NCBI GenBank assembly: GCA_030148705.1 | Contig: JASBSY010000014.1 | Location: 248,001-312,000 of the forward strand | Reading direction: 5' to 3' | Source: Pukyongia sp. | Lineage (GTDB): Bacteria > Bacteroidota > Bacteroidia > Flavobacteriales > Flavobacteriaceae | Length of the DNA stretch: 64,000 bases | Made by a program: the position numbers and the translations under genes | The notes under the pieces: generated by a model | What the model saw: only the letters and a program-made list of their open reading frames with translations | Databases searched by the model: none | What the model was told of the DNA's origin: nothing | In this document: in pieces, positions 1-64,000 of the stretch | Position numbering within the stretch: the stretch's first letter is position 1 | How the letters are laid out: each line of letters starts with the position of its first letter

Positions 1-233
1 TTGTTTTCGAGATTGGTGCCGGCTGCCATTTCAGCTTTTCTTAGCGCGACAATTGCCAATTCATAATTCTCGATCCCCTTCTGTTTTAATGCTTCAAAAA
101 AATTATCCTGGAAGGCATCGGTTACCTCCCCCAGATCATCCGTGGGGGGATCGTCTTCCTGAGAAATGACCCATGCGGGGAACAGGAATATTCCCAATGC
201 AGCTATTAAGAGAGATATGCGAAATTGTTTCAT
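1..233 (-). CDS. Secreted repeat-type protein, 3' end outside the window (partial)
   Basis: The reverse strand is open from an ATG at 233 to the left edge, so the C-terminal part is missing. The first residues (MKQFRISLLIAALGIFLF...) form a signal peptide ending near VISQ. They are followed by an acidic stretch and then a helix pair (FFEALKQKGIENYELAIVALRKAE) that looks like the start of tetratricopeptide-like repeats. The ATG overlaps the TGA stop of the upstream nucleotidyltransferase as ATGA, so translational coupling is likely. In related flavobacteria I expect a TPR protein here, but only 77 codons are visible and the function is unknown. Confidence 0.7.
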   Translation of the reverse strand, partial: MKQFRISLLIAALGIFLFPAWVISQEDDPPTDDLGEVTDAFQDNFFEALKQKGIENYELAIVALRKAEMAAGTNLEN

Positions 234-1246
234 ATTAACTCGGAGTAATCTCCTATGCTTACCGTAGAAAAGTTGCCGTTGAAGGTGGCGAAATTGCCTA
301 TCATAGCCTTATCTAAAGTAGCGTTTTTAATTGTGGCCTCAGTCTGAATTATACTATTCTTAACGCTACTATCCTCAATTATTGTGCCTTGCCCGATCGA
401 CACATAGGGACCAATGGTACTATTGATAAGTTGAACCCCCTCGGCGATAAAACAGGGCGGGATGATTTCAGAGTTGGTTTTGGTAATCGAATTGGATACA
501 AGATCTTCCCCGGAATCCTCCAGAAAGCCCAACATTTTGGCATTGGTTTCGATGGTTACCGCCTTATTACCACAGTCCATCCATTCGTCGACCGTTCCTG
601 TTTTAAAGATCTTTCCCTTAGACATCATCCTGAGGATACCGTCGTTGATCTGGTATTCACCCCCGTTGATAATTTCATTGTCGAGCACATGTTCCAGCTC
701 TTGCTTCAGAACGGAAACATCCTTGAAATAGTAAATTCCTATAACCGCTTCATCACTCACATAGTCTTTCGGTTTTTCAACCAGGGCAACAATCTCATTT
801 CGGTCATTTAATTGAACCACTCCATAGGCTTCAGGATTGGCTACCTTCTTGGTCCAGATAACTGCATCGGCATCTTTGTCCAGGTTAAAGTCTGCTCTAA
901 TCAGGGTGTCGGCATAAGCGATGACAGCCGGGCCACTGAGGGAAGGCTCTGCACACATAATGGCATGTCCGGTACCCTTGGGGTCTAATTGTCTGTAGAT
1001 ACTCGCTTTTGCTCCAAGATTCGAAGCGAGTTCTTCCAGGCTTTTAACAACCTCATCGCCGAAGAAGGCGGGGTCGCCGAGGATAAAAGCAATCTCTTCA
1101 ATCTCATCGTCCAGGATGCCAACGATATCGGTAATGAGGCGATGTACTATAGGTTTCCCCGCTACCGGGATAAGCGGTTTAGGAACAGTAAGTGTGTGTG
1201 GTCTTAATCGCGAGCCTCGTCCGGCCATTGGTACAATGATCTTCAT
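230..1246 (-). CDS. Sugar-phosphate nucleotidyltransferase with left-handed beta-helix tail
   Basis: This predicted NDP-sugar pyrophosphorylase transfers a nucleotidyl group from an NTP to a sugar-1-phosphate. The N-terminus has the signature GRGSRLRPHT followed by the VPKPLIPVAGKP segment typical of glucose-1-phosphate thymidylyl/uridylyltransferases. The last ~75 residues contain hexapeptide-type repeats (INSTIGPYVSIGQGTIIEDSSVKNS) expected to fold as a beta-helix. The ORF track starts at 1294, but that would overlap dut by 32 bases. The ATG at 1246 (MKIIVPMAGRG) leaves 16 bases after dut and matches the family N-terminus. It is the middle gene of a chain flippase-dut-this gene-secreted protein. 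The sugar specificity cannot be read from sequence. Confidence 0.9.
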   Translation of the reverse strand: MKIIVPMAGRGSRLRPHTLTVPKPLIPVAGKPIVHRLITDIVGILDDEIEEIAFILGDPAFFGDEVVKSLEELASNLGAKASIYRQLDPKGTGHAIMCAEPSLSGPAVIAYADTLIRADFNLDKDADAVIWTKKVANPEAYGVVQLNDRNEIVALVEKPKDYVSDEAVIGIYYFKDVSVLKQELEHVLDNEIINGGEYQINDGILRMMSKGKIFKTGTVDEWMDCGNKAVTIETNAKMLGFLEDSGEDLVSNSITKTNSEIIPPCFIAEGVQLINSTIGPYVSIGQGTIIEDSSVKNSIIQTEATIKNATLDKAMIGNFATFNGNFSTVSIGDYSELI

Positions 1247-1262
1247 AGATGTAGGTTTTAAT

Positions 1263-1697
1263 TCAATTAACTCCGGTACTGCCAAAGCCGCCACTTCCTC
1301 TTTCGGTTTCAGACAGTTCTTCTACCTCCTCCCATACGGCTCGTTCATGTTTGGCAATCACTAATTGGGCGATCCGTTCGCCATTCTCTATGGTAAAGGG
1401 TTCGTTCGAAAGATTAACCAGGATGACCCCAATCTCACCGCGATAATCTGCATCGATGGTTCCGGGAGCATTTAAGACACTGATGCCTTTTTTAGCGGCA
1501 AGGCCACTTCTTGGGCGAACCTGTGCCTCGTAACCTATGGGCAATTCTATAAATAAACCTGTTTTTACGACCGCCCTTTGGAGGGGCTGTAAGGTTGAAG
1601 GCTCGCTAACATTGGCCCTGAGGTCCATACCGGCAGAAGCTATGGACTCGTAATCGGGTAAAGGATGTTGTGATCTGTTGATTATCTTAATCTTCAT
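1263..1697 (-). CDS. dut: dUTP diphosphatase (dUTPase)
   Basis: This enzyme hydrolyses dUTP to dUMP and pyrophosphate, keeping uracil out of DNA and supplying dTMP synthesis. At 144 aa it has the length of trimeric dUTPases. All five motifs are visible in order: AGMDLRA (~23), [11 protein letters not shown] (~61), [14 protein letters not shown] (~77), GERIAQLV (~107) and the C-terminal [10 protein letters not shown] that closes over the active site. The start ATG overlaps the TGA of the upstream flippase gene as ATGA. Nothing unusual is seen, and the assignment is secure. Confidence 0.97.
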
Positions 1698-3154
1698 GAC
1701 TTGGCAATTCGTTTTAATTCGTCTTTTTCAGCAAAAAATACCCAGAACAAAAATACCAATAATAATGCACTCCCTATGATTAAATTTCCTTCGAAAACGT
1801 AGAAGGAAAGTGCCGAAAACACCACTGCCAGCATTAAATATCCACCAATCTTCCTGATGTCGTATGGAATAGCGTAGTTGCGCTGCCCCAGAAAGTAAGA
1901 CAACACCATCATGCTGCCGTAAGCAGCCAGAGTGGCAATGGCCGATCCCTTATAGCTTATCAGAGGAATCAGAAGAAAGTTCAACACCAGGGTGATAACC
2001 GCACCGGCCACTGAAATATAGGCCCCGTACCTGGTCTTATCGGTCACTTTATACCAAACCGAAAAATTGTGATAAATCCCCAGGCAGAGGTTGGCGAGTA
2101 ATATAAAGGGAACCACTACCAGGGCGTCCCAGAATTTCGGATCGGGGATAAGTATCAATTTGAAAATATCGATATAGACTATCACAAACAGTAAAATACA
2201 ACTGCCAAAAATGGTAAAGTACTTGGTGATCTTCGCATAAGTTTGAGGTGCACTGGCATTAGCGGCATGATTAAAAAAGAAAGGTTCTATCCCCAGTCGG
2301 AATGCAGTGGCAAAAAGTGTCATAAACACCCCCAATTTATAACAGGCTGCATACACGCCCACCTCTGTTTCAGCAATATCTTCGGGCAACAGGTATTTCA
2401 ATAGAATTTTATCGAAGGCCTCGTTTATAGAAAAGGCTATTCCCGCAATGAGCACCGGCATGGCATAACGCATCATACCTTTCCAAATAAGCCTGTTGAA
2501 TTTAAAGCCAATACGAACATATCTCGGTAAAAGAATAAGCAAGGTGACTGCGCTGGCTATAAGGTTTGCTATAAAGACATAGGCCACCTTGTTTTCAGTA
2601 AGGTTGATAGTATCCCAGAAGGAGCCGGGTGCAGAAGCGGCCAATTTAGGCAGCCACAGGAAAAAGAAGAGGTTAAGCCCTAAATTAACCAATACATTAA
2701 AGATCTTAATAACAGCGTATTTCATTGGCTGTTCATTGGCCCTGAACCAAACGAACGGTAACACACAAAGCGCGTCCAACGCCAGGATAAGCAGTCCGTA
2801 GGTGATGAATTCGCTTCTGAAGTCCAGAAACTCGGCTATGGAATCATTAAACAGAAGTGTAATTCCGAGAAAAATGAAGGTTGTAACGGTAAGGGACGTA
2901 AGTGCTGTAGACTGCACTTCGGACTTTTGCTCTGCATGCTTATTGATAAATCTGAAGAAAGCCGTTTCCATTCCATAGGAAAGCAGCACATTGCCAAGAA
3001 TAAGAAACGCCATTAAGGTAGCATAAATCCCGTATTGTTCTCTCCCAAGTACCGAAACATATAAGGGTACCAGTACGATGCCAAGAGCTCTGGGCAATAC
3101 GGTAGCCAGTCCGTAGATTAGGGTTTGTTTAAAAAGATTCCTGAAAACACTCAT
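1694..3154 (-). CDS. Polysaccharide/oligosaccharide flippase (MOP superfamily)
   Basis: This is a polytopic inner-membrane protein of 486 aa with about 12-14 hydrophobic segments starting at residue ~10 ([22 protein letters not shown]). That is the classic N-terminal pattern of Wzx/PST-type exporters of the MATE/MOP superfamily, which flip lipid-linked oligosaccharides or other lipid-linked precursors. It is translationally coupled to dut by a 4-base overlap. It lies 17 kb away from the main polysaccharide operon, which has its own flippase, so it probably serves a different envelope glycan. The substrate is unknown. Confidence 0.85.
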
Positions 3155-3220
3155 TGACGGGCGGGGTCTAAACTCCTTACAAGATTACGAAAATACCAAC
3201 GAAAGTATGGCTTCTACCCA

Positions 3221-3739
3221 TTAATTCTCGCCCTTGGGTGCCGTAGAGGGATAGGCCAGCATTTCTTCCTTGCGCAGGTTTACAACTTTGGTATAACGCA
3301 TAGTGTCGTCCTGTAAGTAGCCGATGACGGCTTCATCCGGTTTCAGCTGAAATGGAAATTCGGCGGGGGGTGTATTCCCGGCCTCCTTTAGAGGGTCGAT
3401 ATCCATGATCACGTCCGGCTTGTCGCTGTTTTTGAAATAGCCCACATACTGTTGTCTGTACTGAGGAGATGGTTGCACCTGCACCACCTTGTACCGGAAA
3501 TAGAATTCCTCGATCACCACGTCTTCGGTAAACGATTCGAAAGTGACATGAAGATTGATCCCGGAGCCTCCTTCCTTAACGCCTGCCACCCAGTTTTGAT
3601 AAAAGGCGTCTGAAACTTTAAACGGTGGGTGCTTGACCAATTTGTAATTACCTTCAGAAGATTTTCCGCCACCACAGGATACCAACAATAATGATATGAG
3701 CAAAAACACGCAACTGGAACTATAATTTGTAGGTTTCAC
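3221..3739 (-). CDS. Predicted lipoprotein, function unknown
   Basis: This is a 172-aa protein with a hydrophobic N-terminus and a lipobox (LLVSCGGG), so it should be lipidated and envelope-attached. The remainder is beta-rich and has no motif I recognise. The ORF begins with GTG at 3739 (MKPTNYSSSCVFLLISLLLVSC); no ATG lies nearby and a later start would destroy the signal. It sits between the ATP synthase terminator (3777-3806) and the flippase gene, 66 bases before the latter, so it could be the first gene of the flippase/dut chain. No further role is inferred. Confidence 0.75.
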   Translation of the reverse strand: MKPTNYSSSCVFLLISLLLVSCGGGKSSEGNYKLVKHPPFKVSDAFYQNWVAGVKEGGSGINLHVTFESFTEDVVIEEFYFRYKVVQVQPSPQYRQQYVGYFKNSDKPDVIMDIDPLKEAGNTPPAEFPFQLKPDEAVIGYLQDDTMRYTKVVNLRKEEMLAYPSTAPKGEN

Positions 3740-3776
3740 GTTTCAGAAATTACAAAAGTACTGCCATAAAGGTACT

Positions 3777-3806
3777 AAAAAAGCCTTCCAGAAATCTGAA
3801 AGGCTT
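3777..3806 (-). terminator. Rho-independent terminator of the ATP synthase operon
   Basis: Read on the minus strand, AAGCCTT and AAGGCTT arms (7 paired bases) enclose a short loop and are followed by a run of T. It lies 25 bases past the atpG stop and upstream of the lipoprotein gene, in the right place to end the atp transcript. Confidence 0.8.
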
Positions 3807-3830
3807 ATTGAATATGTTATTTAGGAGTCC

Positions 3831-4703
3831 TTATCCGGCCAATGCCTCTGCTCCACCAACAATCTCCAGGATCTCACCGGTAATGGCGGCCTGACGAGCC
3901 TTGTTATACTGAAGCTTGAGCTCGTCGCGCAATTCGGTTGCATTATCCGTAGCCTTGTGCATGGCGGTCATACGAGCCCCGTGCTCACTGGCAACACTGT
4001 CGCGAATCGCCTTGAATAATTGTGTCTTAAGGCTCTTCGGAATTAGCTCCTCTACGATCTTTGCTTTGTTCGGTTCGAAGATATAATCTACAGCTCCTTT
4101 AGCGGTTTGCGTATCGTCCGACTTAGGCGGAAGAATAGGCAAATATTGTTCATTAATGATAAGCTGGGTAGCTGCATTCTTGAACTTGTTGTAAATGAGT
4201 ACTACTTTGTCGTAGTGACCCTTAGCGTACTGCTCCATCAGGAAGTCTGCTATCTCCGATACATTTTCGAAAGTAAGATCGTCGAAAATTGCATTGTTAT
4301 TCTGCAGCACTTTGGCCGATTTTCGGAGAATATCATTTCCTTTTTTACCGATGGTTACAAAATCTACCTGTTTTCCTACAAAATCTTCAGAAAGGGTGCG
4401 TCTTGCCTCCTTGATGATATTACTGTTGAACGCTCCTGCCAGACCTCGATTGGAGGTAATGGTCACGACCAATACCTTCTTTACTTCTCTCTGGTCTGCA
4501 AACTTGCTTCCACTGTCATCATCCAGGGTCGCACTGAGGTTTTGGAGTAGTTCAGTAAGCTTATCGGCATACGGGCGCATTGCTGTAATAGCGTCCTGGG
4601 CTTTCTTCAACTTGGCAGCAGACACCATTTTCATGGCGCTGGTTATCTGCATGGTTGAACTCACCGAGGAGATTCTGTTCCGTATTTCTTTAAGATTAGC
4701 CAT
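3831..4703 (-). CDS. atpG: ATP synthase F1 subunit gamma
   Basis: The gamma subunit is the central rotor shaft of F1 that couples c-ring rotation to catalysis. At 290 aa it has the family length. The N-terminal helix MANLKEIRNRISSVSSTMQITSAMKMVSAAKLKKAQ and the C-terminal helix (ATDNATELRDELKLQYNKARQAAITGEILEIVGGAEA) form the antiparallel coiled coil. It is the last gene of the atp operon, 27 bases after atpA, and is followed by a terminator. No atpD or atpC follows, as is common in Bacteroidota, where beta and epsilon are encoded elsewhere. Confidence 0.98.
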   Translation of the reverse strand: MANLKEIRNRISSVSSTMQITSAMKMVSAAKLKKAQDAITAMRPYADKLTELLQNLSATLDDDSGSKFADQREVKKVLVVTITSNRGLAGAFNSNIIKEARRTLSEDFVGKQVDFVTIGKKGNDILRKSAKVLQNNNAIFDDLTFENVSEIADFLMEQYAKGHYDKVVLIYNKFKNAATQLIINEQYLPILPPKSDDTQTAKGAVDYIFEPNKAKIVEELIPKSLKTQLFKAIRDSVASEHGARMTAMHKATDNATELRDELKLQYNKARQAAITGEILEIVGGAEALAG

Positions 4704-4730
4704 CTTTTAGGTTATAGTTCTAAAATTAGA

Positions 4731-6308
4731 TTATTTGTATTTGGCCGAAAGGTCCTTGGCAACCGTGGTAAGCACATCGATCACTTCGTCGGTTAGTTTC
4801 CCGGCTTTTAGCGTGTCGAGCGTATCACGATGCTTGGCATTCAGCAATTCAAGATAATCACGTTCAAATTCTTTTACTTTTTCAACAGGAACCGATCGCA
4901 ACAGGTTTTTAGACCCTGCGTAAATGATCGCAATCTGGTCTTCAACCGTGTATGGGTCATTCTGAGCTTGTTTCAGAATTTCCACGTTTCGCTTACCTTT
5001 TTCGATCACGTTCATTGTCGCTGCATCAAGGTCACTACCAAACTTGGCAAAGGCTTCCAATTCACGGAACTGTGCCTGGTCAAGTTTCAATGTACCTGCT
5101 ACTTTCTTCATCGACTTGATCTGGGCGTTACCCCCTACTCGTGATACAGAGATTCCTACGTTAATTGCGGGTCGTACCCCCGAGTTAAACAGGTCCGATT
5201 CGAGGAAGATCTGTCCGTCGGTAATGGAAATTACGTTTGTTGGAATATACGCCGATACGTCACCTGCCTGTGTTTCAATAATAGGCAGTGCAGTTAGCGA
5301 TCCGCCACCTTTAACCATTGGTTTTAGGACCTCCGGCAGGTCGTTCATGTTCTTTGCAATAGCGTCGTCGTTGATGATCTTAGCCGAACGCTCAAGCAAT
5401 CTTGAGTGAAGGTAAAATACATCCCCGGGATATGCTTCCCGTCCCGGTGGACGACGAAGTAATAATGATACCTCACGATATGCAACCGCCTGTTTTGAAA
5501 GGTCATCGTAAATGATCAAAGCAGGACGACCTGTGTCGCGGAAATACTCTCCGATAGATGCTCCTGCCATTGGGGCATACACCTGCATCGGGGCAGGGTC
5601 GGAGGCATTAGCGGCAACGATAGTTGTATAAGCAAGCGCACCTTTGTCTTCCAGTACCTTTGCAATGTTAGCAACGGTAGAAGCCTTTTGGCCTATTGCA
5701 ACATAGATACAATAAACCGGCTCCCCGGCATCGTAAAATTCTTTCTGATTCAGGATGGTATCGATACAAACGGTAGTCTTACCTGTTTGACGGTCACCAA
5801 TAACCAATTCACGCTGTCCACGTCCAACAGGAATCATGGCGTCAATTGATTTAATACCTGTTTGTAATGGCTCACTAACCGGCTGACGGTAGATTACACC
5901 CGGAGCTTTACGTTCCAGCGGCATTTCGTAGGTTTCACCGGTAATTGGGCCTTTCCCGTCTATAGGCTGCCCAAGGGTATTCACCACACGGCCTACGATT
6001 CCCTCACCCACATTGATGGATGCAATTCGCTGAGTACGCTTCACCACAGCACCTTCTTTAATTTCTTTTGAAGGCCCTAATAATACAACCCCAACGTTAT
6101 CTTCTTCAAGGTTAAGAACGATCCCTTCCAGGCCGTTCTCGAATTCAACCAATTCCCCGTACTGAACGTTGGAAAGACCATAGATACGTGCAATACCATC
6201 TCCTACTGTTAGTACCGATCCTACTTCATCCAAAGAAGCGGATGCTTCAAATCCTGAAAGTTGTTTCTTTAAGATTGCTGAAACTTCAGCTGGTTTTACT
6301 TCTGCCAT
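4731..6308 (-). CDS. atpA: ATP synthase F1 subunit alpha
   Basis: The alpha subunit forms the non-catalytic nucleotide-binding half of the alpha3beta3 hexamer. The 525-aa protein carries the Walker A motif GDRQTGKT at residues 171-178, the [11 protein letters not shown] segment and the conserved [15 protein letters not shown] loop. The ATG at 6308 ([17 protein letters not shown]) gives the usual N-terminus. It lies between atpH (gap 39) and atpG (gap 27). The catalytic beta subunit is not in this window. Confidence 0.99.
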
Positions 6309-6347
6309 TTTAGTATAGATTTAAATCAGATCCCAATAAGTTGGTTT

Positions 6348-6884
6348 CTAATTAACTGTAAATTCTCTTTTTAGTTTACTCAAATTATTCGCGATACTCG
6401 CGTTGTACTGCAGGTCCCCTACTCTCAGGATGAACCCGCCAATAATGGAAGCATCGATTGTGTTATTAAGCGTTACATTCGCGCTTCCCGTGATCTGTTT
6501 TACCTTCGACAACACCTGCTCCTCCAGTTCTTTTGAAAGAGGAACGGCCGTTGTTACATTAGCAACTTTAACACCTTTGGCGTCATTGTAAAGGTTTACG
6601 TAGCTTTCAGCCACATCTCCAAGGGCATCTATTCTTTTATTTTCAATAAGCACATCAATAAGGTTTCTTGTGCTTTTCGATTGTTCACTGAAAATACTGT
6701 GTAGCGCTTCCTTTTTATCGGAAAGCTTTATAACAGGACTCTTTAAAACAGATCGCAGCTCCTTGCTGGAATTGATGGTTGAAGCTACAGATTGCATGTC
6801 GCCAAAAACGACTTCCGCGAGATTGTCCTCGGTAGCTTGTTGCAACACTGCCTTTGCGTATCGATTTGCCGATTTGCTTCCCAT
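6348..6884 (-). CDS. atpH: ATP synthase F1 subunit delta
   Basis: Delta (OSCP type) fixes the peripheral stalk to the top of F1. At 178 aa it matches family length. The N-terminal helical bundle begins SANRYAKAVLQQATE, and the C-terminal signature VDASIIGGFILRVGDLQYNAS-like stretch (here ASIIGGFILRVGDLQYNASI) is clear. It is separated from atpF by only 5 bases. Confidence 0.97.
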   Translation of the reverse strand: MGSKSANRYAKAVLQQATEDNLAEVVFGDMQSVASTINSSKELRSVLKSPVIKLSDKKEALHSIFSEQSKSTRNLIDVLIENKRIDALGDVAESYVNLYNDAKGVKVANVTTAVPLSKELEEQVLSKVKQITGSANVTLNNTIDASIIGGFILRVGDLQYNASIANNLSKLKREFTVN

Positions 6885-6889
6885 GTTTC

Positions 6890-7384
6890 TTAGTTTAAAG
6901 TAGCGTCATCCAGCATATTCTCTACGAGCTTCAGCTGCCTGTCCTTATCGGAAAGTTCCTGCCTAACCACTTTTTCGGCGATTTCAACAGAGAGAGATGC
7001 TACCTGATTCTTTAGTTCGGCTATAGCCGATTTCTTTTCATTTTCGATGGCTGCCTGCGCATTTTCAATCATCTTGTCGGCCTGAATCTTTGCCTCATCC
7101 TTTGCGTCAGCGATCATTTTCGCCTTGATTTCCCTTGCTTCCTTCATCATGGCTTCACGCTCTACGCGGGCTTCCTTGAGAATACGCTCATTGTCTGCCG
7201 TTAGATTTTCCATTTCCCTTTTGGCAGCTTCGGCCGAAGCCAGTGCAGCTCTAATCGATTGCTCTCTGTCGTTTACAGTCCCTACGATAGGTTTCCACGC
7301 AAACTTCTTCAATACAAAAAAGAGGATCGCGAACGAGATAAACGTCCAGAAGATCAATCCAAAATCAGGAGTTACTAAATCCAT
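6890..7384 (-). CDS. atpF: ATP synthase Fo subunit b
   Basis: Subunit b makes the peripheral stalk. The 164-aa protein has one N-terminal membrane segment (FGLIFWTFISFAILFFVLKKFAW, residues ~7-29). A long charged helix follows, rich in E/K/A (AEAAKREMENLTADNERILKEA), expected to be a dimeric coiled coil. Only one b gene is present, so the stalk is probably a homodimer. A very stable hairpin separates it from atpE upstream. Confidence 0.97.
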   Translation of the reverse strand: MDLVTPDFGLIFWTFISFAILFFVLKKFAWKPIVGTVNDREQSIRAALASAEAAKREMENLTADNERILKEARVEREAMMKEAREIKAKMIADAKDEAKIQADKMIENAQAAIENEKKSAIAELKNQVASLSVEIAEKVVRQELSDKDRQLKLVENMLDDATLN

Positions 7385-7421
7385 TTTCTTCTATGTTTTA
7401 AATCTTTAAGTAATTAATTTG

Positions 7422-7459
7422 AAAAAGGCGGTGCAACCAACCGTTGCACCGGGCCTTTT

Positions 7460-7460
<1 letters not shown>
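7422..7460 (-). terminator. Stable intercistronic hairpin between atpE and atpF
   Basis: GGTGCAAC (7430-7437) and GTTGCACC (7443-7450) form a perfect 8-bp stem around a 5-base loop. AAAAAGGC and GCCTTTTT extend it by 8 more pairs beyond a 2-base bulge. On the minus strand it begins at the atpE stop codon and ends in TTTTT. It can act as a partial terminator or as an mRNA 3' stabiliser that leaves more atpE message than downstream message, fitting the many copies of subunit c per enzyme. Confidence 0.75.
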
Positions 7461-7711
<251 letters not shown>

Positions 7712-7723
7712 TTAAAGATTAAA

Positions 7724-8848
7724 TTAATGTTCGTGTTCGTGTTCGTGCTCTTCCATGGCTGCACCTATATATAAGGCAGACAGCATGGTGAAAATATAAG
7801 CCTGAATGGCTACAACCAATACTTCAATTAAACTGATAAATACCGAGAAAAATACCGAAGCGGGCGACACCCACACGGATTTGGCGATAAAAATCAGGGA
7901 AATAAGGCTGAGTACTATAATGTGTCCCGCCGTGATGTTTGCGAACAAACGAATCATAAGCGAGATTGGTTTAATGAATATCCCCAGGAATTCGATAGGA
8001 GCTAAAAATATCTTCATTGGCACAGGCACCCCCGGCATCCAGAAAATATGCTTCCAGTAATCTTTGTTTCCTACCAGGGTAGTAATCACAAAAGTGATTA
8101 GCGCCAATACGAATGTGAACGCGATGTTACCACTCAGGTTAGCGCTGAAGGGAAAGAAGGGGATAAGCCCCATAATGTTGTTGATCCAGATAAAGAAGAA
8201 CAACGTAAGCAGGAAGGGCATAAACCTCTTGTAATGCTTCTCTCCTATATTAGGTATGGCTACATCGTCCCGGATAAATAATACCAGGGGTTCAGTAAAT
8301 TTCGCTATTCCCCTTGGAACTCCTGAAGCGTCATACTTACGTGCCGAAAGACCAAAAATTAGTAATAGCAGTAAGATTGAAAGGAACATCGAAAACACCA
8401 ATTTGGTGATTGAAAAATCTAAGGGCTGAGCGTTTACAGGGTGAGCTTCTGCATCTAAATTCACAAAGGAACCATCCGAATTTGGTGTATCAGAAGCGTA
8501 GTAAATCTCTTCGTGATATTTTACGAATTTTTGGCCGCCTTTTTCCACAACCACAGATCCCGAATCGTCGTGGTGGAATTCGCTGGACATAAACGTAACC
8601 AAGCCATTGTCCGTCCATAAAATAACAGGTAGCGGAAAAGAAACCGCATGGCCGTTCCAGTCTAAAATATGAAAATCATGCGCGTCCTTTACGTGGTGCA
8701 TGATCATATCTGTTACGTTGAACTCCTCTTCCTCTCCTTCGGATTTAGTTTCTGAATCGGCAGAAATTGCTAAAACCGGAGACGCTGATAGAATAAAAAA
8801 CAGCCCGAAAATCAGGCTCTTAATGACGTTAAAATTCGTTGTTTTCAA
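7724..8848 (-). CDS. atpB: ATP synthase Fo subunit a, with secreted N-terminal extension
   Basis: Subunit a forms the proton half-channels beside the c ring. The essential arginine lies in SLMIRLFANITAGH, and ~5-6 membrane helices occupy the C-terminal two thirds. At 374 aa it is longer than in E. coli because of an N-terminal signal-like segment (KSLIFGLFFILSASPVLA) and a ~100-residue domain with many His residues, as is usual for Bacteroidota. The C-terminus ends in a His-Glu repeat (EEHEHEHEH). The only start that keeps the signal segment is TTG at 8848. A textbook promoter lies 32 bases upstream. Confidence 0.95.
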   Translation of the reverse strand: MKTTNFNVIKSLIFGLFFILSASPVLAISADSETKSEGEEEEFNVTDMIMHHVKDAHDFHILDWNGHAVSFPLPVILWTDNGLVTFMSSEFHHDDSGSVVVEKGGQKFVKYHEEIYYASDTPNSDGSFVNLDAEAHPVNAQPLDFSITKLVFSMFLSILLLLLIFGLSARKYDASGVPRGIAKFTEPLVLFIRDDVAIPNIGEKHYKRFMPFLLTLFFFIWINNIMGLIPFFPFSANLSGNIAFTFVLALITFVITTLVGNKDYWKHIFWMPGVPVPMKIFLAPIEFLGIFIKPISLMIRLFANITAGHIIVLSLISLIFIAKSVWVSPASVFFSVFISLIEVLVVAIQAYIFTMLSALYIGAAMEEHEHEHEH

Positions 8849-8879
8849 TGTAGTGCTTTTGCAGTTCTGAAATTCGGTG

Positions 8880-8909
8880 CAAATGTACTAATAGTAAATG
8901 AATTGACAA
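8880..8909 (-). promoter_or_regulatory. Promoter of the atpBEFHAG operon
   Basis: On the minus strand TTG (8909-8907), a 19-base spacer and TACATTTG (8887-8880) match the Bacteroidota primary sigma consensus TTG-N17-23-TAnnTTTG. Transcription would start near 8873, about 25 bases before the atpB start. Confidence 0.75.
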
Positions 8910-8917
8910 ATTAAAAA

Positions 8918-9313
8918 CTATTTTGTTTCCTGCTTCTTGAAAAAATTATTCAGCTGGAATATTTCGAAGCCGAGAAACAAAAAATACGGGATAAAAAAGT
9001 TGATAACATCGGGAATGGGGTGTTCCGATTTGCCTGCAAATAAGGGTAGTAAAAACACGATTGCAAGCGCCATTTTGGAAATGGTAAGTACGAGAAAAAG
9101 ATTGTACGTTTTTGTACTGCCGCGGGAAACCTGGTAGTTGATTATAAAAAATACGACTAACACCAATCCGGCATTAAAAAGATAGATGCTCCACAGCGGA
9201 AAATAGACCTGAAGGTCTGCAAAAAAAGTTTCAAAAACATAATAGTGCACCCCCAAAACCAAGGCGGTGAATCCCAGCCATTTTATCAGGAATGTACTCA
9301 TTTGTTTATTCAT
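8918..9313 (-). CDS. Small four-helix membrane protein in the AtpI position (DUF6168-like)
   Basis: This 131-aa protein has four hydrophobic segments (FLIKWLGFTALVLGVHYYVF, FPLWSIYLFNAGLVLVVFF, LFLVLTISKMALAIVFLLPLF, VINFFIPYFLFLGFEIF). It has no catalytic motif. It lies between the AtpZ-like gene and atpB, where other bacteria encode AtpI, and the topology is similar. I therefore infer a role in ATP synthase assembly, but this is context only. Two starts are possible: ATG at 9313, overlapping the previous gene by 8 bases, or ATG at 9301, leaving a 4-base gap. Confidence 0.75.
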   Translation of the reverse strand: MNKQMSTFLIKWLGFTALVLGVHYYVFETFFADLQVYFPLWSIYLFNAGLVLVVFFIINYQVSRGSTKTYNLFLVLTISKMALAIVFLLPLFAGKSEHPIPDVINFFIPYFLFLGFEIFQLNNFFKKQETK

Positions 9314-9566
9314 CGTCTTTCTCTTGTTTCTTTGAAAAATCTGTTACCTGTCTTACCACGAAATACATAGATATTCCCACTGCAACCAGACTTAAAATAA
9401 TTGTGAATGCCGAATACTGGTTTGGGAACAATTCATCGAGCTTTATTCCGCCGAAAGTTCCCAGCAGAATGATCGCTATCATTTGAAAGGCGATCCCCGA
9501 AAAGCGGGCATAATTATTTAGTCTGTTGTTCCGCTTTGGGTTTTTGGAGTCTTTGTGTTCGGTCAA
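9306..9566 (-). CDS. AtpZ/AtpI-type protein
   Basis: This is an 86-aa protein with two membrane segments. The pattern NNYARFSGIAFQMIAIILLGTFGG and then LSLVAVGISMYFVVRQV, with KLDELFP between them, is that of the AtpZ/AtpI family. That family helps Fo assembly and has been linked to Mg2+/Ca2+ transport. No ATG precedes the conserved NNYARFSG, and an in-frame stop lies upstream, so the start should be TTG at 9566. That start lies 53 bases inside the 3' end of the bactofilin gene, in the +1 frame. The long overlap suggests coupled translation. Confidence 0.8.
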   Translation of the reverse strand: MTEHKDSKNPKRNNRLNNYARFSGIAFQMIAIILLGTFGGIKLDELFPNQYSAFTIILSLVAVGISMYFVVRQVTDFSKKQEKDDE

Positions 9567-9993
9567 AGAGATGATTTTGAGATGGGTTCGAATCTGAGGA
9601 CTTTTCCTCTAAATCTTTTTTAGGAGTGTTTTTTTCCGAGCCCTTCATAACACAAGATGCATTGAAAGTAGCCCCCGGTTCCACTGCCAGTTTCCCAACC
9701 ACCACATCACCGGTGATGTGTGCGGTCGACTTAAGCGTAAGGGTTCCGCTTACATCCAGTTTTCCTGAAAAGGTGCCCTCGATATCCGCGTTCTCGCATT
9801 GGAGGGTTCCCGTTATCACACCGGTTTGCCCCAGTACTACTTTGGAAGGGGTTTTAACGTTGCCGTCGATCTCTCCATCGATTCTGAAAAATCCTTTGGA
9901 CTCTACATCTCCGTTAAGTTTTGTGCCTTCGTTTATTCTGTTTTGGCTTGCTGCTGGTTCCATACTCTTTCGGTCTTTTTTATCTGAAAACAT
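9514..9993 (-). CDS. Bactofilin (polymer-forming cytoskeletal protein)
   Basis: Bactofilins assemble into nucleotide-independent filaments at the inner membrane and serve as scaffolds for envelope enzymes. The 159-aa protein has a central beta-helical domain (residues ~20-110) with the repeating GxIxGxI pattern (GFFRIDGEIDGNVKTPSKVVLG, TGTLQCENADIEGTFSGKLDV). It is flanked by disordered, charged tails (KKDLEEKSSDSNPSQN), the standard bactofilin layout. It follows sprE by 30 bases and overlaps the AtpZ-like gene. Confidence 0.9.
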   Translation of the reverse strand: MFSDKKDRKSMEPAASQNRINEGTKLNGDVESKGFFRIDGEIDGNVKTPSKVVLGQTGVITGTLQCENADIEGTFSGKLDVSGTLTLKSTAHITGDVVVGKLAVEPGATFNASCVMKGSEKNTPKKDLEEKSSDSNPSQNHLFDRTQRLQKPKAEQQTK

Positions 9994-10023
9994 ATCTGAT
10001 TAAATTGTGGGGATTGCTGTTTT

Positions 10024-12570
10024 CTATTCTACGTTATCCGTGTTTAAGTAGGCGTCCAGATTCTTGTGAATCTGAATTATCTTATAATTTGGCGACGAAA
10101 TCTCAAAAAACGGGTGTTTTATCTTGTATTTCTTCTCTTCCTTAAGCACCTGCGCAAGACCTCTGCCACCCATCCTGGTATTCAGCCCGTGTATCACAAC
10201 AAAGCGCGTTCCCGGATTGTAATAGTCTATGGAAGTAGACATATTGAAATAACCGCGTTCCTTCAGAAACTGATCGAGCTTTTCTTTTAGCTCCTGCATA
10301 GCCTCGGTCTCCTCCGCATCGAAACGGTACATTACTTTCCATTCGTCGCTGGCCTCATCGTTCACAAACTCCTTTACCGCCAGTTTTGGCAACACCCTCG
10401 AATAAATCTCCTGTGCTCTTTTACCCTCATCCGAATTGGGATAGTTGAGGGAAATGTAGTTCAAGGCCTTCTTATAGGCTTCAAAACCTTCCTGACGGGC
10501 CAGGGCGGTAGCTTTCAGCATTTCAAGCTTGGGCACTATTTCGTTTCCGTTATAGATTGTGATATACTCATCGGCCGTTGCAATCACCTCCGGAAACTTA
10601 TTCGCTTCGAACTCCCTGTAGAGCGCGTTGTATTTAAATTCCGGACTGGATTCGTCTGTGGCCAGAATAGTATTCGGGTTCAAAAGAATTTCGGCATAAC
10701 GCGAATCCGGATGATTGTTTATAATGTCGTTTTTGTATCTGTCTGCCAGCTCAGGACGCTGCAACTGCTGATAGATCTTGTGCAGGTTATACTTGGCCGG
10801 CAGGATTAATCGATCCTCGGGGTTGTAAGACAACAGCTTCTCCAGGCGATTTGCCGCCAGGCCGTATTCCTTGAACTTTTCCTTGTAGATCAGTCCCAAT
10901 TGGTAATAAGCGAAATCACGGTCTCTGGTGATACTGTCGATGACCTTTGGATCTGTTGGAATGGTAGAAATGTAGGTTTCGGGCTTGAACATTTCGTTTT
11001 CCGAGATTGGCACATTATCCAATGCAATAATCTCCTCCGGATTAATGCCTGTGGCCTTCTTATCTGAACGTCGCCAGTTATCCTCTAATTGGCGATCCCC
11101 CCAGACTTTTCTGAATTCCTGCTTTCCAAATGCAACCGTACTCGAGTTGTAAAAGTAAAAGCTTCCTTCGGCCTGTCCTTTTACTTGTTTGGTAGTTGAA
11201 TTCTTTTTATAAAACTCGTTGTTGGCGATTTTCTTTTCAAGTTTTACACTGGCAATCGAATCTTCTATTGCCTTTTGCTTGAGTTTATCGGTATAGTCGG
11301 TAAAATATGCCAGCTGCTGGGCTTCCGACATAGCAGCTATTCTAAGGACACTGTCGTTAAGGGTTGCTATGTCCTCGTATTTTATCACATCGTCAAGATT
11401 CTCTCGCTTTTTTCTGAAACGTCTCCAGTCGCGTGAGTTTTCCTCCAAAAAGGTAAGCGTGCTGTCGTAGTATTTACCGGCATCCTTATAGGCAGCCCTG
11501 TCGAAATTAATCTCGGCAAGGGTGGAATAGTTTACTGATTGAAGAATTGGATCCTCTTTATAGTTTCTGATGGATTTGTTGTAATAGATTACAGCGGTGT
11601 CGATATTCTCGGTGCTGCGGTAATATTCGCCTATCTGATTGTAGATGCGATCCAGGAAGGGACGGTTCTCCCGGTTCTCTTCCAGTTCCTGAAGCAACTC
11701 CAGAAACGCCACTCGGTCTTCTTTGTCGTAATTGAAATTCCGCGCCTTCTCGATATAGGCATTGATCATATATACCCTGGGCGATTTGCGGTTTAATTCG
11801 ATCACCTCGTCGAAGGCCATATTGGCACTATCCTTCATTTCGAGTCGGTTGTAAATCTGTCCTTTGATAAAGGCGTATCGCCCTTTCAGTTCATTGTCGC
11901 GGGTGTATTCGGAAGCCAGTTTAATATAAGGCAGCGCCGCGTCGATGGAATCCAGGTTGATATAGGCCTGTGCCAGGATAGCCGATGCTTCGGCCAGCTC
12001 CTCCTCTTCCAGTTCGGCTTCCTCCATCATCTTTTCGAGATTCTCGATGGCTACATCCTCGTTTTTCAGGCGGATATTTGCCTTGGCCTTCCAAACCTTC
12101 GCCCGGTTGATATTATTGCTGGTGGGATATTTATTCAGTATAAAGTTGAATGCGTCCATTGCGGGAATAAAGCGCTGATCGAAATAACGCGCTTTCCCCA
12201 ACATCATATAGGCCTCATCTATCTGGGGGTTGTATTCCTTGCCATCCAGGTAGATAGAATGCTTTTGGATCGCCTTAGCCGCCTTTTCTTCCGCCCTTTC
12301 GAAATCGGCGTTTTTGGTTTCTCCCGGAAGACTCATGCTTTCTTCGAGTTCCAGTCGTTCAACGGGAAGTATCTCCCAAAAATTATCGCGGTATGTAAGT
12401 GCCAGTTCTTCTTTCCCGTTCTCCAATGCCACACCACCATTATACAATGCGTTGTATTCGGCCGTAACAGCGTGATAATTCCTGGTTAAAAAAGTGTTTT
12501 TCTTACGAGAACAAGCTGCGACTAAAATAACAGTGAGAAGAAAGATGGTAATTTTATAGATGCCCTTCAA
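10024..12570 (-). CDS. sprE: SprE/PorW-type TPR lipoprotein of the type IX secretion/gliding system
   Basis: This 848-aa protein has a lipoprotein signal (TIFLLTVILVAACSRKKN, lipobox VAAC) and many tetratricopeptide-like helix pairs through its length. The N-terminal stretch TRNYHAVTAEYNALYNGG is typical of Flavobacteriia SprE and Porphyromonas PorW. SprE/PorW is needed for type IX secretion and surface gliding, and PorW has been proposed to link periplasmic and outer-membrane parts. The size agrees with my memory of ~870 aa for the Flavobacterium johnsoniae protein. The start must be TTG at 12570 to keep the signal peptide. The gene reads into bactofilin and then the AtpZ/atp cluster. Confidence 0.82.
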   Translation of the reverse strand: MKGIYKITIFLLTVILVAACSRKKNTFLTRNYHAVTAEYNALYNGGVALENGKEELALTYRDNFWEILPVERLELEESMSLPGETKNADFERAEEKAAKAIQKHSIYLDGKEYNPQIDEAYMMLGKARYFDQRFIPAMDAFNFILNKYPTSNNINRAKVWKAKANIRLKNEDVAIENLEKMMEEAELEEEELAEASAILAQAYINLDSIDAALPYIKLASEYTRDNELKGRYAFIKGQIYNRLEMKDSANMAFDEVIELNRKSPRVYMINAYIEKARNFNYDKEDRVAFLELLQELEENRENRPFLDRIYNQIGEYYRSTENIDTAVIYYNKSIRNYKEDPILQSVNYSTLAEINFDRAAYKDAGKYYDSTLTFLEENSRDWRRFRKKRENLDDVIKYEDIATLNDSVLRIAAMSEAQQLAYFTDYTDKLKQKAIEDSIASVKLEKKIANNEFYKKNSTTKQVKGQAEGSFYFYNSSTVAFGKQEFRKVWGDRQLEDNWRRSDKKATGINPEEIIALDNVPISENEMFKPETYISTIPTDPKVIDSITRDRDFAYYQLGLIYKEKFKEYGLAANRLEKLLSYNPEDRLILPAKYNLHKIYQQLQRPELADRYKNDIINNHPDSRYAEILLNPNTILATDESSPEFKYNALYREFEANKFPEVIATADEYITIYNGNEIVPKLEMLKATALARQEGFEAYKKALNYISLNYPNSDEGKRAQEIYSRVLPKLAVKEFVNDEASDEWKVMYRFDAEETEAMQELKEKLDQFLKERGYFNMSTSIDYYNPGTRFVVIHGLNTRMGGRGLAQVLKEEKKYKIKHPFFEISSPNYKIIQIHKNLDAYLNTDNVE

Positions 12571-12701
12571 AATACTTACGGTTTATATGATAATGTAACT
12601 TAAAACCTTCGCTTTTAGTATGTAAAATATGAAACGAACCGTAAAAATACATTTCTTTTTAATAACTGACTGTGTAAATAGGTTAAAAATTCAGTGATAT
12701 T

Positions 12702-12716
12702 GCAGTCTTAGACTGC
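12702..12716. repeat. Short perfect inverted repeat in the sprE/reductase divergent region
   Basis: GCAGTC-TTA-GACTGC has 6-base arms around a 3-base centre. It sits 21 bases upstream of the TATTTTTG box of the reductase gene, over the expected -33 position, where a regulator could bind. It is not followed by a T run, so it is not an obvious terminator. Confidence 0.5.
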
Positions 12717-12737
12717 CTTATTCTGTTCTCAGATTTG

Positions 12738-12745
12738 TATTTTTG
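12738..12745 (+). promoter_or_regulatory. -7 box (TATTTTTG) for the 2Fe-2S reductase gene
   Basis: This is an exact match to TAnnTTTG, 15 bases before the ATG at 12761. No TTG lies at the usual -33 distance, which is occupied by the inverted repeat at 12702-12716. The promoter may therefore depend on an activator. Confidence 0.4.
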
Positions 12746-12760
12746 CCCAAAATAATTTCT

Positions 12761-13810
12761 ATGAGCGACTTTTACAGGTTGAGGGTTTCAGAAGTGAAAA
12801 AAGAGACTCCAAATTCGGTCTCGGTTTCATTCGAAATCCCCGATGACCTCAAAAGCATATTTACATTTAAAGCCGGGCAATATATAACCATTAAATACAT
12901 GGTCGACGGGGAAGAGATCCGTCGGGCATACTCGATTTTTACCAGTCCGATGAGCGGTACCCTGGCCGTTGGTATAAAAAAAGTTACAGGCGGTATTTTT
13001 TCCATGTTTGCCAATACCGGCTTGCAGGCAGGCGATGTTCTGGAGGTGATGCCCCCGGAAGGCAAATTCGTGCTCGAGCCCGATGCTTCAAGCCGAAAGA
13101 ACTATATGGCGCTTGCAGCGGGCAGTGGAATAACCCCGGTTTTATCTATCGTTACCACCATTCTTGAAGAAGAGCCCGAGAGTACGGTTTCGCTGGTTTA
13201 TGGAAATAGATCGCTGGAAGAAGCCATGTTTGCCAACAACATACTTGAGCTTCAGAAGAATTACCCCAACCGTTTCTTCCTCGAATGGATTTTCAGCAGG
13301 AAGAAGGAGAATACCGGTTTGTTCGGGCGTATAGAAAATTCAACGGTAAACTACCTGCTTAAAAATAAGTTTGGAGGTAAATCGTATGATGCTTTCTACC
13401 TGTGTGGACCCGAAGATATGATTCGTACAATCGAAACCCTTTTACTGGAGCGAGGAATCGACAAGAAGAAAATTCATTTTGAATTGTTCACCACATCTGA
13501 AGAAGGGAATCTTACTCAGGTACACGATGGCTTTACCGAAATTACCGTTACTCTGGATGATGAAACCACCACTTTTGTGATGCCGCAAACCTCATCCATA
13601 CTTGACGCAGTCTTAAAAAAAGGCCTGGATGCACCGTTCAGTTGTCAAGGTGGAATTTGCAGTACTTGCATCGCACGTATGTCCGGTGGAACTGCTGAAA
13701 TGCGAAAGAATCAGATCCTTACCGATGATGAAATCGAAGAAGGCCTGATACTTACCTGCCAGGCACATCCCGGCTCGCCATCACTGAATATAGATTACGA
13801 CGACGTTTAA
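12761..13810 (+). CDS. Ferredoxin reductase-type protein (FAD, NAD(P)H, C-terminal 2Fe-2S), PaaE-like
   Basis: This is a flavin reductase with a fused plant-type ferredoxin. The order is an FAD domain with RRAYSIFTSP (~45), an NAD(P) domain with LAAGSGITPVLSI (~115) and a [2Fe-2S] domain with Cys spacing CQGGICSTC...LTC (~290-325). This is the layout of PaaE/PaaK, the reductase of phenylacetyl-CoA epoxidase, and of related electron-transfer proteins. The ORF track begins at a TTG (12743) that lies inside the promoter; ATG 12761 (MSDFYRLRV) is the better start. No oxygenase gene is nearby, so its partner is unknown. It ends sharing the bases TTAA with the convergent GT9 gene. Confidence 0.85.
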   Translation: MSDFYRLRVSEVKKETPNSVSVSFEIPDDLKSIFTFKAGQYITIKYMVDGEEIRRAYSIFTSPMSGTLAVGIKKVTGGIFSMFANTGLQAGDVLEVMPPEGKFVLEPDASSRKNYMALAAGSGITPVLSIVTTILEEEPESTVSLVYGNRSLEEAMFANNILELQKNYPNRFFLEWIFSRKKENTGLFGRIENSTVNYLLKNKFGGKSYDAFYLCGPEDMIRTIETLLLERGIDKKKIHFELFTTSEEGNLTQVHDGFTEITVTLDDETTTFVMPQTSSILDAVLKKGLDAPFSCQGGICSTCIARMSGGTAEMRKNQILTDDEIEEGLILTCQAHPGSPSLNIDYDDV

Positions 13811-14838
13811 AGAAGGCCGAGGATCTTATCTACTACTTTTTCGGCCGGTATGGTTTTCATGGAATCTTCGTATGATTCGGGAAATCTATTCCCATAAACC
13901 GAAGTTGGAATCTCCGGATACTGTTTTCTGTCGGCCATCAGGTGATTTGCCGCATCTTGGTTAAATGGTGCGAAGCCCGCATACGGGTGGGTTACACCCC
14001 AAAGCGTAACCACCGGAACGCCATACATAGCCGCCAGGTGCCCGTTACTGCTGTCCATAGACAGCATCAGGTCCAGGTTTGAAATCAGTGCCAGTTCTTC
14101 TGAAAGGGTTAACTGCCCCGCAATGTTGGTCACCGATCGAAACTCGCTTTCCAACTTCCTCAAATGGTCTATCTCCTTCTTTCCTCCTCCGAAAAGAAAT
14201 ATTCTAAAGTTCTCCGTGGTGTCAAGCAACCTGATAACTTCTTTGGTTTGTTCCAACGGATACATTTTACTCTTATAGGCTGCAAAGGGTGCAATCCCAA
14301 TTGCCTTCTTTGGCTCGGTCCCCATAAGACTGTTCAATCGCGGTGTTACCGGAGCCGGGGATGGAAATTCGTGTTCAGAAAGATCGAGAGTAAAGCCTAA
14401 ATGAGTGAATACATCGGCATACCGCTGATGCGTAGTCTTCAGCTGCTTAAACCATTTGTCGTCACCTGAGGTAAGTAATTTCTTTTCCGCCCGGCCCTTG
14501 TCGATCACAGCTGTTTGAAGCCCTGCAATCGATAAATAATTCCTAATCACTTTGGTACGTATAACATCGTGCAAGTCTGCCACCGCATCTATACCCAGTA
14601 CCTTGGCTTCAGCAGCCAGTTTTAACAATCCGAAGCCTTTGTGCTCCCCTTTTAAATCGGCACCAAGAAAATCTATCCCCGGAATATCTGAAAACAACGG
14701 CTGAGCGTAATTTCTGGAAAGTATGGTAAGTTTTGTGTCGGGGTATTTTTTCGCCATCACCCGCAGCACCGGCACCGTCATGGCGATATCTCCCAAAGCG
14801 GAAAGGCGGATTACTAGGATATGTGAGGGTAGTGACAT
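13807..14838 (-). CDS. Glycosyltransferase family 9 (heptosyltransferase-like)
   Basis: This 343-aa protein resembles ADP-heptose:LPS heptosyltransferases of family GT9. The N-terminus ILVIRLSALGDIAMTVPVL and the C-terminal donor-site region SMDSSNGHLAAMYGVPVVTLWG with THPYAGFAPF match the family. It probably adds a sugar to the LPS core on the cytoplasmic face. It lies 58 bases after the DUF4254 gene on the same strand, a pairing I recall from other Bacteroidota. The exact sugar donor is not known. Confidence 0.88.
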   Translation of the reverse strand: MSLPSHILVIRLSALGDIAMTVPVLRVMAKKYPDTKLTILSRNYAQPLFSDIPGIDFLGADLKGEHKGFGLLKLAAEAKVLGIDAVADLHDVIRTKVIRNYLSIAGLQTAVIDKGRAEKKLLTSGDDKWFKQLKTTHQRYADVFTHLGFTLDLSEHEFPSPAPVTPRLNSLMGTEPKKAIGIAPFAAYKSKMYPLEQTKEVIRLLDTTENFRIFLFGGGKKEIDHLRKLESEFRSVTNIAGQLTLSEELALISNLDLMLSMDSSNGHLAAMYGVPVVTLWGVTHPYAGFAPFNQDAANHLMADRKQYPEIPTSVYGNRFPESYEDSMKTIPAEKVVDKILGLL

Positions 14839-14896
14839 ATGCAGTGGAGAAAACCTTAGGTTAATAATTCTCCCGGTTTTTAAGGCAACAAGCGAA

Positions 14897-15505
14897 CTAC
14901 TTCTGGTTTCTCAGAACAGGGTTCATCTCATCGTCATTGTACATCTTCATCTGTTTGTAAACCTTCATATATTTTCGACCTTGAGCAATATCGTCCAGCA
15001 GCTGATCTATGGCCGTACTCAGGTCCACCCGTTGCTCAAGTAGAACCTTCAGTTTGGCTTTGCAGGCTTCAAGGTGTTCTTCAGACGCATTGGTACGCGT
15101 GGCCTCTTCGTTCATATGATAGATCTTGAGCGCGAGTATTGATAATCGATCGATTCCCCAGGCAGGGCTTTCAGTGTTAATCGTCGCGTTTTCCGCTACC
15201 TCAACATCCTTGTACTTTTCCAGGAAGTAGCTGTCGATGTATTCAACAGTGTCGGTGCGGTCCTGATTGGAAGCGTCTATCTTTCGTTTTAAGCTCAGCG
15301 CGGCAACCGGATCGATATTCGGATCCCTGATTATGTCCTCATAATGCCATTGTACCGTATCTATCCAACACTTGCGGTAAAGCAGGTGTTCCAGCAACCG
15401 GGTATCGCCCGAATACGGGTTGTGAAATGGCTGCTCGACACTATCTTTGATATGGTAGGTGTTGATAACTTCTTTGAATATGGTATTGGCCTTTTCGCTG
15501 AACAT
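14897..15505 (-). CDS. DUF4254 family protein
   Basis: This 202-aa soluble, mostly helical protein matches the Bacteroidota DUF4254 family in its central motif (NPYSGDTRLLEHLLYRKCWIDTVQWHYEDIIRDP) and in SPAWGIDRLSILALKIYHM. It has no signal peptide or known catalytic motif. It is upstream of and co-oriented with the GT9 glycosyltransferase, so a link to LPS core assembly is an inference from context. A TACCTTTG -7 box lies 46 bases upstream, with a small hairpin in the leader. Confidence 0.8.
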   Translation of the reverse strand: MFSEKANTIFKEVINTYHIKDSVEQPFHNPYSGDTRLLEHLLYRKCWIDTVQWHYEDIIRDPNIDPVAALSLKRKIDASNQDRTDTVEYIDSYFLEKYKDVEVAENATINTESPAWGIDRLSILALKIYHMNEEATRTNASEEHLEACKAKLKVLLEQRVDLSTAIDQLLDDIAQGRKYMKVYKQMKMYNDDEMNPVLRNQK

Positions 15506-15550
15506 AGATACGAATTATAGTGCCGTGTAAACACACGGAAGATTAGGCTG

Positions 15551-15558
15551 CAAAGGTA
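15551..15558 (-). promoter_or_regulatory. -7 box (TACCTTTG) for the DUF4254-GT9 pair
   Basis: This is an exact TAnnTTTG match on the minus strand, 46 bases before the DUF4254 start. The leader it predicts contains the short inverted repeat CCGTGT-AAAC-ACACGG (15523-15538). No clear TTG -33 element was found. Confidence 0.35.
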
Positions 15559-15565
15559 TCACATT

Positions 15566-16489
15566 TCAAATAAATAACAGCCCGACCGGTATTAGTACAA
15601 TTAGCCATAATGATATTTCCCTACTGAATACTTTCTCGCGCTTTTCTATAAATCCCGTAACTGCAATTGCTGTTGCAGGAAGAGTCAGTAATAGTTCACT
15701 GCCGTCTTTCACTTCCCCGATAAAAGCAATAAAGAAACTCCCCAGCATGATAAGGGTAAGAATAAGATAATTTGGTCTTTGTTTACGCTTTACTTTCGAT
15801 ATTCTCAGTATCCTATATACCCCGATCCAGATTGCGAGTGCGAGGATGATGGTGGTAGGGATAAGCAGTTTTACTGAATTATAAGCTGAAAAATCCATTT
15901 CGGCCTCCGGCAGATACCCGGTGAACCAGCCAAAAGAATCGTTCACCATATACTGATAAGCAGTGGCCAGTAAGAAGACCGCCATCAGCCCAAGCGGGGG
16001 GATGAAAAAATGCCTGAATGAAACCCTAGGAGTTCTAAGGATGGCATAGTACAAAACTACTACATACAATATGCTGTAGAAATAGAAGAAGGAGGCCAGA
16101 GCCAGCCAGATGGAAGCGTCCAACACCTTCTTTTCAATATTCTTATCGGAAGTAAGGCTAAAAATTCTGCGGAATGCGAGAAGGCAAAATACCACGGCCA
16201 CGATCATATTGCCATTCTGCAATATCACCGGAACCATCAGCAGAAAGAAAGCAAAGATAAAGATGGCATAGGTGTTCCTGGCGGTAAGATTGTTCTTGCG
16301 AACGATAAAATCCACCAACATCATCATAAAGACAGCCAGCCCGGTCAGGAAAATATGCTTTATGAGGTTGAGAACATTAAATTCCGGGGTTAAGCTAAAA
16401 ATATGTACGGCCAGGTAACCAATCCCGATAAGCATCCCGATAATTAAATAATTCACCGGACTAGATTTGCCAAAAAAGCTTGTAAGCAT
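15566..16489 (-). CDS. Polytopic membrane protein, DUF6427-like
   Basis: This is a 307-aa integral membrane protein with about eight or nine hydrophobic segments starting at residue ~12 (VNYLIIGMLIGIGYLAVHIF) and few charged loops. I recognise it as a Flavobacteriaceae-specific family (DUF6427 from memory) whose function is unknown. It is divergent from the small DUF6341-like gene, whose promoter overlaps the start of this gene. No enzyme motif is visible. Confidence 0.75.
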   Translation of the reverse strand: MLTSFFGKSSPVNYLIIGMLIGIGYLAVHIFSLTPEFNVLNLIKHIFLTGLAVFMMMLVDFIVRKNNLTARNTYAIFIFAFFLLMVPVILQNGNMIVAVVFCLLAFRRIFSLTSDKNIEKKVLDASIWLALASFFYFYSILYVVVLYYAILRTPRVSFRHFFIPPLGLMAVFLLATAYQYMVNDSFGWFTGYLPEAEMDFSAYNSVKLLIPTTIILALAIWIGVYRILRISKVKRKQRPNYLILTLIMLGSFFIAFIGEVKDGSELLLTLPATAIAVTGFIEKREKVFSREISLWLIVLIPVGLLFI

Positions 16490-16510
16490 GAAGGGTAATT
16501 TATACTTTTG
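16480..16510 (+). promoter_or_regulatory. Promoter of the DUF6341-like gene
   Basis: TTG (16480-16482), a 20-base spacer and TACTTTTG (16503-16510) match the Bacteroidota consensus exactly. The box ends 18 bases before the ATG at 16529. The -33 element lies inside the first codons of the divergent membrane protein. Confidence 0.65.
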
Positions 16511-16528
16511 CAGTATAAAGATACAGTT

Positions 16529-16759
16529 ATGAAAGATTTCTTCTACGGTATAGAAACACTATTTGTCGATTATTTCTTTGCTCCATACGATGCCTTACGT
16601 GCAATGGAACTGGACAGTTGGTGGGGTGCCAACATCATGAGCTGGTTGTTCCTCGCAATAGGTTTTGTGGCGTTTGTTTACTGGATGAAGAAGTTGGCGG
16701 AATTCAACGACAGGGGTGAAGAGGACAAGACCTCTACTTCCCACTCATTCTTAGGATAG
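16529..16759 (+). CDS. Small membrane protein, DUF6341-like
   Basis: This 76-aa protein has one clear membrane segment (IMSWLFLAIGFVAFVYWMKKL) after an amphipathic N-terminus (MKDFFYGIETLFVDYFFAPYDALR). It matches a small Flavobacteriia family I know as DUF6341, of unknown function, usually near purD or a DUF6427 gene. The track start (TTG 16508) lies within the promoter box, so ATG 16529 is chosen. Its last 9 bases overlap the 3' end of convergent purD. Confidence 0.8.
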   Translation: MKDFFYGIETLFVDYFFAPYDALRAMELDSWWGANIMSWLFLAIGFVAFVYWMKKLAEFNDRGEEDKTSTSHSFLG

Positions 16760-18025
16760 ATCAAAACCGATATCGGTTCTGTAATACATCCTGTCGAAAG
16801 ATAGTTTTTCTATATTTTGATAGGATTTTTTTAGTGCCGTCCTAAAATCGTTGTCCAGGGAAGTAACGGCAATGACACGGCCGCCGTTGGTAACCAATTC
16901 TCCATTTTTCCTGGTGGTTCCTGCGTGAAATACAATCGAATCTTTTATGCTGCCGGCCCCTTCTATCACTTTGCCTTTTTCATAATTTTCTGGATAGCCC
17001 CCGGAAACTACCATAACAGTAGTGGCAGCACGCGCATCGATGTCCAGGGTAACGGTATCCAATTCCTGATTAAAAGTTGCCCGAAGCAAGGAAACAAGAT
17101 CTGTTTTAATTCGCGGTAAAACCACCTCAGTCTCGGGGTCACCCATTCGTACATTGTATTCTATCACATAAGGATCGTCGCCCACCTTTATCAGTCCGAT
17201 AAAAACAAATCCTCTATAATCGATCGCTTCCTTTTGAAGCCCCTTCACGGTAGGCTCTACAATTCGTGCCTTTATTTTCTGCATAAAGGCCTCGTTTGCA
17301 AAAGGTACGGGGGAAACCGCACCCATTCCGCCGGTGTTGAGACCACTGTCTCCTTCACCAATCCGCTTATAATCCTTAGCCGTAGGCAGTATCTTATAAT
17401 TTTTTCCATCGGTAAGCACGAAAACACTCAGTTCAATTCCATCCAGGAATTCCTCGATAACAACGGTAGAACTGGCATCCCCAAATTTGCGATGGCTTAA
17501 CATATTCTCCAGTTCATTTTTTGCTTCCGCCAGGGAATCGAGAATTAAAACTCCCTTACCCGCAGCCAGGCCATCAGCTTTAAGAACATATGGAGGCTTA
17601 AGCGTTTCCAGAAAGCGTTTGCCCGCAGCTAGTGATTTTTGAGTGAAACTGGCGTAGGCCGCCGTTGGAATATCGTGAGCCATCATGAATTCCTTGGCCT
17701 GTTCCTTACTTCCTTCCAATAAGGCTCCTCTTTTTGAAGGCCCGATTATCATCACATCCTTAAGGGAGGTGTCTTCCTTAAAAAAATCTGTTATTCCATT
17801 TACGAGCGGATCCTCCGGACCCACCACCACCATGGAGATGTTATTTTCGAGCACCGCCGCCTTAATCGATTGGAAATCGTTTACTGAAACAGGCAGGTTT
17901 GTCGCTATCATTTCGGTGCCGGCATTCCCGGGAGCTACAAAAAGTGAGTCGCAATGTTCACTTTGTGCGATCATATGTGCAAAGGTGTGTTCCCGACCTC
18001 CGGAACCAAGGATAAGGATGTTCAT
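16751..18025 (-). CDS. purD: Phosphoribosylamine-glycine ligase
   Basis: GAR synthetase catalyses the second step of de novo purine synthesis: phosphoribosylamine + glycine + ATP to GAR. The 424-aa protein starts MNILILGSGGREHTFAH and has the family signature VVVGPEDPLVNG (~60) and the ATP-grasp core (PYVLKADGLAAGKGVLIL, ~140). It also has FRGFVFIGL-like (here YRGFVFIGLI) and YNVRMGDPETEVVLPRI (~285). It is complete and monocistronic, with a TATTTTTG box upstream on its strand. Confidence 0.98.
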   Translation of the reverse strand: MNILILGSGGREHTFAHMIAQSEHCDSLFVAPGNAGTEMIATNLPVSVNDFQSIKAAVLENNISMVVVGPEDPLVNGITDFFKEDTSLKDVMIIGPSKRGALLEGSKEQAKEFMMAHDIPTAAYASFTQKSLAAGKRFLETLKPPYVLKADGLAAGKGVLILDSLAEAKNELENMLSHRKFGDASSTVVIEEFLDGIELSVFVLTDGKNYKILPTAKDYKRIGEGDSGLNTGGMGAVSPVPFANEAFMQKIKARIVEPTVKGLQKEAIDYRGFVFIGLIKVGDDPYVIEYNVRMGDPETEVVLPRIKTDLVSLLRATFNQELDTVTLDIDARAATTVMVVSGGYPENYEKGKVIEGAGSIKDSIVFHAGTTRKNGELVTNGGRVIAVTSLDNDFRTALKKSYQNIEKLSFDRMYYRTDIGFDLS

Positions 18026-18048
18026 GCTGAGCGGTTTTAATTCGCCTT

Positions 18049-18056
18049 CAAAAATA
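18049..18056 (-). promoter_or_regulatory. -7 box (TATTTTTG) for purD
   Basis: This is an exact TAnnTTTG match on the minus strand, 23 bases before the purD ATG, in a 62-base divergent region. No convincing -33 TTG was found. Confidence 0.35.
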
Positions 18057-18057
18057 A

Positions 18058-18088
18058 TTGTTTGTACCTTGAAGCCCTAATATTTTCG
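18058..18088 (+). promoter_or_regulatory. Possible promoter of the CapK-like gene
   Basis: TTG (18058-18060), a 20-base spacer and TATTTTCG (one mismatch to TAnnTTTG) face the CapK-like gene. If used, transcription would start after the GTG at 18088, favouring a slightly later non-ATG start such as TTG 18097. Confidence 0.25.
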
Positions 18089-19395
18089 TGTTGAATTTGT
18101 TCGAACTTTCACTCACTTTAAACCGCTTTCCAATTTCGAAGGCTAAGACCGAATTGAAACGCATTCAGGCTATTCCTGAGCCTGATTACAACAACTATAT
18201 CGAATCCAAACGCCGGGAAATTTATAAGTATCATTTCTCCAATAATCCCTTCTACAAACAATTCGCCGGCAGGGCGGTGAAACATTGGGAAGAGGTGCCT
18301 GTAATGCTTAAATCCCACCTTCAAAAGCCATTAGAAGAACGCCTGTCGGCAGGGTTTACTTCCAAAAACGTTTACGTAAATAAAACCTCCGGCTCGAGCG
18401 GCCATCCCTTTATCTTTGCTAAGGATAAATTCTGTCATGCACTTACCTGGGCTGAAATACTCGATCGCTTTGGTTGGTACGACCTCAATTTTCACAACAC
18501 TCTCCAGGCGCGTTTCTACGGCATCCCCCTGGATGGTCCGGGATACTACAAAGAGCGCTTCAAGGATTGGCTGAGCCACCGGTATCGCTTCCCTATTTTC
18601 GACCTTTCAGAAGAAAAACTAAGTAAGTATTTGGATGTTTTCCGAAGCAAAAGATTCCACTACATAAACGGCTATACCAGCGCAATTGTACTGTTTGCAA
18701 AATATGTACGCTCACAAGGTCTTATGCTGAAAGACGTTTGCCCCAGTCTTCGGTACTGTGTAGTCACCAGCGAGATGTTGTACGACCTTGACAAATCCCT
18801 TTTGGAGCATGCTTTTGGTGTTCCTGTAATAAATGAATACGGAGCCAGCGAACTTGATCTCATCGCTTTTACCGACCAAAACGGGGACTTCAGATTGAAC
18901 AGCGAAACCCTCTACGTTGAAATACTGGATAAAGATGACAGGCCTGTTCCACATGGCAAAGAGGGTCGAATTGTAATCACTTCACTCTATAATAAAGCCC
19001 ACCCTATGATTCGTTACGACATTGGCGATACAGGGATTATAGCGGATGGAGGTACTGATAAAGCTCCGGTTTTGAGAAAGTTGCTTGGCCGGACCAATGA
19101 TGTTGCCAGGCTACCCGGCGGTAAAATTGTTCCGGGGCTTACCTTCTACTACGTCACCAAAAGCGTAATAGAAGACGATGGCAATGTAAAGGAATTCGTG
19201 GTGGAACAAACGGCTCTCGATACCTTCAGAATAGTATATGTTTCTGAAAGAGAATTAAGCTCGAAGGAGAAAGAAGGGATCAAAACGGCTCTATACCGCT
19301 ATCTCGAGAAAGACCTCAACCTGGTCTTTGTGCGAAAATCTGCCCTGGAGCGAAGTAATCGAGGAAAGCTGAAGCAATTTATTTCCAGCTTATAG
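18088..19395 (+). CDS. AMP-dependent adenylating enzyme of the PaaK/CapK family
   Basis: This 435-aa protein resembles phenylacetate-CoA ligase and the capsule-associated CapK proteins of the ANL superfamily, which activate a carboxylate with ATP. The P-loop-like KTSGSSGHPFIFAKD (~95), INEYGASELDLIAF (~250) and RYDIGDTG (~310) are the expected adenylation motifs. It lies end-to-end with a GT2 gene of the polysaccharide operon, so acyl decoration of a glycan is possible but unproven. The start is uncertain: GTG 18088, TTG 18091 and TTG 18097 are all in frame, and no ATG lies near. Confidence 0.82.
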   Translation: MLNLFELSLTLNRFPISKAKTELKRIQAIPEPDYNNYIESKRREIYKYHFSNNPFYKQFAGRAVKHWEEVPVMLKSHLQKPLEERLSAGFTSKNVYVNKTSGSSGHPFIFAKDKFCHALTWAEILDRFGWYDLNFHNTLQARFYGIPLDGPGYYKERFKDWLSHRYRFPIFDLSEEKLSKYLDVFRSKRFHYINGYTSAIVLFAKYVRSQGLMLKDVCPSLRYCVVTSEMLYDLDKSLLEHAFGVPVINEYGASELDLIAFTDQNGDFRLNSETLYVEILDKDDRPVPHGKEGRIVITSLYNKAHPMIRYDIGDTGIIADGGTDKAPVLRKLLGRTNDVARLPGGKIVPGLTFYYVTKSVIEDDGNVKEFVVEQTALDTFRIVYVSERELSSKEKEGIKTALYRYLEKDLNLVFVRKSALERSNRGKLKQFISSL

Positions 19396-20199
19396 TTGTT
19401 GAATCTGCTTGGGGCGAACCACAAAATATTCATAGAAAAAGCGCAGCAAGCAAATAACCGATTTTAACCGAGAAAAGCGTAAATGCTCTCGGTAAAAACG
19501 GAAGTTATATTGTACGAGTTTCCATTTATTGGAACTCATGGAATCCTGATGCACCCGATAATATGCCAAGTCCTCCTGCAATCCCTTTGCCGGTTTCCAG
19601 CTTCTTTTTATCGCTTCCAGCCAAACCGCCCAATCCTGTCGCTTGCGAATTGATGGCGCTATGATCTTCCCCAACGTCGCAGCATCGTAAATGCCGGTGA
19701 GATTCCCTATATAATTGTTCCGAAGTTGCCTGGAATAGGGTAATTCCTTTAAAGCTACCACTCTCTTTCTCAAAGAGTTTCCGGAGGAGTCGATATGAAG
19801 ATAACTGGTATATGAGACCGGACAATCCTGCTGCTCCATAAAGCTTAACTGTTTCAGCAGTTTCTCCGGATGCCAGAGATCGTCGGCGTCGAGAAATGCT
19901 ATATACCTGCCTTTGGCCTGTTCTGTAGCGAGGTTTCGGCAAACAGCAGCTCCTTCGTTCGTATGCAGGGATGTAATTTTAATCCTACGGTCCCCTTCAG
20001 CAAAACTCCGGGCAATGGCCAAAGAATCGTCGGAAGATGCATCGTCCACGATGAGGTGTTCCCAGTTTTGAAAGGTTTGTGTTTGTACACTCCGGATCGT
20101 TTCGGAAATAAAGCTCCCGGCATTATACAGCGGGGTGATAATGGAAACTAGCGGTTGGTTATCGCCATTAGTATGCTTTTTTGTCTCCTCTAACGGCAT
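19390..20199 (-). CDS. Glycosyltransferase family 2
   Basis: This predicted GT-A fold transferase of 269 aa has VSIITPLYNAGSFISETIRSVQTQTFQNWEHLIVDDASSDDS (~18-60) and the metal-binding AFLDADDLWHPEKL (~100), so it should be active. It is the last gene of the long polysaccharide operon, and its ATG lies 32 bases inside the 3' end of the phosphotransferase gene. It probably adds one sugar of the repeat unit. The acceptor and donor are not known. Confidence 0.9.
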   Translation of the reverse strand: MPLEETKKHTNGDNQPLVSIITPLYNAGSFISETIRSVQTQTFQNWEHLIVDDASSDDSLAIARSFAEGDRRIKITSLHTNEGAAVCRNLATEQAKGRYIAFLDADDLWHPEKLLKQLSFMEQQDCPVSYTSYLHIDSSGNSLRKRVVALKELPYSRQLRNNYIGNLTGIYDAATLGKIIAPSIRKRQDWAVWLEAIKRSWKPAKGLQEDLAYYRVHQDSMSSNKWKLVQYNFRFYREHLRFSRLKSVICLLRFFYEYFVVRPKQIQQL

Positions 20200-21523
20200 T
20201 GTAGATGGTTTGAAATACTATTTTGATATCGAGAAATAGCGACCAGTTCTCCAGGTAAAAAATATCGTACTTCACCCTATTGATAATATCGCTGTCGTTC
20301 TCTACCTCACCCCGGTATCCGCTTACCTGTGCAAGCCCGGTTATTCCCGGCTTAACAAAGTGTCGCACCATAAACTTATCGATCCGTTCGGCATACATAT
20401 GGGTGTGACTTACCATATGCGGGCGTGGCCCTACCACCGACATCTCTCCTTTTAAAACATTTATGAATTGTGGCAGCTCGTCCATACTCGTCTTCCTGAT
20501 TATCCGGCCAACCCGTGTTACACGCTCATCGTCCTTCCGAACCTGGTGCAGGTGGGCCTCCGGGTTTGGTCTCATAGACCTGAACTTATAGCAGAAAAAT
20601 TCCTGGTAATCCAGACCGTTTCGTTTCTGTTTGAAGAAAACCGGGCCTTTGGACTCCAGTTTTATGATAAGGCCGAGCAGCGGTGTAAGCCAGGATAATA
20701 CCCCGATTATAATGACCAGCGACAGGATTACATCGAAACTTCGCTTGATGAATTTATTGAATGGCTCGTCCATAGGGATCTTCCGAAGGGAAAGAATAGG
20801 CAAGAACCCATAGTATGTAAAGTCCAGTTTTTTGCTGTAGATCTCTTTGTTGTCCGGAAGGAATTTGAGAATCTTGAGGTTGTTGTCTGCAAAATCGATT
20901 AGTTTGAGGAGGTCGGGGTTTTTAATTTCAGCGACGGAAGAATAGATCTCATCGATATCATTCTCGAGTATGTAATCGAGGCATTCCTCGATGGGCACCT
21001 TGTTCTTACCTGCGATATTGAAAGTACGAAGCAGGTTGTACCCGTATTCAGGATTGTTTTCGAAGAAGTTTCGCAACTGATCCGTTTTCTGGTTAAGGCC
21101 TATAATTACAACTCGTCTCAGGTTCCCGCGCAGTAGCAGCCGGTATTTCTTCAGAAGGTAATAAACGGTGAATTTCACGACTGTTATATACAGCATCGTA
21201 AGCAGCACGTATTTTATAATGGAAAGCGGATCGGTCTTCACTTGGTTGTAGTAGCCGAAAAAAGCAAACACGATTAAAAAGAACACTACTCCCTGTTTCC
21301 CGATAAGAGACATTATTTTGGCAACGTGGGTAAAGCGATAAATTTCGTAGAAATTCGATCTTAACGACAATATGATCCAGGCCAGGGATACAAAGATGAT
21401 ATAATTGAGGTATTCGAAATTCTGATCGAAGAACTGATGTGCCAACACATGAATGATCACCAGGTCGATAGTGTAGGAAATGGGTCGAAGAAACCCCGAG
21501 TATCTACCTTTTTTAAATATCAT
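20168..21523 (-). CDS. Polyprenyl-phosphate sugar-1-phosphate transferase (initiating enzyme, WcaJ-like)
   Basis: This 451-aa protein starts repeat-unit synthesis by moving a sugar-1-phosphate from a UDP-sugar to undecaprenyl phosphate at the inner membrane. There are four N-terminal membrane helices, a Rossmann-like middle part, a fifth membrane segment (~265-290, FDVILSLVIIIGVLSWLTPLLG) and the catalytic domain. The catalytic domain shows GPVFFKQKRNGLDYQEFFCYKFRSM and SMDELPQFINVLKGEMSVVGPRP. This is the long WbaP/WcaJ architecture. It is adjacent to the UDP-xylose synthase gene (no gap). Sugar preference (glucose or galactose) is not readable. Confidence 0.93.
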   Translation of the reverse strand: MIFKKGRYSGFLRPISYTIDLVIIHVLAHQFFDQNFEYLNYIIFVSLAWIILSLRSNFYEIYRFTHVAKIMSLIGKQGVVFFLIVFAFFGYYNQVKTDPLSIIKYVLLTMLYITVVKFTVYYLLKKYRLLLRGNLRRVVIIGLNQKTDQLRNFFENNPEYGYNLLRTFNIAGKNKVPIEECLDYILENDIDEIYSSVAEIKNPDLLKLIDFADNNLKILKFLPDNKEIYSKKLDFTYYGFLPILSLRKIPMDEPFNKFIKRSFDVILSLVIIIGVLSWLTPLLGLIIKLESKGPVFFKQKRNGLDYQEFFCYKFRSMRPNPEAHLHQVRKDDERVTRVGRIIRKTSMDELPQFINVLKGEMSVVGPRPHMVSHTHMYAERIDKFMVRHFVKPGITGLAQVSGYRGEVENDSDIINRVKYDIFYLENWSLFLDIKIVFQTIYNAVRGDKKAY

Positions 21524-22513
21524 TTAGCGTCTGTTGTGCTTAGAAAAATCCTTGTGTTCACTCTTAAATAGATCTTCTTTTGTAAGTCCTTTAAAGTATT
21601 CGAAGGTTTTTTTCATTCCTTCTTCCCGTTCAACTTTTGGCTCCCAACCGAGTACTTCCCGTGCCTTGGTAATATCGGGTTCACGCTGCATGGGATCGTC
21701 CTGTGGCAAGGGCTTAAAAACTATTTTTTGTTTAGTGCCTGTAAGTTTTATGATCTCCTTTGCAAAATCCAGTATGGTGATCTCTTCCGGATTACCGATG
21801 TTCACCGGGTAGGTGTAATCGCTAAGCAGCAACTTGTAAAGTCCGTCTACCTGGTCGTCTACATAGCAAAAGGATCTGGTTTGCATCCCGTCTCCGAAAA
21901 CCGTGAGATCTTCGCCTCGCAATGCCTGTCCGATGAAGGCAGGGATCACACGCCCGTCGTTTAAACGCATCCGTGGACCATAGGTGTTAAATATTCTCGC
22001 AATACGTGTATCGAGATTGTGAAAACGATGATAGGCCATTGTAATGGATTCCTGGAATCGTTTTGCCTCGTCGTAAACCCCGCGCGGCCCTATGGTGTTT
22101 ACATTGCCAAAATAATCTTCGCTCTGGGGGTGGACTAGCGGATCGCCGTACACTTCCGAAGTGGAGGCTATAAGGATCCTGGCATTCTTTTCCTTTGCAA
22201 GTCCGAGCAGGTTATGAGTCCCCAGGGAGCCTACTTTTAGTGTTTGAATTGGGATTTTTAAATAATCGATCGGACTGGCGGGAGAAGCGAAATGGAGTAT
22301 ATAGTCTACGTCCCCGGGCACGTGCACAAACTTAGTGACATCGTGATGGTAGAATTCGAAATTTTCCAGTTTAAACAGGTGCTCGATGTTCTTGAGATCT
22401 CCGGTGATAAGGTTATCCATTGCGATCACCTTAAAGCCTTCATCGATGAATTTATCACAGAGATGAGAGCCTAAAAACCCGGCAGCGCCTGTTATTAAAA
22501 CCTTCTTTTTCAT
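21524..22513 (-). CDS. UDP-glucuronate decarboxylase (UDP-xylose synthase)
   Basis: This 329-aa SDR-family protein converts UDP-glucuronate to UDP-xylose with bound NAD+. Visible features are GAAGFLGSH (9-17), [22 protein letters not shown] (a UXS hallmark), STSEVYGDP, the catalytic [15 protein letters not shown] and the C-terminal LGWEPKV. Its ATG overlaps the stop of the upstream UDP-glucose dehydrogenase gene (ATGA), so the two consecutive steps from UDP-glucose to UDP-xylose are coupled. This argues for xylose, or a sugar made from it, in the glycan. Confidence 0.9.
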
Positions 22514-23820
22514 TTTTCTGAATTTCTCCCTATCGAAATATAGTTAAATCCTTCCGCTTTCATATCTGCAACATTGTACAGGTTCCTGCCGTCGAAGATG
22601 AGATTGTTTCTAAGCAAGCTCTTCATCTTGTCCAGATTTGGTGTCCTGAAGATACTCCATTCGGTACAGATAAGTAGCGCATCGGCGTTTTCCAGTGCCT
22701 CGTACATGGACCCGGCATAATTCAGTTTATCACCAAATTGCTTCCTGATATTCGGCATGGCTTCAGGGTCGAAAACCTGCAACTTACACCCTTCTTCAAG
22801 CAGGGCGTTCATCATATCGATGGACGGCGCCTCCCTTATATCGTCGGTTTCGGGCTTGAAAGCCAGTCCCCAGACTGCAATTGTCTTATCGTCCAATTGG
22901 TTGTTAAAGCTGGATTTGATCCTGGGCATTAAAATGGTTTTCTGAACGGCGTTCACGTCGATTACCGAGCCCAGCAACTTAAAGTTATAGCCTTCATCTT
23001 TGCCTGCCTTTTGCAATGCTTTTACGTCTTTAGGAAAGCATGACCCGCCATACCCGATTCCGGGGAAAAGGAATCGTTTTCCGATTCTCGAGTCGGTTCC
23101 CATACCCACTCTTACTTTGTCCACATCGGCGCCTACCAGCTCGCAGAAGTTTGCGATCTCGTTCATAAAAGTGATCTTGGTGGCGAGGAATGAGTTTGCC
23201 GCATATTTGGTAAGTTCGGCTGAACGCTCGTCCATTACGATCACGGGGTTACCCGATCGTACAAAGGGAGCGTAGAGTTTTTCCATCAGCCTGGTGGCCT
23301 TCTCACTGCTGGAGCCTACTATAATGCGTTCCGGTTTTAAAAAATCGTCTACTGCAAATCCTTCTCTCAGGAATTCTGGATTGGAAACAACATCGAAATC
23401 CGCTTGGGCATTTGCCGATATCACTTCGCGAACCTTGTCGGCTGTGCCTACCGGAACCGTACTTTTATCGACGATTACTTTATAAGATTTGATTTTTCGA
23501 CCTATTTCTTCTGAGACATTGAGAACGTACGAAAGGTCTGCAGACCCGTCTTCATCTTCAGGTGTAGGGAGGGCAAGAAAGATAATATCCCCATGCTCAA
23601 GGCCTTCATCCAGCGAGGTGGTGAAGCTTAGCCGGCCGGCGTTAATATTGCGTTCGAAGAGCACATCCAGGTGGGGTTCATAGATAGGAACCACGCCCTG
23701 TCTCATCTTCTCTACTTTTTCATGGTCTATGTCTACACAGATCACTTCATTACCGGTTTCCGCCAGGCAGGTTCCGGTGACCAATCCAACATATCCTGTG
23801 CCAATTACAGCTATCTTCAT
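22510..23820 (-). CDS. ugd: UDP-glucose 6-dehydrogenase
   Basis: This enzyme oxidises UDP-glucose to UDP-glucuronate with two NAD+. The 436-aa sequence begins [21 protein letters not shown] and contains the catalytic cysteine Cys261 in [13 protein letters not shown]. It also has NPEFLREG (~147) and the C-terminal domain start [20 protein letters not shown]. It overlaps both neighbours by 4 bases. Its product feeds the next enzyme, UDP-xylose synthase. Confidence 0.97.
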
Positions 23821-24968
23821 TTGCTATTTGCTTTATATATCGCTTCCAGTTGGGCGATCGTTTGCGTGATATTAAATTTTGAATTAAAGTATTGAACCGA
23901 ATTGTTTCCGAGCCTTTGTCGCAGTCCATCATCCTTTAAAAGCGCAAAAATACGATTTGCCATACTTTCTACCGAATTTTCTTGGACAACATATCCGTTA
24001 TATCCATTGTTTACAAGGTCCCTGTTTCCATCGCAGTTGGTCACCACACATGCTTTCCCCAACGCCAAAGCCTCGATAACCGAATACGGAAGTCCTTCAT
24101 AGCGCGCTGCCGAAACATAAAGTTCACACTTGTCGATTATACTGAATATCTGTTTTCTATCAATCCATGGTACCATCGTAATGTGTTCTTCCAGATTGTA
24201 TTGTGCAACGAGGCTCTCAACACGGTCTTTGTTCGGACTGTATTCACCAACACCTAAAACAACCAGGTGGATAGGAGCAAGTGACGGATTGTACTCTTGC
24301 TTTTGTCTTTCCACAATTACTCTCACCACTTCTACCAACATTTCAATGTTCTTCTGATAGCTTGGCCTTCCAACAGTGCAGATGTATTTTTCCGGAAGGC
24401 CGAGTCCGGCTGTAAGCATATCGGAGGGGCCAATTGGGTGGATTGAATTGTTAAAACAAAGTGCTTTATCCTGATTATAACCAACTTCTTCTATTGCTCT
24501 TTTACGCTCAGACTCCGAGCAAGCAACCAGCACTGAATTAAAATGTTTGAATATCCGTTCAAGGCCAAGAAATAAACTTCGCTTAAGATTACCCGCGGCG
24601 CTTAAATACGAAAACGCGTGTGGTGTATACAAAACTGTGGCGGGATACCATAAGGATGCGGCCCTAGCAATAATACCTCCCTTAGCACTATGGGCATGGA
24701 TCACATCCGGTTTCTCGCGTTTCAATATGAAGATGGTATTAATCAATGCCTTTAAATCCTTAAACGGAGAGATAGATCTTTGGATAGTGGTTCTAAACTC
24801 GGGAACAGCTTTTCCATTCTTATCGAGGAATGGGGTATGGGTGTCGTCGTACCCGTGGATGATTACCGACTCAATTTTCTGAGTGTCAAATGCTCCGAGG
24901 ATTATCCTAAGATGTACATCCACTCCTCCAACAGAATTTAAAACATGAGCCACTTTAATCTTCTTCAT
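23817..24968 (-). CDS. Glycosyltransferase family 4
   Basis: This GT-B fold retaining glycosyltransferase is 383 aa. The N-terminal domain begins KVAHVLNSVGGVDVHLRIIL. The C-terminal GT1 domain has YICTVGRPSYQKNIEMLVEVV (~225) and the EX7E signature YEGLPYSVIEALALGKACVV (~295), with both glutamates present. It is cytoplasmic and probably adds one sugar of the repeat unit. It lies between the Wzy-like gene (14-base overlap) and ugd (4-base overlap). Confidence 0.92.
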   Translation of the reverse strand: MKKIKVAHVLNSVGGVDVHLRIILGAFDTQKIESVIIHGYDDTHTPFLDKNGKAVPEFRTTIQRSISPFKDLKALINTIFILKREKPDVIHAHSAKGGIIARAASLWYPATVLYTPHAFSYLSAAGNLKRSLFLGLERIFKHFNSVLVACSESERKRAIEEVGYNQDKALCFNNSIHPIGPSDMLTAGLGLPEKYICTVGRPSYQKNIEMLVEVVRVIVERQKQEYNPSLAPIHLVVLGVGEYSPNKDRVESLVAQYNLEEHITMVPWIDRKQIFSIIDKCELYVSAARYEGLPYSVIEALALGKACVVTNCDGNRDLVNNGYNGYVVQENSVESMANRIFALLKDDGLRQRLGNNSVQYFNSKFNITQTIAQLEAIYKANSK

Positions 24969-26190
24969 GCGGATTTAATTCTATTTCGGTTGAATCGGTT
25001 TCAGATTTGGGGAACAACATAAAGATGAGAACGATAGCGAAGAGATAAGCTCCAAGCTGTCTTTGAAATAAAGATTCGATAAAGACAAAGGTTGCGATAG
25101 TAAGTAAAAATGCCACCCGGTAATACGACTTTCGTTCTTTGAATAGGGAAACTAAAAGCGCAATGAAAAGCAGCACGCCAATGATTCCGGTACTAAGGTA
25201 GAAATCCATGTATTGGTTGTGCGGATTAAATCGGCTCTTGATATAATAATTCCTTTTATTCTCTCTTTGAATTGAATCGGCATAACAATCCACGAGCAGA
25301 TCCTTTGTGTGATAAAACCCAAGACCGGTTAATGTCGGGTTCTTATTGACAGCTATTTCGTAATTGCACTCCCATATCAACACCCGAGGCTCCCATTCTT
25401 TAAACAATTCGAAATACGATTTCTCTTTCTTCTGCGTACTATGGGAGTAGAAAAAACGTTCGTTCAGGTTCTTATTAATAGCAAAGGCCAGTAAAACCAG
25501 ACCAACAACTCCGAAAAAGAACAAAGCGTATTCTTTCTTGCTCTTGGAGTAAAATATCTTCAGAAAGAACAATATTAACAATAAAATAATTGCTGCACGG
25601 GAGGCGATTAACAACACAAAGCCAATGCAGAGCACAATATTGGCGAAATACCATTTATTGTATTCGTTGTATTTGTTTCCAATTAACGCGATTGAACTGA
25701 TAATACTAAGAACACATAGCAAACCAAGATAGAGCCTGTCGATTATTAGCACTTCATTAATCGCGCTTCCGGACGAAAAATTGAAGGCTTCCTCTTCCAT
25801 ATAAAAGAAGTAGAGATTATACAGACTAATAATAATGCACACCAGTACAGATGCAACAAGTGTCTTCATTAAGTTCTCTGTACGTTCAACCGGGATAAAA
25901 AGCACTAATAATAGCAGGGCCGATGCTATCTTACTAATAATAATCATATCGTTGGTGAAATCCTGAAAGAAAAAGCTATTTAAAGTCACATACAGCACCA
26001 AGGCGGCAAAAAGTATGGTCTCCTTTCTTAATAATTTCGAAAAATCTTGTTTTTTAACTACGAAAGGGAATATTACGATTAGTGAGATCATAATAATATT
26101 GGGCACGGCGGTAGCGTACTTATCAAGCGGCAGCACAAAGCAGAAAAACAAGTACAAATACGGGTAAATAGATGACAGTATTTCCTTCAT
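24955..26190 (-). CDS. O-antigen ligase/polymerase-type membrane protein (first of two)
   Basis: This is a polytopic inner-membrane protein (~411 aa, ten or more hydrophobic segments). It has a large periplasmic loop containing NPHNQYMDFYLSTGIIGVLLF (~310), the Wzy_C/WaaL hallmark in which a histidine follows NP. It should either polymerise repeat units or ligate them to lipid A core. The track start at 26304 runs 77 bases into the upstream GT2 gene and encodes a basic, non-membrane leader; ATG 26190 (MKEILSSIYPYLYLFF) is preferred. Base composition is visibly more AT-rich than in the housekeeping genes. Confidence 0.88.
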   Translation of the reverse strand: MKEILSSIYPYLYLFFCFVLPLDKYATAVPNIIMISLIVIFPFVVKKQDFSKLLRKETILFAALVLYVTLNSFFFQDFTNDMIIISKIASALLLLVLFIPVERTENLMKTLVASVLVCIIISLYNLYFFYMEEEAFNFSSGSAINEVLIIDRLYLGLLCVLSIISSIALIGNKYNEYNKWYFANIVLCIGFVLLIASRAAIILLLILFFLKIFYSKSKKEYALFFFGVVGLVLLAFAINKNLNERFFYSHSTQKKEKSYFELFKEWEPRVLIWECNYEIAVNKNPTLTGLGFYHTKDLLVDCYADSIQRENKRNYYIKSRFNPHNQYMDFYLSTGIIGVLLFIALLVSLFKERKSYYRVAFLLTIATFVFIESLFQRQLGAYLFAIVLIFMLFPKSETDSTEIELNPHEED

Positions 26191-26227
26191 AGTTTCAAAA
26201 TTAACGTAATTAATCCGGGACCTATTA

Positions 26228-27034
26228 TCATGTGGTTTTTTTCTGAAGAATTTTCTTCGCCTTGGTTGTAACCCACCTTGGGAACAAAAGCAGAAAAGCC
26301 CCACGTACTAGTCCTGCAATTGGATAAATGCCAAAATAGAAATTATCCATTACAATTCGAATCCGGTTTTTTACCTGAAGCCTTCTTTTGGTGGTTGAAA
26401 TCGATTCCGGATCAACTACATAATCCATCAGTACCTCGGGCAGGTTTTCAGCTTTGAACTTCCTGATTACTTTAAAAAAGAAGGCGTAATCCTGGGCCGC
26501 CCTGCGGTATTTGTAAGGATAATTTCCTACCACTGGAAGGATATCTGCATAAAACACAACCGAGGGGTTTAAAAACATACTGTTGAGATACATTTTCTTC
26601 TTAATTTCCTCGTACTTGGGCGGATGTTCCAGCATATGAAGAAAATTTCCTTCATGGTCTATAACCCGCGCCCATGTTCCCAAAAGTTTTACTTCCGGGT
26701 TGTCTGCCAGGTACTCAAGCTGTCTTTTGTACTTTCCCGGATAATTAATATCGCCGCAGTCCAACCGACCAAGAAATATATAGTCCATCTCTGTGGCCAG
26801 CTCCAGGGCTCGGTTAGCAGCAGCACCAACTCCCAGATTCATAGGTAAAGCGTCGAAATACAACCGGCCGTTTGTATAAATCGAATGCAGATGATTCTCG
26901 TTGTACGTCTTTTCGCTACCATCATCTACAATTAGCACATCGACCTCAAACTTCTCATCTATCGATCGCAGGGAATCTTCCAATCCTTTAGGATTGTTGT
27001 AGTGAGCTATAAGTATGAGTAGCTTGCCGTTCAT
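26228..27034 (-). CDS. Glycosyltransferase family 2
   Basis: This 268-aa GT-A transferase has LLILIAHYNNPKGLEDSLRSI at the start, VDVLIVDDGSEKTY (~32) and the DXD-like site FLGRLDCGDINYPGKY (~90). The C-terminal end has an amphipathic or membrane-associated stretch (GIYPIAGLVRGAFLLLFPRWV). Its start directly follows the flippase stop with no gap, within the polysaccharide operon. It should act on the cytoplasmic side of the membrane; its sugar is unknown. Confidence 0.88.
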   Translation of the reverse strand: MNGKLLILIAHYNNPKGLEDSLRSIDEKFEVDVLIVDDGSEKTYNENHLHSIYTNGRLYFDALPMNLGVGAAANRALELATEMDYIFLGRLDCGDINYPGKYKRQLEYLADNPEVKLLGTWARVIDHEGNFLHMLEHPPKYEEIKKKMYLNSMFLNPSVVFYADILPVVGNYPYKYRRAAQDYAFFFKVIRKFKAENLPEVLMDYVVDPESISTTKRRLQVKNRIRIVMDNFYFGIYPIAGLVRGAFLLLFPRWVTTKAKKILQKKTT

Positions 27035-28336
27035 TTATGAGATAAAGAGTTTAATTCGATCTTTTCTATAGGTGTAAATCACTGCCAGTGCGTTCCATAA
27101 TGCCATACTGATGGCGGTTGCCCATGCAGCCCCTTCCATACCGTATTCCGGAATTAGGTACCAGTTTAAAATTAAGTTTACCATGAACCCGAGGAAGAGG
27201 ATTTGCTGTAATTTATTTTGTTTGCCCGTCATATTCATATAAACGCCTACCGGACCACAAAGGGTATTAATTAACTGTCCAAGTAATAAAATTAACAGAG
27301 CAGATTTTGCCACAATATATTCTTGACCGAAGAATCCCAGGAAAAAGCTGGTTAACGCTGCCAGTATAGCCAATGCGGGAAGGCTTAGAAAAAAAATGAG
27401 CCGTGTGCTCTGTCTAACAACCTGATTAAGTGCATGCTTGTCGTCGCGATTAAACTCTTCCGCTACTTTCGGTGCAATGATAACATTTACCGACTGTAAT
27501 GCAAGGGAAGTTACCATGGCAAGCTTAACAGCTACCGCATAGAAAGCTACCGATTCAAAATCAGAAAACTTGCCTAAAAGCACAATGTCTGTACTCTGCA
27601 TAAGGAAATAGGTTACGGCACTTAGGGCCATAGGGTAAGACCGCTTCAATATATTCTTGTAAGATACAGCCGGCTTTGTAGCGGGTAAATCCCGCTGTTC
27701 TTGAAATGCAAGGTATACATGTACAGAAGAAAACACAGCCAGGACAACAAACCCCAGCAAGTATACCTCAACCAGCCAGTTGGGGTTCCCGGTAAAATAT
27801 AGTAGGACAGCTGCCAGAAAAAATGGGGTATAGCGAAAGATATTGCGGTATAATTCTGAAAACAACGGATATTTCAGAGCTCTTAAAGTGTCTATGTTCA
27901 GCAAGGAAATTGCAAAAGCGCTCAAAGCGAGTAATATTTTAAAAATAAGTTCCCCGGCATCCGCTTTGGCGAAAAAAGTATTGAAGAATTGTTCGGGCAC
28001 CAGAACTCCCACAAGCACGAACACCAATGCGATAGACAGGATAATAAGTATCATCTTTATGTAGACACTTTTTAGTCTGCTCATGCTTTCAAGCGCTGTG
28101 AATTCTCCGGAATAATAAATTATTGCCTGGTTCGTTCCCAGCATGCAAACTCCGCCCAGAACCAGTAACGAAGCACGGGCAAAATCGTACTTACCTACTA
28201 TTTCAGGGTCAAAAAAATTGGTTAGAAACAGCGAAAGTGCAAAAAAAAAGAAAACACCTGCTATTCTTAATAAAAGCACTTTCATGCTTTTATTGACAAG
28301 GTTATCCTGTAAATATGTTAGTAGCTTATTTATCAA
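27035..28336 (-). CDS. Wzx-type O-unit flippase
   Basis: This MOP-superfamily membrane protein of 433 aa has about 12 helices, starting MKVLLLRIAGVFFFFALSLFLTNFF and including KRSYPMALSAVTYFLMQSTDIVLLGKF (~230). It should flip the undecaprenyl-linked repeat unit. The start is uncertain: TTG 28336 overlaps the upstream Wzy-like gene by 11 bases, while ATG 28285 gives a protein beginning right at the first helix. Both are compatible with the family. It is the second flippase in the window and the one that belongs to this operon. Confidence 0.9.
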   Translation of the reverse strand: MINKLLTYLQDNLVNKSMKVLLLRIAGVFFFFALSLFLTNFFDPEIVGKYDFARASLLVLGGVCMLGTNQAIIYYSGEFTALESMSRLKSVYIKMILIILSIALVFVLVGVLVPEQFFNTFFAKADAGELIFKILLALSAFAISLLNIDTLRALKYPLFSELYRNIFRYTPFFLAAVLLYFTGNPNWLVEVYLLGFVVLAVFSSVHVYLAFQEQRDLPATKPAVSYKNILKRSYPMALSAVTYFLMQSTDIVLLGKFSDFESVAFYAVAVKLAMVTSLALQSVNVIIAPKVAEEFNRDDKHALNQVVRQSTRLIFFLSLPALAILAALTSFFLGFFGQEYIVAKSALLILLLGQLINTLCGPVGVYMNMTGKQNKLQQILFLGFMVNLILNWYLIPEYGMEGAAWATAISMALWNALAVIYTYRKDRIKLFIS

Positions 28337-29768
28337 TTTGGGTCTTCTTAGTTCTGAAAGTAAATGTGCTTTGAGAGCTCATGCGCACCAGAAGTGCGAA
28401 ATTGATCCAAAACCCAAACACTCTAATAGTATCGGTTTTCAGCCAATTGAAATAAAATCCAATCATTGAAATACAGATAACTACAGCCAATAGATAGCGG
28501 TCGTCATTTTTCTTGAGGATTCCAAAAGTGGTAGCCAGAATGGCCGCCAGCAACAGCAAAAATATTCCGGTGCCTATAAGTCCGGTTTCGGCCAGAAACC
28601 TGGTGTAGATGTTGTAACCGGGCGGAAACCTAGGATCGTTTTCGTTGAGATATTTTAATTTAAATTCCCAGTTACCCACCGTAGCCCATTTTGGATACTT
28701 CTTCCTACCTTCATACGCCTGCATCCCATAGCCTACACCCGTGATTGGGTGCTCCTGAAATACGGCATAACTCGCGTACTGTATCCCAAATCGGGATCGG
28801 TTGGAGATACTGTGCTTGCTGTCTCTCACATCGAAAGACGTTATTTTTTCTTGTATGTATGTGGCTATCTCTTTTCCTTTCGCAAATCCTATAACCATCA
28901 TGGCGATAGCACTCAGCGCAATTATCTTTATAAGCAACTGATGGTGTTTGCGCTTTTTAATAAGAAGCATCCCAAAAAGCAGTATTTGTACAAAGATCAC
29001 GATTAGGCCGGCGCGTGAATCGGAAAACATTGCCAATACGATTGTGACCAGGGAAGGGATAAATCGCTTTAAACCTTTTTCAGTAATAACATAACTGAAC
29101 ATCCATCCCGAAACTGTAAAAAGGTAGGTTGCAAGTGCCGGTGCCTCGAATGTCACCGATGAAATCCTGTTAACTCCATAGAAAAGATACACTTCGGTAA
29201 ACGGGAAAAAATTGTAAAACCAAAGAATATTGTACAGGAAACCCATGTTGAACACCAAAATGAGAATTTCAAGAATTCCATAAGAGGTGACAATGATCAT
29301 ACTGTAGAAAAAAACCCGTCTTACCTTGTAGAAAAGGGTTAAATTATCATATCGCCTAAAGACATTAAAATAGGTGAGAAATAATACGATCCCCGATATG
29401 ATTACCACCGAATACTGCCTTATGAATCGTTCGTATCCTGTAATGCCTTTAAAATAATAGTCCTTTATAGTAGGAAGGTTTATTAAGCTGGTGATAAAGA
29501 ACCACGCGAAAAGAAGGAGCAACAGTTGAAATAATATGTTCCTAAAAGGAATTGCTATTTTGCCTGTCAGTGCAGAATGAATCCCGAGGCCAATGGCTGC
29601 CAACGCAAAAAAAATGAAACTTGCTTCCTTGGCATATTCACCCAGAAAATCCAATCCTTTCCATGAGGTGAAAGGAATAAAGAAAATCCCCAAAAACACC
29701 AAAGATGCAATGATCTGTTTTAAGGTGATCGCTTCACTTCTCGATGATATTTCAGTTGATATATTCAA
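28326..29768 (-). CDS. O-antigen ligase/polymerase-type membrane protein (second of two)
   Basis: This is a 480-aa polytopic membrane protein with about 11 helices and a periplasmic loop containing ITGVGYGMQAYEGRKKYPKW and DPRFPPGYNIYTRFLAETGLIGTGIFLLLL. The ETGLIG segment is typical of the Wzy_C domain. With the gene at 24955-26190 it gives the operon a possible polymerase plus ligase pair. Which one does which cannot be told by eye. No ATG precedes the first helix; the start appears to be TTG 29768, 7 bases after the sulfotransferase stop. Confidence 0.87.
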   Translation of the reverse strand: MNISTEISSRSEAITLKQIIASLVFLGIFFIPFTSWKGLDFLGEYAKEASFIFFALAAIGLGIHSALTGKIAIPFRNILFQLLLLLFAWFFITSLINLPTIKDYYFKGITGYERFIRQYSVVIISGIVLFLTYFNVFRRYDNLTLFYKVRRVFFYSMIIVTSYGILEILILVFNMGFLYNILWFYNFFPFTEVYLFYGVNRISSVTFEAPALATYLFTVSGWMFSYVITEKGLKRFIPSLVTIVLAMFSDSRAGLIVIFVQILLFGMLLIKKRKHHQLLIKIIALSAIAMMVIGFAKGKEIATYIQEKITSFDVRDSKHSISNRSRFGIQYASYAVFQEHPITGVGYGMQAYEGRKKYPKWATVGNWEFKLKYLNENDPRFPPGYNIYTRFLAETGLIGTGIFLLLLAAILATTFGILKKNDDRYLLAVVICISMIGFYFNWLKTDTIRVFGFWINFALLVRMSSQSTFTFRTKKTQIDK

Positions 29769-29775
29769 TAAACTG

Positions 29776-30690
29776 TTAGTTATTTATAAAAGATTTGTTC
29801 CAGAGATCGGTTTTTACCCCAAATTCGTTTAACCGCATTACGTCGTCCTTAAAGATCTCAACCAGGTATTTCTCGCTTTTTTCATCAATCTGTGGAGTCT
29901 CCTCCTGAAACCGCTTAATTAACTGAATCTTCGCACGCTTAACATTTGTATTTAAAGGAACTATTCGCTTAACGGCACTTTTAAACTTACTCTGTTTAAA
30001 GATAAAGCTCGTAATCGGGTTCTTTTTGTAAACTCCCCCCGGGTTAAAGTGAGTTTTAATATTATCCGGGGAAAAATCTGGGTTAACGCCTAAATAATCA
30101 TAAATATCCCGAATGTAATCCTGAGGATTTCGAATAAAATCTTCAAATGTAATTAGCCGCACATTATTAAACTCCTTGGTCATACGTTCGATTTTGTCGG
30201 CGTAAAGTGAGTTAAACGTATAGTACCAAAAATCTGAATATTTGTTTGCCCTGCGTTCTTCTTCCTTCATTAGCGCGTCATAAAAAGACAAGGTCTCTCT
30301 ACCTTCACGCAACAAATGCAGGTAATTTGAGTAGGCCCGCTTAATAGGGTCTCTTAATACGATAATAATTTTAACGTCCTCTCCCAACACTTCTTTTATC
30401 TTCGGAATAGCAGATTCGTAGTTCGCATAAGATGGAGATGCATCACCAACAGCAATCTCCTTAGAGGCACGCGAATAACACGCCTTGTACTCTTTAAGCG
30501 TTCCTATGTGGAACTTTTTCACTTCCTTATCATCTTTGCCTTTATTCTGTTGTTGGAGAACATCGTATGTAAAAAAGTGCAGTTCCTTTTGTGCCGGCAT
30601 AAATATTTCCGGATGCTCACTAAAATAGTAATGCAGGGAAGTGGAGCCGCATTTCGGAAAACCGGCTACTAAGAAGTTCGGTAATTTCAT
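29776..30690 (-). CDS. PAPS-dependent sulfotransferase domain protein
   Basis: This 304-aa protein has the 5'-phosphosulfate binding loop GFPKCGSTSLHYYF (residues ~9-22) and the 3'-phosphate binding segment IIVLRDPIKRAYSNYLHLLREG (~115-136). These are the two hallmarks of PAPS-dependent carbohydrate sulfotransferases. It should transfer sulfate from PAPS to a hydroxyl of the sugar chain or its precursor. It is the 16-base neighbour of the Wzz-like gene inside the polysaccharide operon. The glycan may therefore be sulfated, a trait known from marine bacteria. PAPS synthesis genes are not in the window. Confidence 0.88.
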   Translation of the reverse strand: MKLPNFLVAGFPKCGSTSLHYYFSEHPEIFMPAQKELHFFTYDVLQQQNKGKDDKEVKKFHIGTLKEYKACYSRASKEIAVGDASPSYANYESAIPKIKEVLGEDVKIIIVLRDPIKRAYSNYLHLLREGRETLSFYDALMKEEERRANKYSDFWYYTFNSLYADKIERMTKEFNNVRLITFEDFIRNPQDYIRDIYDYLGVNPDFSPDNIKTHFNPGGVYKKNPITSFIFKQSKFKSAVKRIVPLNTNVKRAKIQLIKRFQEETPQIDEKSEKYLVEIFKDDVMRLNEFGVKTDLWNKSFINN

Positions 30691-30705
30691 AACCGTTTTA
30701 GCTGT

Positions 30706-31686
30706 TTACTGTCTTTCCATTGCATATCGCTCTCCCTTCTTGTAGAGACCGTAGAGAACTACGAGAAACACAAAAAACAAGATTAGAAACAGCGGCACAA
30801 TTAGGCGTTTATTATCCCAAAAAGTAAAAGTAAAGTGCAGCTCCGGTGAATTTATAACAGTAACCACATTGTCATACTTAATTAGTTCTTTCCGAAGCAT
30901 TTCATTTTCGGAGATAAGGATGTTCTTCCATTCAATGAGCTGATGCAGATTGTTGTTTTCCTGCGATTTAAAGAATACCTGGCTGGGGTTGGGCTGACTG
31001 TTATTGATCTTGCCTACGTATTCGTCGAAAACCGCATCGATGTTCTCAATACTGGTTTCATTTTGTTTTATGCGATTCGTAGTTTCTGCAATCATCAGTT
31101 CTTTTGTCTGCTGGAAGATCTCATTGCTGTTCAGATAGGCCAAAACCTTATCCACAGTTTCCATACTGCCCTCAGCCGTGGTATAGACGAACATCTTGTG
31201 ATACTTGTATTCGGTATAAAAAACTTCCGAAAGTAAAATGTCTTCCTCAAAATCGCTCTGTGCAAGATACTGTTCAAGATTTCGGTCGTTGCTTTCCGAC
31301 TTCTCCATCAACTCCATGATATTCACGATAGGCTCTATCTCGATGGTTACCAATTCGGGCGTTTCGGGATTAAAACCGTAACGCTTCAGAAACCGACCAT
31401 CACCCTGTTTCATCTTGCGATTTAATAATTCGATTGCATTGTACACATAACTCGAGCTTCCAAAGTTATTCTGTACAATAAGTGTAGCTAATTTGTCCGC
31501 TTTGTGGGCCTTCTGCCAAAAATGACCGGCTATAACACCGCCAATTATCAATATAAGCAGTACGATCCAAAATCTTTTAACGAATTGAACCCCCTTATAG
31601 CCGGATACCAACAGACTGTGGTAACCCTCTTTCATTTTTCTGAAGACCAGGCCTAAATCAATTTCGTCATTGTGTTTATCGGTCAT
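30706..31686 (-). CDS. Wzz-like chain-length determinant protein
   Basis: This 326-aa polysaccharide co-polymerase has membrane helices near both ends (FWIVLLILIIGGVIAGHFW ~40-58 and LIVPLFLILFFVFLVVLYGLY ~295-315). A long periplasmic helical part lies between them (TKELMIAETTNRIKQNETSIENIDAVFDEY). It lacks a C-terminal tyrosine kinase domain and there is no Wza outer-membrane exporter in the operon, which fits O-antigen rather than capsule-type control. The sequence is divergent, so the family call rests largely on topology and position. Confidence 0.75.
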   Translation of the reverse strand: MTDKHNDEIDLGLVFRKMKEGYHSLLVSGYKGVQFVKRFWIVLLILIIGGVIAGHFWQKAHKADKLATLIVQNNFGSSSYVYNAIELLNRKMKQGDGRFLKRYGFNPETPELVTIEIEPIVNIMELMEKSESNDRNLEQYLAQSDFEEDILLSEVFYTEYKYHKMFVYTTAEGSMETVDKVLAYLNSNEIFQQTKELMIAETTNRIKQNETSIENIDAVFDEYVGKINNSQPNPSQVFFKSQENNNLHQLIEWKNILISENEMLRKELIKYDNVVTVINSPELHFTFTFWDNKRLIVPLFLILFFVFLVVLYGLYKKGERYAMERQ

Positions 31687-31696
31687 ATTCTATAAT

Positions 31697-32548
31697 TTAA
31701 TCGTTGGTTAATATCGTTTTCAGGCTGTCTCGCCAGTGTATTATCTCTATATCAAACTCGTTTCTTACCTTTTTGGTATCCAGCACACTGTATTGAGGCC
31801 TCGCTGCAAAAGTACGGTAATGCTCGGTTTTGGCAAGTTTAGTTTTTTTTATTTGATCGGTCTCCTCCAGGATTGCTTTTGCAAAATCGTACCAAGTGGC
31901 TTCTCCCGCGTTACTGAAGTGATATATGCCATATTGCCGACTGTTTGAATCTGCACATTTCAGCAACAGCTGCGCCAGGTCATTGGCATTGGTAGGGGTT
32001 CCGGTTTGCTCGGTGGTGATGGTAAGTGGGTTTCCCCCACCAGCATGCTTCTGAATTGTTTTTAAAAAATTATGCCCGTACTCCGAGTACAACCAGGAAG
32101 TCCTGAAAATAAAATGCCGTGGACAAACGGCAGCAATCTCTTTCTCCCCGGCTAATTTCGATTCCCCGTACACATTCAAAGGGTTAGGACCATCGGTTTC
32201 CACATAAGGACTTCGTTTTTTCCCATCGAATACATAATCGGTTGAAATATGAATTAGAAGCGTGTTGGTTTCCGCACAGTGTTTTGCAAGCCTGCCCGCA
32301 GCCGAGGCATTCACTTCAAAGGCTTTATCCCGCTCCGATTCTGCCTTTTCAACATTGGTATATGCGGCCGTGTTTATGCATACATCAAAATTGTGTAATT
32401 CAAAGAACTTGCGAACCGCCTCCTCGTTTTCAAGGTTGAGCGTGTCCTTATCGCTGTACGACAGTTCTAATTCCGGATAATTTGAGGTCGCGGCCCTAAT
32501 ACACTGTGCTAATTGACCGTTCGCCCCCGTAACCAGTGCTTTCTTCAT
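31697..32548 (-). CDS. rfbD: dTDP-4-dehydrorhamnose reductase
   Basis: This enzyme performs the final step of dTDP-L-rhamnose synthesis, NAD(P)H reduction of dTDP-4-keto-L-rhamnose. The ~283-aa SDR protein starts MKKALVTGANGQLAQCIR and shows NTAAYTNVEKAESERDKAFEVNA, STDYVFDG and the catalytic YGESKLAGE. The track start (32623) is inside rfbC; ATG 32548 overlaps the rfbC TGA as ATGA and gives the correct N-terminus. It completes the rhamnose set with rfbB, rfbA and rfbC. Confidence 0.95.
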   Translation of the reverse strand: MKKALVTGANGQLAQCIRAATSNYPELELSYSDKDTLNLENEEAVRKFFELHNFDVCINTAAYTNVEKAESERDKAFEVNASAAGRLAKHCAETNTLLIHISTDYVFDGKKRSPYVETDGPNPLNVYGESKLAGEKEIAAVCPRHFIFRTSWLYSEYGHNFLKTIQKHAGGGNPLTITTEQTGTPTNANDLAQLLLKCADSNSRQYGIYHFSNAGEATWYDFAKAILEETDQIKKTKLAKTEHYRTFAARPQYSVLDTKKVRNEFDIEIIHWRDSLKTILTND

Positions 32549-33090
32549 GAAGTAATATTCTCGAATCCCGGTAACTGCAGGTCTTTTTCTGAAATAATAA
32601 AATTCTCTTTCGGAAGATGCCAATCCAGGGATAAGGTTGCGTCGTTATAGATAATTCCGCTCTCGGAAGCCTTGTCGTAAAAATTATCGCACTTATATGC
32701 GAAAATTGAAGTTTTTGAAAGCGTTATAAAGCCATGTGCGAATCCACGAGGGACAAACAATTGCAAATGATTACGGTCATTAAGTTCAATACTGAAGGAT
32801 TTTCCGAAGGTATCCGAATCTTTGCGAATATCCACCACTATATCCAGTACGCTCCCCTGAACCACACGAACAAGTTTGGCCTGTGCCATAGCTCCCTCCT
32901 GGAAATGCAGGCCCCGAAGGACACCATAGGTCGACATAGACTGGTTGTCCTGGACAAAGTTAATATCCAGCCCGGTGAGATTCTTAAAATTCCGCTCGTT
33001 ATAAGATTCGTAGAAAATTCCCCGCTCGTCCTCGAAGACGTCGGGTTTAATGATAAAACAATCTTTTAATGGCGTTGATAGTTTTTCCAA
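32545..33090 (-). CDS. rfbC: dTDP-4-dehydrorhamnose 3,5-epimerase
   Basis: This 181-aa cupin-type epimerase inverts C3 and C5 of dTDP-4-keto-6-deoxyglucose. It has FEDERGIFYESYNERNF (~17), NQSMSTYGVLRGLHFQ (~49, containing the catalytic His in LRGLHFQ), GSVLDIVVDIRKDSDTFG and LFVPRGFAHGFITLS. The start codon appears to be TTG at 33090 (MEKLSTPLKDCFIIKPDVF matches the family N-terminus); no ATG is available. It is 2 bases from rfbA and overlaps rfbD by 4. Confidence 0.96.
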   Translation of the reverse strand: MEKLSTPLKDCFIIKPDVFEDERGIFYESYNERNFKNLTGLDINFVQDNQSMSTYGVLRGLHFQEGAMAQAKLVRVVQGSVLDIVVDIRKDSDTFGKSFSIELNDRNHLQLFVPRGFAHGFITLSKTSIFAYKCDNFYDKASESGIIYNDATLSLDWHLPKENFIISEKDLQLPGFENITS

Positions 33091-33092
33091 AA

Positions 33093-33950
33093 TCAGTCTA
33101 ATTGTAGCAGGTGTTTTCCGTATCCGCTCTTTAACAAAGGCTTTGCCAACTCATGAAGTTGTGATTTATCTATATATCCCATCTCATATGCCGCCTCTTC
33201 TATGGAGCCAATCTTCAGGCCCTGGCGTTCCTCGATCACTTCCACAAACTGGGCAGCCTGCATTAGGGAGGCAAATGTTCCTGTATCCAGCCATGCTGTA
33301 CCCTTATCCAATATACTTACACTTAATCGACCTTGCTTAAGGTAGGCGTTATTTACATCTGTTATTTCCAATTCGCCCCGCGCACTGGGTTTTATGCCAG
33401 CTGCAATATCGACCACAGAATTGTCGTAGAAATAAATTCCCGGAACCGCATAGTTCGACTTGGGCTTAGAAGGTTTCTCTTCTATTGACAGGGCCTTACC
33501 CTGTTTATCGAATTCAACAACTCCGTAACGCTCCGGATCGAGAACGTGATACGCATAAATGATACCTCCAACGGGGTCGCTGTTAGCCTGCAGCAATTCT
33601 TTCAAACCCGAGCCATAGAAGATGTTATCGCCCAGTATGAGGGCCACCTTATCACTTCCTATGAAGTCTCGCCCTATGATAAATGCTTCGGCCAGGCCCC
33701 TGGGCTCATGCTGAACGGCATACTCGAACCGACAGCCGTACTGTTTCCCATCTCCCAATAATTTTTCAAACAAAGGAAGGTCCTGGGGGGTGGAAATGAC
33801 AAGAATTTCCCGGATTCCCGCATACATCAGGGTAGATAAGGGATAATAAATCATCGGCTTGTCATACACCGGCATAAGTTGCTTACTCACTGCCAGGGTT
33901 ATAGGGTGTAATCGGGTGCCGGAGCCTCCGGCCAGAATGATTCCTTTCAT
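33093..33950 (-). CDS. rfbA: Glucose-1-phosphate thymidylyltransferase
   Basis: This enzyme makes dTDP-glucose from dTTP and glucose-1-phosphate. The 285-aa protein begins [39 protein letters not shown], an almost invariant RmlA start, and has [13 protein letters not shown] (~107), [30 protein letters not shown] and [10 protein letters not shown]. It is 17 bases downstream of rfbB and is distinct from the nucleotidyltransferase at 230-1246. Confidence 0.97.
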
Positions 33951-33967
33951 CGGTTGAAGTTCATTAA

Positions 33968-34984
33968 TTAAAGTCGCTCCTTATTGGCTAAATACCAGTC
34001 TATAGTTTTGTCAATCCCGGACTCGAAGGTTTCCTCTGCCCGCCAACCCAGATCAGTCTCGATCTTGGAAGCATCGATTGCATAACGAAAATCATGACCC
34101 GGCCTGTCTGTAACAAAGGTAATCTGATCTCTATAAGAACCCGTTTTAGGTTGCTTTCTATCAAGGATGTCACAGATAGTTTCAGCAATATACAGGTTTT
34201 GACGTTCATTTCGCCCTCCGATATTGTAGGTTTCGCCCAGCTCACCTTTTTCCAAAGCCAGTCTGATTCCCCTACAATGATCACGAACATAGAGCCAGTC
34301 TCTTACATTGCTGCCATCTCCGTAAATTGGTATCGGATTTCCCCCTATGGCTTTCCTGATTATAGTAGGGATTAGTTTTTCCTTATGCTGATTTGGCCCG
34401 TAGTTATTGGAACAATTGGTCGTTACCACCGGTAAGCCATACGTATGGAAAAAGCTTCTAACAATAAAGTCTGAAGACGCCTTCGACGCACTGTAAGGAC
34501 TGTTTGGAGCATACGGAGTCTGTTCGGTAAACAGCCCTGTCTCACCAAGGGTGCCATACACTTCATCGGTAGAGATATGTAGAAATCTCGCGTTCGAAAA
34601 TTCATCCTTAAGTTTTCCCGGGCCATCCATCCAGGTCTTATAAGCCGCCTGAAGTAGGTTAAAAGTCCCTACTATATTCGTTTGGATAAACGCAGCCGGA
34701 CCCGATATAGAATTGTCAACATGCGATTCGGCCGCAAAATGAACCACGCGGGTAAACTTATGTGTTTGGAACAAGTCTTCCACTAAACCGGCATCACAGA
34801 TGTCTCCCTCAATAAAATGATAGTTCTTATACGAGGAAGCAGCCTCCAGATTCCGCAAATCTCCGGCATATGTTAGCTTGTCCAGTACGAAAATCTCATC
34901 AGAAGTCGATTCTAACAAATAATCGACATAATTGGAGCCAATAAACCCGGCACCGCCGGTAATCAGTACATTACTATTCTTCAA
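33968..34984 (-). CDS. rfbB: dTDP-glucose 4,6-dehydratase
   Basis: This 338-aa SDR enzyme forms dTDP-4-keto-6-deoxyglucose. It has [20 protein letters not shown] (5-24), [35 protein letters not shown] (~132), the catalytic [10 protein letters not shown] (~158) and [17 protein letters not shown]. The start is TTG at 34984, two bases after the stop of the upstream 560-aa gene; no ATG is present near the conserved N-terminus. Confidence 0.97.
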
Positions 34985-34986
34985 AA

Positions 34987-36669
34987 TTAATTTTTAGGTT
35001 CATCTAAAATCTGTTTTAACATTTTTTCGGTGATGGCGTATGTAGGTTTCACCCCTGTTGTGCCTAATCCGCCTGAGGCCAATGTACTTCCGCTTTCCAA
35101 CGGATTATCGGAAGCATAATAGGCATATCTCACAGCAATTTTCGGGCTAATACTGCCTCTTATCCTGGAGGCCGACTGTATGGCCTTCTGATAGTGTGCC
35201 CCTTCCATTTCCAAACCAATCACATTCCAGGTAGAGGTGTTGAAAAACCTAAGGATATCGCGGTTCTGTAAGGAAGTTCCCAATACCGTGATCATGGTCC
35301 CCGAACAGACCTTCAAATCCACATCGTTAAAATCGGCCTTCTTCAGTTTATTCTTAAATGGGTAATTATCTGCTGTTCCCTCAAATACATGCGCATTCGG
35401 GATCATTATATCTCCTTTCTGCCCGTTTAAGATACCTGCTTTACCCATGATGGAAATTGAAACGATATTCAAATAATCTCTATTCCCTTCAGCTAAATAA
35501 GGCTTTAACAGCTCATCCATGGTCTCATAGGCCTGCTCTCCAAACGCATAATCCATTACGATGATCACAGGTTTGTCGGCATCGGCCACATCTCCCTGAA
35601 ATTCATAAAACTGTGCTGTGTCGAAGATTTGGACATCGATGTTCGTCCCGGAAGCATCCTCGATAAATTGCATTCCGTTGGCCAGAGCCTTTTTCCACAC
35701 CTTTTGCTGAAGTTTTAAGCTTGTGGAAAGGCTTAGTTTCTTATAAATATCCAGATCGGATAGATCCTTGAATTCAGTCCCAAGTGCCTTTCTCGCAAAC
35801 AAGCTGTTGAGCACGCTGTGCATATTGGCACTTATGATATGGAGGGGTCTATCCATGAAATCTGCATCTTTCAATGCCTTTTTTACCCGCAGTGCCCACT
35901 GCTCGCCGTGAATATGATGGCCCAGGCGTTCCCTGAGCACCGGACTGAAAGTAATTATACGCTTGTTCTCCTCAAGCACCTCTTCAATGGCCAGCTTCCC
36001 CAGATAGTAAATGATATTGAGGAAGCGGTTCTTAATATGCGGCGATTCGAAGTGAGGATAGATCTGGTTTACCTCTTCAAAGGTTCTACCCAGGAAATTC
36101 GCGGTGTGCGTAAGTGCTATTTCTTTGTCTTTCTGACTGAGATCCCGTTTTACCAATACGGCCTCTTCGAGTTTCTTCCAGTCTCTGATCACATCTCCTT
36201 CATCGTTTATCACGACCTGTTTCATGATCTTGTGCGATTCTATGTAAAGAAAGGTGAGGTGGGTAAGTATGTCGTAAATTTCCGAGCGACCCCTTGTAAT
36301 CTCTATGTTCATCTGCTCTTCATCTATACGATAGCAGTTTCGGCGGCGTTTGGGAGGGATAATCGGCTTAAAATGTGAGTTTTTATACCCTTCATCACTG
36401 GTGAGATTAATATACCTGCATTCTTCAATTCCGTAAGGTAATCGGTCTATTACGTAGAGCAACCCTTCCAGTTCGATCTTTTCGTCTGAAATAGACCCAT
36501 AGATCTCCGGACTAAGAATTAGCAGGGATTCGCGCAGGGTTTCCCCGGAAATACCCATTGGCTTGTAAAACCCACGGTTAAAGAGGTGGCGCATGGTAAT
36601 ATACATACGCTCTATGGCGCCGGAACTTTCCTGTGCCCTGGTTCTTTTATGTGATGCTGTTGGTCTCAT
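34987..36669 (-). CDS. 560-aa protein of unknown function (DUF6909-like) with nucleoside-phosphorylase-like C-terminus
   Basis: This is a soluble protein without signal or membrane segments. I recognise it only as a conserved Flavobacteriia family (DUF6909 from memory). Residues ~360-540 carry motifs resembling the PNP/UDP phosphorylase and nucleosidase fold: VSISIMGKAGILNGQKGDIMIPNAHVFEG, then a strand run and GLEMEGAHYQKAI, which resembles the DMEGAA ribose-binding motif. The N-terminal ~350 residues are helical and unassigned. It is the first gene of the polysaccharide operon, 2 bases before rfbB. A TATCTTTG box ends 7 bases upstream of the ATG, so the transcript would be nearly leaderless or translation may start later at ATG 36606. 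Confidence 0.75.
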   Translation of the reverse strand: MRPTASHKRTRAQESSGAIERMYITMRHLFNRGFYKPMGISGETLRESLLILSPEIYGSISDEKIELEGLLYVIDRLPYGIEECRYINLTSDEGYKNSHFKPIIPPKRRRNCYRIDEEQMNIEITRGRSEIYDILTHLTFLYIESHKIMKQVVINDEGDVIRDWKKLEEAVLVKRDLSQKDKEIALTHTANFLGRTFEEVNQIYPHFESPHIKNRFLNIIYYLGKLAIEEVLEENKRIITFSPVLRERLGHHIHGEQWALRVKKALKDADFMDRPLHIISANMHSVLNSLFARKALGTEFKDLSDLDIYKKLSLSTSLKLQQKVWKKALANGMQFIEDASGTNIDVQIFDTAQFYEFQGDVADADKPVIIVMDYAFGEQAYETMDELLKPYLAEGNRDYLNIVSISIMGKAGILNGQKGDIMIPNAHVFEGTADNYPFKNKLKKADFNDVDLKVCSGTMITVLGTSLQNRDILRFFNTSTWNVIGLEMEGAHYQKAIQSASRIRGSISPKIAVRYAYYASDNPLESGSTLASGGLGTTGVKPTYAITEKMLKQILDEPKN

Positions 36670-36676
36670 TGGAGTG

Positions 36677-36684
36677 CAAAGATA
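36677..36684 (-). promoter_or_regulatory. -7 box (TATCTTTG) before the polysaccharide operon
   Basis: This is an exact TAnnTTTG match on the minus strand in the 24-base gap between the GH3 gene and the 560-aa gene. The nearest upstream TTG is 27 bases away, longer than usual, so promoter strength is uncertain. Confidence 0.4.
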
Positions 36685-36693
36685 GCACTAATT

Positions 36694-38190
36694 TTATGGT
36701 TGAATCCTGTACAAGCCCTCTGCTATCTTACGGTCGTTGGAAAGACGTGGCACTTTGTTCTGTCCTCCAAGTTTACCCTGCGACTTCATCAAGCTGTTAA
36801 AGCTATCCTTCGCCAGCACCTTTATCTTTAAGGGCTGGAGAATTTTTCCCTGTATAAGATCATAATAGTAACTGTTCTGATCCTGCATAGCCTTGTCCAG
36901 GGAATTTTCAACTGCTTCCAGGTTGTCCGGTGGGCGTTCGAATTCTACAAGCCATTCGTGGTAAGGCAGTTCCCCGTCATTTACCTGGGTCATGGGAGCC
37001 ACTGTAAACTCTGAAATGGAGAAGCCGTGTTGCTCTTGTGCCTGCTGCATGGCTTCTTCTACCTCTTTTCCTATAACATGTTCGCCAAAAGCCGAAATAA
37101 AGTGCTTAATCCTGCCGGAAACCACCACCCGGTAGGGATTTAGAGAGGTGAATTGTACCGTATCGCCCAGGTTGTACGCCCACAGCCCTGCGTTGTTTGA
37201 AACAATCATCACATAATTTACCCCTATTTCTACCTCGGCGATCGTGATCCTGGGCGGGTTCTCCTCGTAGAAATACTGTGCTTCAACAAATTCATAGAAA
37301 ATCCCCGAATTAAGTAACAACAACATGCCTTTCACATCCTGTTTGTCCTGGAAGGCGAAGAATCCTTCACTGGCGGGGTACAATTCGATACTATCCACTT
37401 TCCTGCCGATAAGTGCTTCAAACTTGGCCCGGTAAGGTTCGTAGTTTACGCCCCCGTAAATAAACAGATTGAAGTTTTTGAAGAGATCACCAATTTTTTT
37501 CCCGGATCGCTGTTGAAGTTTTTCAAAGTACATCTGTACCCAGGATGGAATGCCTCCAATAATGGTCATATCCTCATTCATAGTCTCCTTTACCACGGCA
37601 TCGACCTTGGTTTCCCAATCCTCGATACAGTTCGTCTCCCAGCTTGGCAACCTGTTTTTCTGAAGATATCCCGGCACGTAATGAGCTGCTATTCCGGACA
37701 AGCGGCCTACTTTAATCCCGTTCTTTTCCTTTAGTTCCGGGCTCCCCTGCAGGAATATCATCTTTCCGTCCACTAATTCGCTGTTCCCTGTTTCATCAAT
37801 GTATAACAGTATGGCATCGCGGGCGGCGTTGATATGATTTGGCATGGAATCGGCCGTTAACGGAATATACTTAGCGCCAGAAGTGGTGCCGGATGTTTTT
37901 GCAAAATAAAGTGGTTTGCCCGGCCAGAGTACGTTGTCCTCACCGTTTAATACCTGCTCTATGTATGGTTTTAACGCTTCGTAGTCGCGTATGGGCACCT
38001 TTTCCGCAAAATTCTTATAGCTGCGTATCCCTTCAAAGCCATGGTCCTGCCCGAAGCTGGTGTTTTTCGCCTTTTCAATAAGTTTTTCGAATACTTTTTG
38101 CTGAGTAATTACAGGGTTTCGGGCCCAGGCATAGGTACGATAGGATACGATCTTTGCAAAAATACGGCCGGCTAGTGCTTTTAGTGACAT
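36694..38190 (-). CDS. GH3 family acyl-adenylating protein
   Basis: This 498-aa member of the GH3 family (named after plant auxin-responsive genes) is part of the ANL superfamily of ATP-dependent adenylating enzymes, which join a carboxylate to an amine. The adenylation loop FAKTSGTTSGAKYIPLT (~92-108) is intact. ELYPASEGFFAFQD (~275) and NLGDTVQFTSLNPYRVVVSGR with IKHFISAFGEHVIG (~335-375) are also present. Bacterial GH3 proteins are frequent in Bacteroidota, but their substrates are mostly unknown. It lies 6 bases after the M23 peptidase gene and 24 before the polysaccharide operon. Confidence 0.9.
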   Translation of the reverse strand: MSLKALAGRIFAKIVSYRTYAWARNPVITQQKVFEKLIEKAKNTSFGQDHGFEGIRSYKNFAEKVPIRDYEALKPYIEQVLNGEDNVLWPGKPLYFAKTSGTTSGAKYIPLTADSMPNHINAARDAILLYIDETGNSELVDGKMIFLQGSPELKEKNGIKVGRLSGIAAHYVPGYLQKNRLPSWETNCIEDWETKVDAVVKETMNEDMTIIGGIPSWVQMYFEKLQQRSGKKIGDLFKNFNLFIYGGVNYEPYRAKFEALIGRKVDSIELYPASEGFFAFQDKQDVKGMLLLLNSGIFYEFVEAQYFYEENPPRITIAEVEIGVNYVMIVSNNAGLWAYNLGDTVQFTSLNPYRVVVSGRIKHFISAFGEHVIGKEVEEAMQQAQEQHGFSISEFTVAPMTQVNDGELPYHEWLVEFERPPDNLEAVENSLDKAMQDQNSYYYDLIQGKILQPLKIKVLAKDSFNSLMKSQGKLGGQNKVPRLSNDRKIAEGLYRIQP

Positions 38191-38196
38191 ACTCCC

Positions 38197-39066
38197 TTAG
38201 TCGAAATCTATAAAATTAGCGGGGTTGATTGGGTATCCTTCGCTCCATAATTCGAAATGCAAATGCGGCCCGGTGGAGTATTCCCCAGTATTGCCTGCGG
38301 TTGCAATCACTTCTCCGGCCTTAACCAGTTCTCCTTGCTCCTTGGCAAGAGAAGCGTTGTGTTTGTAAACCGAGATCAGGTTATTCCCATGTTCCAGCAA
38401 AATAACAAAACCTGTTTCGGCCGTCCATTCGGCAAAGATCACGGTGCCGTCTGCAGTTGCCTTGACGGGGGCGTTCATCGCGGTGACAATATCGACAGCG
38501 TAATGTTTTTCCCGAGGTTTATAGGTTTCGGATATGGTGCCTTTTACCGGTGGAAAAAGCACAAGATTCAGGTTTTCGGAAGAGAACAGCGGATTGTATT
38601 TGTCTTCCTGCAGTACTTTTTCCCTCAGCAGGGAATCCTGCCTGGAAGGGGTTAGATCGAGGCGGCTGGCATTTACGTTTGCAGCAAGCTCCATCATGGA
38701 ATCCTTGTTGAACTCCACGGTTTTAACATCCCCACTGAGCACTTTGCGGATAGAGGCGATATAGCTTTCGTTAATAGAAATTACCTGTTGCAGGGAATCT
38801 GTTTTATATGTAAGGTCTGTGGCTTGCTTTTTAAGTCTGGCTGAAGAATAGCCCGGGATATATTCGCGAAGGGGTGTAAAGGCGATAATCAAAGTGGTAA
38901 GGGCAATAAGAAAGACCGCGAAAACACTGCTGAATACAAATACGTTAAGTCTGTTGAGTTTAAAGGAAAATCGTTCCTCGAAAGTAGCTTCATTTAGTAC
39001 GACAAGGCGGTACTTATGAAGTAATTTTTTTCTGATTTTTTTTGCTCGTTTTTCTTTTTCAGCCAT
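38197..39066 (-). CDS. M23 family metallopeptidase (LytM-type murein hydrolase)
   Basis: This 289-aa peptidase is anchored by one N-terminal membrane helix (LNVFVFSSVFAVFLIALTTLIIAF, ~38-61). A short coiled-coil region and a C-terminal LytM domain follow. The Zn site is intact: HYAVDI (HxxxD) and HLHFE, with the auxiliary histidine in SVYKHNA. It should cleave peptidoglycan cross-links or peptides in the periplasm. A TATATTTG box lies 23 bases upstream. It is in line with GH3 and the polysaccharide operon. Confidence 0.93.
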   Translation of the reverse strand: MAEKEKRAKKIRKKLLHKYRLVVLNEATFEERFSFKLNRLNVFVFSSVFAVFLIALTTLIIAFTPLREYIPGYSSARLKKQATDLTYKTDSLQQVISINESYIASIRKVLSGDVKTVEFNKDSMMELAANVNASRLDLTPSRQDSLLREKVLQEDKYNPLFSSENLNLVLFPPVKGTISETYKPREKHYAVDIVTAMNAPVKATADGTVIFAEWTAETGFVILLEHGNNLISVYKHNASLAKEQGELVKAGEVIATAGNTGEYSTGPHLHFELWSEGYPINPANFIDFD

Positions 39067-39088
39067 GATTGCCCAACTTCAGGGAATA

Positions 39089-39096
39089 CAAATATA
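39089..39096 (-). promoter_or_regulatory. -7 box (TATATTTG) for the M23 peptidase gene
   Basis: This is an exact TAnnTTTG match on the minus strand, 22 bases before the ATG at 39066. No good TTG was seen at the -33 distance. Confidence 0.4.
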
Positions 39097-39159
39097 AAAT
39101 AAACGCCTCTCATCCACGCTAAACTTAAGTTAGAAACGTTCTATCTGAGGAATTCTTGT

Positions 39160-39167
39160 TACCTTTG
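39160..39167 (+). promoter_or_regulatory. -7 box (TACCTTTG) for tatA
   Basis: This is an exact TAnnTTTG match on the plus strand, 16 bases before the ATG at 39184, in the divergent M23/tatA region. The -33 element is not clear. Confidence 0.4.
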
Positions 39168-39183
39168 TTCAATAAATTTCTGA

Positions 39184-39384
39184 ATGATGAGTATTGTAAT
39201 TACATCTTTAGCCTTTTTCCCCTTAGCGATAGGCCCGTGGCAGATTGCCTTAATTGTCGTAATAGTATTGCTGTTATTCGGCGGGAGAAAAATTCCTGAA
39301 TTAATGAGGGGTCTTGGAAGCGGAATCAAAGAATTTAAAGATGCGTCCAAGGAAGATCCCAAGGACAAAAAACTGGACGAATAA
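39184..39384 (+). CDS. tatA: Twin-arginine translocase subunit TatA/E
   Basis: This small membrane protein forms the pore-like assembly of the Tat system for folded proteins. The 66-aa sequence has one membrane segment ([20 protein letters not shown]) with the family signature [21 protein letters not shown] and a short charged tail. Two adjacent ATGs (39184, 39187) are possible. A perfect hairpin terminator follows at 39405. TatC is not in the window. Confidence 0.93.
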
Positions 39385-39404
39385 AATTGAGTTTATACCT
39401 ATTT

Positions 39405-39431
39405 AAACGGCTTCCAATGGAAGCCGTTTTT
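39405..39431 (+). terminator. Rho-independent terminator of tatA
   Basis: AAACGGCTTCC (39405-39415) pairs perfectly with GGAAGCCGTTT (39419-39429) around a 3-base loop and is followed by T residues. It lies 20 bases past the tatA stop and just before the convergent DUF4837 stop, so it probably also limits read-through from the other side. Confidence 0.9.
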
Positions 39432-39433
39432 CG

Positions 39434-40408
39434 TTATAGTATCTTTGCTGAACGCAGGATGGCCTCGAGTTCAAACTGCAGATCGCGTTTACTCGTAGCC
39501 GGCGCATATACGAATCCTTCCAGAATTAAATAGCGGTCGTTTATGCTGTCTCGGACGGCGTAATTGATGAAGGGCCCACCCATAAACTGTGTCTTCACTT
39601 CCCAGATTCCTTTTGTTTCATATGCAAAATGCCCATCGATCTCGGTGGTGAATAAGTAAGGCGCGTAGGCTTCTTCCGTGATAAACCGCCCTCCTTCCTC
39701 TACAGGCATATAATCTCCTCCTATAAGATCCCGGATTTCTATAATATCGTTGACTACGGTGCTGTCGCTCTCGATATATGAAAGCGGAACTTCATACACA
39801 ATAATATTGGTCTCCCCGGATTTCAGCGCCTTGCGATACCAGAAGAAGTCTTCGGTCTCCAGGGCCGTGCGATAAGCAGTTGGAATGTTCATTGTAACCC
39901 GCATACGCTTTTCCAGCGTATCCATTTTTTTTAGGGAATTGTTGATCCTGCTCTGTTTCTCGGCTATTTCCGACTTCTTGAAGGCCGAAATAATCCGCTG
40001 GTGGTGTTCGCCAAGCAGCTCTATGATTTCCTCTTTGGAGGTGCCAATGATAAACGCTCCTGTTTGAGGTTTGGCGTAGGGGTTCTTCTTAATGGAAACG
40101 GCGGCTGAATCTCCAATTGAAACATGCAGGAATGTCCTGTATTTTCTCGCAAAATCAGTATAGGTCGAAGGAGGCATCTGGTTCATGGAAAACAATGGTT
40201 CCTCCTGCGGAAGCCCGTCGACAGGTGCGGCGAAATACTTCCTGATCTCTTCTCCAACATCCCCGTTCCACAACTCATTCTCGGTAATTACCTGGAGCGT
40301 ATTGATGTTCCCGAGTGATTTTAATAAATAGGTCTCCTTACTCCCGGAATTATTGCAGCCGGAAAGTACGAGTACCAGGCCTGCCAGTACCGCAATAAAT
40401 GATTTCAT
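39434..40408 (-). CDS. DUF4837 family lipoprotein
   Basis: This 324-aa protein has a lipoprotein signal (IAVLAGLVLVLSGCNNSG). The body matches the Bacteroidota DUF4837 family (ITENELWNGDVGEEIRKYF, MRVTMNIPTAYRTA, FFWYRKALKSGETNIIVYE). The family has no assigned function. It is 23 bases downstream of the lytic transglycosylase gene on the same strand, so a cell-wall or envelope role is plausible by context only. Confidence 0.85.
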   Translation of the reverse strand: MKSFIAVLAGLVLVLSGCNNSGSKETYLLKSLGNINTLQVITENELWNGDVGEEIRKYFAAPVDGLPQEEPLFSMNQMPPSTYTDFARKYRTFLHVSIGDSAAVSIKKNPYAKPQTGAFIIGTSKEEIIELLGEHHQRIISAFKKSEIAEKQSRINNSLKKMDTLEKRMRVTMNIPTAYRTALETEDFFWYRKALKSGETNIIVYEVPLSYIESDSTVVNDIIEIRDLIGGDYMPVEEGGRFITEEAYAPYLFTTEIDGHFAYETKGIWEVKTQFMGGPFINYAVRDSINDRYLILEGFVYAPATSKRDLQFELEAILRSAKIL

Positions 40409-40431
40409 TTAGTGATGATTTTTTGGGAGAA

Positions 40432-41997
40432 TTAGCTCTTCTGAATCTTAAGCTTCATTCCCGGTTTCAAATTATTACCACTAATATCGTTCCATTTTCT
40501 GATATTGTCCACGGTAACGCCGGGAAATTTTTGAGAAATGCTCCACAGAGAGTCGCCGTTTTTCACCGTGTAAACGCGAATCTCTGAACTGCCGGCTGCC
40601 GTCGAACTGCTCGCCTGGCTGCCCGAAACTCCGTTCTTCGGATAAATAGTTAGACGTTGTCCCACTTTAAGTGTAGTGGATCTCAGGTTGTTCCAGCGTT
40701 TAATCTGGCTCACAGAAACACCGTATTTCGAAGCTATTCGCCCAAGATAGTCGCCGCTTTTAACCCGATAACGAATCCTGTCCGATTGCTCGAAGAATTG
40801 TGGAAGTGGTTTTTCACGTTCGTTTAGTTCACTTTCGGTATAGGCGTAAATAGCCTCTTCATTCTCAACAAACTTACCGATGGCATCCACCGGTAATCGC
40901 AATACGTAATTCTCGTCCTTAACCACCGGGATTATATCCAGCTTATAGGACGGATTAAGGAAAGCTATTTCTTCTTTGTCTAAGTTGGTGAGCTCTGCAA
41001 TGTGGTCGAAGGAGATCATTTTCTTTACCCGTACCGTGTCAGTGGCTACATAGGGATACCTTGGCCCATTGCTTTTAAAGCCGTGTTCTGCCGCAAACTC
41101 GAAGATATACATGGTCGCCAGGAAAGCAGGTACATAGCCGGCTGTCTCCCTTGGGAGGTGATGTCTTATATTCCAATAATTAGTGTGGCCGCCTGCTCGT
41201 CGTAAGGCTTTGGCCACATTCCCAGGTCCCGAATTGTAAGCCGCCAGAGCCAGATCCCAATCTCCCAGGCTGGCTTCAAGGCTCTTCAGGTATTTGCAGG
41301 CTGCTTCCGTAGCCAGGATGGGGTCTGAGCGCTCATCGACATACGAACTCACTTCAAGTCCGAACATCTTACCAGTACTGTACATAAACTGCCAGAGTCC
41401 GGTTGCTCCAACCCTGGATTTTGCTCTTGGATCAAGGGCAGATTCTACTATAGCCAGGTATTTCATTTCCAGCGGAAGCCCAAATCTGTCCAGCTGTTCT
41501 TCGAACATAGGAAAATAATACTCACTTAGCGACATCAACCGTTGGATGGTACGCCGTCTGTTTTTCAGATATCCCTTGATCACATTTTCCAGCGAAGGGT
41601 TGTATTCAACATTAAAAGGAGTGCGCGCGTTTAGTTCGGCTAATCGCTCTTTAAGAAGCTCGGTTGGAAGCTCTTCATATTCCACAGGCTCATAGTCCTG
41701 GTTTTCTATAGCCCCGTACATCTCTTCGAATCTTCCGGTGCTGTATAACTCTTTTAACCACAAGCTGTCAATGGCTCTTGCTTTAGCGTTGTCTTCCAGA
41801 GCAAAAACCACCGTATCTTTGGTGTTTGTGAAGATCGTTTTGGTGGGGAGGTCGCCTACGGTGCTGCTAACTGTAATGGTATCGACAAATTGCACTTTTT
41901 TCTTTTTGAGTGCCTTGTTCTGGGTATCGTTCTGACCAAAAACAAGGCCAGGCACCAACCACATTAAACTCAGAGCAATAACCGCAGGTTTCATCAT
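40432..41997 (-). CDS. Lytic murein transglycosylase with two LysM domains (MltD-like)
   Basis: This ~521-aa enzyme cleaves peptidoglycan glycan strands, forming 1,6-anhydro ends. It has a signal peptide (MKPAVIALSLMWLVPGLVFGQ) and an SLT domain with catalytic glutamate in KYLAIVESALDPRAKSRVGATGLWQFM and LALAAYNSGPGNV. Two C-terminal LysM modules (YRVKSGDYLGRIASKYGVSVSQIKRWN and YTVKNGDSLWSISQKFPGVTVDNIRKWN) bind peptidoglycan. The track start (42057) adds an upstream tail; ATG 41997 or 41994 gives the signal peptide. Confidence 0.94.
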   Translation of the reverse strand: MMKPAVIALSLMWLVPGLVFGQNDTQNKALKKKKVQFVDTITVSSTVGDLPTKTIFTNTKDTVVFALEDNAKARAIDSLWLKELYSTGRFEEMYGAIENQDYEPVEYEELPTELLKERLAELNARTPFNVEYNPSLENVIKGYLKNRRRTIQRLMSLSEYYFPMFEEQLDRFGLPLEMKYLAIVESALDPRAKSRVGATGLWQFMYSTGKMFGLEVSSYVDERSDPILATEAACKYLKSLEASLGDWDLALAAYNSGPGNVAKALRRAGGHTNYWNIRHHLPRETAGYVPAFLATMYIFEFAAEHGFKSNGPRYPYVATDTVRVKKMISFDHIAELTNLDKEEIAFLNPSYKLDIIPVVKDENYVLRLPVDAIGKFVENEEAIYAYTESELNEREKPLPQFFEQSDRIRYRVKSGDYLGRIASKYGVSVSQIKRWNNLRSTTLKVGQRLTIYPKNGVSGSQASSSTAAGSSEIRVYTVKNGDSLWSISQKFPGVTVDNIRKWNDISGNNLKPGMKLKIQKS

Positions 41998-42098
41998 TTT
42001 GGAATATTGGGGATTCGTTCTTGTCTTCAAATGTAAGTAAATGACCGGATTAGGCAAATTTTTAACACAGTAACTCCATTAACGAATGGCCGCCGGAT

Positions 42099-43286
42099 TT
42101 ATTTTAGAATGGCTTCAATTCCTGGCAACGATTTTCCTTCCAGCATTTCCAGCATTGCTCCGCCACCGGTGGATACATAACTCACTTTATCCTCCAGGCC
42201 ATATTTGGTTACGGCAGCAACCGAATCACCTCCGCCAACCAGAGAATAAGCTCCAGCTGCTGTAGCTTTTGCGATGGCATTGCCGAGCTGCTTTGTTCCT
42301 TCCGCAAAATTTTCCATTTCAAACACACCAACCGGCCCGTTCCAGAGGATGGTTTTAGATTTGGCTATCACTGCTGCAAAGTTCAGGTTGCTGCGCTCGC
42401 CTGTGTCCAGCCCCATCCATCCGTCGGGTATGGCATTCACTTCAGCTGTATTGGTATTGGCCATGTCGCTGAAACTATCGGCTATGACTGCATCAGTGGG
42501 TAAATGTACTTCCACCCCCTTCTCTTTGGCCTTTGCCAGGATTTCGAGCGCAATCGCTTCTTTGTCTGTCTCCACCATTGAGTTCCCTACATTGCCCCCC
42601 TGGGCTTTGATAAAGGTAAAGGCCATTCCGCCTCCAATGATGAGGTGGTCGATCTTATCGAGTATATTTTCAATAACTGTAATCTTTGAAGACACCTTTG
42701 CCCCTCCTATGATAGCCGTAACCGGGGATTTGCCCGATTCGAGCACTTTTTTCAGGTTTTCAATTTCAGAAGCCATCAACAGGCCGAAACATTTATTCTC
42801 CGGAAAGAAGTCTGCTATAATTGCTGTGGAAGCATGTGCGCGGTGGGCGGTACCAAATGCGTCATTCACATAGTAATCGCCCAATCTGGATAATTTTTCG
42901 GCAAAATCCCGGTCGCCTTTGGTCTCTTCCTCGTAATACCTTAGGTTTTCCAAAAGAAGGATTTCTCCCGGCCGAAGGGCTGCTACGGCTTTCTCGGCCT
43001 TCGGGCCGATACAGTCTTCGGCGAATTTCACATTAACACCAAGGATCTTCGAGGCTTTGTCGACCACATGCCTTAAAGAAAATTCTTCCTCCCTGTTTTT
43101 TGGTCGGCCGAGATGCGACATCAAAATACAGCTTCCGTTGTCCTCGAGTATGTTGATAATAGTTGGAACAGCCGCCTTTATTCGGGTCGCATCGGTAACG
43201 TTCAGCTCCTCATCGAGTGGTACATTGAAATCTACCCGGATAAGTGCCTTCCTGCCTTTAAAATTAATGTCCTTTACAGTTTTCAT
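42099..43286 (-). CDS. pgk: Phosphoglycerate kinase
   Basis: This glycolytic enzyme interconverts 1,3-bisphosphoglycerate/ADP and 3-phosphoglycerate/ATP. The 395-aa protein has RVDFNVPLDE (~14), SHLGRPKN (~55), GGAKVSSKI (~198), GGGMAFTFIKA, NGPVGVFEMENFAEGT and the nucleotide-binding STGGGAMLEMLEGKSLPG end. The track start (43322) is an upstream in-frame codon; ATG 43286 (MKTVKDINFKGRKALIRVDF) matches the family. It is divergent from holB. Confidence 0.98.
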   Translation of the reverse strand: MKTVKDINFKGRKALIRVDFNVPLDEELNVTDATRIKAAVPTIINILEDNGSCILMSHLGRPKNREEEFSLRHVVDKASKILGVNVKFAEDCIGPKAEKAVAALRPGEILLLENLRYYEEETKGDRDFAEKLSRLGDYYVNDAFGTAHRAHASTAIIADFFPENKCFGLLMASEIENLKKVLESGKSPVTAIIGGAKVSSKITVIENILDKIDHLIIGGGMAFTFIKAQGGNVGNSMVETDKEAIALEILAKAKEKGVEVHLPTDAVIADSFSDMANTNTAEVNAIPDGWMGLDTGERSNLNFAAVIAKSKTILWNGPVGVFEMENFAEGTKQLGNAIAKATAAGAYSLVGGGDSVAAVTKYGLEDKVSYVSTGGGAMLEMLEGKSLPGIEAILK

Positions 43287-43304
43287 GTGGAATTTTTTCA
43301 AAGG

Positions 43305-43312
43305 CAAATATA
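43305..43312 (-). promoter_or_regulatory. -7 box (TATATTTG) for pgk
   Basis: This is an exact TAnnTTTG match on the minus strand, 18 bases before the pgk ATG at 43286. Its position also supports that ATG over the longer track ORF. Confidence 0.45.
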
Positions 43313-43347
43313 GTTTTTTCACGGCTTATTTTGGCCGGAAAAAACCG

Positions 43348-43355
43348 TAGTTTTG
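43348..43355 (+). promoter_or_regulatory. -7 box (TAGTTTTG) for holB
   Basis: This is an exact TAnnTTTG match on the plus strand, ending 3 bases before the ATG at 43359. If used, the message is almost leaderless, or the true start lies slightly downstream. Confidence 0.35.
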
Positions 43356-43358
43356 TAT

Positions 43359-44513
43359 ATGGATCTAAAGCAACCGATAGGCCAGAAGCACCTGAAGAGC
43401 TATTTTAAAAAAACCATACAAAATGGGCGTGTTCCCCACGCACAGCTCTTCGTGGGCGGGATGGGAAGCGGAATTCTACCTATGGCTATCGCCTACGCCT
43501 CCGAGTTGTTGTGCAACCACTATGATGAAGACAGCCCCGAACGGAAACTCTGCGCTCAGAAAGTAAGAAAACTGGCGCATCCGGATTTGCATTTTGTTTA
43601 CCCCATCAATAAAAAGCATGCAAGCACACGGCCGGAAATTTCAACAGATTTTATCAACGAATGGCGGGAATTTGTGGTAAAAAACCCTTATGCATCGCTG
43701 TTCGAATGGCTGCAGCATCTTGGTATCGAGAACAAACAAGGGTCCATCAAGGTATATGAGGCCGCCGAATTGCTTAAAACTTTATCACTAAAATCATACG
43801 AAGGCGGATATAAGGTTGTAATTATCTGGGCAGCTGATAAAATGAATACTCAATGTGCCAATAAGTTGCTAAAGATTATCGAAGAGCCTCCAAAGAAAAC
43901 GGTTTTGCTGCTCCTCACTGAGAAAGAAGAACAAATACTCAGCACCATTCATTCCCGTTGTCAGAAATTGCATTTTGCCATGCTTTCTGAAGAAGATATT
44001 GCCAATGAGTTGGTGCAGGCCAAAGGAGTGGAGTTAAGCCTGGCCAAAACCATTGCGCACCGAGCCGAAGGTGATTACAACAAAGCACTTCATATACTGG
44101 AATACAATGAGGAGGACGCCGAGTTCGAGGCCTGGTTTATTCATTGGGTACGTACAGCCTTCAGGGCAAAAGGAAATAAAGCGGTGATCTCCGATTTACT
44201 CTCCTGGAGCGAGCAAATAGCCTCACGCGGACGTGAAACTCAGAAAAAGTTTCTCAACTATTGTATTGAGGTATTCAGGCAGGCTATGCTAAAGAACTAT
44301 ACGGCCGATTCGTTGTTGTATTTCGTAGCAGACGACCCTTCCTTTAAAATGGAACAATTTTCTCGCTTTGTTCACCAGAACAATATTTTCGAAATCGTCG
44401 AGTCTTTGGAACGCGCCGTATATCATATTGAAAGAAACGGAAACGCCAAGATAATTTTTGGGGATTTGGCAATTAATCTTACCCGCCTGATTCACCGCAA
44501 AGAACTAATATAG
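43359..44513 (+). CDS. holB: DNA polymerase III subunit delta'
   Basis: This is a clamp-loader subunit of the replicative polymerase. The 384-aa AAA+ type protein has GQKHLKSYFKKTIQNGRVPHAQLFVG at the N-terminus, a degenerate P-loop (GGMGSGIL) expected for delta', and the sensor region KLLKIIEEPPKKTVLLLLTEKEEQILSTIHSRCQKL. That last stretch is the family hallmark (EEPP and SRCQ). ATG 43359 is preferred to the TTG in the track. It is convergent with the methyltransferase gene, with 144 unremarkable bases between. Confidence 0.93.
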   Translation: MDLKQPIGQKHLKSYFKKTIQNGRVPHAQLFVGGMGSGILPMAIAYASELLCNHYDEDSPERKLCAQKVRKLAHPDLHFVYPINKKHASTRPEISTDFINEWREFVVKNPYASLFEWLQHLGIENKQGSIKVYEAAELLKTLSLKSYEGGYKVVIIWAADKMNTQCANKLLKIIEEPPKKTVLLLLTEKEEQILSTIHSRCQKLHFAMLSEEDIANELVQAKGVELSLAKTIAHRAEGDYNKALHILEYNEEDAEFEAWFIHWVRTAFRAKGNKAVISDLLSWSEQIASRGRETQKKFLNYCIEVFRQAMLKNYTADSLLYFVADDPSFKMEQFSRFVHQNNIFEIVESLERAVYHIERNGNAKIIFGDLAINLTRLIHRKELI

Positions 44514-44657
44514 ACATATCTTATTGTTTTTTTTCAATCAGTAAATAACGTTTATAATTCTGGAGGCGCATAAATAGCTTTTAACGAGACTTCGTTCAAT
44601 AGCACGGGGTTTTCCTTCATTGCTGCTAAAGTGGGCTCTAAACGGCTTTAAATCGGT

Positions 44658-45503
44658 TTAAGCTGGCTTTTGAAAGCAATAGATAAGAGAGGAGTATTCT
44701 TTCGAGTTTAAAGCTTTGATATTCGACCACAATCCGATAAAAAGTGCTTTTATGGAAAACGAGTTTCCCGATTTATACTTTTCAGATAAAAGACTTACAT
44801 AAAAAGCATCGAACCACATCGGTTTCACTTTAACCAAATGCATTGAATCGGAAAAAATAGTGATTATGGACTTGCGGGAGAAATGCCATAAATGCCTTGG
44901 AACGTCGAATGCCGCCCAATATTCTTTATAATAGGCTGCGTCGTACGATTTGTAATTAGGAACTGCAATTATCAGGTAACCTCCCGGCTTTACCATGCGC
45001 TTTAGCCGATTAACTTCTGTGTCGAGTTCCGGCAAATGCTCTAAAACATGCCATAAGGTTACTACATCGTAGGTTTTATACGATAGCTCGTCTATAGACT
45101 CAACAAGATCGATTCCTTTATGGGAGGCGCGTTTCCTGGCTGCTGAATTAGGCTCTGCGCCCTTCACTTCCCAGCCGTCTGTTTTAACGACGCCTAGAAA
45201 ATCACCGGTGCCTGCTCCGATGTCGGCCAGGGTTCCCCGCTTTTTAGCAAGCTTATTAACCAGTTTTACTTTCCGCGACAACGTAATTGACTTCACCCGC
45301 TGATACATAAAAGCCATAAGACCTTTGTCCGCATCGGAATGAGAAATATATGCCTTGCTATCGTAATACTTCTCCAGATCCTCCGTGGCCGGTTGAGGAC
45401 TGGTGACCAACATATCGGTAGTGCTGTCGTATAATAAATCGAAGGATTCCCCTGTTTTAAAAAAATCTCTGGTGCTTATATGCTTTTCGGCCTGTAGACT
45501 CAA
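44658..45503 (-). CDS. SAM-dependent class I methyltransferase
   Basis: This 281-aa protein has the SAM-binding motif I LADIGAGTGDFLGVV (~92), acidic motif WEVKGAEPNSAARKRA and motif LWHVLEHLPELDTEVNRLKRMVKPGGYLIIAVPNYKSYDA (~150-190). This layout is typical of methyltransferases of family 11/23. The substrate is unknown. The N-terminal FFKTGESFDLLYD is conserved in Bacteroidota homologues and is preceded by no ATG, so the start is TTG 45503 or another non-ATG codon just upstream. A parS-like site lies 18 bases upstream. Confidence 0.88.
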   Translation of the reverse strand: MSLQAEKHISTRDFFKTGESFDLLYDSTTDMLVTSPQPATEDLEKYYDSKAYISHSDADKGLMAFMYQRVKSITLSRKVKLVNKLAKKRGTLADIGAGTGDFLGVVKTDGWEVKGAEPNSAARKRASHKGIDLVESIDELSYKTYDVVTLWHVLEHLPELDTEVNRLKRMVKPGGYLIIAVPNYKSYDAAYYKEYWAAFDVPRHLWHFSRKSIITIFSDSMHLVKVKPMWFDAFYVSLLSEKYKSGNSFSIKALFIGLWSNIKALNSKEYSSLIYCFQKPA

Positions 45504-45520
45504 TCTGTGTAATTTAGGAA

Positions 45521-45536
45521 TGTTTCACGTGGAACA
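45521..45536. other. parS: parS-like ParB binding site (1)
   Basis: TGTTTCACGTGGAACA differs from the classic parS TGTTTCACGTGAAACA at one base and keeps the CACGTG core. It lies in the 38-base gap between the mnmG stop and the methyltransferase start. ParB spreading from parS directs origin segregation. Confidence 0.85.
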
Positions 45537-45541
45537 ATTTG

Positions 45542-47413
45542 TTATCGGCCCATATAGACCAATAAAACCGAAATATCGTTCGGAGAAACCCCGCTAATAC
45601 GACTAGCCTGGGAAACCGTTGCAGGTTGAATGGCCTTGAGTTTTTCCCGCGCTTCAAACGATAAAGACTTAAGCTTGGAGTAATCGAAACTCTCGGGAAT
45701 CTTAATTCCCTCCAGTCTGTTCAGTTTATCGGCATTGTTTTTCTCTTTTTCAATATACCCCGAATATTTTACCTGAATTTCGGCCTGCTGCAGCACTTCG
45801 GTGTCCAGTGAATTCGCGTCGATGAATTGTTCTACCGCGTCGATCTTCCTCATATCCTCCATGGTAATTTCAGGCCTGGAAAACATTTTAAACATCTTAT
45901 CGCTTTGATGTACAGGGGAAGAATCTTTTGCCAATAGAATTTCATTTGCGAGCTCGGGCTCCACACTGGTTTCCTTAAAGAATCGAACAAAAGCCTCCGA
46001 TTTATTCTTCTTATCTTCCATCTTCTGCATCCTTTCATCTGAAGCCAGTCCAATAGCATGCGATTTGGGAGTTAAGCGGAAGTCTGCGTTGTCCTGTCGC
46101 AATAAAGTCCTGTATTCGGCCCTGGATGTAAACATTCGATATGGTTCTTCCGTTCCTTTGGTAATAAGATCATCTATCAAAACCCCAATATACGCTTCGC
46201 TTCGGCTTAAAATAAATGCCTCTTTTTCCTTTACACGCAAATGGGCATTTATACCGGCCATAAGTCCCTGTGAAGCTGCTTCTTCATATCCGGTCGTCCC
46301 GTTAATCTGTCCGGCAAAGAACAGTCCTTCCACCAATTTGGTCTCCAGGGAATGCTTTAACTGAGTAGGTGGAAAATAATCGTACTCTATTGCATAGCCG
46401 GGTCTGAAGAACTTGACATTCTCAAAGCCGTCACATTCTTTTAGAGCTCTGAACTGCACGTCCTCCGGCAGGGAAGTAGAAAATCCGTTCACGTAATACT
46501 CTACGGTATTCCATCCTTCGGGTTCGACAAAAAGTTGATGCCTGTCCTTATCTGCAAATCGATTTATCTTATCCTCAATTGACGGACAATATCTGGGTCC
46601 CACACTCTGAATTGCTCCATTAAACATGGGCGACCTGTCAAAACCTTCACGCAATAAATCGTGAACTTTTTCACTGGTGTACGACATATAACAAGGCATT
46701 TGTTTACTCAAGGGTTGTGTGCTGTCCAGAAAGGAGAATTTCTGCGGATCTTCATCCCCGGGCTGGATTGTCATTTTAGAAAAATCCAGCGACCGTCCAT
46801 CCACTCTCGGCGGTGTTCCGGTCTTCATCCTCCCGGAATCAAATCCCATATCAACCAGGTCTTTAGTAATTCCCGTTGCCGCCTTCTCGCCGGCCCGGCC
46901 GCCACCAAACTGCTTCTCACCAATATGGATTAAGCCGTTGAGAAAGGTTCCGTTGGTTAACACCACAGTCTTAGCTCGTATCTCAAGCCCTAAAGAAGTA
47001 CGGACTCCCTTTATTTTATTTCCGTCTACGATTAATCCGGCAACCATCTCCTGGTAAAAATCAAGGTTTGGGGTTCGCTCCAACATCAATCTCCAGGTTT
47101 CAGAAAATCGCATGCGATCACTCTGAACCCGCGGACTCCACATTGCTGGTCCCTTCGACTTATTTAGCATTTTAAACTGAATAGCCGTCTTATCTGAAAT
47201 TATACCACTATAACCCCCAAGGGCATCGATTTCACGAACAATCTGCCCCTTAGCAATACCGCCCATGGCTGGATTGCAGGACATCTGTCCGATATTCTGA
47301 AGGTTCATTGTAACCAACAAAGTGCGAGATCCCATATTCGCAGCGGCGGCGGCGGCCTCCGAACCGGCATGTCCGGCCCCGACAACTATAACATCATATT
47401 CCTTTTCAAACAT
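45542..47413 (-). CDS. mnmG: tRNA uridine-5-carboxymethylaminomethyl modification enzyme MnmG (GidA)
   Basis: With MnmE, this FAD protein modifies the wobble uridine of several tRNAs. The ~623-aa sequence has YDVIVVGAGHAGSEAAAAAA (FAD, ~5-25), SCNPAMGGIAKGQIVREIDALGG and GTFLNGLIHIGEKQFGGGRAGE. It also has TGTPPRVDGRSLDFSKM and FAGQINGTTGYEEAASQGLMAGINA. The track start is GTG 47419; ATG 47413 (MFEKEYDV) is the standard start. It is flanked on both sides by parS-like sites, matching the classic origin-proximal location of gidA. Confidence 0.98.
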   Translation of the reverse strand: MFEKEYDVIVVGAGHAGSEAAAAAANMGSRTLLVTMNLQNIGQMSCNPAMGGIAKGQIVREIDALGGYSGIISDKTAIQFKMLNKSKGPAMWSPRVQSDRMRFSETWRLMLERTPNLDFYQEMVAGLIVDGNKIKGVRTSLGLEIRAKTVVLTNGTFLNGLIHIGEKQFGGGRAGEKAATGITKDLVDMGFDSGRMKTGTPPRVDGRSLDFSKMTIQPGDEDPQKFSFLDSTQPLSKQMPCYMSYTSEKVHDLLREGFDRSPMFNGAIQSVGPRYCPSIEDKINRFADKDRHQLFVEPEGWNTVEYYVNGFSTSLPEDVQFRALKECDGFENVKFFRPGYAIEYDYFPPTQLKHSLETKLVEGLFFAGQINGTTGYEEAASQGLMAGINAHLRVKEKEAFILSRSEAYIGVLIDDLITKGTEEPYRMFTSRAEYRTLLRQDNADFRLTPKSHAIGLASDERMQKMEDKKNKSEAFVRFFKETSVEPELANEILLAKDSSPVHQSDKMFKMFSRPEITMEDMRKIDAVEQFIDANSLDTEVLQQAEIQVKYSGYIEKEKNNADKLNRLEGIKIPESFDYSKLKSLSFEAREKLKAIQPATVSQASRISGVSPNDISVLLVYMGR

Positions 47414-47422
47414 AATCACAAT

Positions 47423-47438
47423 TGTTCCACGTGGAACA
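47423..47438. other. parS: parS-like ParB binding site (2)
   Basis: TGTTCCACGTGGAACA is a perfect 16-base palindrome with the CACGTG core and GTTCCACGTGGAAC sequence used as parS in pseudomonads and other bacteria. It lies in the mnmG leader, between the -7 box and the ATG. Confidence 0.9.
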
Positions 47439-47460
47439 CAGTATAATTTAAATTAGTCGG

Positions 47461-47468
47461 CAAAGATA
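47461..47468 (-). promoter_or_regulatory. -7 box (TATCTTTG) for mnmG
   Basis: This is an exact TAnnTTTG match on the minus strand, 47 bases before the mnmG ATG. The predicted leader contains the parS-like palindrome, so ParB binding could affect transcription of mnmG. Confidence 0.45.
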
Positions 47469-47523
47469 CGTAAATAACTCTTAATCAGGAAGTTAAACCT
47501 ATAATAATCTGAATATCAGGGGT

Positions 47524-47940
47524 CTACAAAAAGGAGCGCAATTGTAGCGCAGCATCCTCTGCCTTGCGCATCGCTTGTTTTGAGGTTTCAGATTTATCCC
47601 CATACCCGCAACAGTGAAGTATGCCATGGATGATCACCCTGTGCAATTCATCTTCAAACGAGGAGGAAAAACGCTCCCGGTTTTCGGCCACCCTGTCTGT
47701 AGATATATATATTTCAGCATGCACCTCCTTGTTCAAAGAATAGTCGAAGGTAATTATATCGGTATAGGTGTCATGGCTTAGATACTGTTTATTCAGTTCC
47801 AGTAAATACTGATCGCTGCAAAACACAAAACTAATATCTCCTGTCTCATATCCCTCCTTTGCGATAATTGCCTCGACCCAGGTCCTTATTTCGTTCTCAA
47901 GAGTTATACTAAAATCATTTTCAGAAAAGAACTCAATCAT
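47524..47940 (-). CDS. ybeY: Endoribonuclease YbeY (rRNA maturation)
   Basis: YbeY is a single-strand endoribonuclease needed for 16S rRNA 3' processing and ribosome quality control. The 138-aa protein has the family core DIITFDYSL (~61), GEIYIS-like AEIYISTDRV (~75) and the metal motif HGILHCCGYGDKS (105-117). The usual third histidine (HxxxHxxxxxH) is Asp115 here, a change I recall as common in Bacteroidota homologues. Its ATG overlaps the DUF4175 stop by 8 bases. Confidence 0.94.
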   Translation of the reverse strand: MIEFFSENDFSITLENEIRTWVEAIIAKEGYETGDISFVFCSDQYLLELNKQYLSHDTYTDIITFDYSLNKEVHAEIYISTDRVAENRERFSSSFEDELHRVIIHGILHCCGYGDKSETSKQAMRKAEDAALQLRSFL

Positions 47941-50900
47941 CAGTACGCTTAAAATAAGATTGGACCTTTTGCTTGTATTCGGGCGACATGGGTAATGCCT
48001 CGCGGTTGAGAATCTCGGTGGAGTTAAAGTACTTCTTTACATCTTCCGGACTTAAGCGCAAATCGTTCGAATATATATTCCTGTTGGTTTGCGACTCCCT
48101 ACGGCTCTCCTGCCCCTGCTCGAAATCGGCCTCTTCCAGTTTAAGCAATTCATACTTCAGGTTTAGCATTTGCTCCAGGGTTCTCTCGTTAAAGCCTTTG
48201 TCGAGTAACTGTTGTTCCACCTGTTCCATCTTCCGAAGAATATCACCGCCATTACCCCGAAGACCTTCTTTGCTCAATTTATCCTGTAGCTGCTGTCTTA
48301 ATTGTTGCTGTTGTTTATAGATCTCGTATAACAGCCCGTTCATATCCTCGCTGTCACCCTGTCCGTTATTCTCTCCTTCTCCGTTGCCGCTGCCGCCATT
48401 TCCATCTCCGTCACCATCTCCATCTCCGGCTCCCTCTCCATTACCTTCACCTTTCTTGCCATTCCTTCCATTCTCTCCTTTCTCTCCATTGCCTTCTCCC
48501 CCTGACTCTCCTTCTGAGCCTTCGCCATTCTCACCTTCCTTGGTGCCCATGCCCTTTTGCATTTCTTCCGACAAACTTTCCTGCTTCTTAATAATATCGG
48601 GCAACTGAAATCCTTTTCCCTGACCGCTTCCCTGGCCCTGGCCCTGCCCTTGTCCCTGGCCGGCTCCCGAGCCCTGCATCATCATATTCTGCATATTATT
48701 AAGCATATCGCTTAGCATAATCGCCAGTTCATTCGCGCCGGTAACAGTGTATTGCTGGCTTGCCAATCCCTGCCTCATCTCATTTTCGGCCAGCCTTTCC
48801 AGTGCCTTGTCGAGATTGTACTGCACCTCGGTAATACTTTCATTTATCGGGGCGCTAATTAGGGGTTGGCGCAATGATAAGGCAAACAAGCTGTCGTCTA
48901 TATGTTGAAAGTTTTGCTTGAGGTCGTTCTGCACATTCAGCTTTCTTCCGAAAACCGGATTGCCGTAATCTATCACTTTAAAGTCTTCCATCAGGGATTC
49001 CTGTTCGAAGGAAAACACCACCAGGTTGTCAAGGATCTGTCGCAACATTTCCACGTCTTCATTCATGGCTTCCATGCCGCCGGACATCATGTTCATCATC
49101 ATTTGCTTCCCCATTTCCTTCATCTTTTTCCCCGCGTTCTTCTGGTTCTTCTTTGCATCCTGGGACTTTTGCTGCTGAAGGTTCTCAGTTGCTTTCTGCT
49201 GTTCCTTGTCCACTATTTTTTCGCCGGCCTCATCAGTGGGGATGTCCATTGGTTCTTTTAGTTTCTCATTCTCCTTTTCCAACTCATCCATTTCCTTTTT
49301 AAACTCTTCAAACTTTTCATTGAGCTTTTCCTGCGCTTCCTTAGTATTCTCCTCTTCCGGCTTATCCGCTAATTGTTCCTGTTCTTCTCCCAGTTTCTGG
49401 ATCTCTTCTGAAAGTTTCTCAGCCTTTTTGGTTACGTAATACCGCTTGGTGAGCTCCAGTAATTGTTCGAGGTTCTTCTCCTGATTCTTATTCTGCTTTG
49501 CGAGTTTTTCAAGCTTGTCTGTCAGTTCTTCTTTCTGAATTTTATCCTGTAGTTTCTCTAGCTCTTCCAGAAGGCGTTCGTTTTCCTTAAGCCGCTCCTC
49601 GTTCTCTTCGAGTCGCTTATCAAGCTGTTCCTTAAACGGGTCGTTTTCGCTGTTCTCCGGCTGGAATTTTTCAAGGTTTTCCTTCATTTCCTTCGAAAAA
49701 TTCTTCATCATATCCTCCTGCTGCTTCTGTCGCTTGATAAAATTCTCAAGCTTCTTCTTATCATTCCAGTTAAGCTCCTTTTTTTCCTTCTGAAGTTTAC
49801 TGAGTTCCTCCAGCGTCTTGTCCTGCTGTTTTAACTGATCCAGGGTCTTGCTTAAGTCCCTGATCGCATCTTCCTGGTTTTTAAGTTGTTCTTTTTCCAG
49901 CTCATCTCCCGTGAGTTTCCTGAAGGTGAAAGTCCTGGACTTACTCGACTTATATCGGTGTATTGCATCATTATCGAACACTTCGAAGTAATATTCATAG
50001 CTCATACCCTCCTCCAGTGGCAAGGAGCCGGGAAAGGTATAAACGAACTGGTCTACCGTATTCTTGTTTACCGGAATTGGGTTTGTCTGAGCCTCCGATT
50101 TTTCTCCTACGGGAAAATACACCAGTTGTAATTTGGTAAGCCCGTAATCGTCACTTATCCTCCCTAGAAAATACGTTGTCTGGACGTCGGTTGTGTCCTG
50201 TTTAGACTGAACGTCGATCTCCGGATACTCGTCCTTTATCACCCCCAGTGTAAAAGAAAGATTCTCGTAGTCCTTTAGGTTATCGTTCGATGTGGTTATG
50301 GCATAATCGAGTTTCCGAAAAATGCCCATATTAAACGAATAGTTCTTTTCCGAATTCGCGAACAGATACGAGCTGTCCCGAGTCCTCAGTGCCACCTCGG
50401 TGGTATTGTCGGCAAGCACATTCCAGGTTATCCGAGTCCCTTCCGGTACCGTCGCACTTCCGGTGCTTTTTAAAACCTCATCCCGTTTTCCGGTATATGA
50501 CGGATAGTCAAGGCGCATCTCGAATTCGCGCATAGCCGGGGTTTTCAGCACGTCGACACTATAGGCCTGCGATACTACCTTATTGGCTTTTAAACGGAAT
50601 TCAAAGTCTTCGAGGGGTTGTGTAAAGGTATATTCGAATAACCCGGGTGCCGATTGTTGTAAATAGTACGTTTCGTCCTTATACTCTATGCTTGCATTCT
50701 GCGGAAGAAATTTTCCCTCGGTTCGGACTCTTATTGTAAAAGGTTTGTTCTCTATCGCCTGAAGCGATTCGTTCATTACCACAAATGAAAAGGGAGCCGG
50801 AGGCTCATAAGCTGTTTGATAGTTTACAACCCTCTTATAGCTGCTGGAGAACAGGTCTTTTTCTCCAAGGACACTTATCAGCAGATAAATAAGCACCGGA

Positions 50901-51373
50901 ATGGCAGCGTATTTCAGGTATTTGGCATTCTTTCTGAAATTTACTGCTCTTTTAAAAGGGATTGGTTGTAGTTGAGAAGCCTTCTGATCGATGCTGGCCG
51001 CCAGGAGTTCGGATTCGCGTTGATTTCTATTCAGCTGAATGACATTGAGTAGCTTATCACTCACTTCAGGGAAGTGATTTCCAATAATACGGGAGGCTTC
51101 TTCGTGCGAAATTCCCTGCTGAAGATTAAAGAGTTTGAGTAGCGGAAAGGCAATAAAGCGAATAAACAACCCGGTTTCCACGGTGACGAAAGCCCAGAAT
51201 AAAACCGTCCTGCCACCAGGTTCCAGCCAGAGAAAGTATTCCACCAGGACCGTAATGATAAAGTACAGCAGGCCAATGGCAAAAAAAAGGATTGCTCCCT
51301 TTATCAGCTCATTGGTGTAATATCGTCTTACAAATTCCTCCAGTTTCTGGCGGATGATCTTGAATGTACTCAT
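47933..51373 (-). CDS. DUF4175 family large membrane-anchored protein
   Basis: This 1146-aa protein has two membrane segments near the N-terminus (LIKGAILFFAIGLLYFIITVLVEYF and a second at ~55-75) and a third around 150. A beta-rich periplasmic region (~180-480) follows, then a very long coiled-coil rich in K/E/Q/L (~485-760). A low-complexity Gly/Gln/Asn/Glu tract (~900-1010, GQGQGQGQGQGSGQG and GDGDGDGDGNGG) precedes a C-terminal helical part. It matches the DUF4175 family of Bacteroidota and alphaproteobacteria, function unknown. It is upstream of and overlaps ybeY. Confidence 0.88.
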   Translation of the reverse strand: MSTFKIIRQKLEEFVRRYYTNELIKGAILFFAIGLLYFIITVLVEYFLWLEPGGRTVLFWAFVTVETGLFIRFIAFPLLKLFNLQQGISHEEASRIIGNHFPEVSDKLLNVIQLNRNQRESELLAASIDQKASQLQPIPFKRAVNFRKNAKYLKYAAIPVLIYLLISVLGEKDLFSSSYKRVVNYQTAYEPPAPFSFVVMNESLQAIENKPFTIRVRTEGKFLPQNASIEYKDETYYLQQSAPGLFEYTFTQPLEDFEFRLKANKVVSQAYSVDVLKTPAMREFEMRLDYPSYTGKRDEVLKSTGSATVPEGTRITWNVLADNTTEVALRTRDSSYLFANSEKNYSFNMGIFRKLDYAITTSNDNLKDYENLSFTLGVIKDEYPEIDVQSKQDTTDVQTTYFLGRISDDYGLTKLQLVYFPVGEKSEAQTNPIPVNKNTVDQFVYTFPGSLPLEEGMSYEYYFEVFDNDAIHRYKSSKSRTFTFRKLTGDELEKEQLKNQEDAIRDLSKTLDQLKQQDKTLEELSKLQKEKKELNWNDKKKLENFIKRQKQQEDMMKNFSKEMKENLEKFQPENSENDPFKEQLDKRLEENEERLKENERLLEELEKLQDKIQKEELTDKLEKLAKQNKNQEKNLEQLLELTKRYYVTKKAEKLSEEIQKLGEEQEQLADKPEEENTKEAQEKLNEKFEEFKKEMDELEKENEKLKEPMDIPTDEAGEKIVDKEQQKATENLQQQKSQDAKKNQKNAGKKMKEMGKQMMMNMMSGGMEAMNEDVEMLRQILDNLVVFSFEQESLMEDFKVIDYGNPVFGRKLNVQNDLKQNFQHIDDSLFALSLRQPLISAPINESITEVQYNLDKALERLAENEMRQGLASQQYTVTGANELAIMLSDMLNNMQNMMMQGSGAGQGQGQGQGQGSGQGKGFQLPDIIKKQESLSEEMQKGMGTKEGENGEGSEGESGGEGNGEKGENGRNGKKGEGNGEGAGDGDGDGDGNGGSGNGEGENNGQGDSEDMNGLLYEIYKQQQQLRQQLQDKLSKEGLRGNGGDILRKMEQVEQQLLDKGFNERTLEQMLNLKYELLKLEEADFEQGQESRRESQTNRNIYSNDLRLSPEDVKKYFNSTEILNREALPMSPEYKQKVQSYFKRTDD

Positions 51374-51504
51374 TACAAGGTTTTAGCTGTTACTCAAACT
51401 TCTAAAATACAATTTTATTTCGTTAACCAATTATCAAAAACCACTCCAAAACAAGCGAAACAGCAGCCATTGATCATTTCCTGTTAATTCTCTGTCTTAA
51501 TTAG

Positions 51505-51512
51505 TACCTTTG
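51505..51512 (+). promoter_or_regulatory. -7 box (TACCTTTG) for gltX
   Basis: This is an exact TAnnTTTG match on the plus strand, 23 bases before the gltX ATG. No TTG lies within 17-23 bases upstream. Confidence 0.45.
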
Positions 51513-51535
51513 CAGCCTTATTAAAACTCCATTTT

Positions 51536-53047
51536 ATGCCCACCAAGGTACGCGTACGATTTGCTCCAAGCCCTACCGGCCCACTCCATATAGGAGGGGT
51601 TAGAACGGCGCTGTTTAATTATCTCTTTGCCAAAAAACACCGGGGTGATTTTGTGCTTCGCATTGAAGATACCGACCGAACCCGTTACGTTGAAGGCGCT
51701 GAGAACTATATCGTCGAAGCCATGCAGTGGCTGAGCATTCCATTCGATGAGGGACCCCATATTGGAGGTGAATACGGGCCATATAGGCAGAGCGAGCGAA
51801 AAGGGATTTACGAAAAATACGCCTTACAACTAATAGAATCCGGGCACGCATATTACGCCTTCGATTCAGCGAACGAGTTAACCCAGCTACGAACAGAATA
51901 CGAAGCCCGGGGTGAGACCTTTATCTACAACTTTAGCAATAGAGATCGGTTAAACAATTCGCTCTCCATGGAGCAGGAAGAATTGCGAAACAGGTTGAAT
52001 TCAGGGCAGGACTTCGTTATTAGGTTCAAATCGCCTCAGAACCGAATTTTGAACCTTCGTGATCTTATAAGGGGGAACATACAGATAGACAGCAACACTC
52101 TGGACGATAAGGTGCTTTTTAAAAGCGACGGCATGCCAACCTATCATTTAGCTAATATCGTGGACGATCACCTTATGGAAATATCGCATGTTATTCGAGG
52201 TGAGGAGTGGCTGCCTTCCCTGGCACTCCACTATTTGCTTTATGATGCCTTCGGCTGGAATACCCCGGAATTCGCTCACCTCCCGTTAATTATGAAGCCT
52301 GTCGGGCAAGGTAAACTGAGTAAACGCGATGGTGATAAAATGGGGTTTCCGGTCTTCCCTCTTGAGTGGGAAACCGAAGAAGGTGAAGTATTCTCCGGCT
52401 ATCGCGAAGATGGATACTTGCCCGAAGCTGTTGTTAACATGCTGGCTCTGTTGGGCTGGAACCCCGGTACCGAACAGGAGTTGTTCAGTTTAACAGAACT
52501 GGTAAATGCCTTTCAACTGGAGCGAGTCAATAAAGGAGGTGCGAAATTCGACCCGGATAAAACGAAATGGTTCCAGCACCATTATTTTCAGCAGTTAAGC
52601 AATGAGTTCATTGCTGAAAAATTTTCGCCAACCCTTCAGAAGAAAAACCTGGAAAAACCCGTAAATCTCGCAGCTATCGTAGGAGCAATAAAAGAGCGCG
52701 CAACCTTTGTCGAGGATATATGGGAACAGGGAAGTTTCTTCTTCGAAGCGCCCGCTACTTACGACGAGAAAGCTGCGGCAAAGGCATTTAAGCAGGATAC
52801 GCCCCACCTACTCCAAAAAACCTGTGAGATTATTTCAGGACTAGACACCTTTACAGCCGGGCATATTTCGGAAGAGGTAAAGGGGTGGATTGGCAGCGAA
52901 GGCATAGGTTTTGGAAAAGTCATGATGCCGTTGCGATTAGCTTTGGTAGGTGAAATGAAGGGCCCAGATGTGTTCGAGATCATGGCGCTGCTAGGAAAAC
53001 AGTCTTCACTTGAGCGGATAGAGCGGGCTATAAACGCAATGTCTTAG
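51536..53047 (+). CDS. gltX: Glutamyl-tRNA synthetase
   Basis: This class I aminoacyl-tRNA synthetase is 503 aa. It has RFAPSPTGPLHIGGVRTALFNYLFA (HIGH motif, ~8-32), the VLRIEDTDRTRYV segment and the KMSKS-type loop KLSKRDGDKMGFPVFPL (~260). The C-terminal helical anticodon-binding region is present. A separate glnS is found at 58775, so this enzyme probably charges only tRNA-Glu. Its stop shares bases with the convergent barrel-protein gene. Confidence 0.98.
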   Translation: MPTKVRVRFAPSPTGPLHIGGVRTALFNYLFAKKHRGDFVLRIEDTDRTRYVEGAENYIVEAMQWLSIPFDEGPHIGGEYGPYRQSERKGIYEKYALQLIESGHAYYAFDSANELTQLRTEYEARGETFIYNFSNRDRLNNSLSMEQEELRNRLNSGQDFVIRFKSPQNRILNLRDLIRGNIQIDSNTLDDKVLFKSDGMPTYHLANIVDDHLMEISHVIRGEEWLPSLALHYLLYDAFGWNTPEFAHLPLIMKPVGQGKLSKRDGDKMGFPVFPLEWETEEGEVFSGYREDGYLPEAVVNMLALLGWNPGTEQELFSLTELVNAFQLERVNKGGAKFDPDKTKWFQHHYFQQLSNEFIAEKFSPTLQKKNLEKPVNLAAIVGAIKERATFVEDIWEQGSFFFEAPATYDEKAAAKAFKQDTPHLLQKTCEIISGLDTFTAGHISEEVKGWIGSEGIGFGKVMMPLRLALVGEMKGPDVFEIMALLGKQSSLERIERAINAMS

Positions 53048-53715
53048 AAATAAACTACTGCAGCAAATACGATTGTACTGCTCTTGCCTTCAAAATCTGA
53101 GTTTTCAAGATCCAGGTCATTGAGGTTTTTTAGCATATTGGTTAGTCCGAATTGATACTGGGCCATTAACCGGAAGTTTTCAAGACCTGCGGTGATTCCC
53201 CCCATTAATCTCGCATTTACTTTTGAAATATCCTCGAGATCATCTGCTTTGAGTGTGTTGTAGCCCTCGATAATGTGATTTTTGTATGCGTTCTTATCGA
53301 GCTTCATACGCCCATTGATGTTCAGGATAGGCCCAAACTCAACGCTCAGGTGGTGTCGCACTATGTTGAAACTTCCCAGAAAATTAAGTTGTACGGCCTG
53401 TATGCTGTATTCGATAAACTCTTGTTGTACTCCACTGCCATGAGGGCTAACACCTCTTCCCGAGATCCCGATGTTGCTGTTATAAAAACTCAGGCCGTAA
53501 ATCAGGTCGAACCGGTTAAAAAACGAGCCCCGTGTGGTAAAACCGGCCATTAGTCCGTTGCCTTGTTCGGTAACTAAATCCGTAGTATTTATATCGAAGA
53601 GAGAAAATCCCCCGTTAATTCCCAGTCTGTTGTATTCCTGATAGTTTCTTTGCGCTTGTATTTGTGTGATAAAAAATAAGGTGAGAGTAACAAATGCGAG
53701 GTTCTTCAGACTCAT
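53044..53715 (-). CDS. Outer-membrane beta-barrel protein (PorT-like size and pattern)
   Basis: This 223-aa protein has a signal peptide (MSLKNLAFVTLTLFFITQIQAQ) and alternating beta-strand patterns (GINGGFSLFDI, FDLIYGLSFYNSNIGISG, AVQLNFLGSFNI, HLSVEFGPILNI, NARLMGGITAGLENFRLMAQYQFGLTNML). It ends in an aromatic C-terminus (FAAVVYF), as expected of an 8-10 strand barrel inserted by BamA. It resembles the PorT/OmpW-type barrels of Bacteroidota, but I cannot assign it to PorT of type IX secretion with confidence. Confidence 0.8.
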   Translation of the reverse strand: MSLKNLAFVTLTLFFITQIQAQRNYQEYNRLGINGGFSLFDINTTDLVTEQGNGLMAGFTTRGSFFNRFDLIYGLSFYNSNIGISGRGVSPHGSGVQQEFIEYSIQAVQLNFLGSFNIVRHHLSVEFGPILNINGRMKLDKNAYKNHIIEGYNTLKADDLEDISKVNARLMGGITAGLENFRLMAQYQFGLTNMLKNLNDLDLENSDFEGKSSTIVFAAVVYF

Positions 53716-53729
53716 AAATTGGATTTAAA

Positions 53730-53756
53730 TTGGCCGTAAAAGTATGGCTAAATTTG
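53730..53756 (+). promoter_or_regulatory. Promoter of the SPFH protein gene
   Basis: TTG (53730-53732), a 16-base spacer and TAAATTTG (53749-53756) lie 39 bases before the ATG at 53796. The spacer is one base below the usual range. Confidence 0.45.
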
Positions 53757-53795
53757 TATCTTCAACAAAGTTTCTAATTTAAATTTCGACACACT

Positions 53796-54791
53796 ATGGG
53801 CGCCTTTTCTCTTTTCCTGATTCCAATAGGGATTATACTCTTTTTTATTCTGCTTTCTTCCTTCTTCACGGTGAAGCAGCAAACTGCGGCAATAGTGGAG
53901 AATTTTGGAAAATTCAGCAGCATCAGAAATTCCGGTTTACAATTTAAAATCCCTATCGTGCAGCGTATTGCCGGCAGGATTAACCTTAAGATTCAGCAAT
54001 TGGATGTATTGGTTGAAACAAAGACCAAAGATGACGTGTTTGTTCGACTGAAGATCTCGGTTCAGTTCCAGGTGATTTACACCAAGGTTTACGATGCCTT
54101 CTATAAGTTGCAGAACCCCCACGACCAGATAACATCCTATGTGTTCGATGTGGTCCGTGCCGAAGTGCCCAAGATGAAACTGGACGACGTATTCGAGCGT
54201 AAGGACGATATTGCCATCGCGGTTAAGCAGGAGCTCAACGAGGCGATGATCAATTATGGTTACGACATTATAAAAACCCTGGTAACAGATATCGATCCCG
54301 ATGTACAGGTAAAAGCAGCGATGAACCGAATTAACGCCGCTGAGCGTGAGAAGGTTGCAGCCGAGTATGAAGCGGAAGCTGAACGTATAAAGATTGTAGC
54401 AAAGGCCCGTGCGGAAGCCGAAAGTAAACGGTTACAGGGACAGGGTATTGCCGATCAGCGACGGGAAATTGCGAGGGGCCTTGAAGAAAGTGTAGACGTG
54501 CTCAACAATGTTGGTATCAACTCCCAGGAAGCGTCAGCACTTATCGTGGTCACCCAGCATTACGATACCTTGCAATCCATAGGTGAAGAAACAAATACCA
54601 ACCTCATCCTCTTGCCGAATTCACCACAGGCGGGCAGCAATATGCTTAATGATATGATTGCCTCTTTTGTTGCAAGTAATCAAATTGGCGAACAAATGAA
54701 AAAACAAAATGAGGCCAAAGGACTAACGGGATCATCAAAGCCTAAACGCAATCGCCCCGGGAAGCAGAGCCCTGAAACAGGTTACGAATAA
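53796..54791 (+). CDS. SPFH/band 7 domain protein (stomatin/QmcA-like)
   Basis: This 331-aa membrane protein has an N-terminal helix (FSLFLIPIGIILFFILLSSFFTV, ~4-26). An SPFH domain follows (VKQQTAAIVENFGKFSSIRNSGLQFKIPIVQRI, ~27-60; IKTLVTDIDPDVQVKAAMNRINAAEREK, ~160-190). A charged helical region (AEYEAEAERIKIVAKARAEAESKR) drives oligomer formation. Such proteins make ring- or cage-like microdomain scaffolds, often with proteases such as FtsH. No NfeD partner gene is adjacent. The C-terminal tail is basic and disordered. Confidence 0.93.
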   Translation: MGAFSLFLIPIGIILFFILLSSFFTVKQQTAAIVENFGKFSSIRNSGLQFKIPIVQRIAGRINLKIQQLDVLVETKTKDDVFVRLKISVQFQVIYTKVYDAFYKLQNPHDQITSYVFDVVRAEVPKMKLDDVFERKDDIAIAVKQELNEAMINYGYDIIKTLVTDIDPDVQVKAAMNRINAAEREKVAAEYEAEAERIKIVAKARAEAESKRLQGQGIADQRREIARGLEESVDVLNNVGINSQEASALIVVTQHYDTLQSIGEETNTNLILLPNSPQAGSNMLNDMIASFVASNQIGEQMKKQNEAKGLTGSSKPKRNRPGKQSPETGYE

Positions 54792-54820
54792 GGGGGGGTT
54801 ATTAAACCTGGCCGGGGGCA

Positions 54821-56299
54821 CTAATTAGACACCCTTGCGCGAATGATATCGAGCAGGGTGTAATAAACACTGTCTGTAGTAAGAGAATCGTCTTTGGATT
54901 CGATCAGCTTCCTGTATGTGTCGGGGTATTTTTCCCGGTAGGATTCCGAAAGCCAAATCATATAAGCGGGATTGGTCAGCGCTTTTCCTTTTTGGGCGTG
55001 CAGCCATCTTCCGTCTTCCCCAAGTAGTTCCCCGTGGTCGGAAATATAAACCATAGCTGTGGGCACAGCCTGTTTTTCCAGGCTCTTGATTATCTCATTC
55101 AGAAAAAAGTCCAGATATACGATGGTGTTATCGTACGAATTGATCATTTGCTCCCTGCTAAGGGAAGGAATATACTTGCTGTCGATAACCGGCGTAAACT
55201 TTCTGTGCTCGTCCGTATAACGATTCTCGTACCACCAATGGCTCCCGATCATATGAATGGTTATTAGCTGACTATGCGGCTCCCTTAGCAGCGAGTCCAT
55301 TGGCTTCAGCATCACTTCGTCCAGTTCTTTATCAAAGCTGAAGACTGACCGGTACTTATCCACCAGAATGACTTCATCGTTCGTTTCTGTAATTGGCAAG
55401 AATGATTTTTCCAAGGTCTGGTTGCCAATCCACACCGTGCGATAACCTGTAAGCTTTGCAGGATCGTACACAGAAGTCAGGGGCCTGCTCACATCTTCCA
55501 GTTCCTGGTCGGTTAATAATTGAGGAACGCTGGTAGCCGTTACGGTTTTGCTTGTATATACATTAGGAAAACTTATCAGGCCCGGGCGTCCGGACAGAAG
55601 TTCGGTAGTATTGCGTGCATACCCGTTAAGCCCCAGATGATCTGCTCGTACAGTTTCCCCAAGCACAAAGACGACTTTCACGCTATCCTGAAGCCTTTCA
55701 AATTTGGGAAATCTCTTGTTTAATTCCAGCGGGGGCTTTTCGTAATACTCATGAACTCCGGTTATCACATTATAAGGCAGCCGAAAATTCAGAATTCCAT
55801 ACTGCGATCTTTCCATGACAAAATACAGGATCACACAACCAAGGGCAGGAAGGATTAAAATTCGCCATCCGTCACGGGGATTAATCCGGTTATAGTATTT
55901 TAAGATCGCCGTTAAAACCAATACGGCCACTGCATAAAACAAAACGAAAGGCCATGTAATTATATCGATTGCTATATCCGGTTTTGTTTCGGCCACGCCC
56001 TGTATAAGTGCGGGTGTAATGGAGATATCCTGGGAATAAGCCCAAAATGAAAATCCGCAATAGATCAGGAATAAGGCCGAAAACACTATCCTGAATAACC
56101 ATCGGGAGAGGGTTAAGAAATATAGAAATCCGGCTACGGTAGTTTGAAGGACTGCCAGGTGTATAAAATACATAGCCCGATCCCTGAAACCTTCAAAAGG
56201 CACATGATAATAAGAAGCGCCTGTAATAAATAAGACTATCAGGACATTGACTATCAGGTGAAAACGGATGAGGGGCTTAATCTTTTTTAATCTTTCCAT
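54821..56299 (-). CDS. Phosphoethanolamine transferase of the EptA type (sulfatase fold)
   Basis: This 492-aa inner-membrane enzyme has five N-terminal helices (~15-150) and a periplasmic sulfatase-fold domain. The nucleophile Thr lies in VFVLGETVRADHLGLNGYARN (~210), and metal and substrate residues in IHMIGSHWWYENRY and VYISDHGELLGEDGRWLHA (~420). It should move phosphoethanolamine from phosphatidylethanolamine onto lipid A or another glycan, a change that lowers negative surface charge. The track's first codon is TTG; ATG 56299 is adjacent and better. It overlaps the acyltransferase gene by 23 bases. Confidence 0.9.
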   Translation of the reverse strand: MERLKKIKPLIRFHLIVNVLIVLFITGASYYHVPFEGFRDRAMYFIHLAVLQTTVAGFLYFLTLSRWLFRIVFSALFLIYCGFSFWAYSQDISITPALIQGVAETKPDIAIDIITWPFVLFYAVAVLVLTAILKYYNRINPRDGWRILILPALGCVILYFVMERSQYGILNFRLPYNVITGVHEYYEKPPLELNKRFPKFERLQDSVKVVFVLGETVRADHLGLNGYARNTTELLSGRPGLISFPNVYTSKTVTATSVPQLLTDQELEDVSRPLTSVYDPAKLTGYRTVWIGNQTLEKSFLPITETNDEVILVDKYRSVFSFDKELDEVMLKPMDSLLREPHSQLITIHMIGSHWWYENRYTDEHRKFTPVIDSKYIPSLSREQMINSYDNTIVYLDFFLNEIIKSLEKQAVPTAMVYISDHGELLGEDGRWLHAQKGKALTNPAYMIWLSESYREKYPDTYRKLIESKDDSLTTDSVYYTLLDIIRARVSN

Positions 56300-57293
56300 C
56301 AAGTATAGGAATGTATTTGTTCACCAGCCAAATGAAAGGGATTACCATAATAACCTGAATCACTGATAATATTAATTTTTCAACTTCACTGAACTCAAAC
56401 ACTGTAATCCCCAGCACAAGCACGGCAAATAATTTAATAACTGTTAGCATGCGTACATGTGTAGCCAGAAGTACGATGGTGTGTCTGCCAAGATAAGAGA
56501 GAAAGCGGAAAACCGGCAGGACGCGGAAAAACATCAGATATGCCACAGAACCGGCCAGGCCGCTAATAAAAAAGAGAAGTTGAGACCCATAAACGGATCG
56601 ATACATGTCGACTTTCTGATAGTTAAAATAATAGGCTGTAATGTTTATTGCCAGCATTACAGTCAAAATTATGACAGCCCTGCTTCGCGATAAACTTAAA
56701 AGGTTGTTTTTCAGCACATTACCCAATCCATAAAATCCTGTGGCCACCAATGCCACATCGAGACTCCACGCTAAGTGTATGTCGGCAAATTCTGCCCACA
56801 AGAACCCCAGCGCGCAACAAAATGCGATTCCAATAAGTACTAATTGCTGTTTTTGCAGCCGTTGAACGGCGCTGAATATCATAAAGACCAGAAAAATGCA
56901 TGGAAGAAACCACAGGGGTATGCCCCATTCCATATAAGCAGATCCTCCCTGGGCATAAAATATGCCTACAAAATTATCAAGAGGAGAGGTTTTCGAAACA
57001 AGGCTGTCTCCGTAGTTCCTGCCCAGAAAAAGCCAGAACAGATAAAGTGCGGTGGCCCAGACAAAATAAGGTATAAGTATCATCTTTGCCCTTCGCTTAA
57101 TAACCTTAGCGTTGACTGCTTTCGGATGAAACATTCCTGCAATAAAAAAGAATAATGGAACGTGAAAACTGTAGATATAGGGCTCTGTAACCGGAAAATT
57201 ATGACCGTAAACCACGAGAAAAATTGACAATCCCCTGGCCTGGTCCACCCAATCGAACCTGGTTTTATTATTAATTCTATCTACTACGGTCAA
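56277..57293 (-). CDS. Acyltransferase family 3 membrane protein
   Basis: This 338-aa protein has about ten membrane helices and the family start RFDWVDQARGLSIFLVVYGHNFPV (~12-35), in which the RG and the catalytic-type His are conserved. Such proteins O-acylate sugars of LPS, peptidoglycan or exopolysaccharides. An in-frame stop immediately precedes the TTG at 57293 and no early ATG exists, so TTG is the likely start. It leads a two-gene unit with the EptA-type gene, which points to lipid A or surface glycan modification. Confidence 0.87.
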   Translation of the reverse strand: MTVVDRINNKTRFDWVDQARGLSIFLVVYGHNFPVTEPYIYSFHVPLFFFIAGMFHPKAVNAKVIKRRAKMILIPYFVWATALYLFWLFLGRNYGDSLVSKTSPLDNFVGIFYAQGGSAYMEWGIPLWFLPCIFLVFMIFSAVQRLQKQQLVLIGIAFCCALGFLWAEFADIHLAWSLDVALVATGFYGLGNVLKNNLLSLSRSRAVIILTVMLAINITAYYFNYQKVDMYRSVYGSQLLFFISGLAGSVAYLMFFRVLPVFRFLSYLGRHTIVLLATHVRMLTVIKLFAVLVLGITVFEFSEVEKLILSVIQVIMVIPFIWLVNKYIPILDGKIKKD

Positions 57294-57426
57294 TTACTGT
57301 TATAAAGTTTAAAAGCCCTAAAGTTATTGTTTTTATATTTTCCAAGAGCAGGCCCTTGTTCTCCATATAATCAAAATAAATTCACCCTGTTTTCATGAAA
57401 TCAGACTACAACAGCATTTTTTTTGC

Positions 57427-57456
57427 TTGCGGTGGGTTAAATATATAATACTTTCA
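57427..57456 (+). promoter_or_regulatory. Possible promoter of the cysteine-rich protein gene
   Basis: TTG (57427-57429), a 19-base spacer and TACTTTCA (57449-57456, two mismatches to TAnnTTTG) lie 56 bases before the ATG at 57513. The rest of the 219-base divergent gap is AT-rich and shows nothing else. Confidence 0.25.
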
Positions 57457-57512
57457 CAGGGTCTACGGTAGATCACTCAGTTGCTAACCCCCTCATTTAA
57501 AAACTATTATAG

Positions 57513-57998
57513 ATGAAAACAATTAGAACATGCTCCGCCTTTATATTAGGAGTGCTTTGGTTCGGGGTTGTGGGCGCTACTGCAAATCCCGTTTTTGAAA
57601 CTTTTACAAACAATAAGAAATGTCCGGGTGAAAAAAGCTCCTGCGAAGTCACAGATGAGCGAAAGGAGTACGACTTTTCAGACTACGCCATTGGTCAGTT
57701 TACGGAATTCGCCGGTTACGACGCTCGCGGGAATGAATTTACATATAGGGTAACCCGCGTACACGGGGGAATTGATGTTGCCGTGAAAACGAAGACCATT
57801 GGCAAAGTGGATAGGAACACAACTATTGTATTCAAAGGCCCAAAAGGTGTTGTTAAAACCGTTAGGCTGGCAGATCAGTCCAGTCAGCGTTGTGGTTTGA
57901 TTTGCGTGCTGGCACATATCTGCTGCATAAAAATCCATTTAGGACCTCCCGGAAATACATGGGAGTGGGACTGTGAATGTACATATTCAAACGAATAG
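57513..57998 (+). CDS. Secreted cysteine-rich protein of unknown function
   Basis: This 161-aa protein has a signal peptide (CSAFILGVLWFGVVGATA, cleavage near residue 24). The mature part has eight cysteines: Cys37 and Cys44 near its start, then six packed in the last 35 residues (127, 131, 137, 138, 154, 156; CGLICVLAHICCIKIH and WDCEC). The middle is beta-rich (FTEFAGYDARGNEFTYRVTRVHGGIDVAVKTKTIG). I do not recognise a family. The next gene, 27 bases on and co-oriented, is a CPBP membrane protease, a class often involved in processing of or immunity to secreted peptides. A peptide-precursor or disulfide-stabilised role is speculation. Confidence 0.72.
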   Translation: MKTIRTCSAFILGVLWFGVVGATANPVFETFTNNKKCPGEKSSCEVTDERKEYDFSDYAIGQFTEFAGYDARGNEFTYRVTRVHGGIDVAVKTKTIGKVDRNTTIVFKGPKGVVKTVRLADQSSQRCGLICVLAHICCIKIHLGPPGNTWEWDCECTYSNE

Positions 57999-58025
57999 AG
58001 CATTAAAGCCAACTAGTATATTGAT

Positions 58026-58778
58026 ATGAGTATAATCAATAAAATAAGAGAAAGTGTGGTTACAAAATGGATCCTTTTGTACCATACTTTCTTCTTTATC
58101 CTGGGAAGTTATTTATTACTTCAGATCGTTTTCACCTCACTGATGTTTCTCTTCTTTAAACCGGCATCGGATACGGTGATCAAAATTCACGGATTCTACA
58201 TCGAAATCGATGGAATTACATATCAGATTTGGGATCTGCCCGAATTCTATATGGCCATTATGGTAAGCACAGTGCTTATCTTCGGAATGGTTTATTTTAT
58301 TACATGGCTTTCAGTGAAAAAGCGGCCGCTATGGTATCTGGGATTCAGACCAATGAGTATGGAATTTTTTGTCTGGTTCATCTACATTACTGTTGTTCTG
58401 GGTGTTGGTATCATCATTAAAGAATACGTAATAAAAAGCACAGAAGTATTAATTCGAGTCGTTACGCTTAAAGAAAAGATAATGCTTATACTGGGGTTGG
58501 GGCTCTTCGCTCCTTTCGTGGAAGAACTGATTTTCCGCGGATACCTCATAAGCCGTATGGACGACTTTCTCAATGATAAGAAGCGATGGATTACAGTGGT
58601 GGTTTCGTCCCTATTGTTTGCCGGCTTCCATTTCCAGTACAACCTGGCAGAGCTCAGTTATATTTTTGTAATTGGTGTTTTCCTGGCAATGATGCGTCTC
58701 AAAACAGGGTCCATCTGGTTTCCCATTCTATTTCACGTGCTCGGTAACCTGTATGCGGTGTCGCTTATACTAGCCTAA
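58026..58778 (+). CDS. CPBP family intramembrane glutamic protease
   Basis: This 250-aa membrane protein has about seven or eight helices. All three motifs of the CAAX-protease/bacteriocin-processing (CPBP, ABI) family are present: EELIFRG (Glu166/Glu167, Arg171), FAGFH (His202) and HVLGN (His237, Asn241). It is probably catalytically competent. Members cleave prenylated or membrane-linked substrates or give bacteriocin self-immunity. It is co-directional with the cysteine-rich secreted protein gene, suggesting a functional pair. Its stop shares bases with convergent glnS. Confidence 0.9.
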   Translation: MSIINKIRESVVTKWILLYHTFFFILGSYLLLQIVFTSLMFLFFKPASDTVIKIHGFYIEIDGITYQIWDLPEFYMAIMVSTVLIFGMVYFITWLSVKKRPLWYLGFRPMSMEFFVWFIYITVVLGVGIIIKEYVIKSTEVLIRVVTLKEKIMLILGLGLFAPFVEELIFRGYLISRMDDFLNDKKRWITVVVSSLLFAGFHFQYNLAELSYIFVIGVFLAMMRLKTGSIWFPILFHVLGNLYAVSLILA

Positions 58779-60454
58779 GCCTTGTCTAGTTTTGCCCAGG
58801 AATCCCTTAACGGTACTGTTCTGTTAAAGACCATCTTGTCTTTGGTCGAGTCTCTGTCGACCGTAAAATAACCTATACGCTGGAACTGCACTTTATCTTC
58901 AGTCTCCAGGTTCCTCAATCCGGGTTCCCCGTAAGCGGTAATCACTTCGAGAGAATTGGGGTTGAGAAATTCCATAAAATCCTTGTCTTTGTGGGTGTCG
59001 GGGGCGGGATCTGAAAACAAACGGTCGTACAGCCGCACTTCGATTGGCAGCGCGTGTTTGGCTGAAACCCAATGAAGAGTGCCTTTCACTTTTCGCATAG
59101 AGGCCTCGGTGCCACTGCCGCTGCGACTTTCGGGATCGTACGTACAGTGAATCTCTGTAATATTCCCGTCATCGTCCTTAACTACGCTTTCCCCTTGAAT
59201 GATATAGGCATTCTTAAGGCGCACCTCTTTCCCTAAAGTTAACCTGAAGAATTTTCGATTCGCTTCTTCTTTAAAATCTTCCCGCTCAATATAGAGCACC
59301 CCGGAAAATGGAATCTCTCTGGATCCGGCGCTTTCATCCTCAGGATTGTTCTCGGCTTCCAGCATTTCCGTCTTCCCTTCCGGGTAGTTGGTCAATATTA
59401 GTTTTACCGGGTCCAGCACCGCCATTACACGAGTAGCCTTTTTATTCAGGTCTTCCCGAACATTGAATTCCAAATGAGATACATCGATAAGATTTTCTCG
59501 TTTCCCCACGCCTATACTATCGGCAAAGTTACGAATGGACTCCGGGGTATAACCTCGTCTTCTCAACCCGGAAATAGTGGGCATCCGCGGATCATCCCAG
59601 CCCGACACTACACCCTCCTCTACCAATCGCGCCAGTTTTCTTTTGCTCACCACCGTATGACTTAGATTTCTTCTGGCGAACTCTCTTTGCTTTGGCCGCA
59701 ATTTATTGATTTCATAAACCTGGTCCAGAAACCAATCGTATAGCTCGCGGTGGGGTAAGAATTCCAACGTACAAAACGAATGAGAAACCTGTTCTATGTA
59801 ATCGCTTTCCCCGTGGGTCCAATCGTACATTGGGAATATTTTCCAGTCGGTGTTGGTCCGGTGGTGATGTTTGTGAAGCACCCTGTACATCACAGGGTCG
59901 CGCATAAGCATATTTCCGGAAGCCATATCGATCTTTGCTCTTAAAACGTGTTGACCTTCTTCTACCTCCCCGTTCTTCATTTTTTCGAAAAGCTCCAGGC
60001 TCTCCTCTACCGGCCGATTACGATACGGGCTTTCAATCCCTGCTTCGTTCGGACTGCCTTTCTGGCGCGCAATCTCGTCTGAAGATTGAGAATCAACATA
60101 GGCTTTGTCGTTCTTTATGAACTCCACCGCCCAGTCGTATAGCTGCTGAAAATAATCGGAAGCATAGCGCTCTTCCGCCCAGCTGAAACCCAGCCATTCG
60201 ATATCGCGTTTAATCGCATCTACAAATTCCTGTTCCTCTTTGGCGGGGTTGGTGTCGTCGAATCTCAGGTTTACCGGTGCGTTGTATTTTTCGCCCAAAC
60301 CGAAGTTCAGGCAAATAGATGAAGCATGCCCAATGTGCAGGTAACCGTTGGGCTCGGGAGGAAACCTAAACCTCAGATCCTCTTTCGAATACCCTTGCTG
60401 CAAATCATTTTCAATAATGTGCTCAATAAAATTAAGCGAATCTTCTTTCGACAT
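58775..60454 (-). CDS. glnS: Glutaminyl-tRNA synthetase
   Basis: This 559-aa class I synthetase has RFPPEPNGYLHIGHASSICLNFG (HIGH motif, ~28-50), LRFDDTNPAKEEQEFVDAI, YDWTHGESDYIEQVSHSFCTLEF and the KMSKS-type loop VVSKRKLARLVEEG. The C-terminal beta-barrel anticodon-binding domains are present. Direct Gln charging is therefore available, as is usual in Bacteroidota. ATG 60454 is clear. Confidence 0.98.
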   Translation of the reverse strand: MSKEDSLNFIEHIIENDLQQGYSKEDLRFRFPPEPNGYLHIGHASSICLNFGLGEKYNAPVNLRFDDTNPAKEEQEFVDAIKRDIEWLGFSWAEERYASDYFQQLYDWAVEFIKNDKAYVDSQSSDEIARQKGSPNEAGIESPYRNRPVEESLELFEKMKNGEVEEGQHVLRAKIDMASGNMLMRDPVMYRVLHKHHHRTNTDWKIFPMYDWTHGESDYIEQVSHSFCTLEFLPHRELYDWFLDQVYEINKLRPKQREFARRNLSHTVVSKRKLARLVEEGVVSGWDDPRMPTISGLRRRGYTPESIRNFADSIGVGKRENLIDVSHLEFNVREDLNKKATRVMAVLDPVKLILTNYPEGKTEMLEAENNPEDESAGSREIPFSGVLYIEREDFKEEANRKFFRLTLGKEVRLKNAYIIQGESVVKDDDGNITEIHCTYDPESRSGSGTEASMRKVKGTLHWVSAKHALPIEVRLYDRLFSDPAPDTHKDKDFMEFLNPNSLEVITAYGEPGLRNLETEDKVQFQRIGYFTVDRDSTKDKMVFNRTVPLRDSWAKLDKA

Positions 60455-60553
60455 AACATTTTTCTAAAGTTCAGCTGCCGCTACAATTGGTTTGTTAAAC
60501 ACTTACTGTTCCGACTTCTTCGTTTTGCAAACGACTGACAAAGGTAAAAAAAG

Positions 60554-60561
60554 TATCTTTG
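60554..60561 (+). promoter_or_regulatory. -7 box (TATCTTTG) for folB
   Basis: This is an exact TAnnTTTG match, 16 bases before the folB ATG. A TTG at 60525-60527 is 26 bases upstream, slightly longer than the usual spacer. Confidence 0.4.
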
Positions 60562-60577
60562 CCGAAAGCATTTATTG

Positions 60578-60934
60578 ATGAGTACAATTCGCTTAAAGGA
60601 CATTCGTATCTTCACCAATCACGGATGTCTTTCAGAAGAAGAAAAAATTGGGAGTGATTATCTGGTTGACCTGGTTGTACGAGCCGACCTGTCCCGGGCA
60701 GCAACCACAGACAACCTTAAGGATACCATAGATTATGTTCATCTTAACCGGATCGTAAAAGAACAGATGGCAATTCGATCCAAACTGCTCGAACATGTGG
60801 GGCAGCGTATAATAGATGCTATTTTCAACGCCCTGCCGGAAGTGGAGTTTGTTAAGGTGCGTGTTTCTAAATTAAACCCTCCAATAGGTGGTGATGTGGC
60901 CGAAGTAAGTGTAGCCATGTCTTCCTCCCGCTAA
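60578..60934 (+). CDS. folB: Dihydroneopterin aldolase
   Basis: This folate-pathway enzyme cleaves 7,8-dihydroneopterin to 6-hydroxymethyl-dihydropterin and glycolaldehyde. The 118-aa protein has FTNHGCLSEEEKIGSDYLVDL (~11-31, with the conserved GxxxEE segment), DTIDYVHLNRIV (~48), LLEHVGQRIIDAI (~70) and the C-terminal VRVSKLNPPIGGDVAEVSV, where the catalytic Lys is conserved. The track starts at TTG 60575; ATG 60578 is next to it. Confidence 0.95.
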   Translation: MSTIRLKDIRIFTNHGCLSEEEKIGSDYLVDLVVRADLSRAATTDNLKDTIDYVHLNRIVKEQMAIRSKLLEHVGQRIIDAIFNALPEVEFVKVRVSKLNPPIGGDVAEVSVAMSSSR

Positions 60935-60970
60935 ATTTGTAATAATGGGCCGAAATTAAAGTTAAACTTT

Positions 60971-60978
60971 TATATTTG
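60971..60978 (+). promoter_or_regulatory. -7 box (TATATTTG) of tRNA-Cys
   Basis: This is an exact TAnnTTTG match ending 12 bases before the tRNA 5' end, which puts transcription start a few bases upstream of the mature tRNA. Confidence 0.55.
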
Positions 60979-60989
60979 CGGTCTGTAAG

Positions 60990-61060
60990 GGCATCGTGGC
61001 CGAGTGGCTAGGCAGAGGTCTGCAAAACCTTGTACAGCGGTTCGAATCCGCTCGATGCCT
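60990..61060 (+). tRNA. tRNA-Cys (GCA)
   Basis: This is a 71-nt cloverleaf. The acceptor arms GGCATCG (60990-60996) and CGATGCC (61053-61059) pair fully. The D-arm lies in GGCCGAGTGGCTAGGC, the anticodon stem GAGGT/ACCTT encloses CTGCAAA with anticodon GCA, and the T-loop is GGTTCGAATCC. The discriminator base is T, as in other tRNA-Cys. CCA is not encoded. A terminator follows at once. Confidence 0.96.
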
Positions 61061-61072
61061 CAACATCAAAAG

Positions 61073-61099
61073 CCCCTCTGAAAATGGAGGGGTTTTTTT
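61073..61099 (+). terminator. Rho-independent terminator after tRNA-Cys
   Basis: CCCCTC (61073-61078) pairs with GAGGGG (61087-61092) around an 8-base loop, followed by seven T. It ends at the stop of the convergent LysE-type gene, whose message would end in the reverse of this hairpin. Confidence 0.9.
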
Positions 61100-61793
61100 A
61101 TTTGTCCTTATCTTCCATTGGATTGGTCACAGAAGGTATTCGGTCCAGCCCTTTCTGAACGTCGTGGGGAAAGATCCCCTCAACCAGTAACAGCACCCCA
61201 AAACCGATAATTAGGATGCTTATCCATTTTTTGGTTTTAAAGATAAACCTTGGGGTCATCTTATTCTTAAGCTTCTTTGCGAGAAAGATCTTCAGCAGGT
61301 CGGTGGCAAAAAAAGTTGCGAGGACAGTTACTAAAAAAAGGATTACGCCGTTGTCGGAAGTGGTAAGGGCATTGGCCATAATAATGGTTCCTATCCATCC
61401 GGCCAGTACGCCGAAATTAACGAAGTTTAGAAGAAACCCTTTTAAGAACAGGCCTCCAAGATCCTTTTTCACTTTTACGGCATAATGCTCCCTGGCAATC
61501 TTGATAAACGATTTTGCCGTTCGTATGTAGGATATGAGCCCGTAAGCGATAAGGATTACGCCTCCAAAAATAAGCAGGCCTGGATCGTCTTTTACTTTTT
61601 CAAGAATTTTGCTGGTACCGTATAAGGCGATGAGAATAAATATTATGTCGGCTGTAATTGCGCCCAGATCGAAAAACAAGCCTGCCTTAAATCCCTTGGT
61701 AATGCTTGTCTCGATGAGTGTAAAAAAAACAGGGCCGACCATAAAGGCAAGTATGACCCCGTAAAGTGCCGCAAATAATAAACCATCGAACAT
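61098..61793 (-). CDS. LysE/RhtB family amino-acid exporter
   Basis: This ~231-aa membrane protein has six predicted helices. The family N-terminus is LLFAALYGVILAFMVGPVFFTLIETSITKGFKAGLFFDLGAITADIIF, with the GP in helix 1 and the D in helix 2 conserved. Members export amino acids or related small molecules. The track start is TTG 61808; ATG 61793 (MFDGLLFAA) is preferred. It lies 59 bases after RNase R on the same strand. The substrate is not predictable. Confidence 0.88.
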   Translation of the reverse strand: MFDGLLFAALYGVILAFMVGPVFFTLIETSITKGFKAGLFFDLGAITADIIFILIALYGTSKILEKVKDDPGLLIFGGVILIAYGLISYIRTAKSFIKIAREHYAVKVKKDLGGLFLKGFLLNFVNFGVLAGWIGTIIMANALTTSDNGVILFLVTVLATFFATDLLKIFLAKKLKNKMTPRFIFKTKKWISILIIGFGVLLLVEGIFPHDVQKGLDRIPSVTNPMEDKDK

Positions 61794-61852
61794 TATGTAA
61801 AAATACAAATTCCTTTACATCTGGTCGATGGTTCAAAAAGTTAATCGGTAGC

Positions 61853-64000
61853 TTATTCTACATCTTTTCTGTGACCAATCATGGTAAAGTCCAGGTGTTT
61901 CTTTAATAGGTCGGCGTTCTTTACCTTCACATATACTTCATCTCCCAGCTGGTACGCCTTTTTGGTTCGCTGACCAATAACCGCATATTCATCTCTGTCG
62001 AAGATATAGCGGTCGTCGCTAAGATCTTGAAGGCGGACCATCCCTTCACATTTATTACTGATGATTTCCACATAGATACCCCACTCGGTAACCCCGGATA
62101 TAACTCCGAGAAACTCCTGGTCTTTATGGTCGATCATATACTTCACCTGCATGTATTTAATACTATCTCTTTCTGCTGAAGTAGCCAGATATTCCATATC
62201 GCTGGAGTGTCGACATTTCACTTCGTATTGATCCTCATCGGCCGAAGGCTTGTTGTCCAGATACCGCTGAAGTAACCTGTGTACCATGACGTCTGGATAC
62301 CTCCTGATGGGCGAGGTAAAATGGGTGTAGTAATCGAAGGCCAAACCGTAATGCCCGATGTTGTTTGTGGTATATACGGCCTTACTCATACTCCTGATGG
62401 TTAGGGTATCGATAAGGTTTTGTTCCTTCTTCCCGTGTACATCATCCAGTAATTTGTTTAAGGAAGCTGCAGTGCTCTTTCTGTCGCGGGTATTTAATTT
62501 ATACCCGAATCGCTTAATGATATTTTCAAGTTGGGCAATCTTCTCATCATCGGGTTCGTCGTGAACTCTGTAAACGAAGGTTTTATTTTCCTTTTGTTTG
62601 CCGATAAACTCTGCAACACTTCTGTTGGCTAACAACATGAATTCTTCAATCAACTTATTGGCGTCCTTGCTCTCTTTGAAATATACACCCTCGGGTTCAT
62701 TGTGTTCATCCAAAATGAATTTCACCTCGAGTTTATCGAAAGAGATGGCCCCTTGGTTCATTCGGTTCCTTCTGAGAATTTTAGCAAGCTTATCCATCTT
62801 CAGAACAGCTTCAGCAATAGGTTCGGATACGGAATACTTTTTTCCGGTGAGTGAAATTCCCGCCGGGATCTCCCTTGTTTTATCGTTGGGGTTTTCAATT
62901 AAATGCTGGGCTTCTTCATAAGCAAATCTGGCATCGCTGTACGTAACGGTTCTTCCAAACCATTTATTGATTACTACGGCCTTATCGTTTAATTCAAAGA
63001 CAGCTGAAAAGGTATATTTTTCTTCGTGAGGCCTCAGCGAGCAGGCGTTATTCGATAGAATTTCAGGTAACATTGGTACCACCCTGTCTACCAGGTAGAC
63101 GGAAGTCGCCCTTTCATAAGCTTCATCGTCCAGTACGGTGTTCGGTTGTAAGTAATGTGCAACATCGGCGATATGAACCCCTATTTCGAAGTTGCCGTTA
63201 TCCAATTCCCTAAAGGATAGGGCATCGTCAAAATCTTTTGCGTCTTTTGGATCTATAGTAAAGGTAAGGACATCTCTCATATCCCTTCGTTTCTTTATTT
63301 CTGAAGGTTGAATCGAGGTATCAATATTGTTAGCGTAACGTTCAACTGCATCGGGAAACTCGTATGGAAGGCCGTATTGCGCCAGGATAGCATGCATTTC
63401 GGTGTTGTGCTCGCCGGGTTTACCGAGAACTTTTACAACACTTCCTACCGGTGATTCTGAATGCTCTTCCCAGCCTTCTATCTTCACCAGAACCTTATCG
63501 CCGTTTTCAGCTTTTTTGATCTTGCTTTTCGGAACAAAGATATCAGTGTACATGTTGTAACCACTGGTTTCCACAAAGGCGAACTTTTCTGAAATCTGAA
63601 TAGTACCTACAAACTCGGTTCTTTTACGTTGAAGAATCTTGGTAACTTCACCTTCGGTCTTACCATTTTTGCGACGTTTAAATACATAAACCTCAACCAC
63701 ATCCCCGTTCAGGGCTTTATTTAAATTCTTATTCTTAATAAAGATATCATCTTCGAGATCTTCAACTATCACATATCCTTCTCCTCTTCCGGTAAGGTCG
63801 ATTACACCGGTATAATAATTCATCGAAGGAGTAATTATATATTTTCCTCTTTCTACCTCTTGTATTGTCCCTTTAACCTCGAGACTCTTTAATTTTTTAA
63901 TTATCTGGTTTCGACTACTTGGATCATCTACTCCAAGTTTGGAAGCAATTTGTTTATAGTTGGAAGGTTGGGAGTTATTGTGTCGAAGTATCTGTAAAAT
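61853..64000 (-). CDS. rnr: Ribonuclease R (5' end outside the window)
   Basis: This 3'-5' exoribonuclease degrades structured RNA. The RNB catalytic domain shows TFTIDPKDAKDFDDALSFREL (the aspartate cluster) and DRVVPMLPEILSNNACSLRPHEEK. Cold-shock domains precede it (YYTGVIDLTGRGEGYVIVEDL; RTEFVGTIQISEKFAFVETSGY) and an S1 domain follows (FLGVISGVTEWGIYVEIISNKCEG). The track begins at an internal ATG (63823), but the frame stays open to the right edge. It adds 59 codons (ILQILRHNNSQPSNYKQIAS... KYIITPS) that read as the family's N-terminal winged helix, so the gene continues beyond 64000. Confidence 0.95.
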   Translation of the reverse strand: MLQILRHNNSQPSNYKQIASKLGVDDPSSRNQIIKKLKSLEVKGTIQEVERGKYIITPSMNYYTGVIDLTGRGEGYVIVEDLEDDIFIKNKNLNKALNGDVVEVYVFKRRKNGKTEGEVTKILQRKRTEFVGTIQISEKFAFVETSGYNMYTDIFVPKSKIKKAENGDKVLVKIEGWEEHSESPVGSVVKVLGKPGEHNTEMHAILAQYGLPYEFPDAVERYANNIDTSIQPSEIKKRRDMRDVLTFTIDPKDAKDFDDALSFRELDNGNFEIGVHIADVAHYLQPNTVLDDEAYERATSVYLVDRVVPMLPEILSNNACSLRPHEEKYTFSAVFELNDKAVVINKWFGRTVTYSDARFAYEEAQHLIENPNDKTREIPAGISLTGKKYSVSEPIAEAVLKMDKLAKILRRNRMNQGAISFDKLEVKFILDEHNEPEGVYFKESKDANKLIEEFMLLANRSVAEFIGKQKENKTFVYRVHDEPDDEKIAQLENIIKRFGYKLNTRDRKSTAASLNKLLDDVHGKKEQNLIDTLTIRSMSKAVYTTNNIGHYGLAFDYYTHFTSPIRRYPDVMVHRLLQRYLDNKPSADEDQYEVKCRHSSDMEYLATSAERDSIKYMQVKYMIDHKDQEFLGVISGVTEWGIYVEIISNKCEGMVRLQDLSDDRYIFDRDEYAVIGQRTKKAYQLGDEVYVKVKNADLLKKHLDFTMIGHRKDVE

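Follow-up and report, generated by a model that had tools for sequence, protein, structure and literature searches.

We found that a single-copy gene of the window (the whole stretch of 64,000 nucleotides analysed here) encodes a protein of Pfam family DUF6909 (PF21850), a family without an assigned function. On balance, the protein is probably a divergent nucleosidase acting on AMP (or NMP) in place of the AMN-like enzyme of family TIGR01721. The open reading frame (36669 to 34987, ATG start) is a genuine gene, and its product is a full member of DUF6909 (E 7.9e-60; 203.1 bits against a gathering cut-off of 27). It is probably a two-domain enzyme with a presumed cytoplasmic location, and comprises the following parts:

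34987..36669, minus strand: DUF6909 gene, 560 aa, single copy in the window's genome
35866..36669, minus strand: N-terminal ~268 residues, mostly helical in the AlphaFold2 model and highly conserved; Pfam assigns only DUF6909
34990..35850, minus strand: C-terminal phosphorylase/nucleosidase-fold domain, ~residues 274–560, with a putative boundary

The AlphaFold2 model, computed on an alignment of 74 homologues (53–83% identity to the query), had a pLDDT of 92 and a pTM of 0.87, while a single-sequence prediction with a pLDDT of 32 was set aside. When the model was compared with the PDB by Foldseek, the Salmonella AMP nucleosidase came first (2guw_B; prob 1.00 and E 3.9e-8 over 505 columns). 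Next were MTAN, uridine phosphorylase, PNP and futalosine hydrolase, whose target TM values reached up to 0.70. There were 380 matches at E <= 0.001, and the best 50 of those 380 were all phosphorylase-fold enzymes. The viral fold library returned only giant-virus phosphorylases. The modelled C-terminal half, which appears to begin near residue 274, has almost certainly the phosphorylase/nucleosidase fold. The original prediction had read a nucleoside-phosphorylase-like C-terminus and had proposed a structure prediction as a check; the predicted model shows that fold, and the Foldseek matches together with the weak PF01048 matches of relatives (30 out of 74 members, best E 0.0015) indicate that the call was right. 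The 560-aa protein itself gave no match to PF01048 and so stays below the Pfam cut-off of that family. The superposition of the model on 2guw gave an rmsd of 21 Å, so either the domain arrangement is unlike that of Amn or the N-terminal domains differ. An Amn-type N-terminal domain was not found by Pfam or by this superposition, and no other family matched the N-terminal ~268 residues in our searches.

We obtained no NCBIfam match at E <= 0.1, nor at E <= 10, and the TIGR01721 model does not recognise DUF6909. Neither the protein nor its profile found anything relevant among the PDB sequences, and the PADLOC defence models, including those of anti-phage PNP-type effectors, gave no match at E <= 1. 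No homologues were found in phage sequences, and those on plasmids were limited to two Persicobacter megaplasmids (CP012860.1 and NZ_AP025295.1), which carry full-length DUF6909 genes with 57–58% identity. One genome had a second, partial copy, a 172-aa frame corresponding only to the end of the fold domain. DUF6909 was absent from the papers found by our literature search.

The two motifs on which the fold had originally been proposed, GKAGILNGQKGDIMIPN (residues 409–425) and GLEMEGAH (485–492), are present and are not due to chance: G409, K410, A411, G412, G416, E487, M488, E489 and G490 were invariant in the 74 homologues. Motif loss across homologues had been suggested as a further check, and we found the motif residues kept, with GKAG..GD, EMEG and SDNP invariant or nearly so. 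D521 and N282 were also invariant (74/74), and position 541 was K/R in 66 out of 74 sequences. The motifs and their proposed counterparts are:

35824..35826, minus strand: N282 (in HIISANMHS), matched by eye to Amn N205 as its proposed counterpart
35410..35445, minus strand: GKAGILNGQKGD (409–420), counterpart of GKCGGLK..IGD in AMN-like proteins
35362..35382, minus strand: EGTADNY (430–436), counterpart of EGTSNDY in AMN-like proteins
35257..35301, minus strand: GTMITVLGTSLQNRD (457–471), counterpart of the GTVYTTNRRVWE segment; R/K at position 470 in 72/74
35194..35217, minus strand: GLEMEGAH (485–492), with M488/E489 corresponding to the ribose/base-binding Met-Glu (M404/E405) of Amn
35101..35115, minus strand: ASDNP (519–523), with D521 corresponding to the catalytic Asp (D428) of Amn
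35041..35055, minus strand: GVKPT (539–543), with K541 as proposed counterpart of the phosphate-binding K436 of Amn

A profile-profile comparison had also been proposed originally. The DUF6909 and AMN-like profiles aligned GK.G..GD, EGT..Y, GT..T, EME and SD.P..GVK in the same order, with a modest score of 24.9 that none of 60 decoys reached. In particular, DYAFGEQAYETMDELL of DUF6909 was paired with NFGMGSPNAATVMDLL of TIGR01721, GKAGILNGQKGDIMIPNAHVFEGTADNY with GKCGGLKKRINIGDFILPIGAIRGEGTSNDY, GLEMEGAH with SIDMETAT, and ASDNP..GVKPT with VTDQPMIPDGVKT. The trimeric-PNP profile scored equally well (25.4), so sequence alone does not pick AMN or the substrate, while MTAN and hexameric PNP stayed at decoy level. 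The hhalign probabilities were low, as both alignments were shallow. When HMMs of four phosphorylase subfamilies were run against 1721 ORFs, DUF6909 was not clearly separated from unrelated proteins.

We then compared these residues with the active site of Klebsiella Amn, which comprises N205, W383, M404, E405, D428, R381 and K436 and also takes H188/Y189 from the neighbouring chain (PMC9584410). Distant structural relatives of Amn conserve only M404, E405 and D428 (PMC9584410). DUF6909 has the catalytic Asp and the ribose/base-binding Met-Glu of the Amn type, aligned with the AMN-like motifs, and M488, E489, D521 and N282 correspond to M404, E405, D428 and N205, respectively. K541 and R/K470 are plausible counterparts of the 5'-phosphate site (R381, K436) by motif order; N282 and K541 were assigned by reading the motifs rather than from superposed coordinates. 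W383 and H188/Y189 had no clear counterparts in DUF6909. We consider it highly probable that DUF6909 is an active N-ribosyl-cleaving enzyme. Its substrate would be AMP, and possibly further purine mononucleotides, hydrolysed to ribose 5-phosphate and the free base. In this scheme M488/E489 would bind ribose and base, D521 would donate a proton to the base, and the 5'-phosphate may be held by basic residues, for example K541, R/K470 and H251/H252. A dead or regulatory nucleotide sensor, in which the phosphorylase fold binds AMP or another nucleotide, could account for the large and strongly conserved extra N-terminal domain; it is quite improbable given that the catalytic-Asp and Met-Glu counterparts are invariant in all 74 homologues.

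The genomic distribution pointed to a function. DUF6909 was present in 27 out of 40 genomes of relatives, and DUF6909 and TIGR01721 never occurred together in any of the computed samples, with TIGR01721 counted at E <= 1e-30 in the class, phylum and order samples and above its cut-off in the relatives. In the class sample DUF6909 was found in 10 and TIGR01721 in 107 of the 149 genomes, and 117 genomes had exactly one of the two. The corresponding numbers were 10 and 94 out of 120 in one order, 10 and 7 out of 22 in another, 44 and 120 out of 297 in the phylum sample, and 21 and 3 out of 31 in the relatives. The hypergeometric P of zero overlap was 1.3e-6 for the class, 4.6e-8 and 0.005 for the orders and 0.03 for the relatives, values that overstate the exclusion since they ignore shared ancestry and some genomes are common to several samples, so that genomes are not independent samples. 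The two families alternate inside at least five families (f1, f17, f30, f77 and f129); in f17, 10 genomes had DUF6909, 3 had TIGR01721, and none had both or neither. In the window's own genome we saw no match to the AMN-like family and just two PF01048 genes. Since DUF6909 was confined, in our samples, to Bacteroidota genomes without the usual AMP-cutting enzyme, it probably takes over that reaction, and would stand in for the AMN-like enzyme in the Bacteroidota carrying it. Some Bacteroidota genomes had neither family, so members of the phylum can do without the function. We looked for in-place swaps of TIGR01721 by DUF6909 and saw none, as the neighbours differ between the families. It is possible, if somewhat short of probable, that DUF6909 is a further AMP nucleosidase architecture with its own N-terminal domain, repeatedly swapped with TIGR01721 across Bacteroidota and releasing adenine in much of Flavobacteriaceae. 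Separately, ~400-aa frames in phylum relatives (family f90 and others) reached no better than E 1e-41 to 1e-47 against TIGR01721, and may represent an additional kind of AMP nucleosidase.

A phosphorylase-fold N-ribosyl hydrolase or phosphorylase acting on another substrate (MTA/SAH, futalosine, NMN, or a modified or deoxy-nucleotide) is the strongest alternative, and an unlikely one. MTAN, uridine phosphorylase and futalosine hydrolase matched the DUF6909 model almost as well as Amn, and the window's genome had no TIGR01704 MTAN at E 1e-20. However, the exclusion was seen with the AMN-like family, with which DUF6909 also shares the EGT..Y motif, and MTAN was rare in the phylum sample (10 out of 297). 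Several genomes (G009, G025, G026, G032 and G133) carried MTAN genes alongside DUF6909, which therefore does not simply replace MTAN.

The gene neighbourhood includes:

36694..38190, minus strand: GH3-family (adenylate-forming) gene, constant upstream neighbour in Flavobacteriaceae
33968..34984, minus strand: rfbB (dTDP-glucose 4,6-dehydratase), variable downstream neighbour

The original prediction had placed the gene at the head of a polysaccharide (NDP-sugar) operon, where its product could recycle or sense nucleotides. A nucleotide-acting enzyme is likely, but a part in polysaccharide synthesis was not supported. The co-oriented rfbB gene does lie 2 bp downstream, a gap that had been given correctly, and is followed by rfbA, rfbC and rfbD, here and in some relatives. 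DUF6909 is not the operon head, however, since the co-oriented GH3 gene stops 24 bp before it, with an M23 peptidase gene 6 bp further upstream. GH3 was directly upstream in 78 out of 80 Flavobacteriaceae relatives, preceded by PGK, LysM/SLT, DUF4837 and M23 genes, while the genes downstream varied and rfb genes adjoined DUF6909 only in part of the family. No rfb gene or other recurrent neighbour was seen in 12 more distant genomes, except between close relatives. On these data the neighbourhood survey gave no support to the operon role, which we rejected as very improbable. DUF6909 is likely a stand-alone housekeeping (purine salvage) enzyme. GH3 enzymes release AMP, so the pairing with DUF6909 is suggestive, though lineage-specific, and the two may possibly form a conserved AMP-releasing/AMP-cleaving pair. 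Against OlsH (lyso-ornithine lipid synthetase) the GH3-family protein scored 394 bits, below the cut-off of 620. We also noted a 326-aa ORF in the rfb cluster (30706–31686, minus strand) that had no Pfam match at E 1e-6 and whose weak relatives (22–50%) turn up repeatedly downstream of DUF6909 elsewhere.

The proposed function is specific and cheaply testable, for a conserved single-copy gene found in most of the Flavobacteriaceae sampled. It points to a division of AMP breakdown between two alternative enzymes within a large bacterial phylum and, if true, would change the annotation of many genomes and the metabolic models of marine Flavobacteria.

Among known systems, the PF01048 enzymes (MTA/SAH nucleosidase, futalosine hydrolase, uridine and purine nucleoside phosphorylases) share the fold and the catalytic Met-Glu/Asp with DUF6909, but they are single-domain proteins and most DUF6909 members fall below PF01048 detection. 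Enterobacterial Amn (PDB 2guw, 1t8r, 7uwq) was the best Foldseek match and resembles DUF6909 in its two domains and its Met-Glu and Asp catalytic residues, whereas identity is ~12%, whole-chain superposition is poor (21 Å), and W383 and H188/Y189 lack clear counterparts. The AMN-like TIGR01721 proteins (PDB 1ybf) are mostly ~256–290 aa long and lack the ~270-aa N-terminal domain; they share with DUF6909 the phosphorylase-fold core and the motif order GK.G..GD, EGT(S/A)..Y, EME/DME, SD.P..GVK, and the distributions of the two families in the Bacteroidota samples are mutually exclusive.

Follow-up and report, generated by a model that had tools for sequence, protein, structure and literature searches.

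The 64,000-nucleotide stretch analysed here (the window, to which all coordinates refer unless a locus is named) carries two 16-bp palindromes resembling parS, the binding site of ParB, one on each side of the tRNA-modification gene mnmG. The question is whether these palindromes form the chromosomal centromere of the bacterium, serve the gene that they flank, or belong to some element unrelated to ParB.

The two palindromes and their surroundings

The features concerned are as follows.

45521..45536, no strand assigned: parS site 3' of mnmG, TGTTTCACGTGGAACA; exact match, 5 bp past the mnmG stop
47423..47438, no strand assigned: parS site in the mnmG leader, TGTTCCACGTGGAACA; exact match, 9 bp 5' of the mnmG ATG
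45542..47413, minus strand: mnmG (gidA), 623 aa, between the two parS sites; TIGR00136, 857.6 bits (cut-off 524.85), and Pfam GIDA
47524..47940, minus strand: ybeY, the conserved upstream neighbour; PF02130
44658..45503, minus strand: class I SAM methyltransferase, the conserved downstream neighbour; Pfam Methyltransf_23
47461..47468, minus strand: TATCTTTG, a Bacteroidota-type -7 promoter element (TAnnTTTG, which we take to be the consensus of this element), 31 nt upstream of the 14-mer core of the leader parS

The mnmG gene is read from the minus strand, with its ATG at 47413 and its stop at 45542-45544. Positions relative to the gene show that the sites flank it, one per side, and that both are intergenic, as the initial annotation had stated. 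TGTTCCACGTGGAACA is perfectly palindromic, TGTTTCACGTGGAACA deviates by a single mismatched pair at the Y/R position, and both fit the 16-bp parS palindrome TGTTNCACGTGNAACA. No GidB/rsmG match is seen for the downstream methyltransferase (44658..45503).

A scan of the whole 2,888,107-base genome (a draft of 24 contigs, 99.6% complete) yields only two exact matches to TGTTYCACGTGRAACA, both at mnmG, against approximately 0.003 expected per genome from base composition; the reversed control pattern has no exact match genome-wide. Hence the pair is improbable by chance, as had been proposed, and the scattering of sites round the chromosome that would have spoken against parS is not observed. With up to two mismatches, one extra site appears, on another contig, so that the whole-genome total is three for the pattern and three for the control; with up to three mismatches, the window contains three sites (both exact ones counted) against 0.74 expected. 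Near-matches with two or three mismatches were rejected as further parS sites, their numbers being at chance level, and the weight accordingly rests on the two exact sites only.

In this member of the Flavobacteriaceae, the two sites very probably serve as the chromosomal centromere (parS) and lie in the origin region. The grounds are sequence-based, namely the exclusivity of the sites, their conservation, the skew in four relatives, the type of ParA and ParB, and one relative, G023, with sites apart from mnmG. Binding, clamp sliding and segregation are taken here from the known ParABS mechanism: the ParB encoded beside parA in another part of the chromosome would nucleate on the two sites and form CTP-bound clamps, these would slide across mnmG and the adjoining genes, and ParA would take over the freshly replicated origin region and segregate it.

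ParA, ParB and the position of the origin

The genome of the window (G000) has an adjacent parA-parB pair on contig C7, so that the absence of parB, which would have spoken against parS, does not apply.

L003 616-1380: ParA, 254 aa, adjoining parB
L003 1387-2289: ParB, 300 aa, directly after parA

In an alignment with solved ParB and Noc structures, the positions of Q173 and R201 in Noc are occupied in this ParB by R and G, within the sequence GKNRSTIANYLRLLK...SMGHGR; its CTP motifs GERRYRA and ENIQR are intact. RXXG residues mark the parS-binding class of ParB, and both the parS-type HTH (R173, G201) and the CTP motifs described for this class are present (PMC7383237). Nucleoid occlusion of the Noc/NBS kind is not indicated: the protein is without the Noc QKKR residues, with R and G at both switching positions, and scores 240.7 bits against the Noc model, under the cut-off of 315. 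ParB is present in 197 of 201 Flavobacteriaceae genomes, including all 167 of good quality. A second ParB-like protein of another type (596 aa; L004 1396-3186, on the 51-kb contig C11 of G000) has no adjacent ParA in the stretch read and is nearest to PRTRC/plasmid-type ParB, below the cut-off, and could thus point to a plasmid or mobile element.

ParB usually loads SMC as well; the SMC-ScpAB condensin is its usual partner, not a defining feature of parS. In the eight Flavobacteriaceae genomes searched (G000, G200, G156, G079, G145, G060, G124, and G023), the best match to canonical SMC (TIGR02168) scores 28.8 bits against a cut-off of 567, in a search confined to SMC itself. This agrees with two gut Bacteroidota, for which no known condensin is reported to have been found (PMC10197239).

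Raw GC skew was discarded as an origin indicator, being dominated by gene strand, and strand-corrected skew at fourfold-degenerate sites was therefore used, fitted with gene strand as covariate and with origin and terminus as breakpoints (20-40 sampled 20 kb stretches per genome in the complete relatives). The best origin lies at 1.32-1.40 Mb in G156 (mnmG at 1.38), at 2.02-2.20 Mb in G145 (mnmG at 2.03), at 1.14 Mb in G200 (mnmG at 1.18, 2.9 log units off), and at 1.04-1.20 Mb in G079 (mnmG at 1.01, 2.5 log units off). With the origin forced to dnaA, the fit in these four genomes is 13-23 log units worse or no longer valid; with the origin forced to parB, it is 13-21 log units worse. In all four, the fitted origin coincides with mnmG or lies no more than tens of kb from it, which places the sites in the origin region; parS near the origin is textbook knowledge.

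In the 440 kb read from contig C2, which contains the window, the skew is mostly negative to approximately 300 kb and positive from approximately 340 kb; the best single break falls at 395 kb, 100 kb from mnmG, breaks near mnmG are 6-8 log units worse, and the upturn comes 10-100 kb beyond mnmG. The window is in the origin region and not near the terminus, as had been suggested from the presence of mnmG; the four complete relatives carry this placement, and the draft contig of the window supports it to no better than approximately 100 kb. No clusters of DnaA boxes (TTATCCACA and relaxed forms) are seen in the 440 kb of C2 or in approximately 360 kb round mnmG in G200, and the placement accordingly concerns the origin region and not oriC itself. 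Neither dnaA nor parAB, which the initial annotation proposed to locate, is at the inferred origin, each being approximately 1 Mb away in the relatives (0.8-2.0 Mb from mnmG for dnaA and 0.6-1.5 Mb for parB in complete relatives). Many complete relatives (G145, G156, G170, G173, G014, G079, and others) are numbered from dnaA on C1, far from the skew-inferred origin; in G145, dnaA falls at the inferred terminus.

Conservation in the family and alternative readings

The family set comprised 201 genomes, one per genus except for the window's own genus. One to three exact 16-mers are found in 175 of them, and pairs approximately 1.9 kb apart, i.e., at the length of mnmG, are common; the 14-mer core GTTYCACGTGRAAC is found in 23 of the 26 genomes without an exact 16-mer, typically again paired. 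Among 29 complete relatives (single-contig family genomes having mnmG), the parS core is present in the mnmG leader of 28, the nearest site being 7-73 bp before the aligned start, and 1-105 bp after the mnmG stop in 26, with one more at 463 bp; in G132, the second site is degenerate. Information content is 1.9 bits per position in the site and 0.3-0.4 in the flanks (27 leaders, with sites selected by pattern), and the non-coding DNA flanking the sites is not conserved. The ybeY gene is upstream of mnmG in nearly all Flavobacteriaceae loci. One single-contig relative, G124 (99% complete), has no MnmG match and no parS core, yet has two ParB matches; the gap is either a real loss or a masked stretch.

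The placement of the leader site suggests another function, in which the leader palindrome would chiefly be a ParB operator regulating mnmG, acting as a roadblock approximately 30 nt downstream of the promoter element and coupling tRNA modification to origin copying or segregation. Of 27 leaders, 17 have TAnnTTTG at a distance of 25-37 nt upstream of the parS site, compared with five occurrences in the remainder of the 120-nt upstream stretch, so that ParB would sit near the transcript start, and the leader position of parS recurs across phyla. However, most relatives have a second site after mnmG, and the gidA promoter of P. aeruginosa showed no regulation by ParA/ParB in E. coli (unpublished result quoted in PMC3909081).

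The arrangement in G023 also bears on this operator. Its mnmG, at 1277 kb, has no parS site in 1.5 kb on either side; its three sites are at 997-999 kb, i.e., 280 kb away, and between two of them is a methyltransferase gene whose product shares 46% identity, over 271 aa, with that of the 44658..45503 gene of the window. Apparently the locus retained the sites when mnmG moved away and lost them, which favours a role for the locus rather than for mnmG. Regulation of mnmG by ParB, raised in the initial annotation, is possible, but nothing beyond the conserved leader position speaks for it, and G023 separates the sites from the gene; we consider it improbable that this is the chief function of the leader site.

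Far less probable is a function apart from ParB, in which some unrelated transcription factor recognising a CACGTG core would use the palindromes as its operators. That one of them is perfect and closely follows a promoter element would suit such a factor, and the putative link to ParB is itself drawn from sequence; against this stand the 14-16 bp match to the parS consensus, the contrast in information content with the flanks (partly due to selection of the sites), the absence of other copies in the genome, the location in the origin region, and the presence of a parS-type ParB. The least probable reading is an RNA element, i.e., a hairpin or terminator in the mnmG transcript: a consensus scan gives a 6-pair stem with a 4-nt loop at the leader site, but the leader folds no better than shuffles (z -0.36), an RNA hairpin does not need the conserved CACGTG core, and there is no Rfam match at this site.

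Spread, history and related systems

For the wider spread, we used a class pattern combining the parS core with the MnmG GxGHAG codons 28-58 nt away. Of 395 Bacteroidia genomes, at least 142 have a leader parS; they represent about thirty families, and the control gives no matches. A restrictive class-wide pattern for the 3' site gives at least 27 of 395, a weak lower bound, as the C-terminal codons and the gap vary. A near-identical pattern over named genomes returns at least 119 stretches. Among the matches listed, Bacteroidota include Flavobacterium, Winogradskyella, Pedobacter, Mucilaginibacter, and Algoriphagus; outside this phylum are Chlorobiaceae, Ignavibacteria, Calditrichota, KSB1, and Zixibacteria, and also Alpha- and Zetaproteobacteria, Desulfuromonadales, Bacteriovoracales, and Clostridia. 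These loci were selected by the leader site, so only their downstream content is independent. Among the matches listed, a further site, located -25 to 150 bp relative to the mnmG stop, is present in 9 of 19 assessable non-Bacteroidota loci, and parA or parB occurs in the stretch in 12 of 17 non-Bacteroidota loci versus none of 25 Bacteroidota loci (counting loci with a leader parS and at least 1.8 kb downstream).

The simplest history is that the placement at mnmG in Bacteroidota was probably inherited from an old mnmG-(rsmG)-parA-parB origin locus, which parAB would have left while parS stayed. In its extant form, the mnmG(gidA)-rsmG(gidB)-parA-parB locus of Proteobacteria and others likewise has parS in the mnmG leader, and often after the stop too; the difference is that Bacteroidota, with the sites still at mnmG, have parAB elsewhere and a different methyltransferase gene downstream. 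A more doubtful suggestion is that mnmG and parS are a module selected across phyla, ParB loading sites that bracket the gene being useful. The benefit might be, e.g., that transcription redistributes ParB clamps or that ParB controls mnmG, the centromere staying tied to the gene after parAB and dnaA moved; we hold this to be rather unlikely.

The centromere reading matches the ParABS systems of B. subtilis (Spo0J/Soj) and Caulobacter (ParAB) in the 16-bp site, the RXXG and CTP motifs in ParB, ParA adjoining ParB, and the small number of sites, clustered in the origin region. In contrast to these systems, 0.6-1.5 Mb separate parAB from the sites in complete relatives, a single gene, mnmG, has both sites next to it, and no canonical SMC scores above the cut-off. 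A study that includes the gut Bacteroidota Bacteroides caecimuris and Muribaculum reports origins marked by clusters of parS, not all of them at dnaA (PMC10197239). A parS-marked origin and two Bacteroidota with no known condensin are common ground; that work reports Hi-C and site positions and, in the part consulted, leaves the neighbouring gene unnamed, whereas the present analysis names the anchor gene and shows how widely the arrangement is spread. In the literature searched, we found no description of parS flanking mnmG; an earlier mention in Livny et al. (2007), the main survey of parS positions, is possible. The kind of system, ParABS, is known, and its anchoring to mnmG is unremarked as far as could be searched.

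The pair of sites gives a simple marker of the origin region where dnaA misleads, dnaA and the inferred origin being separated by a quarter to half a genome in many complete relatives. It is also a case of a centromere that lies apart from its parAB genes, in genomes where the SMC search gave no canonical match. What holds parS sites clustered in place over evolution has been posed as a question in review (PMC7333895), and the recurrent pairing of mnmG with parS across phyla bears on it as a concrete pattern to explain. The pairing also has a variant: in several loci of Cytophagales, Sphingobacteriales, and Chitinophagales (L216, L229, L231, L234, L246, L247, L250, L261, and L277), which show no site after mnmG where enough downstream sequence is available, the mnmG leader carries two parS, approximately 25-70 bp apart.
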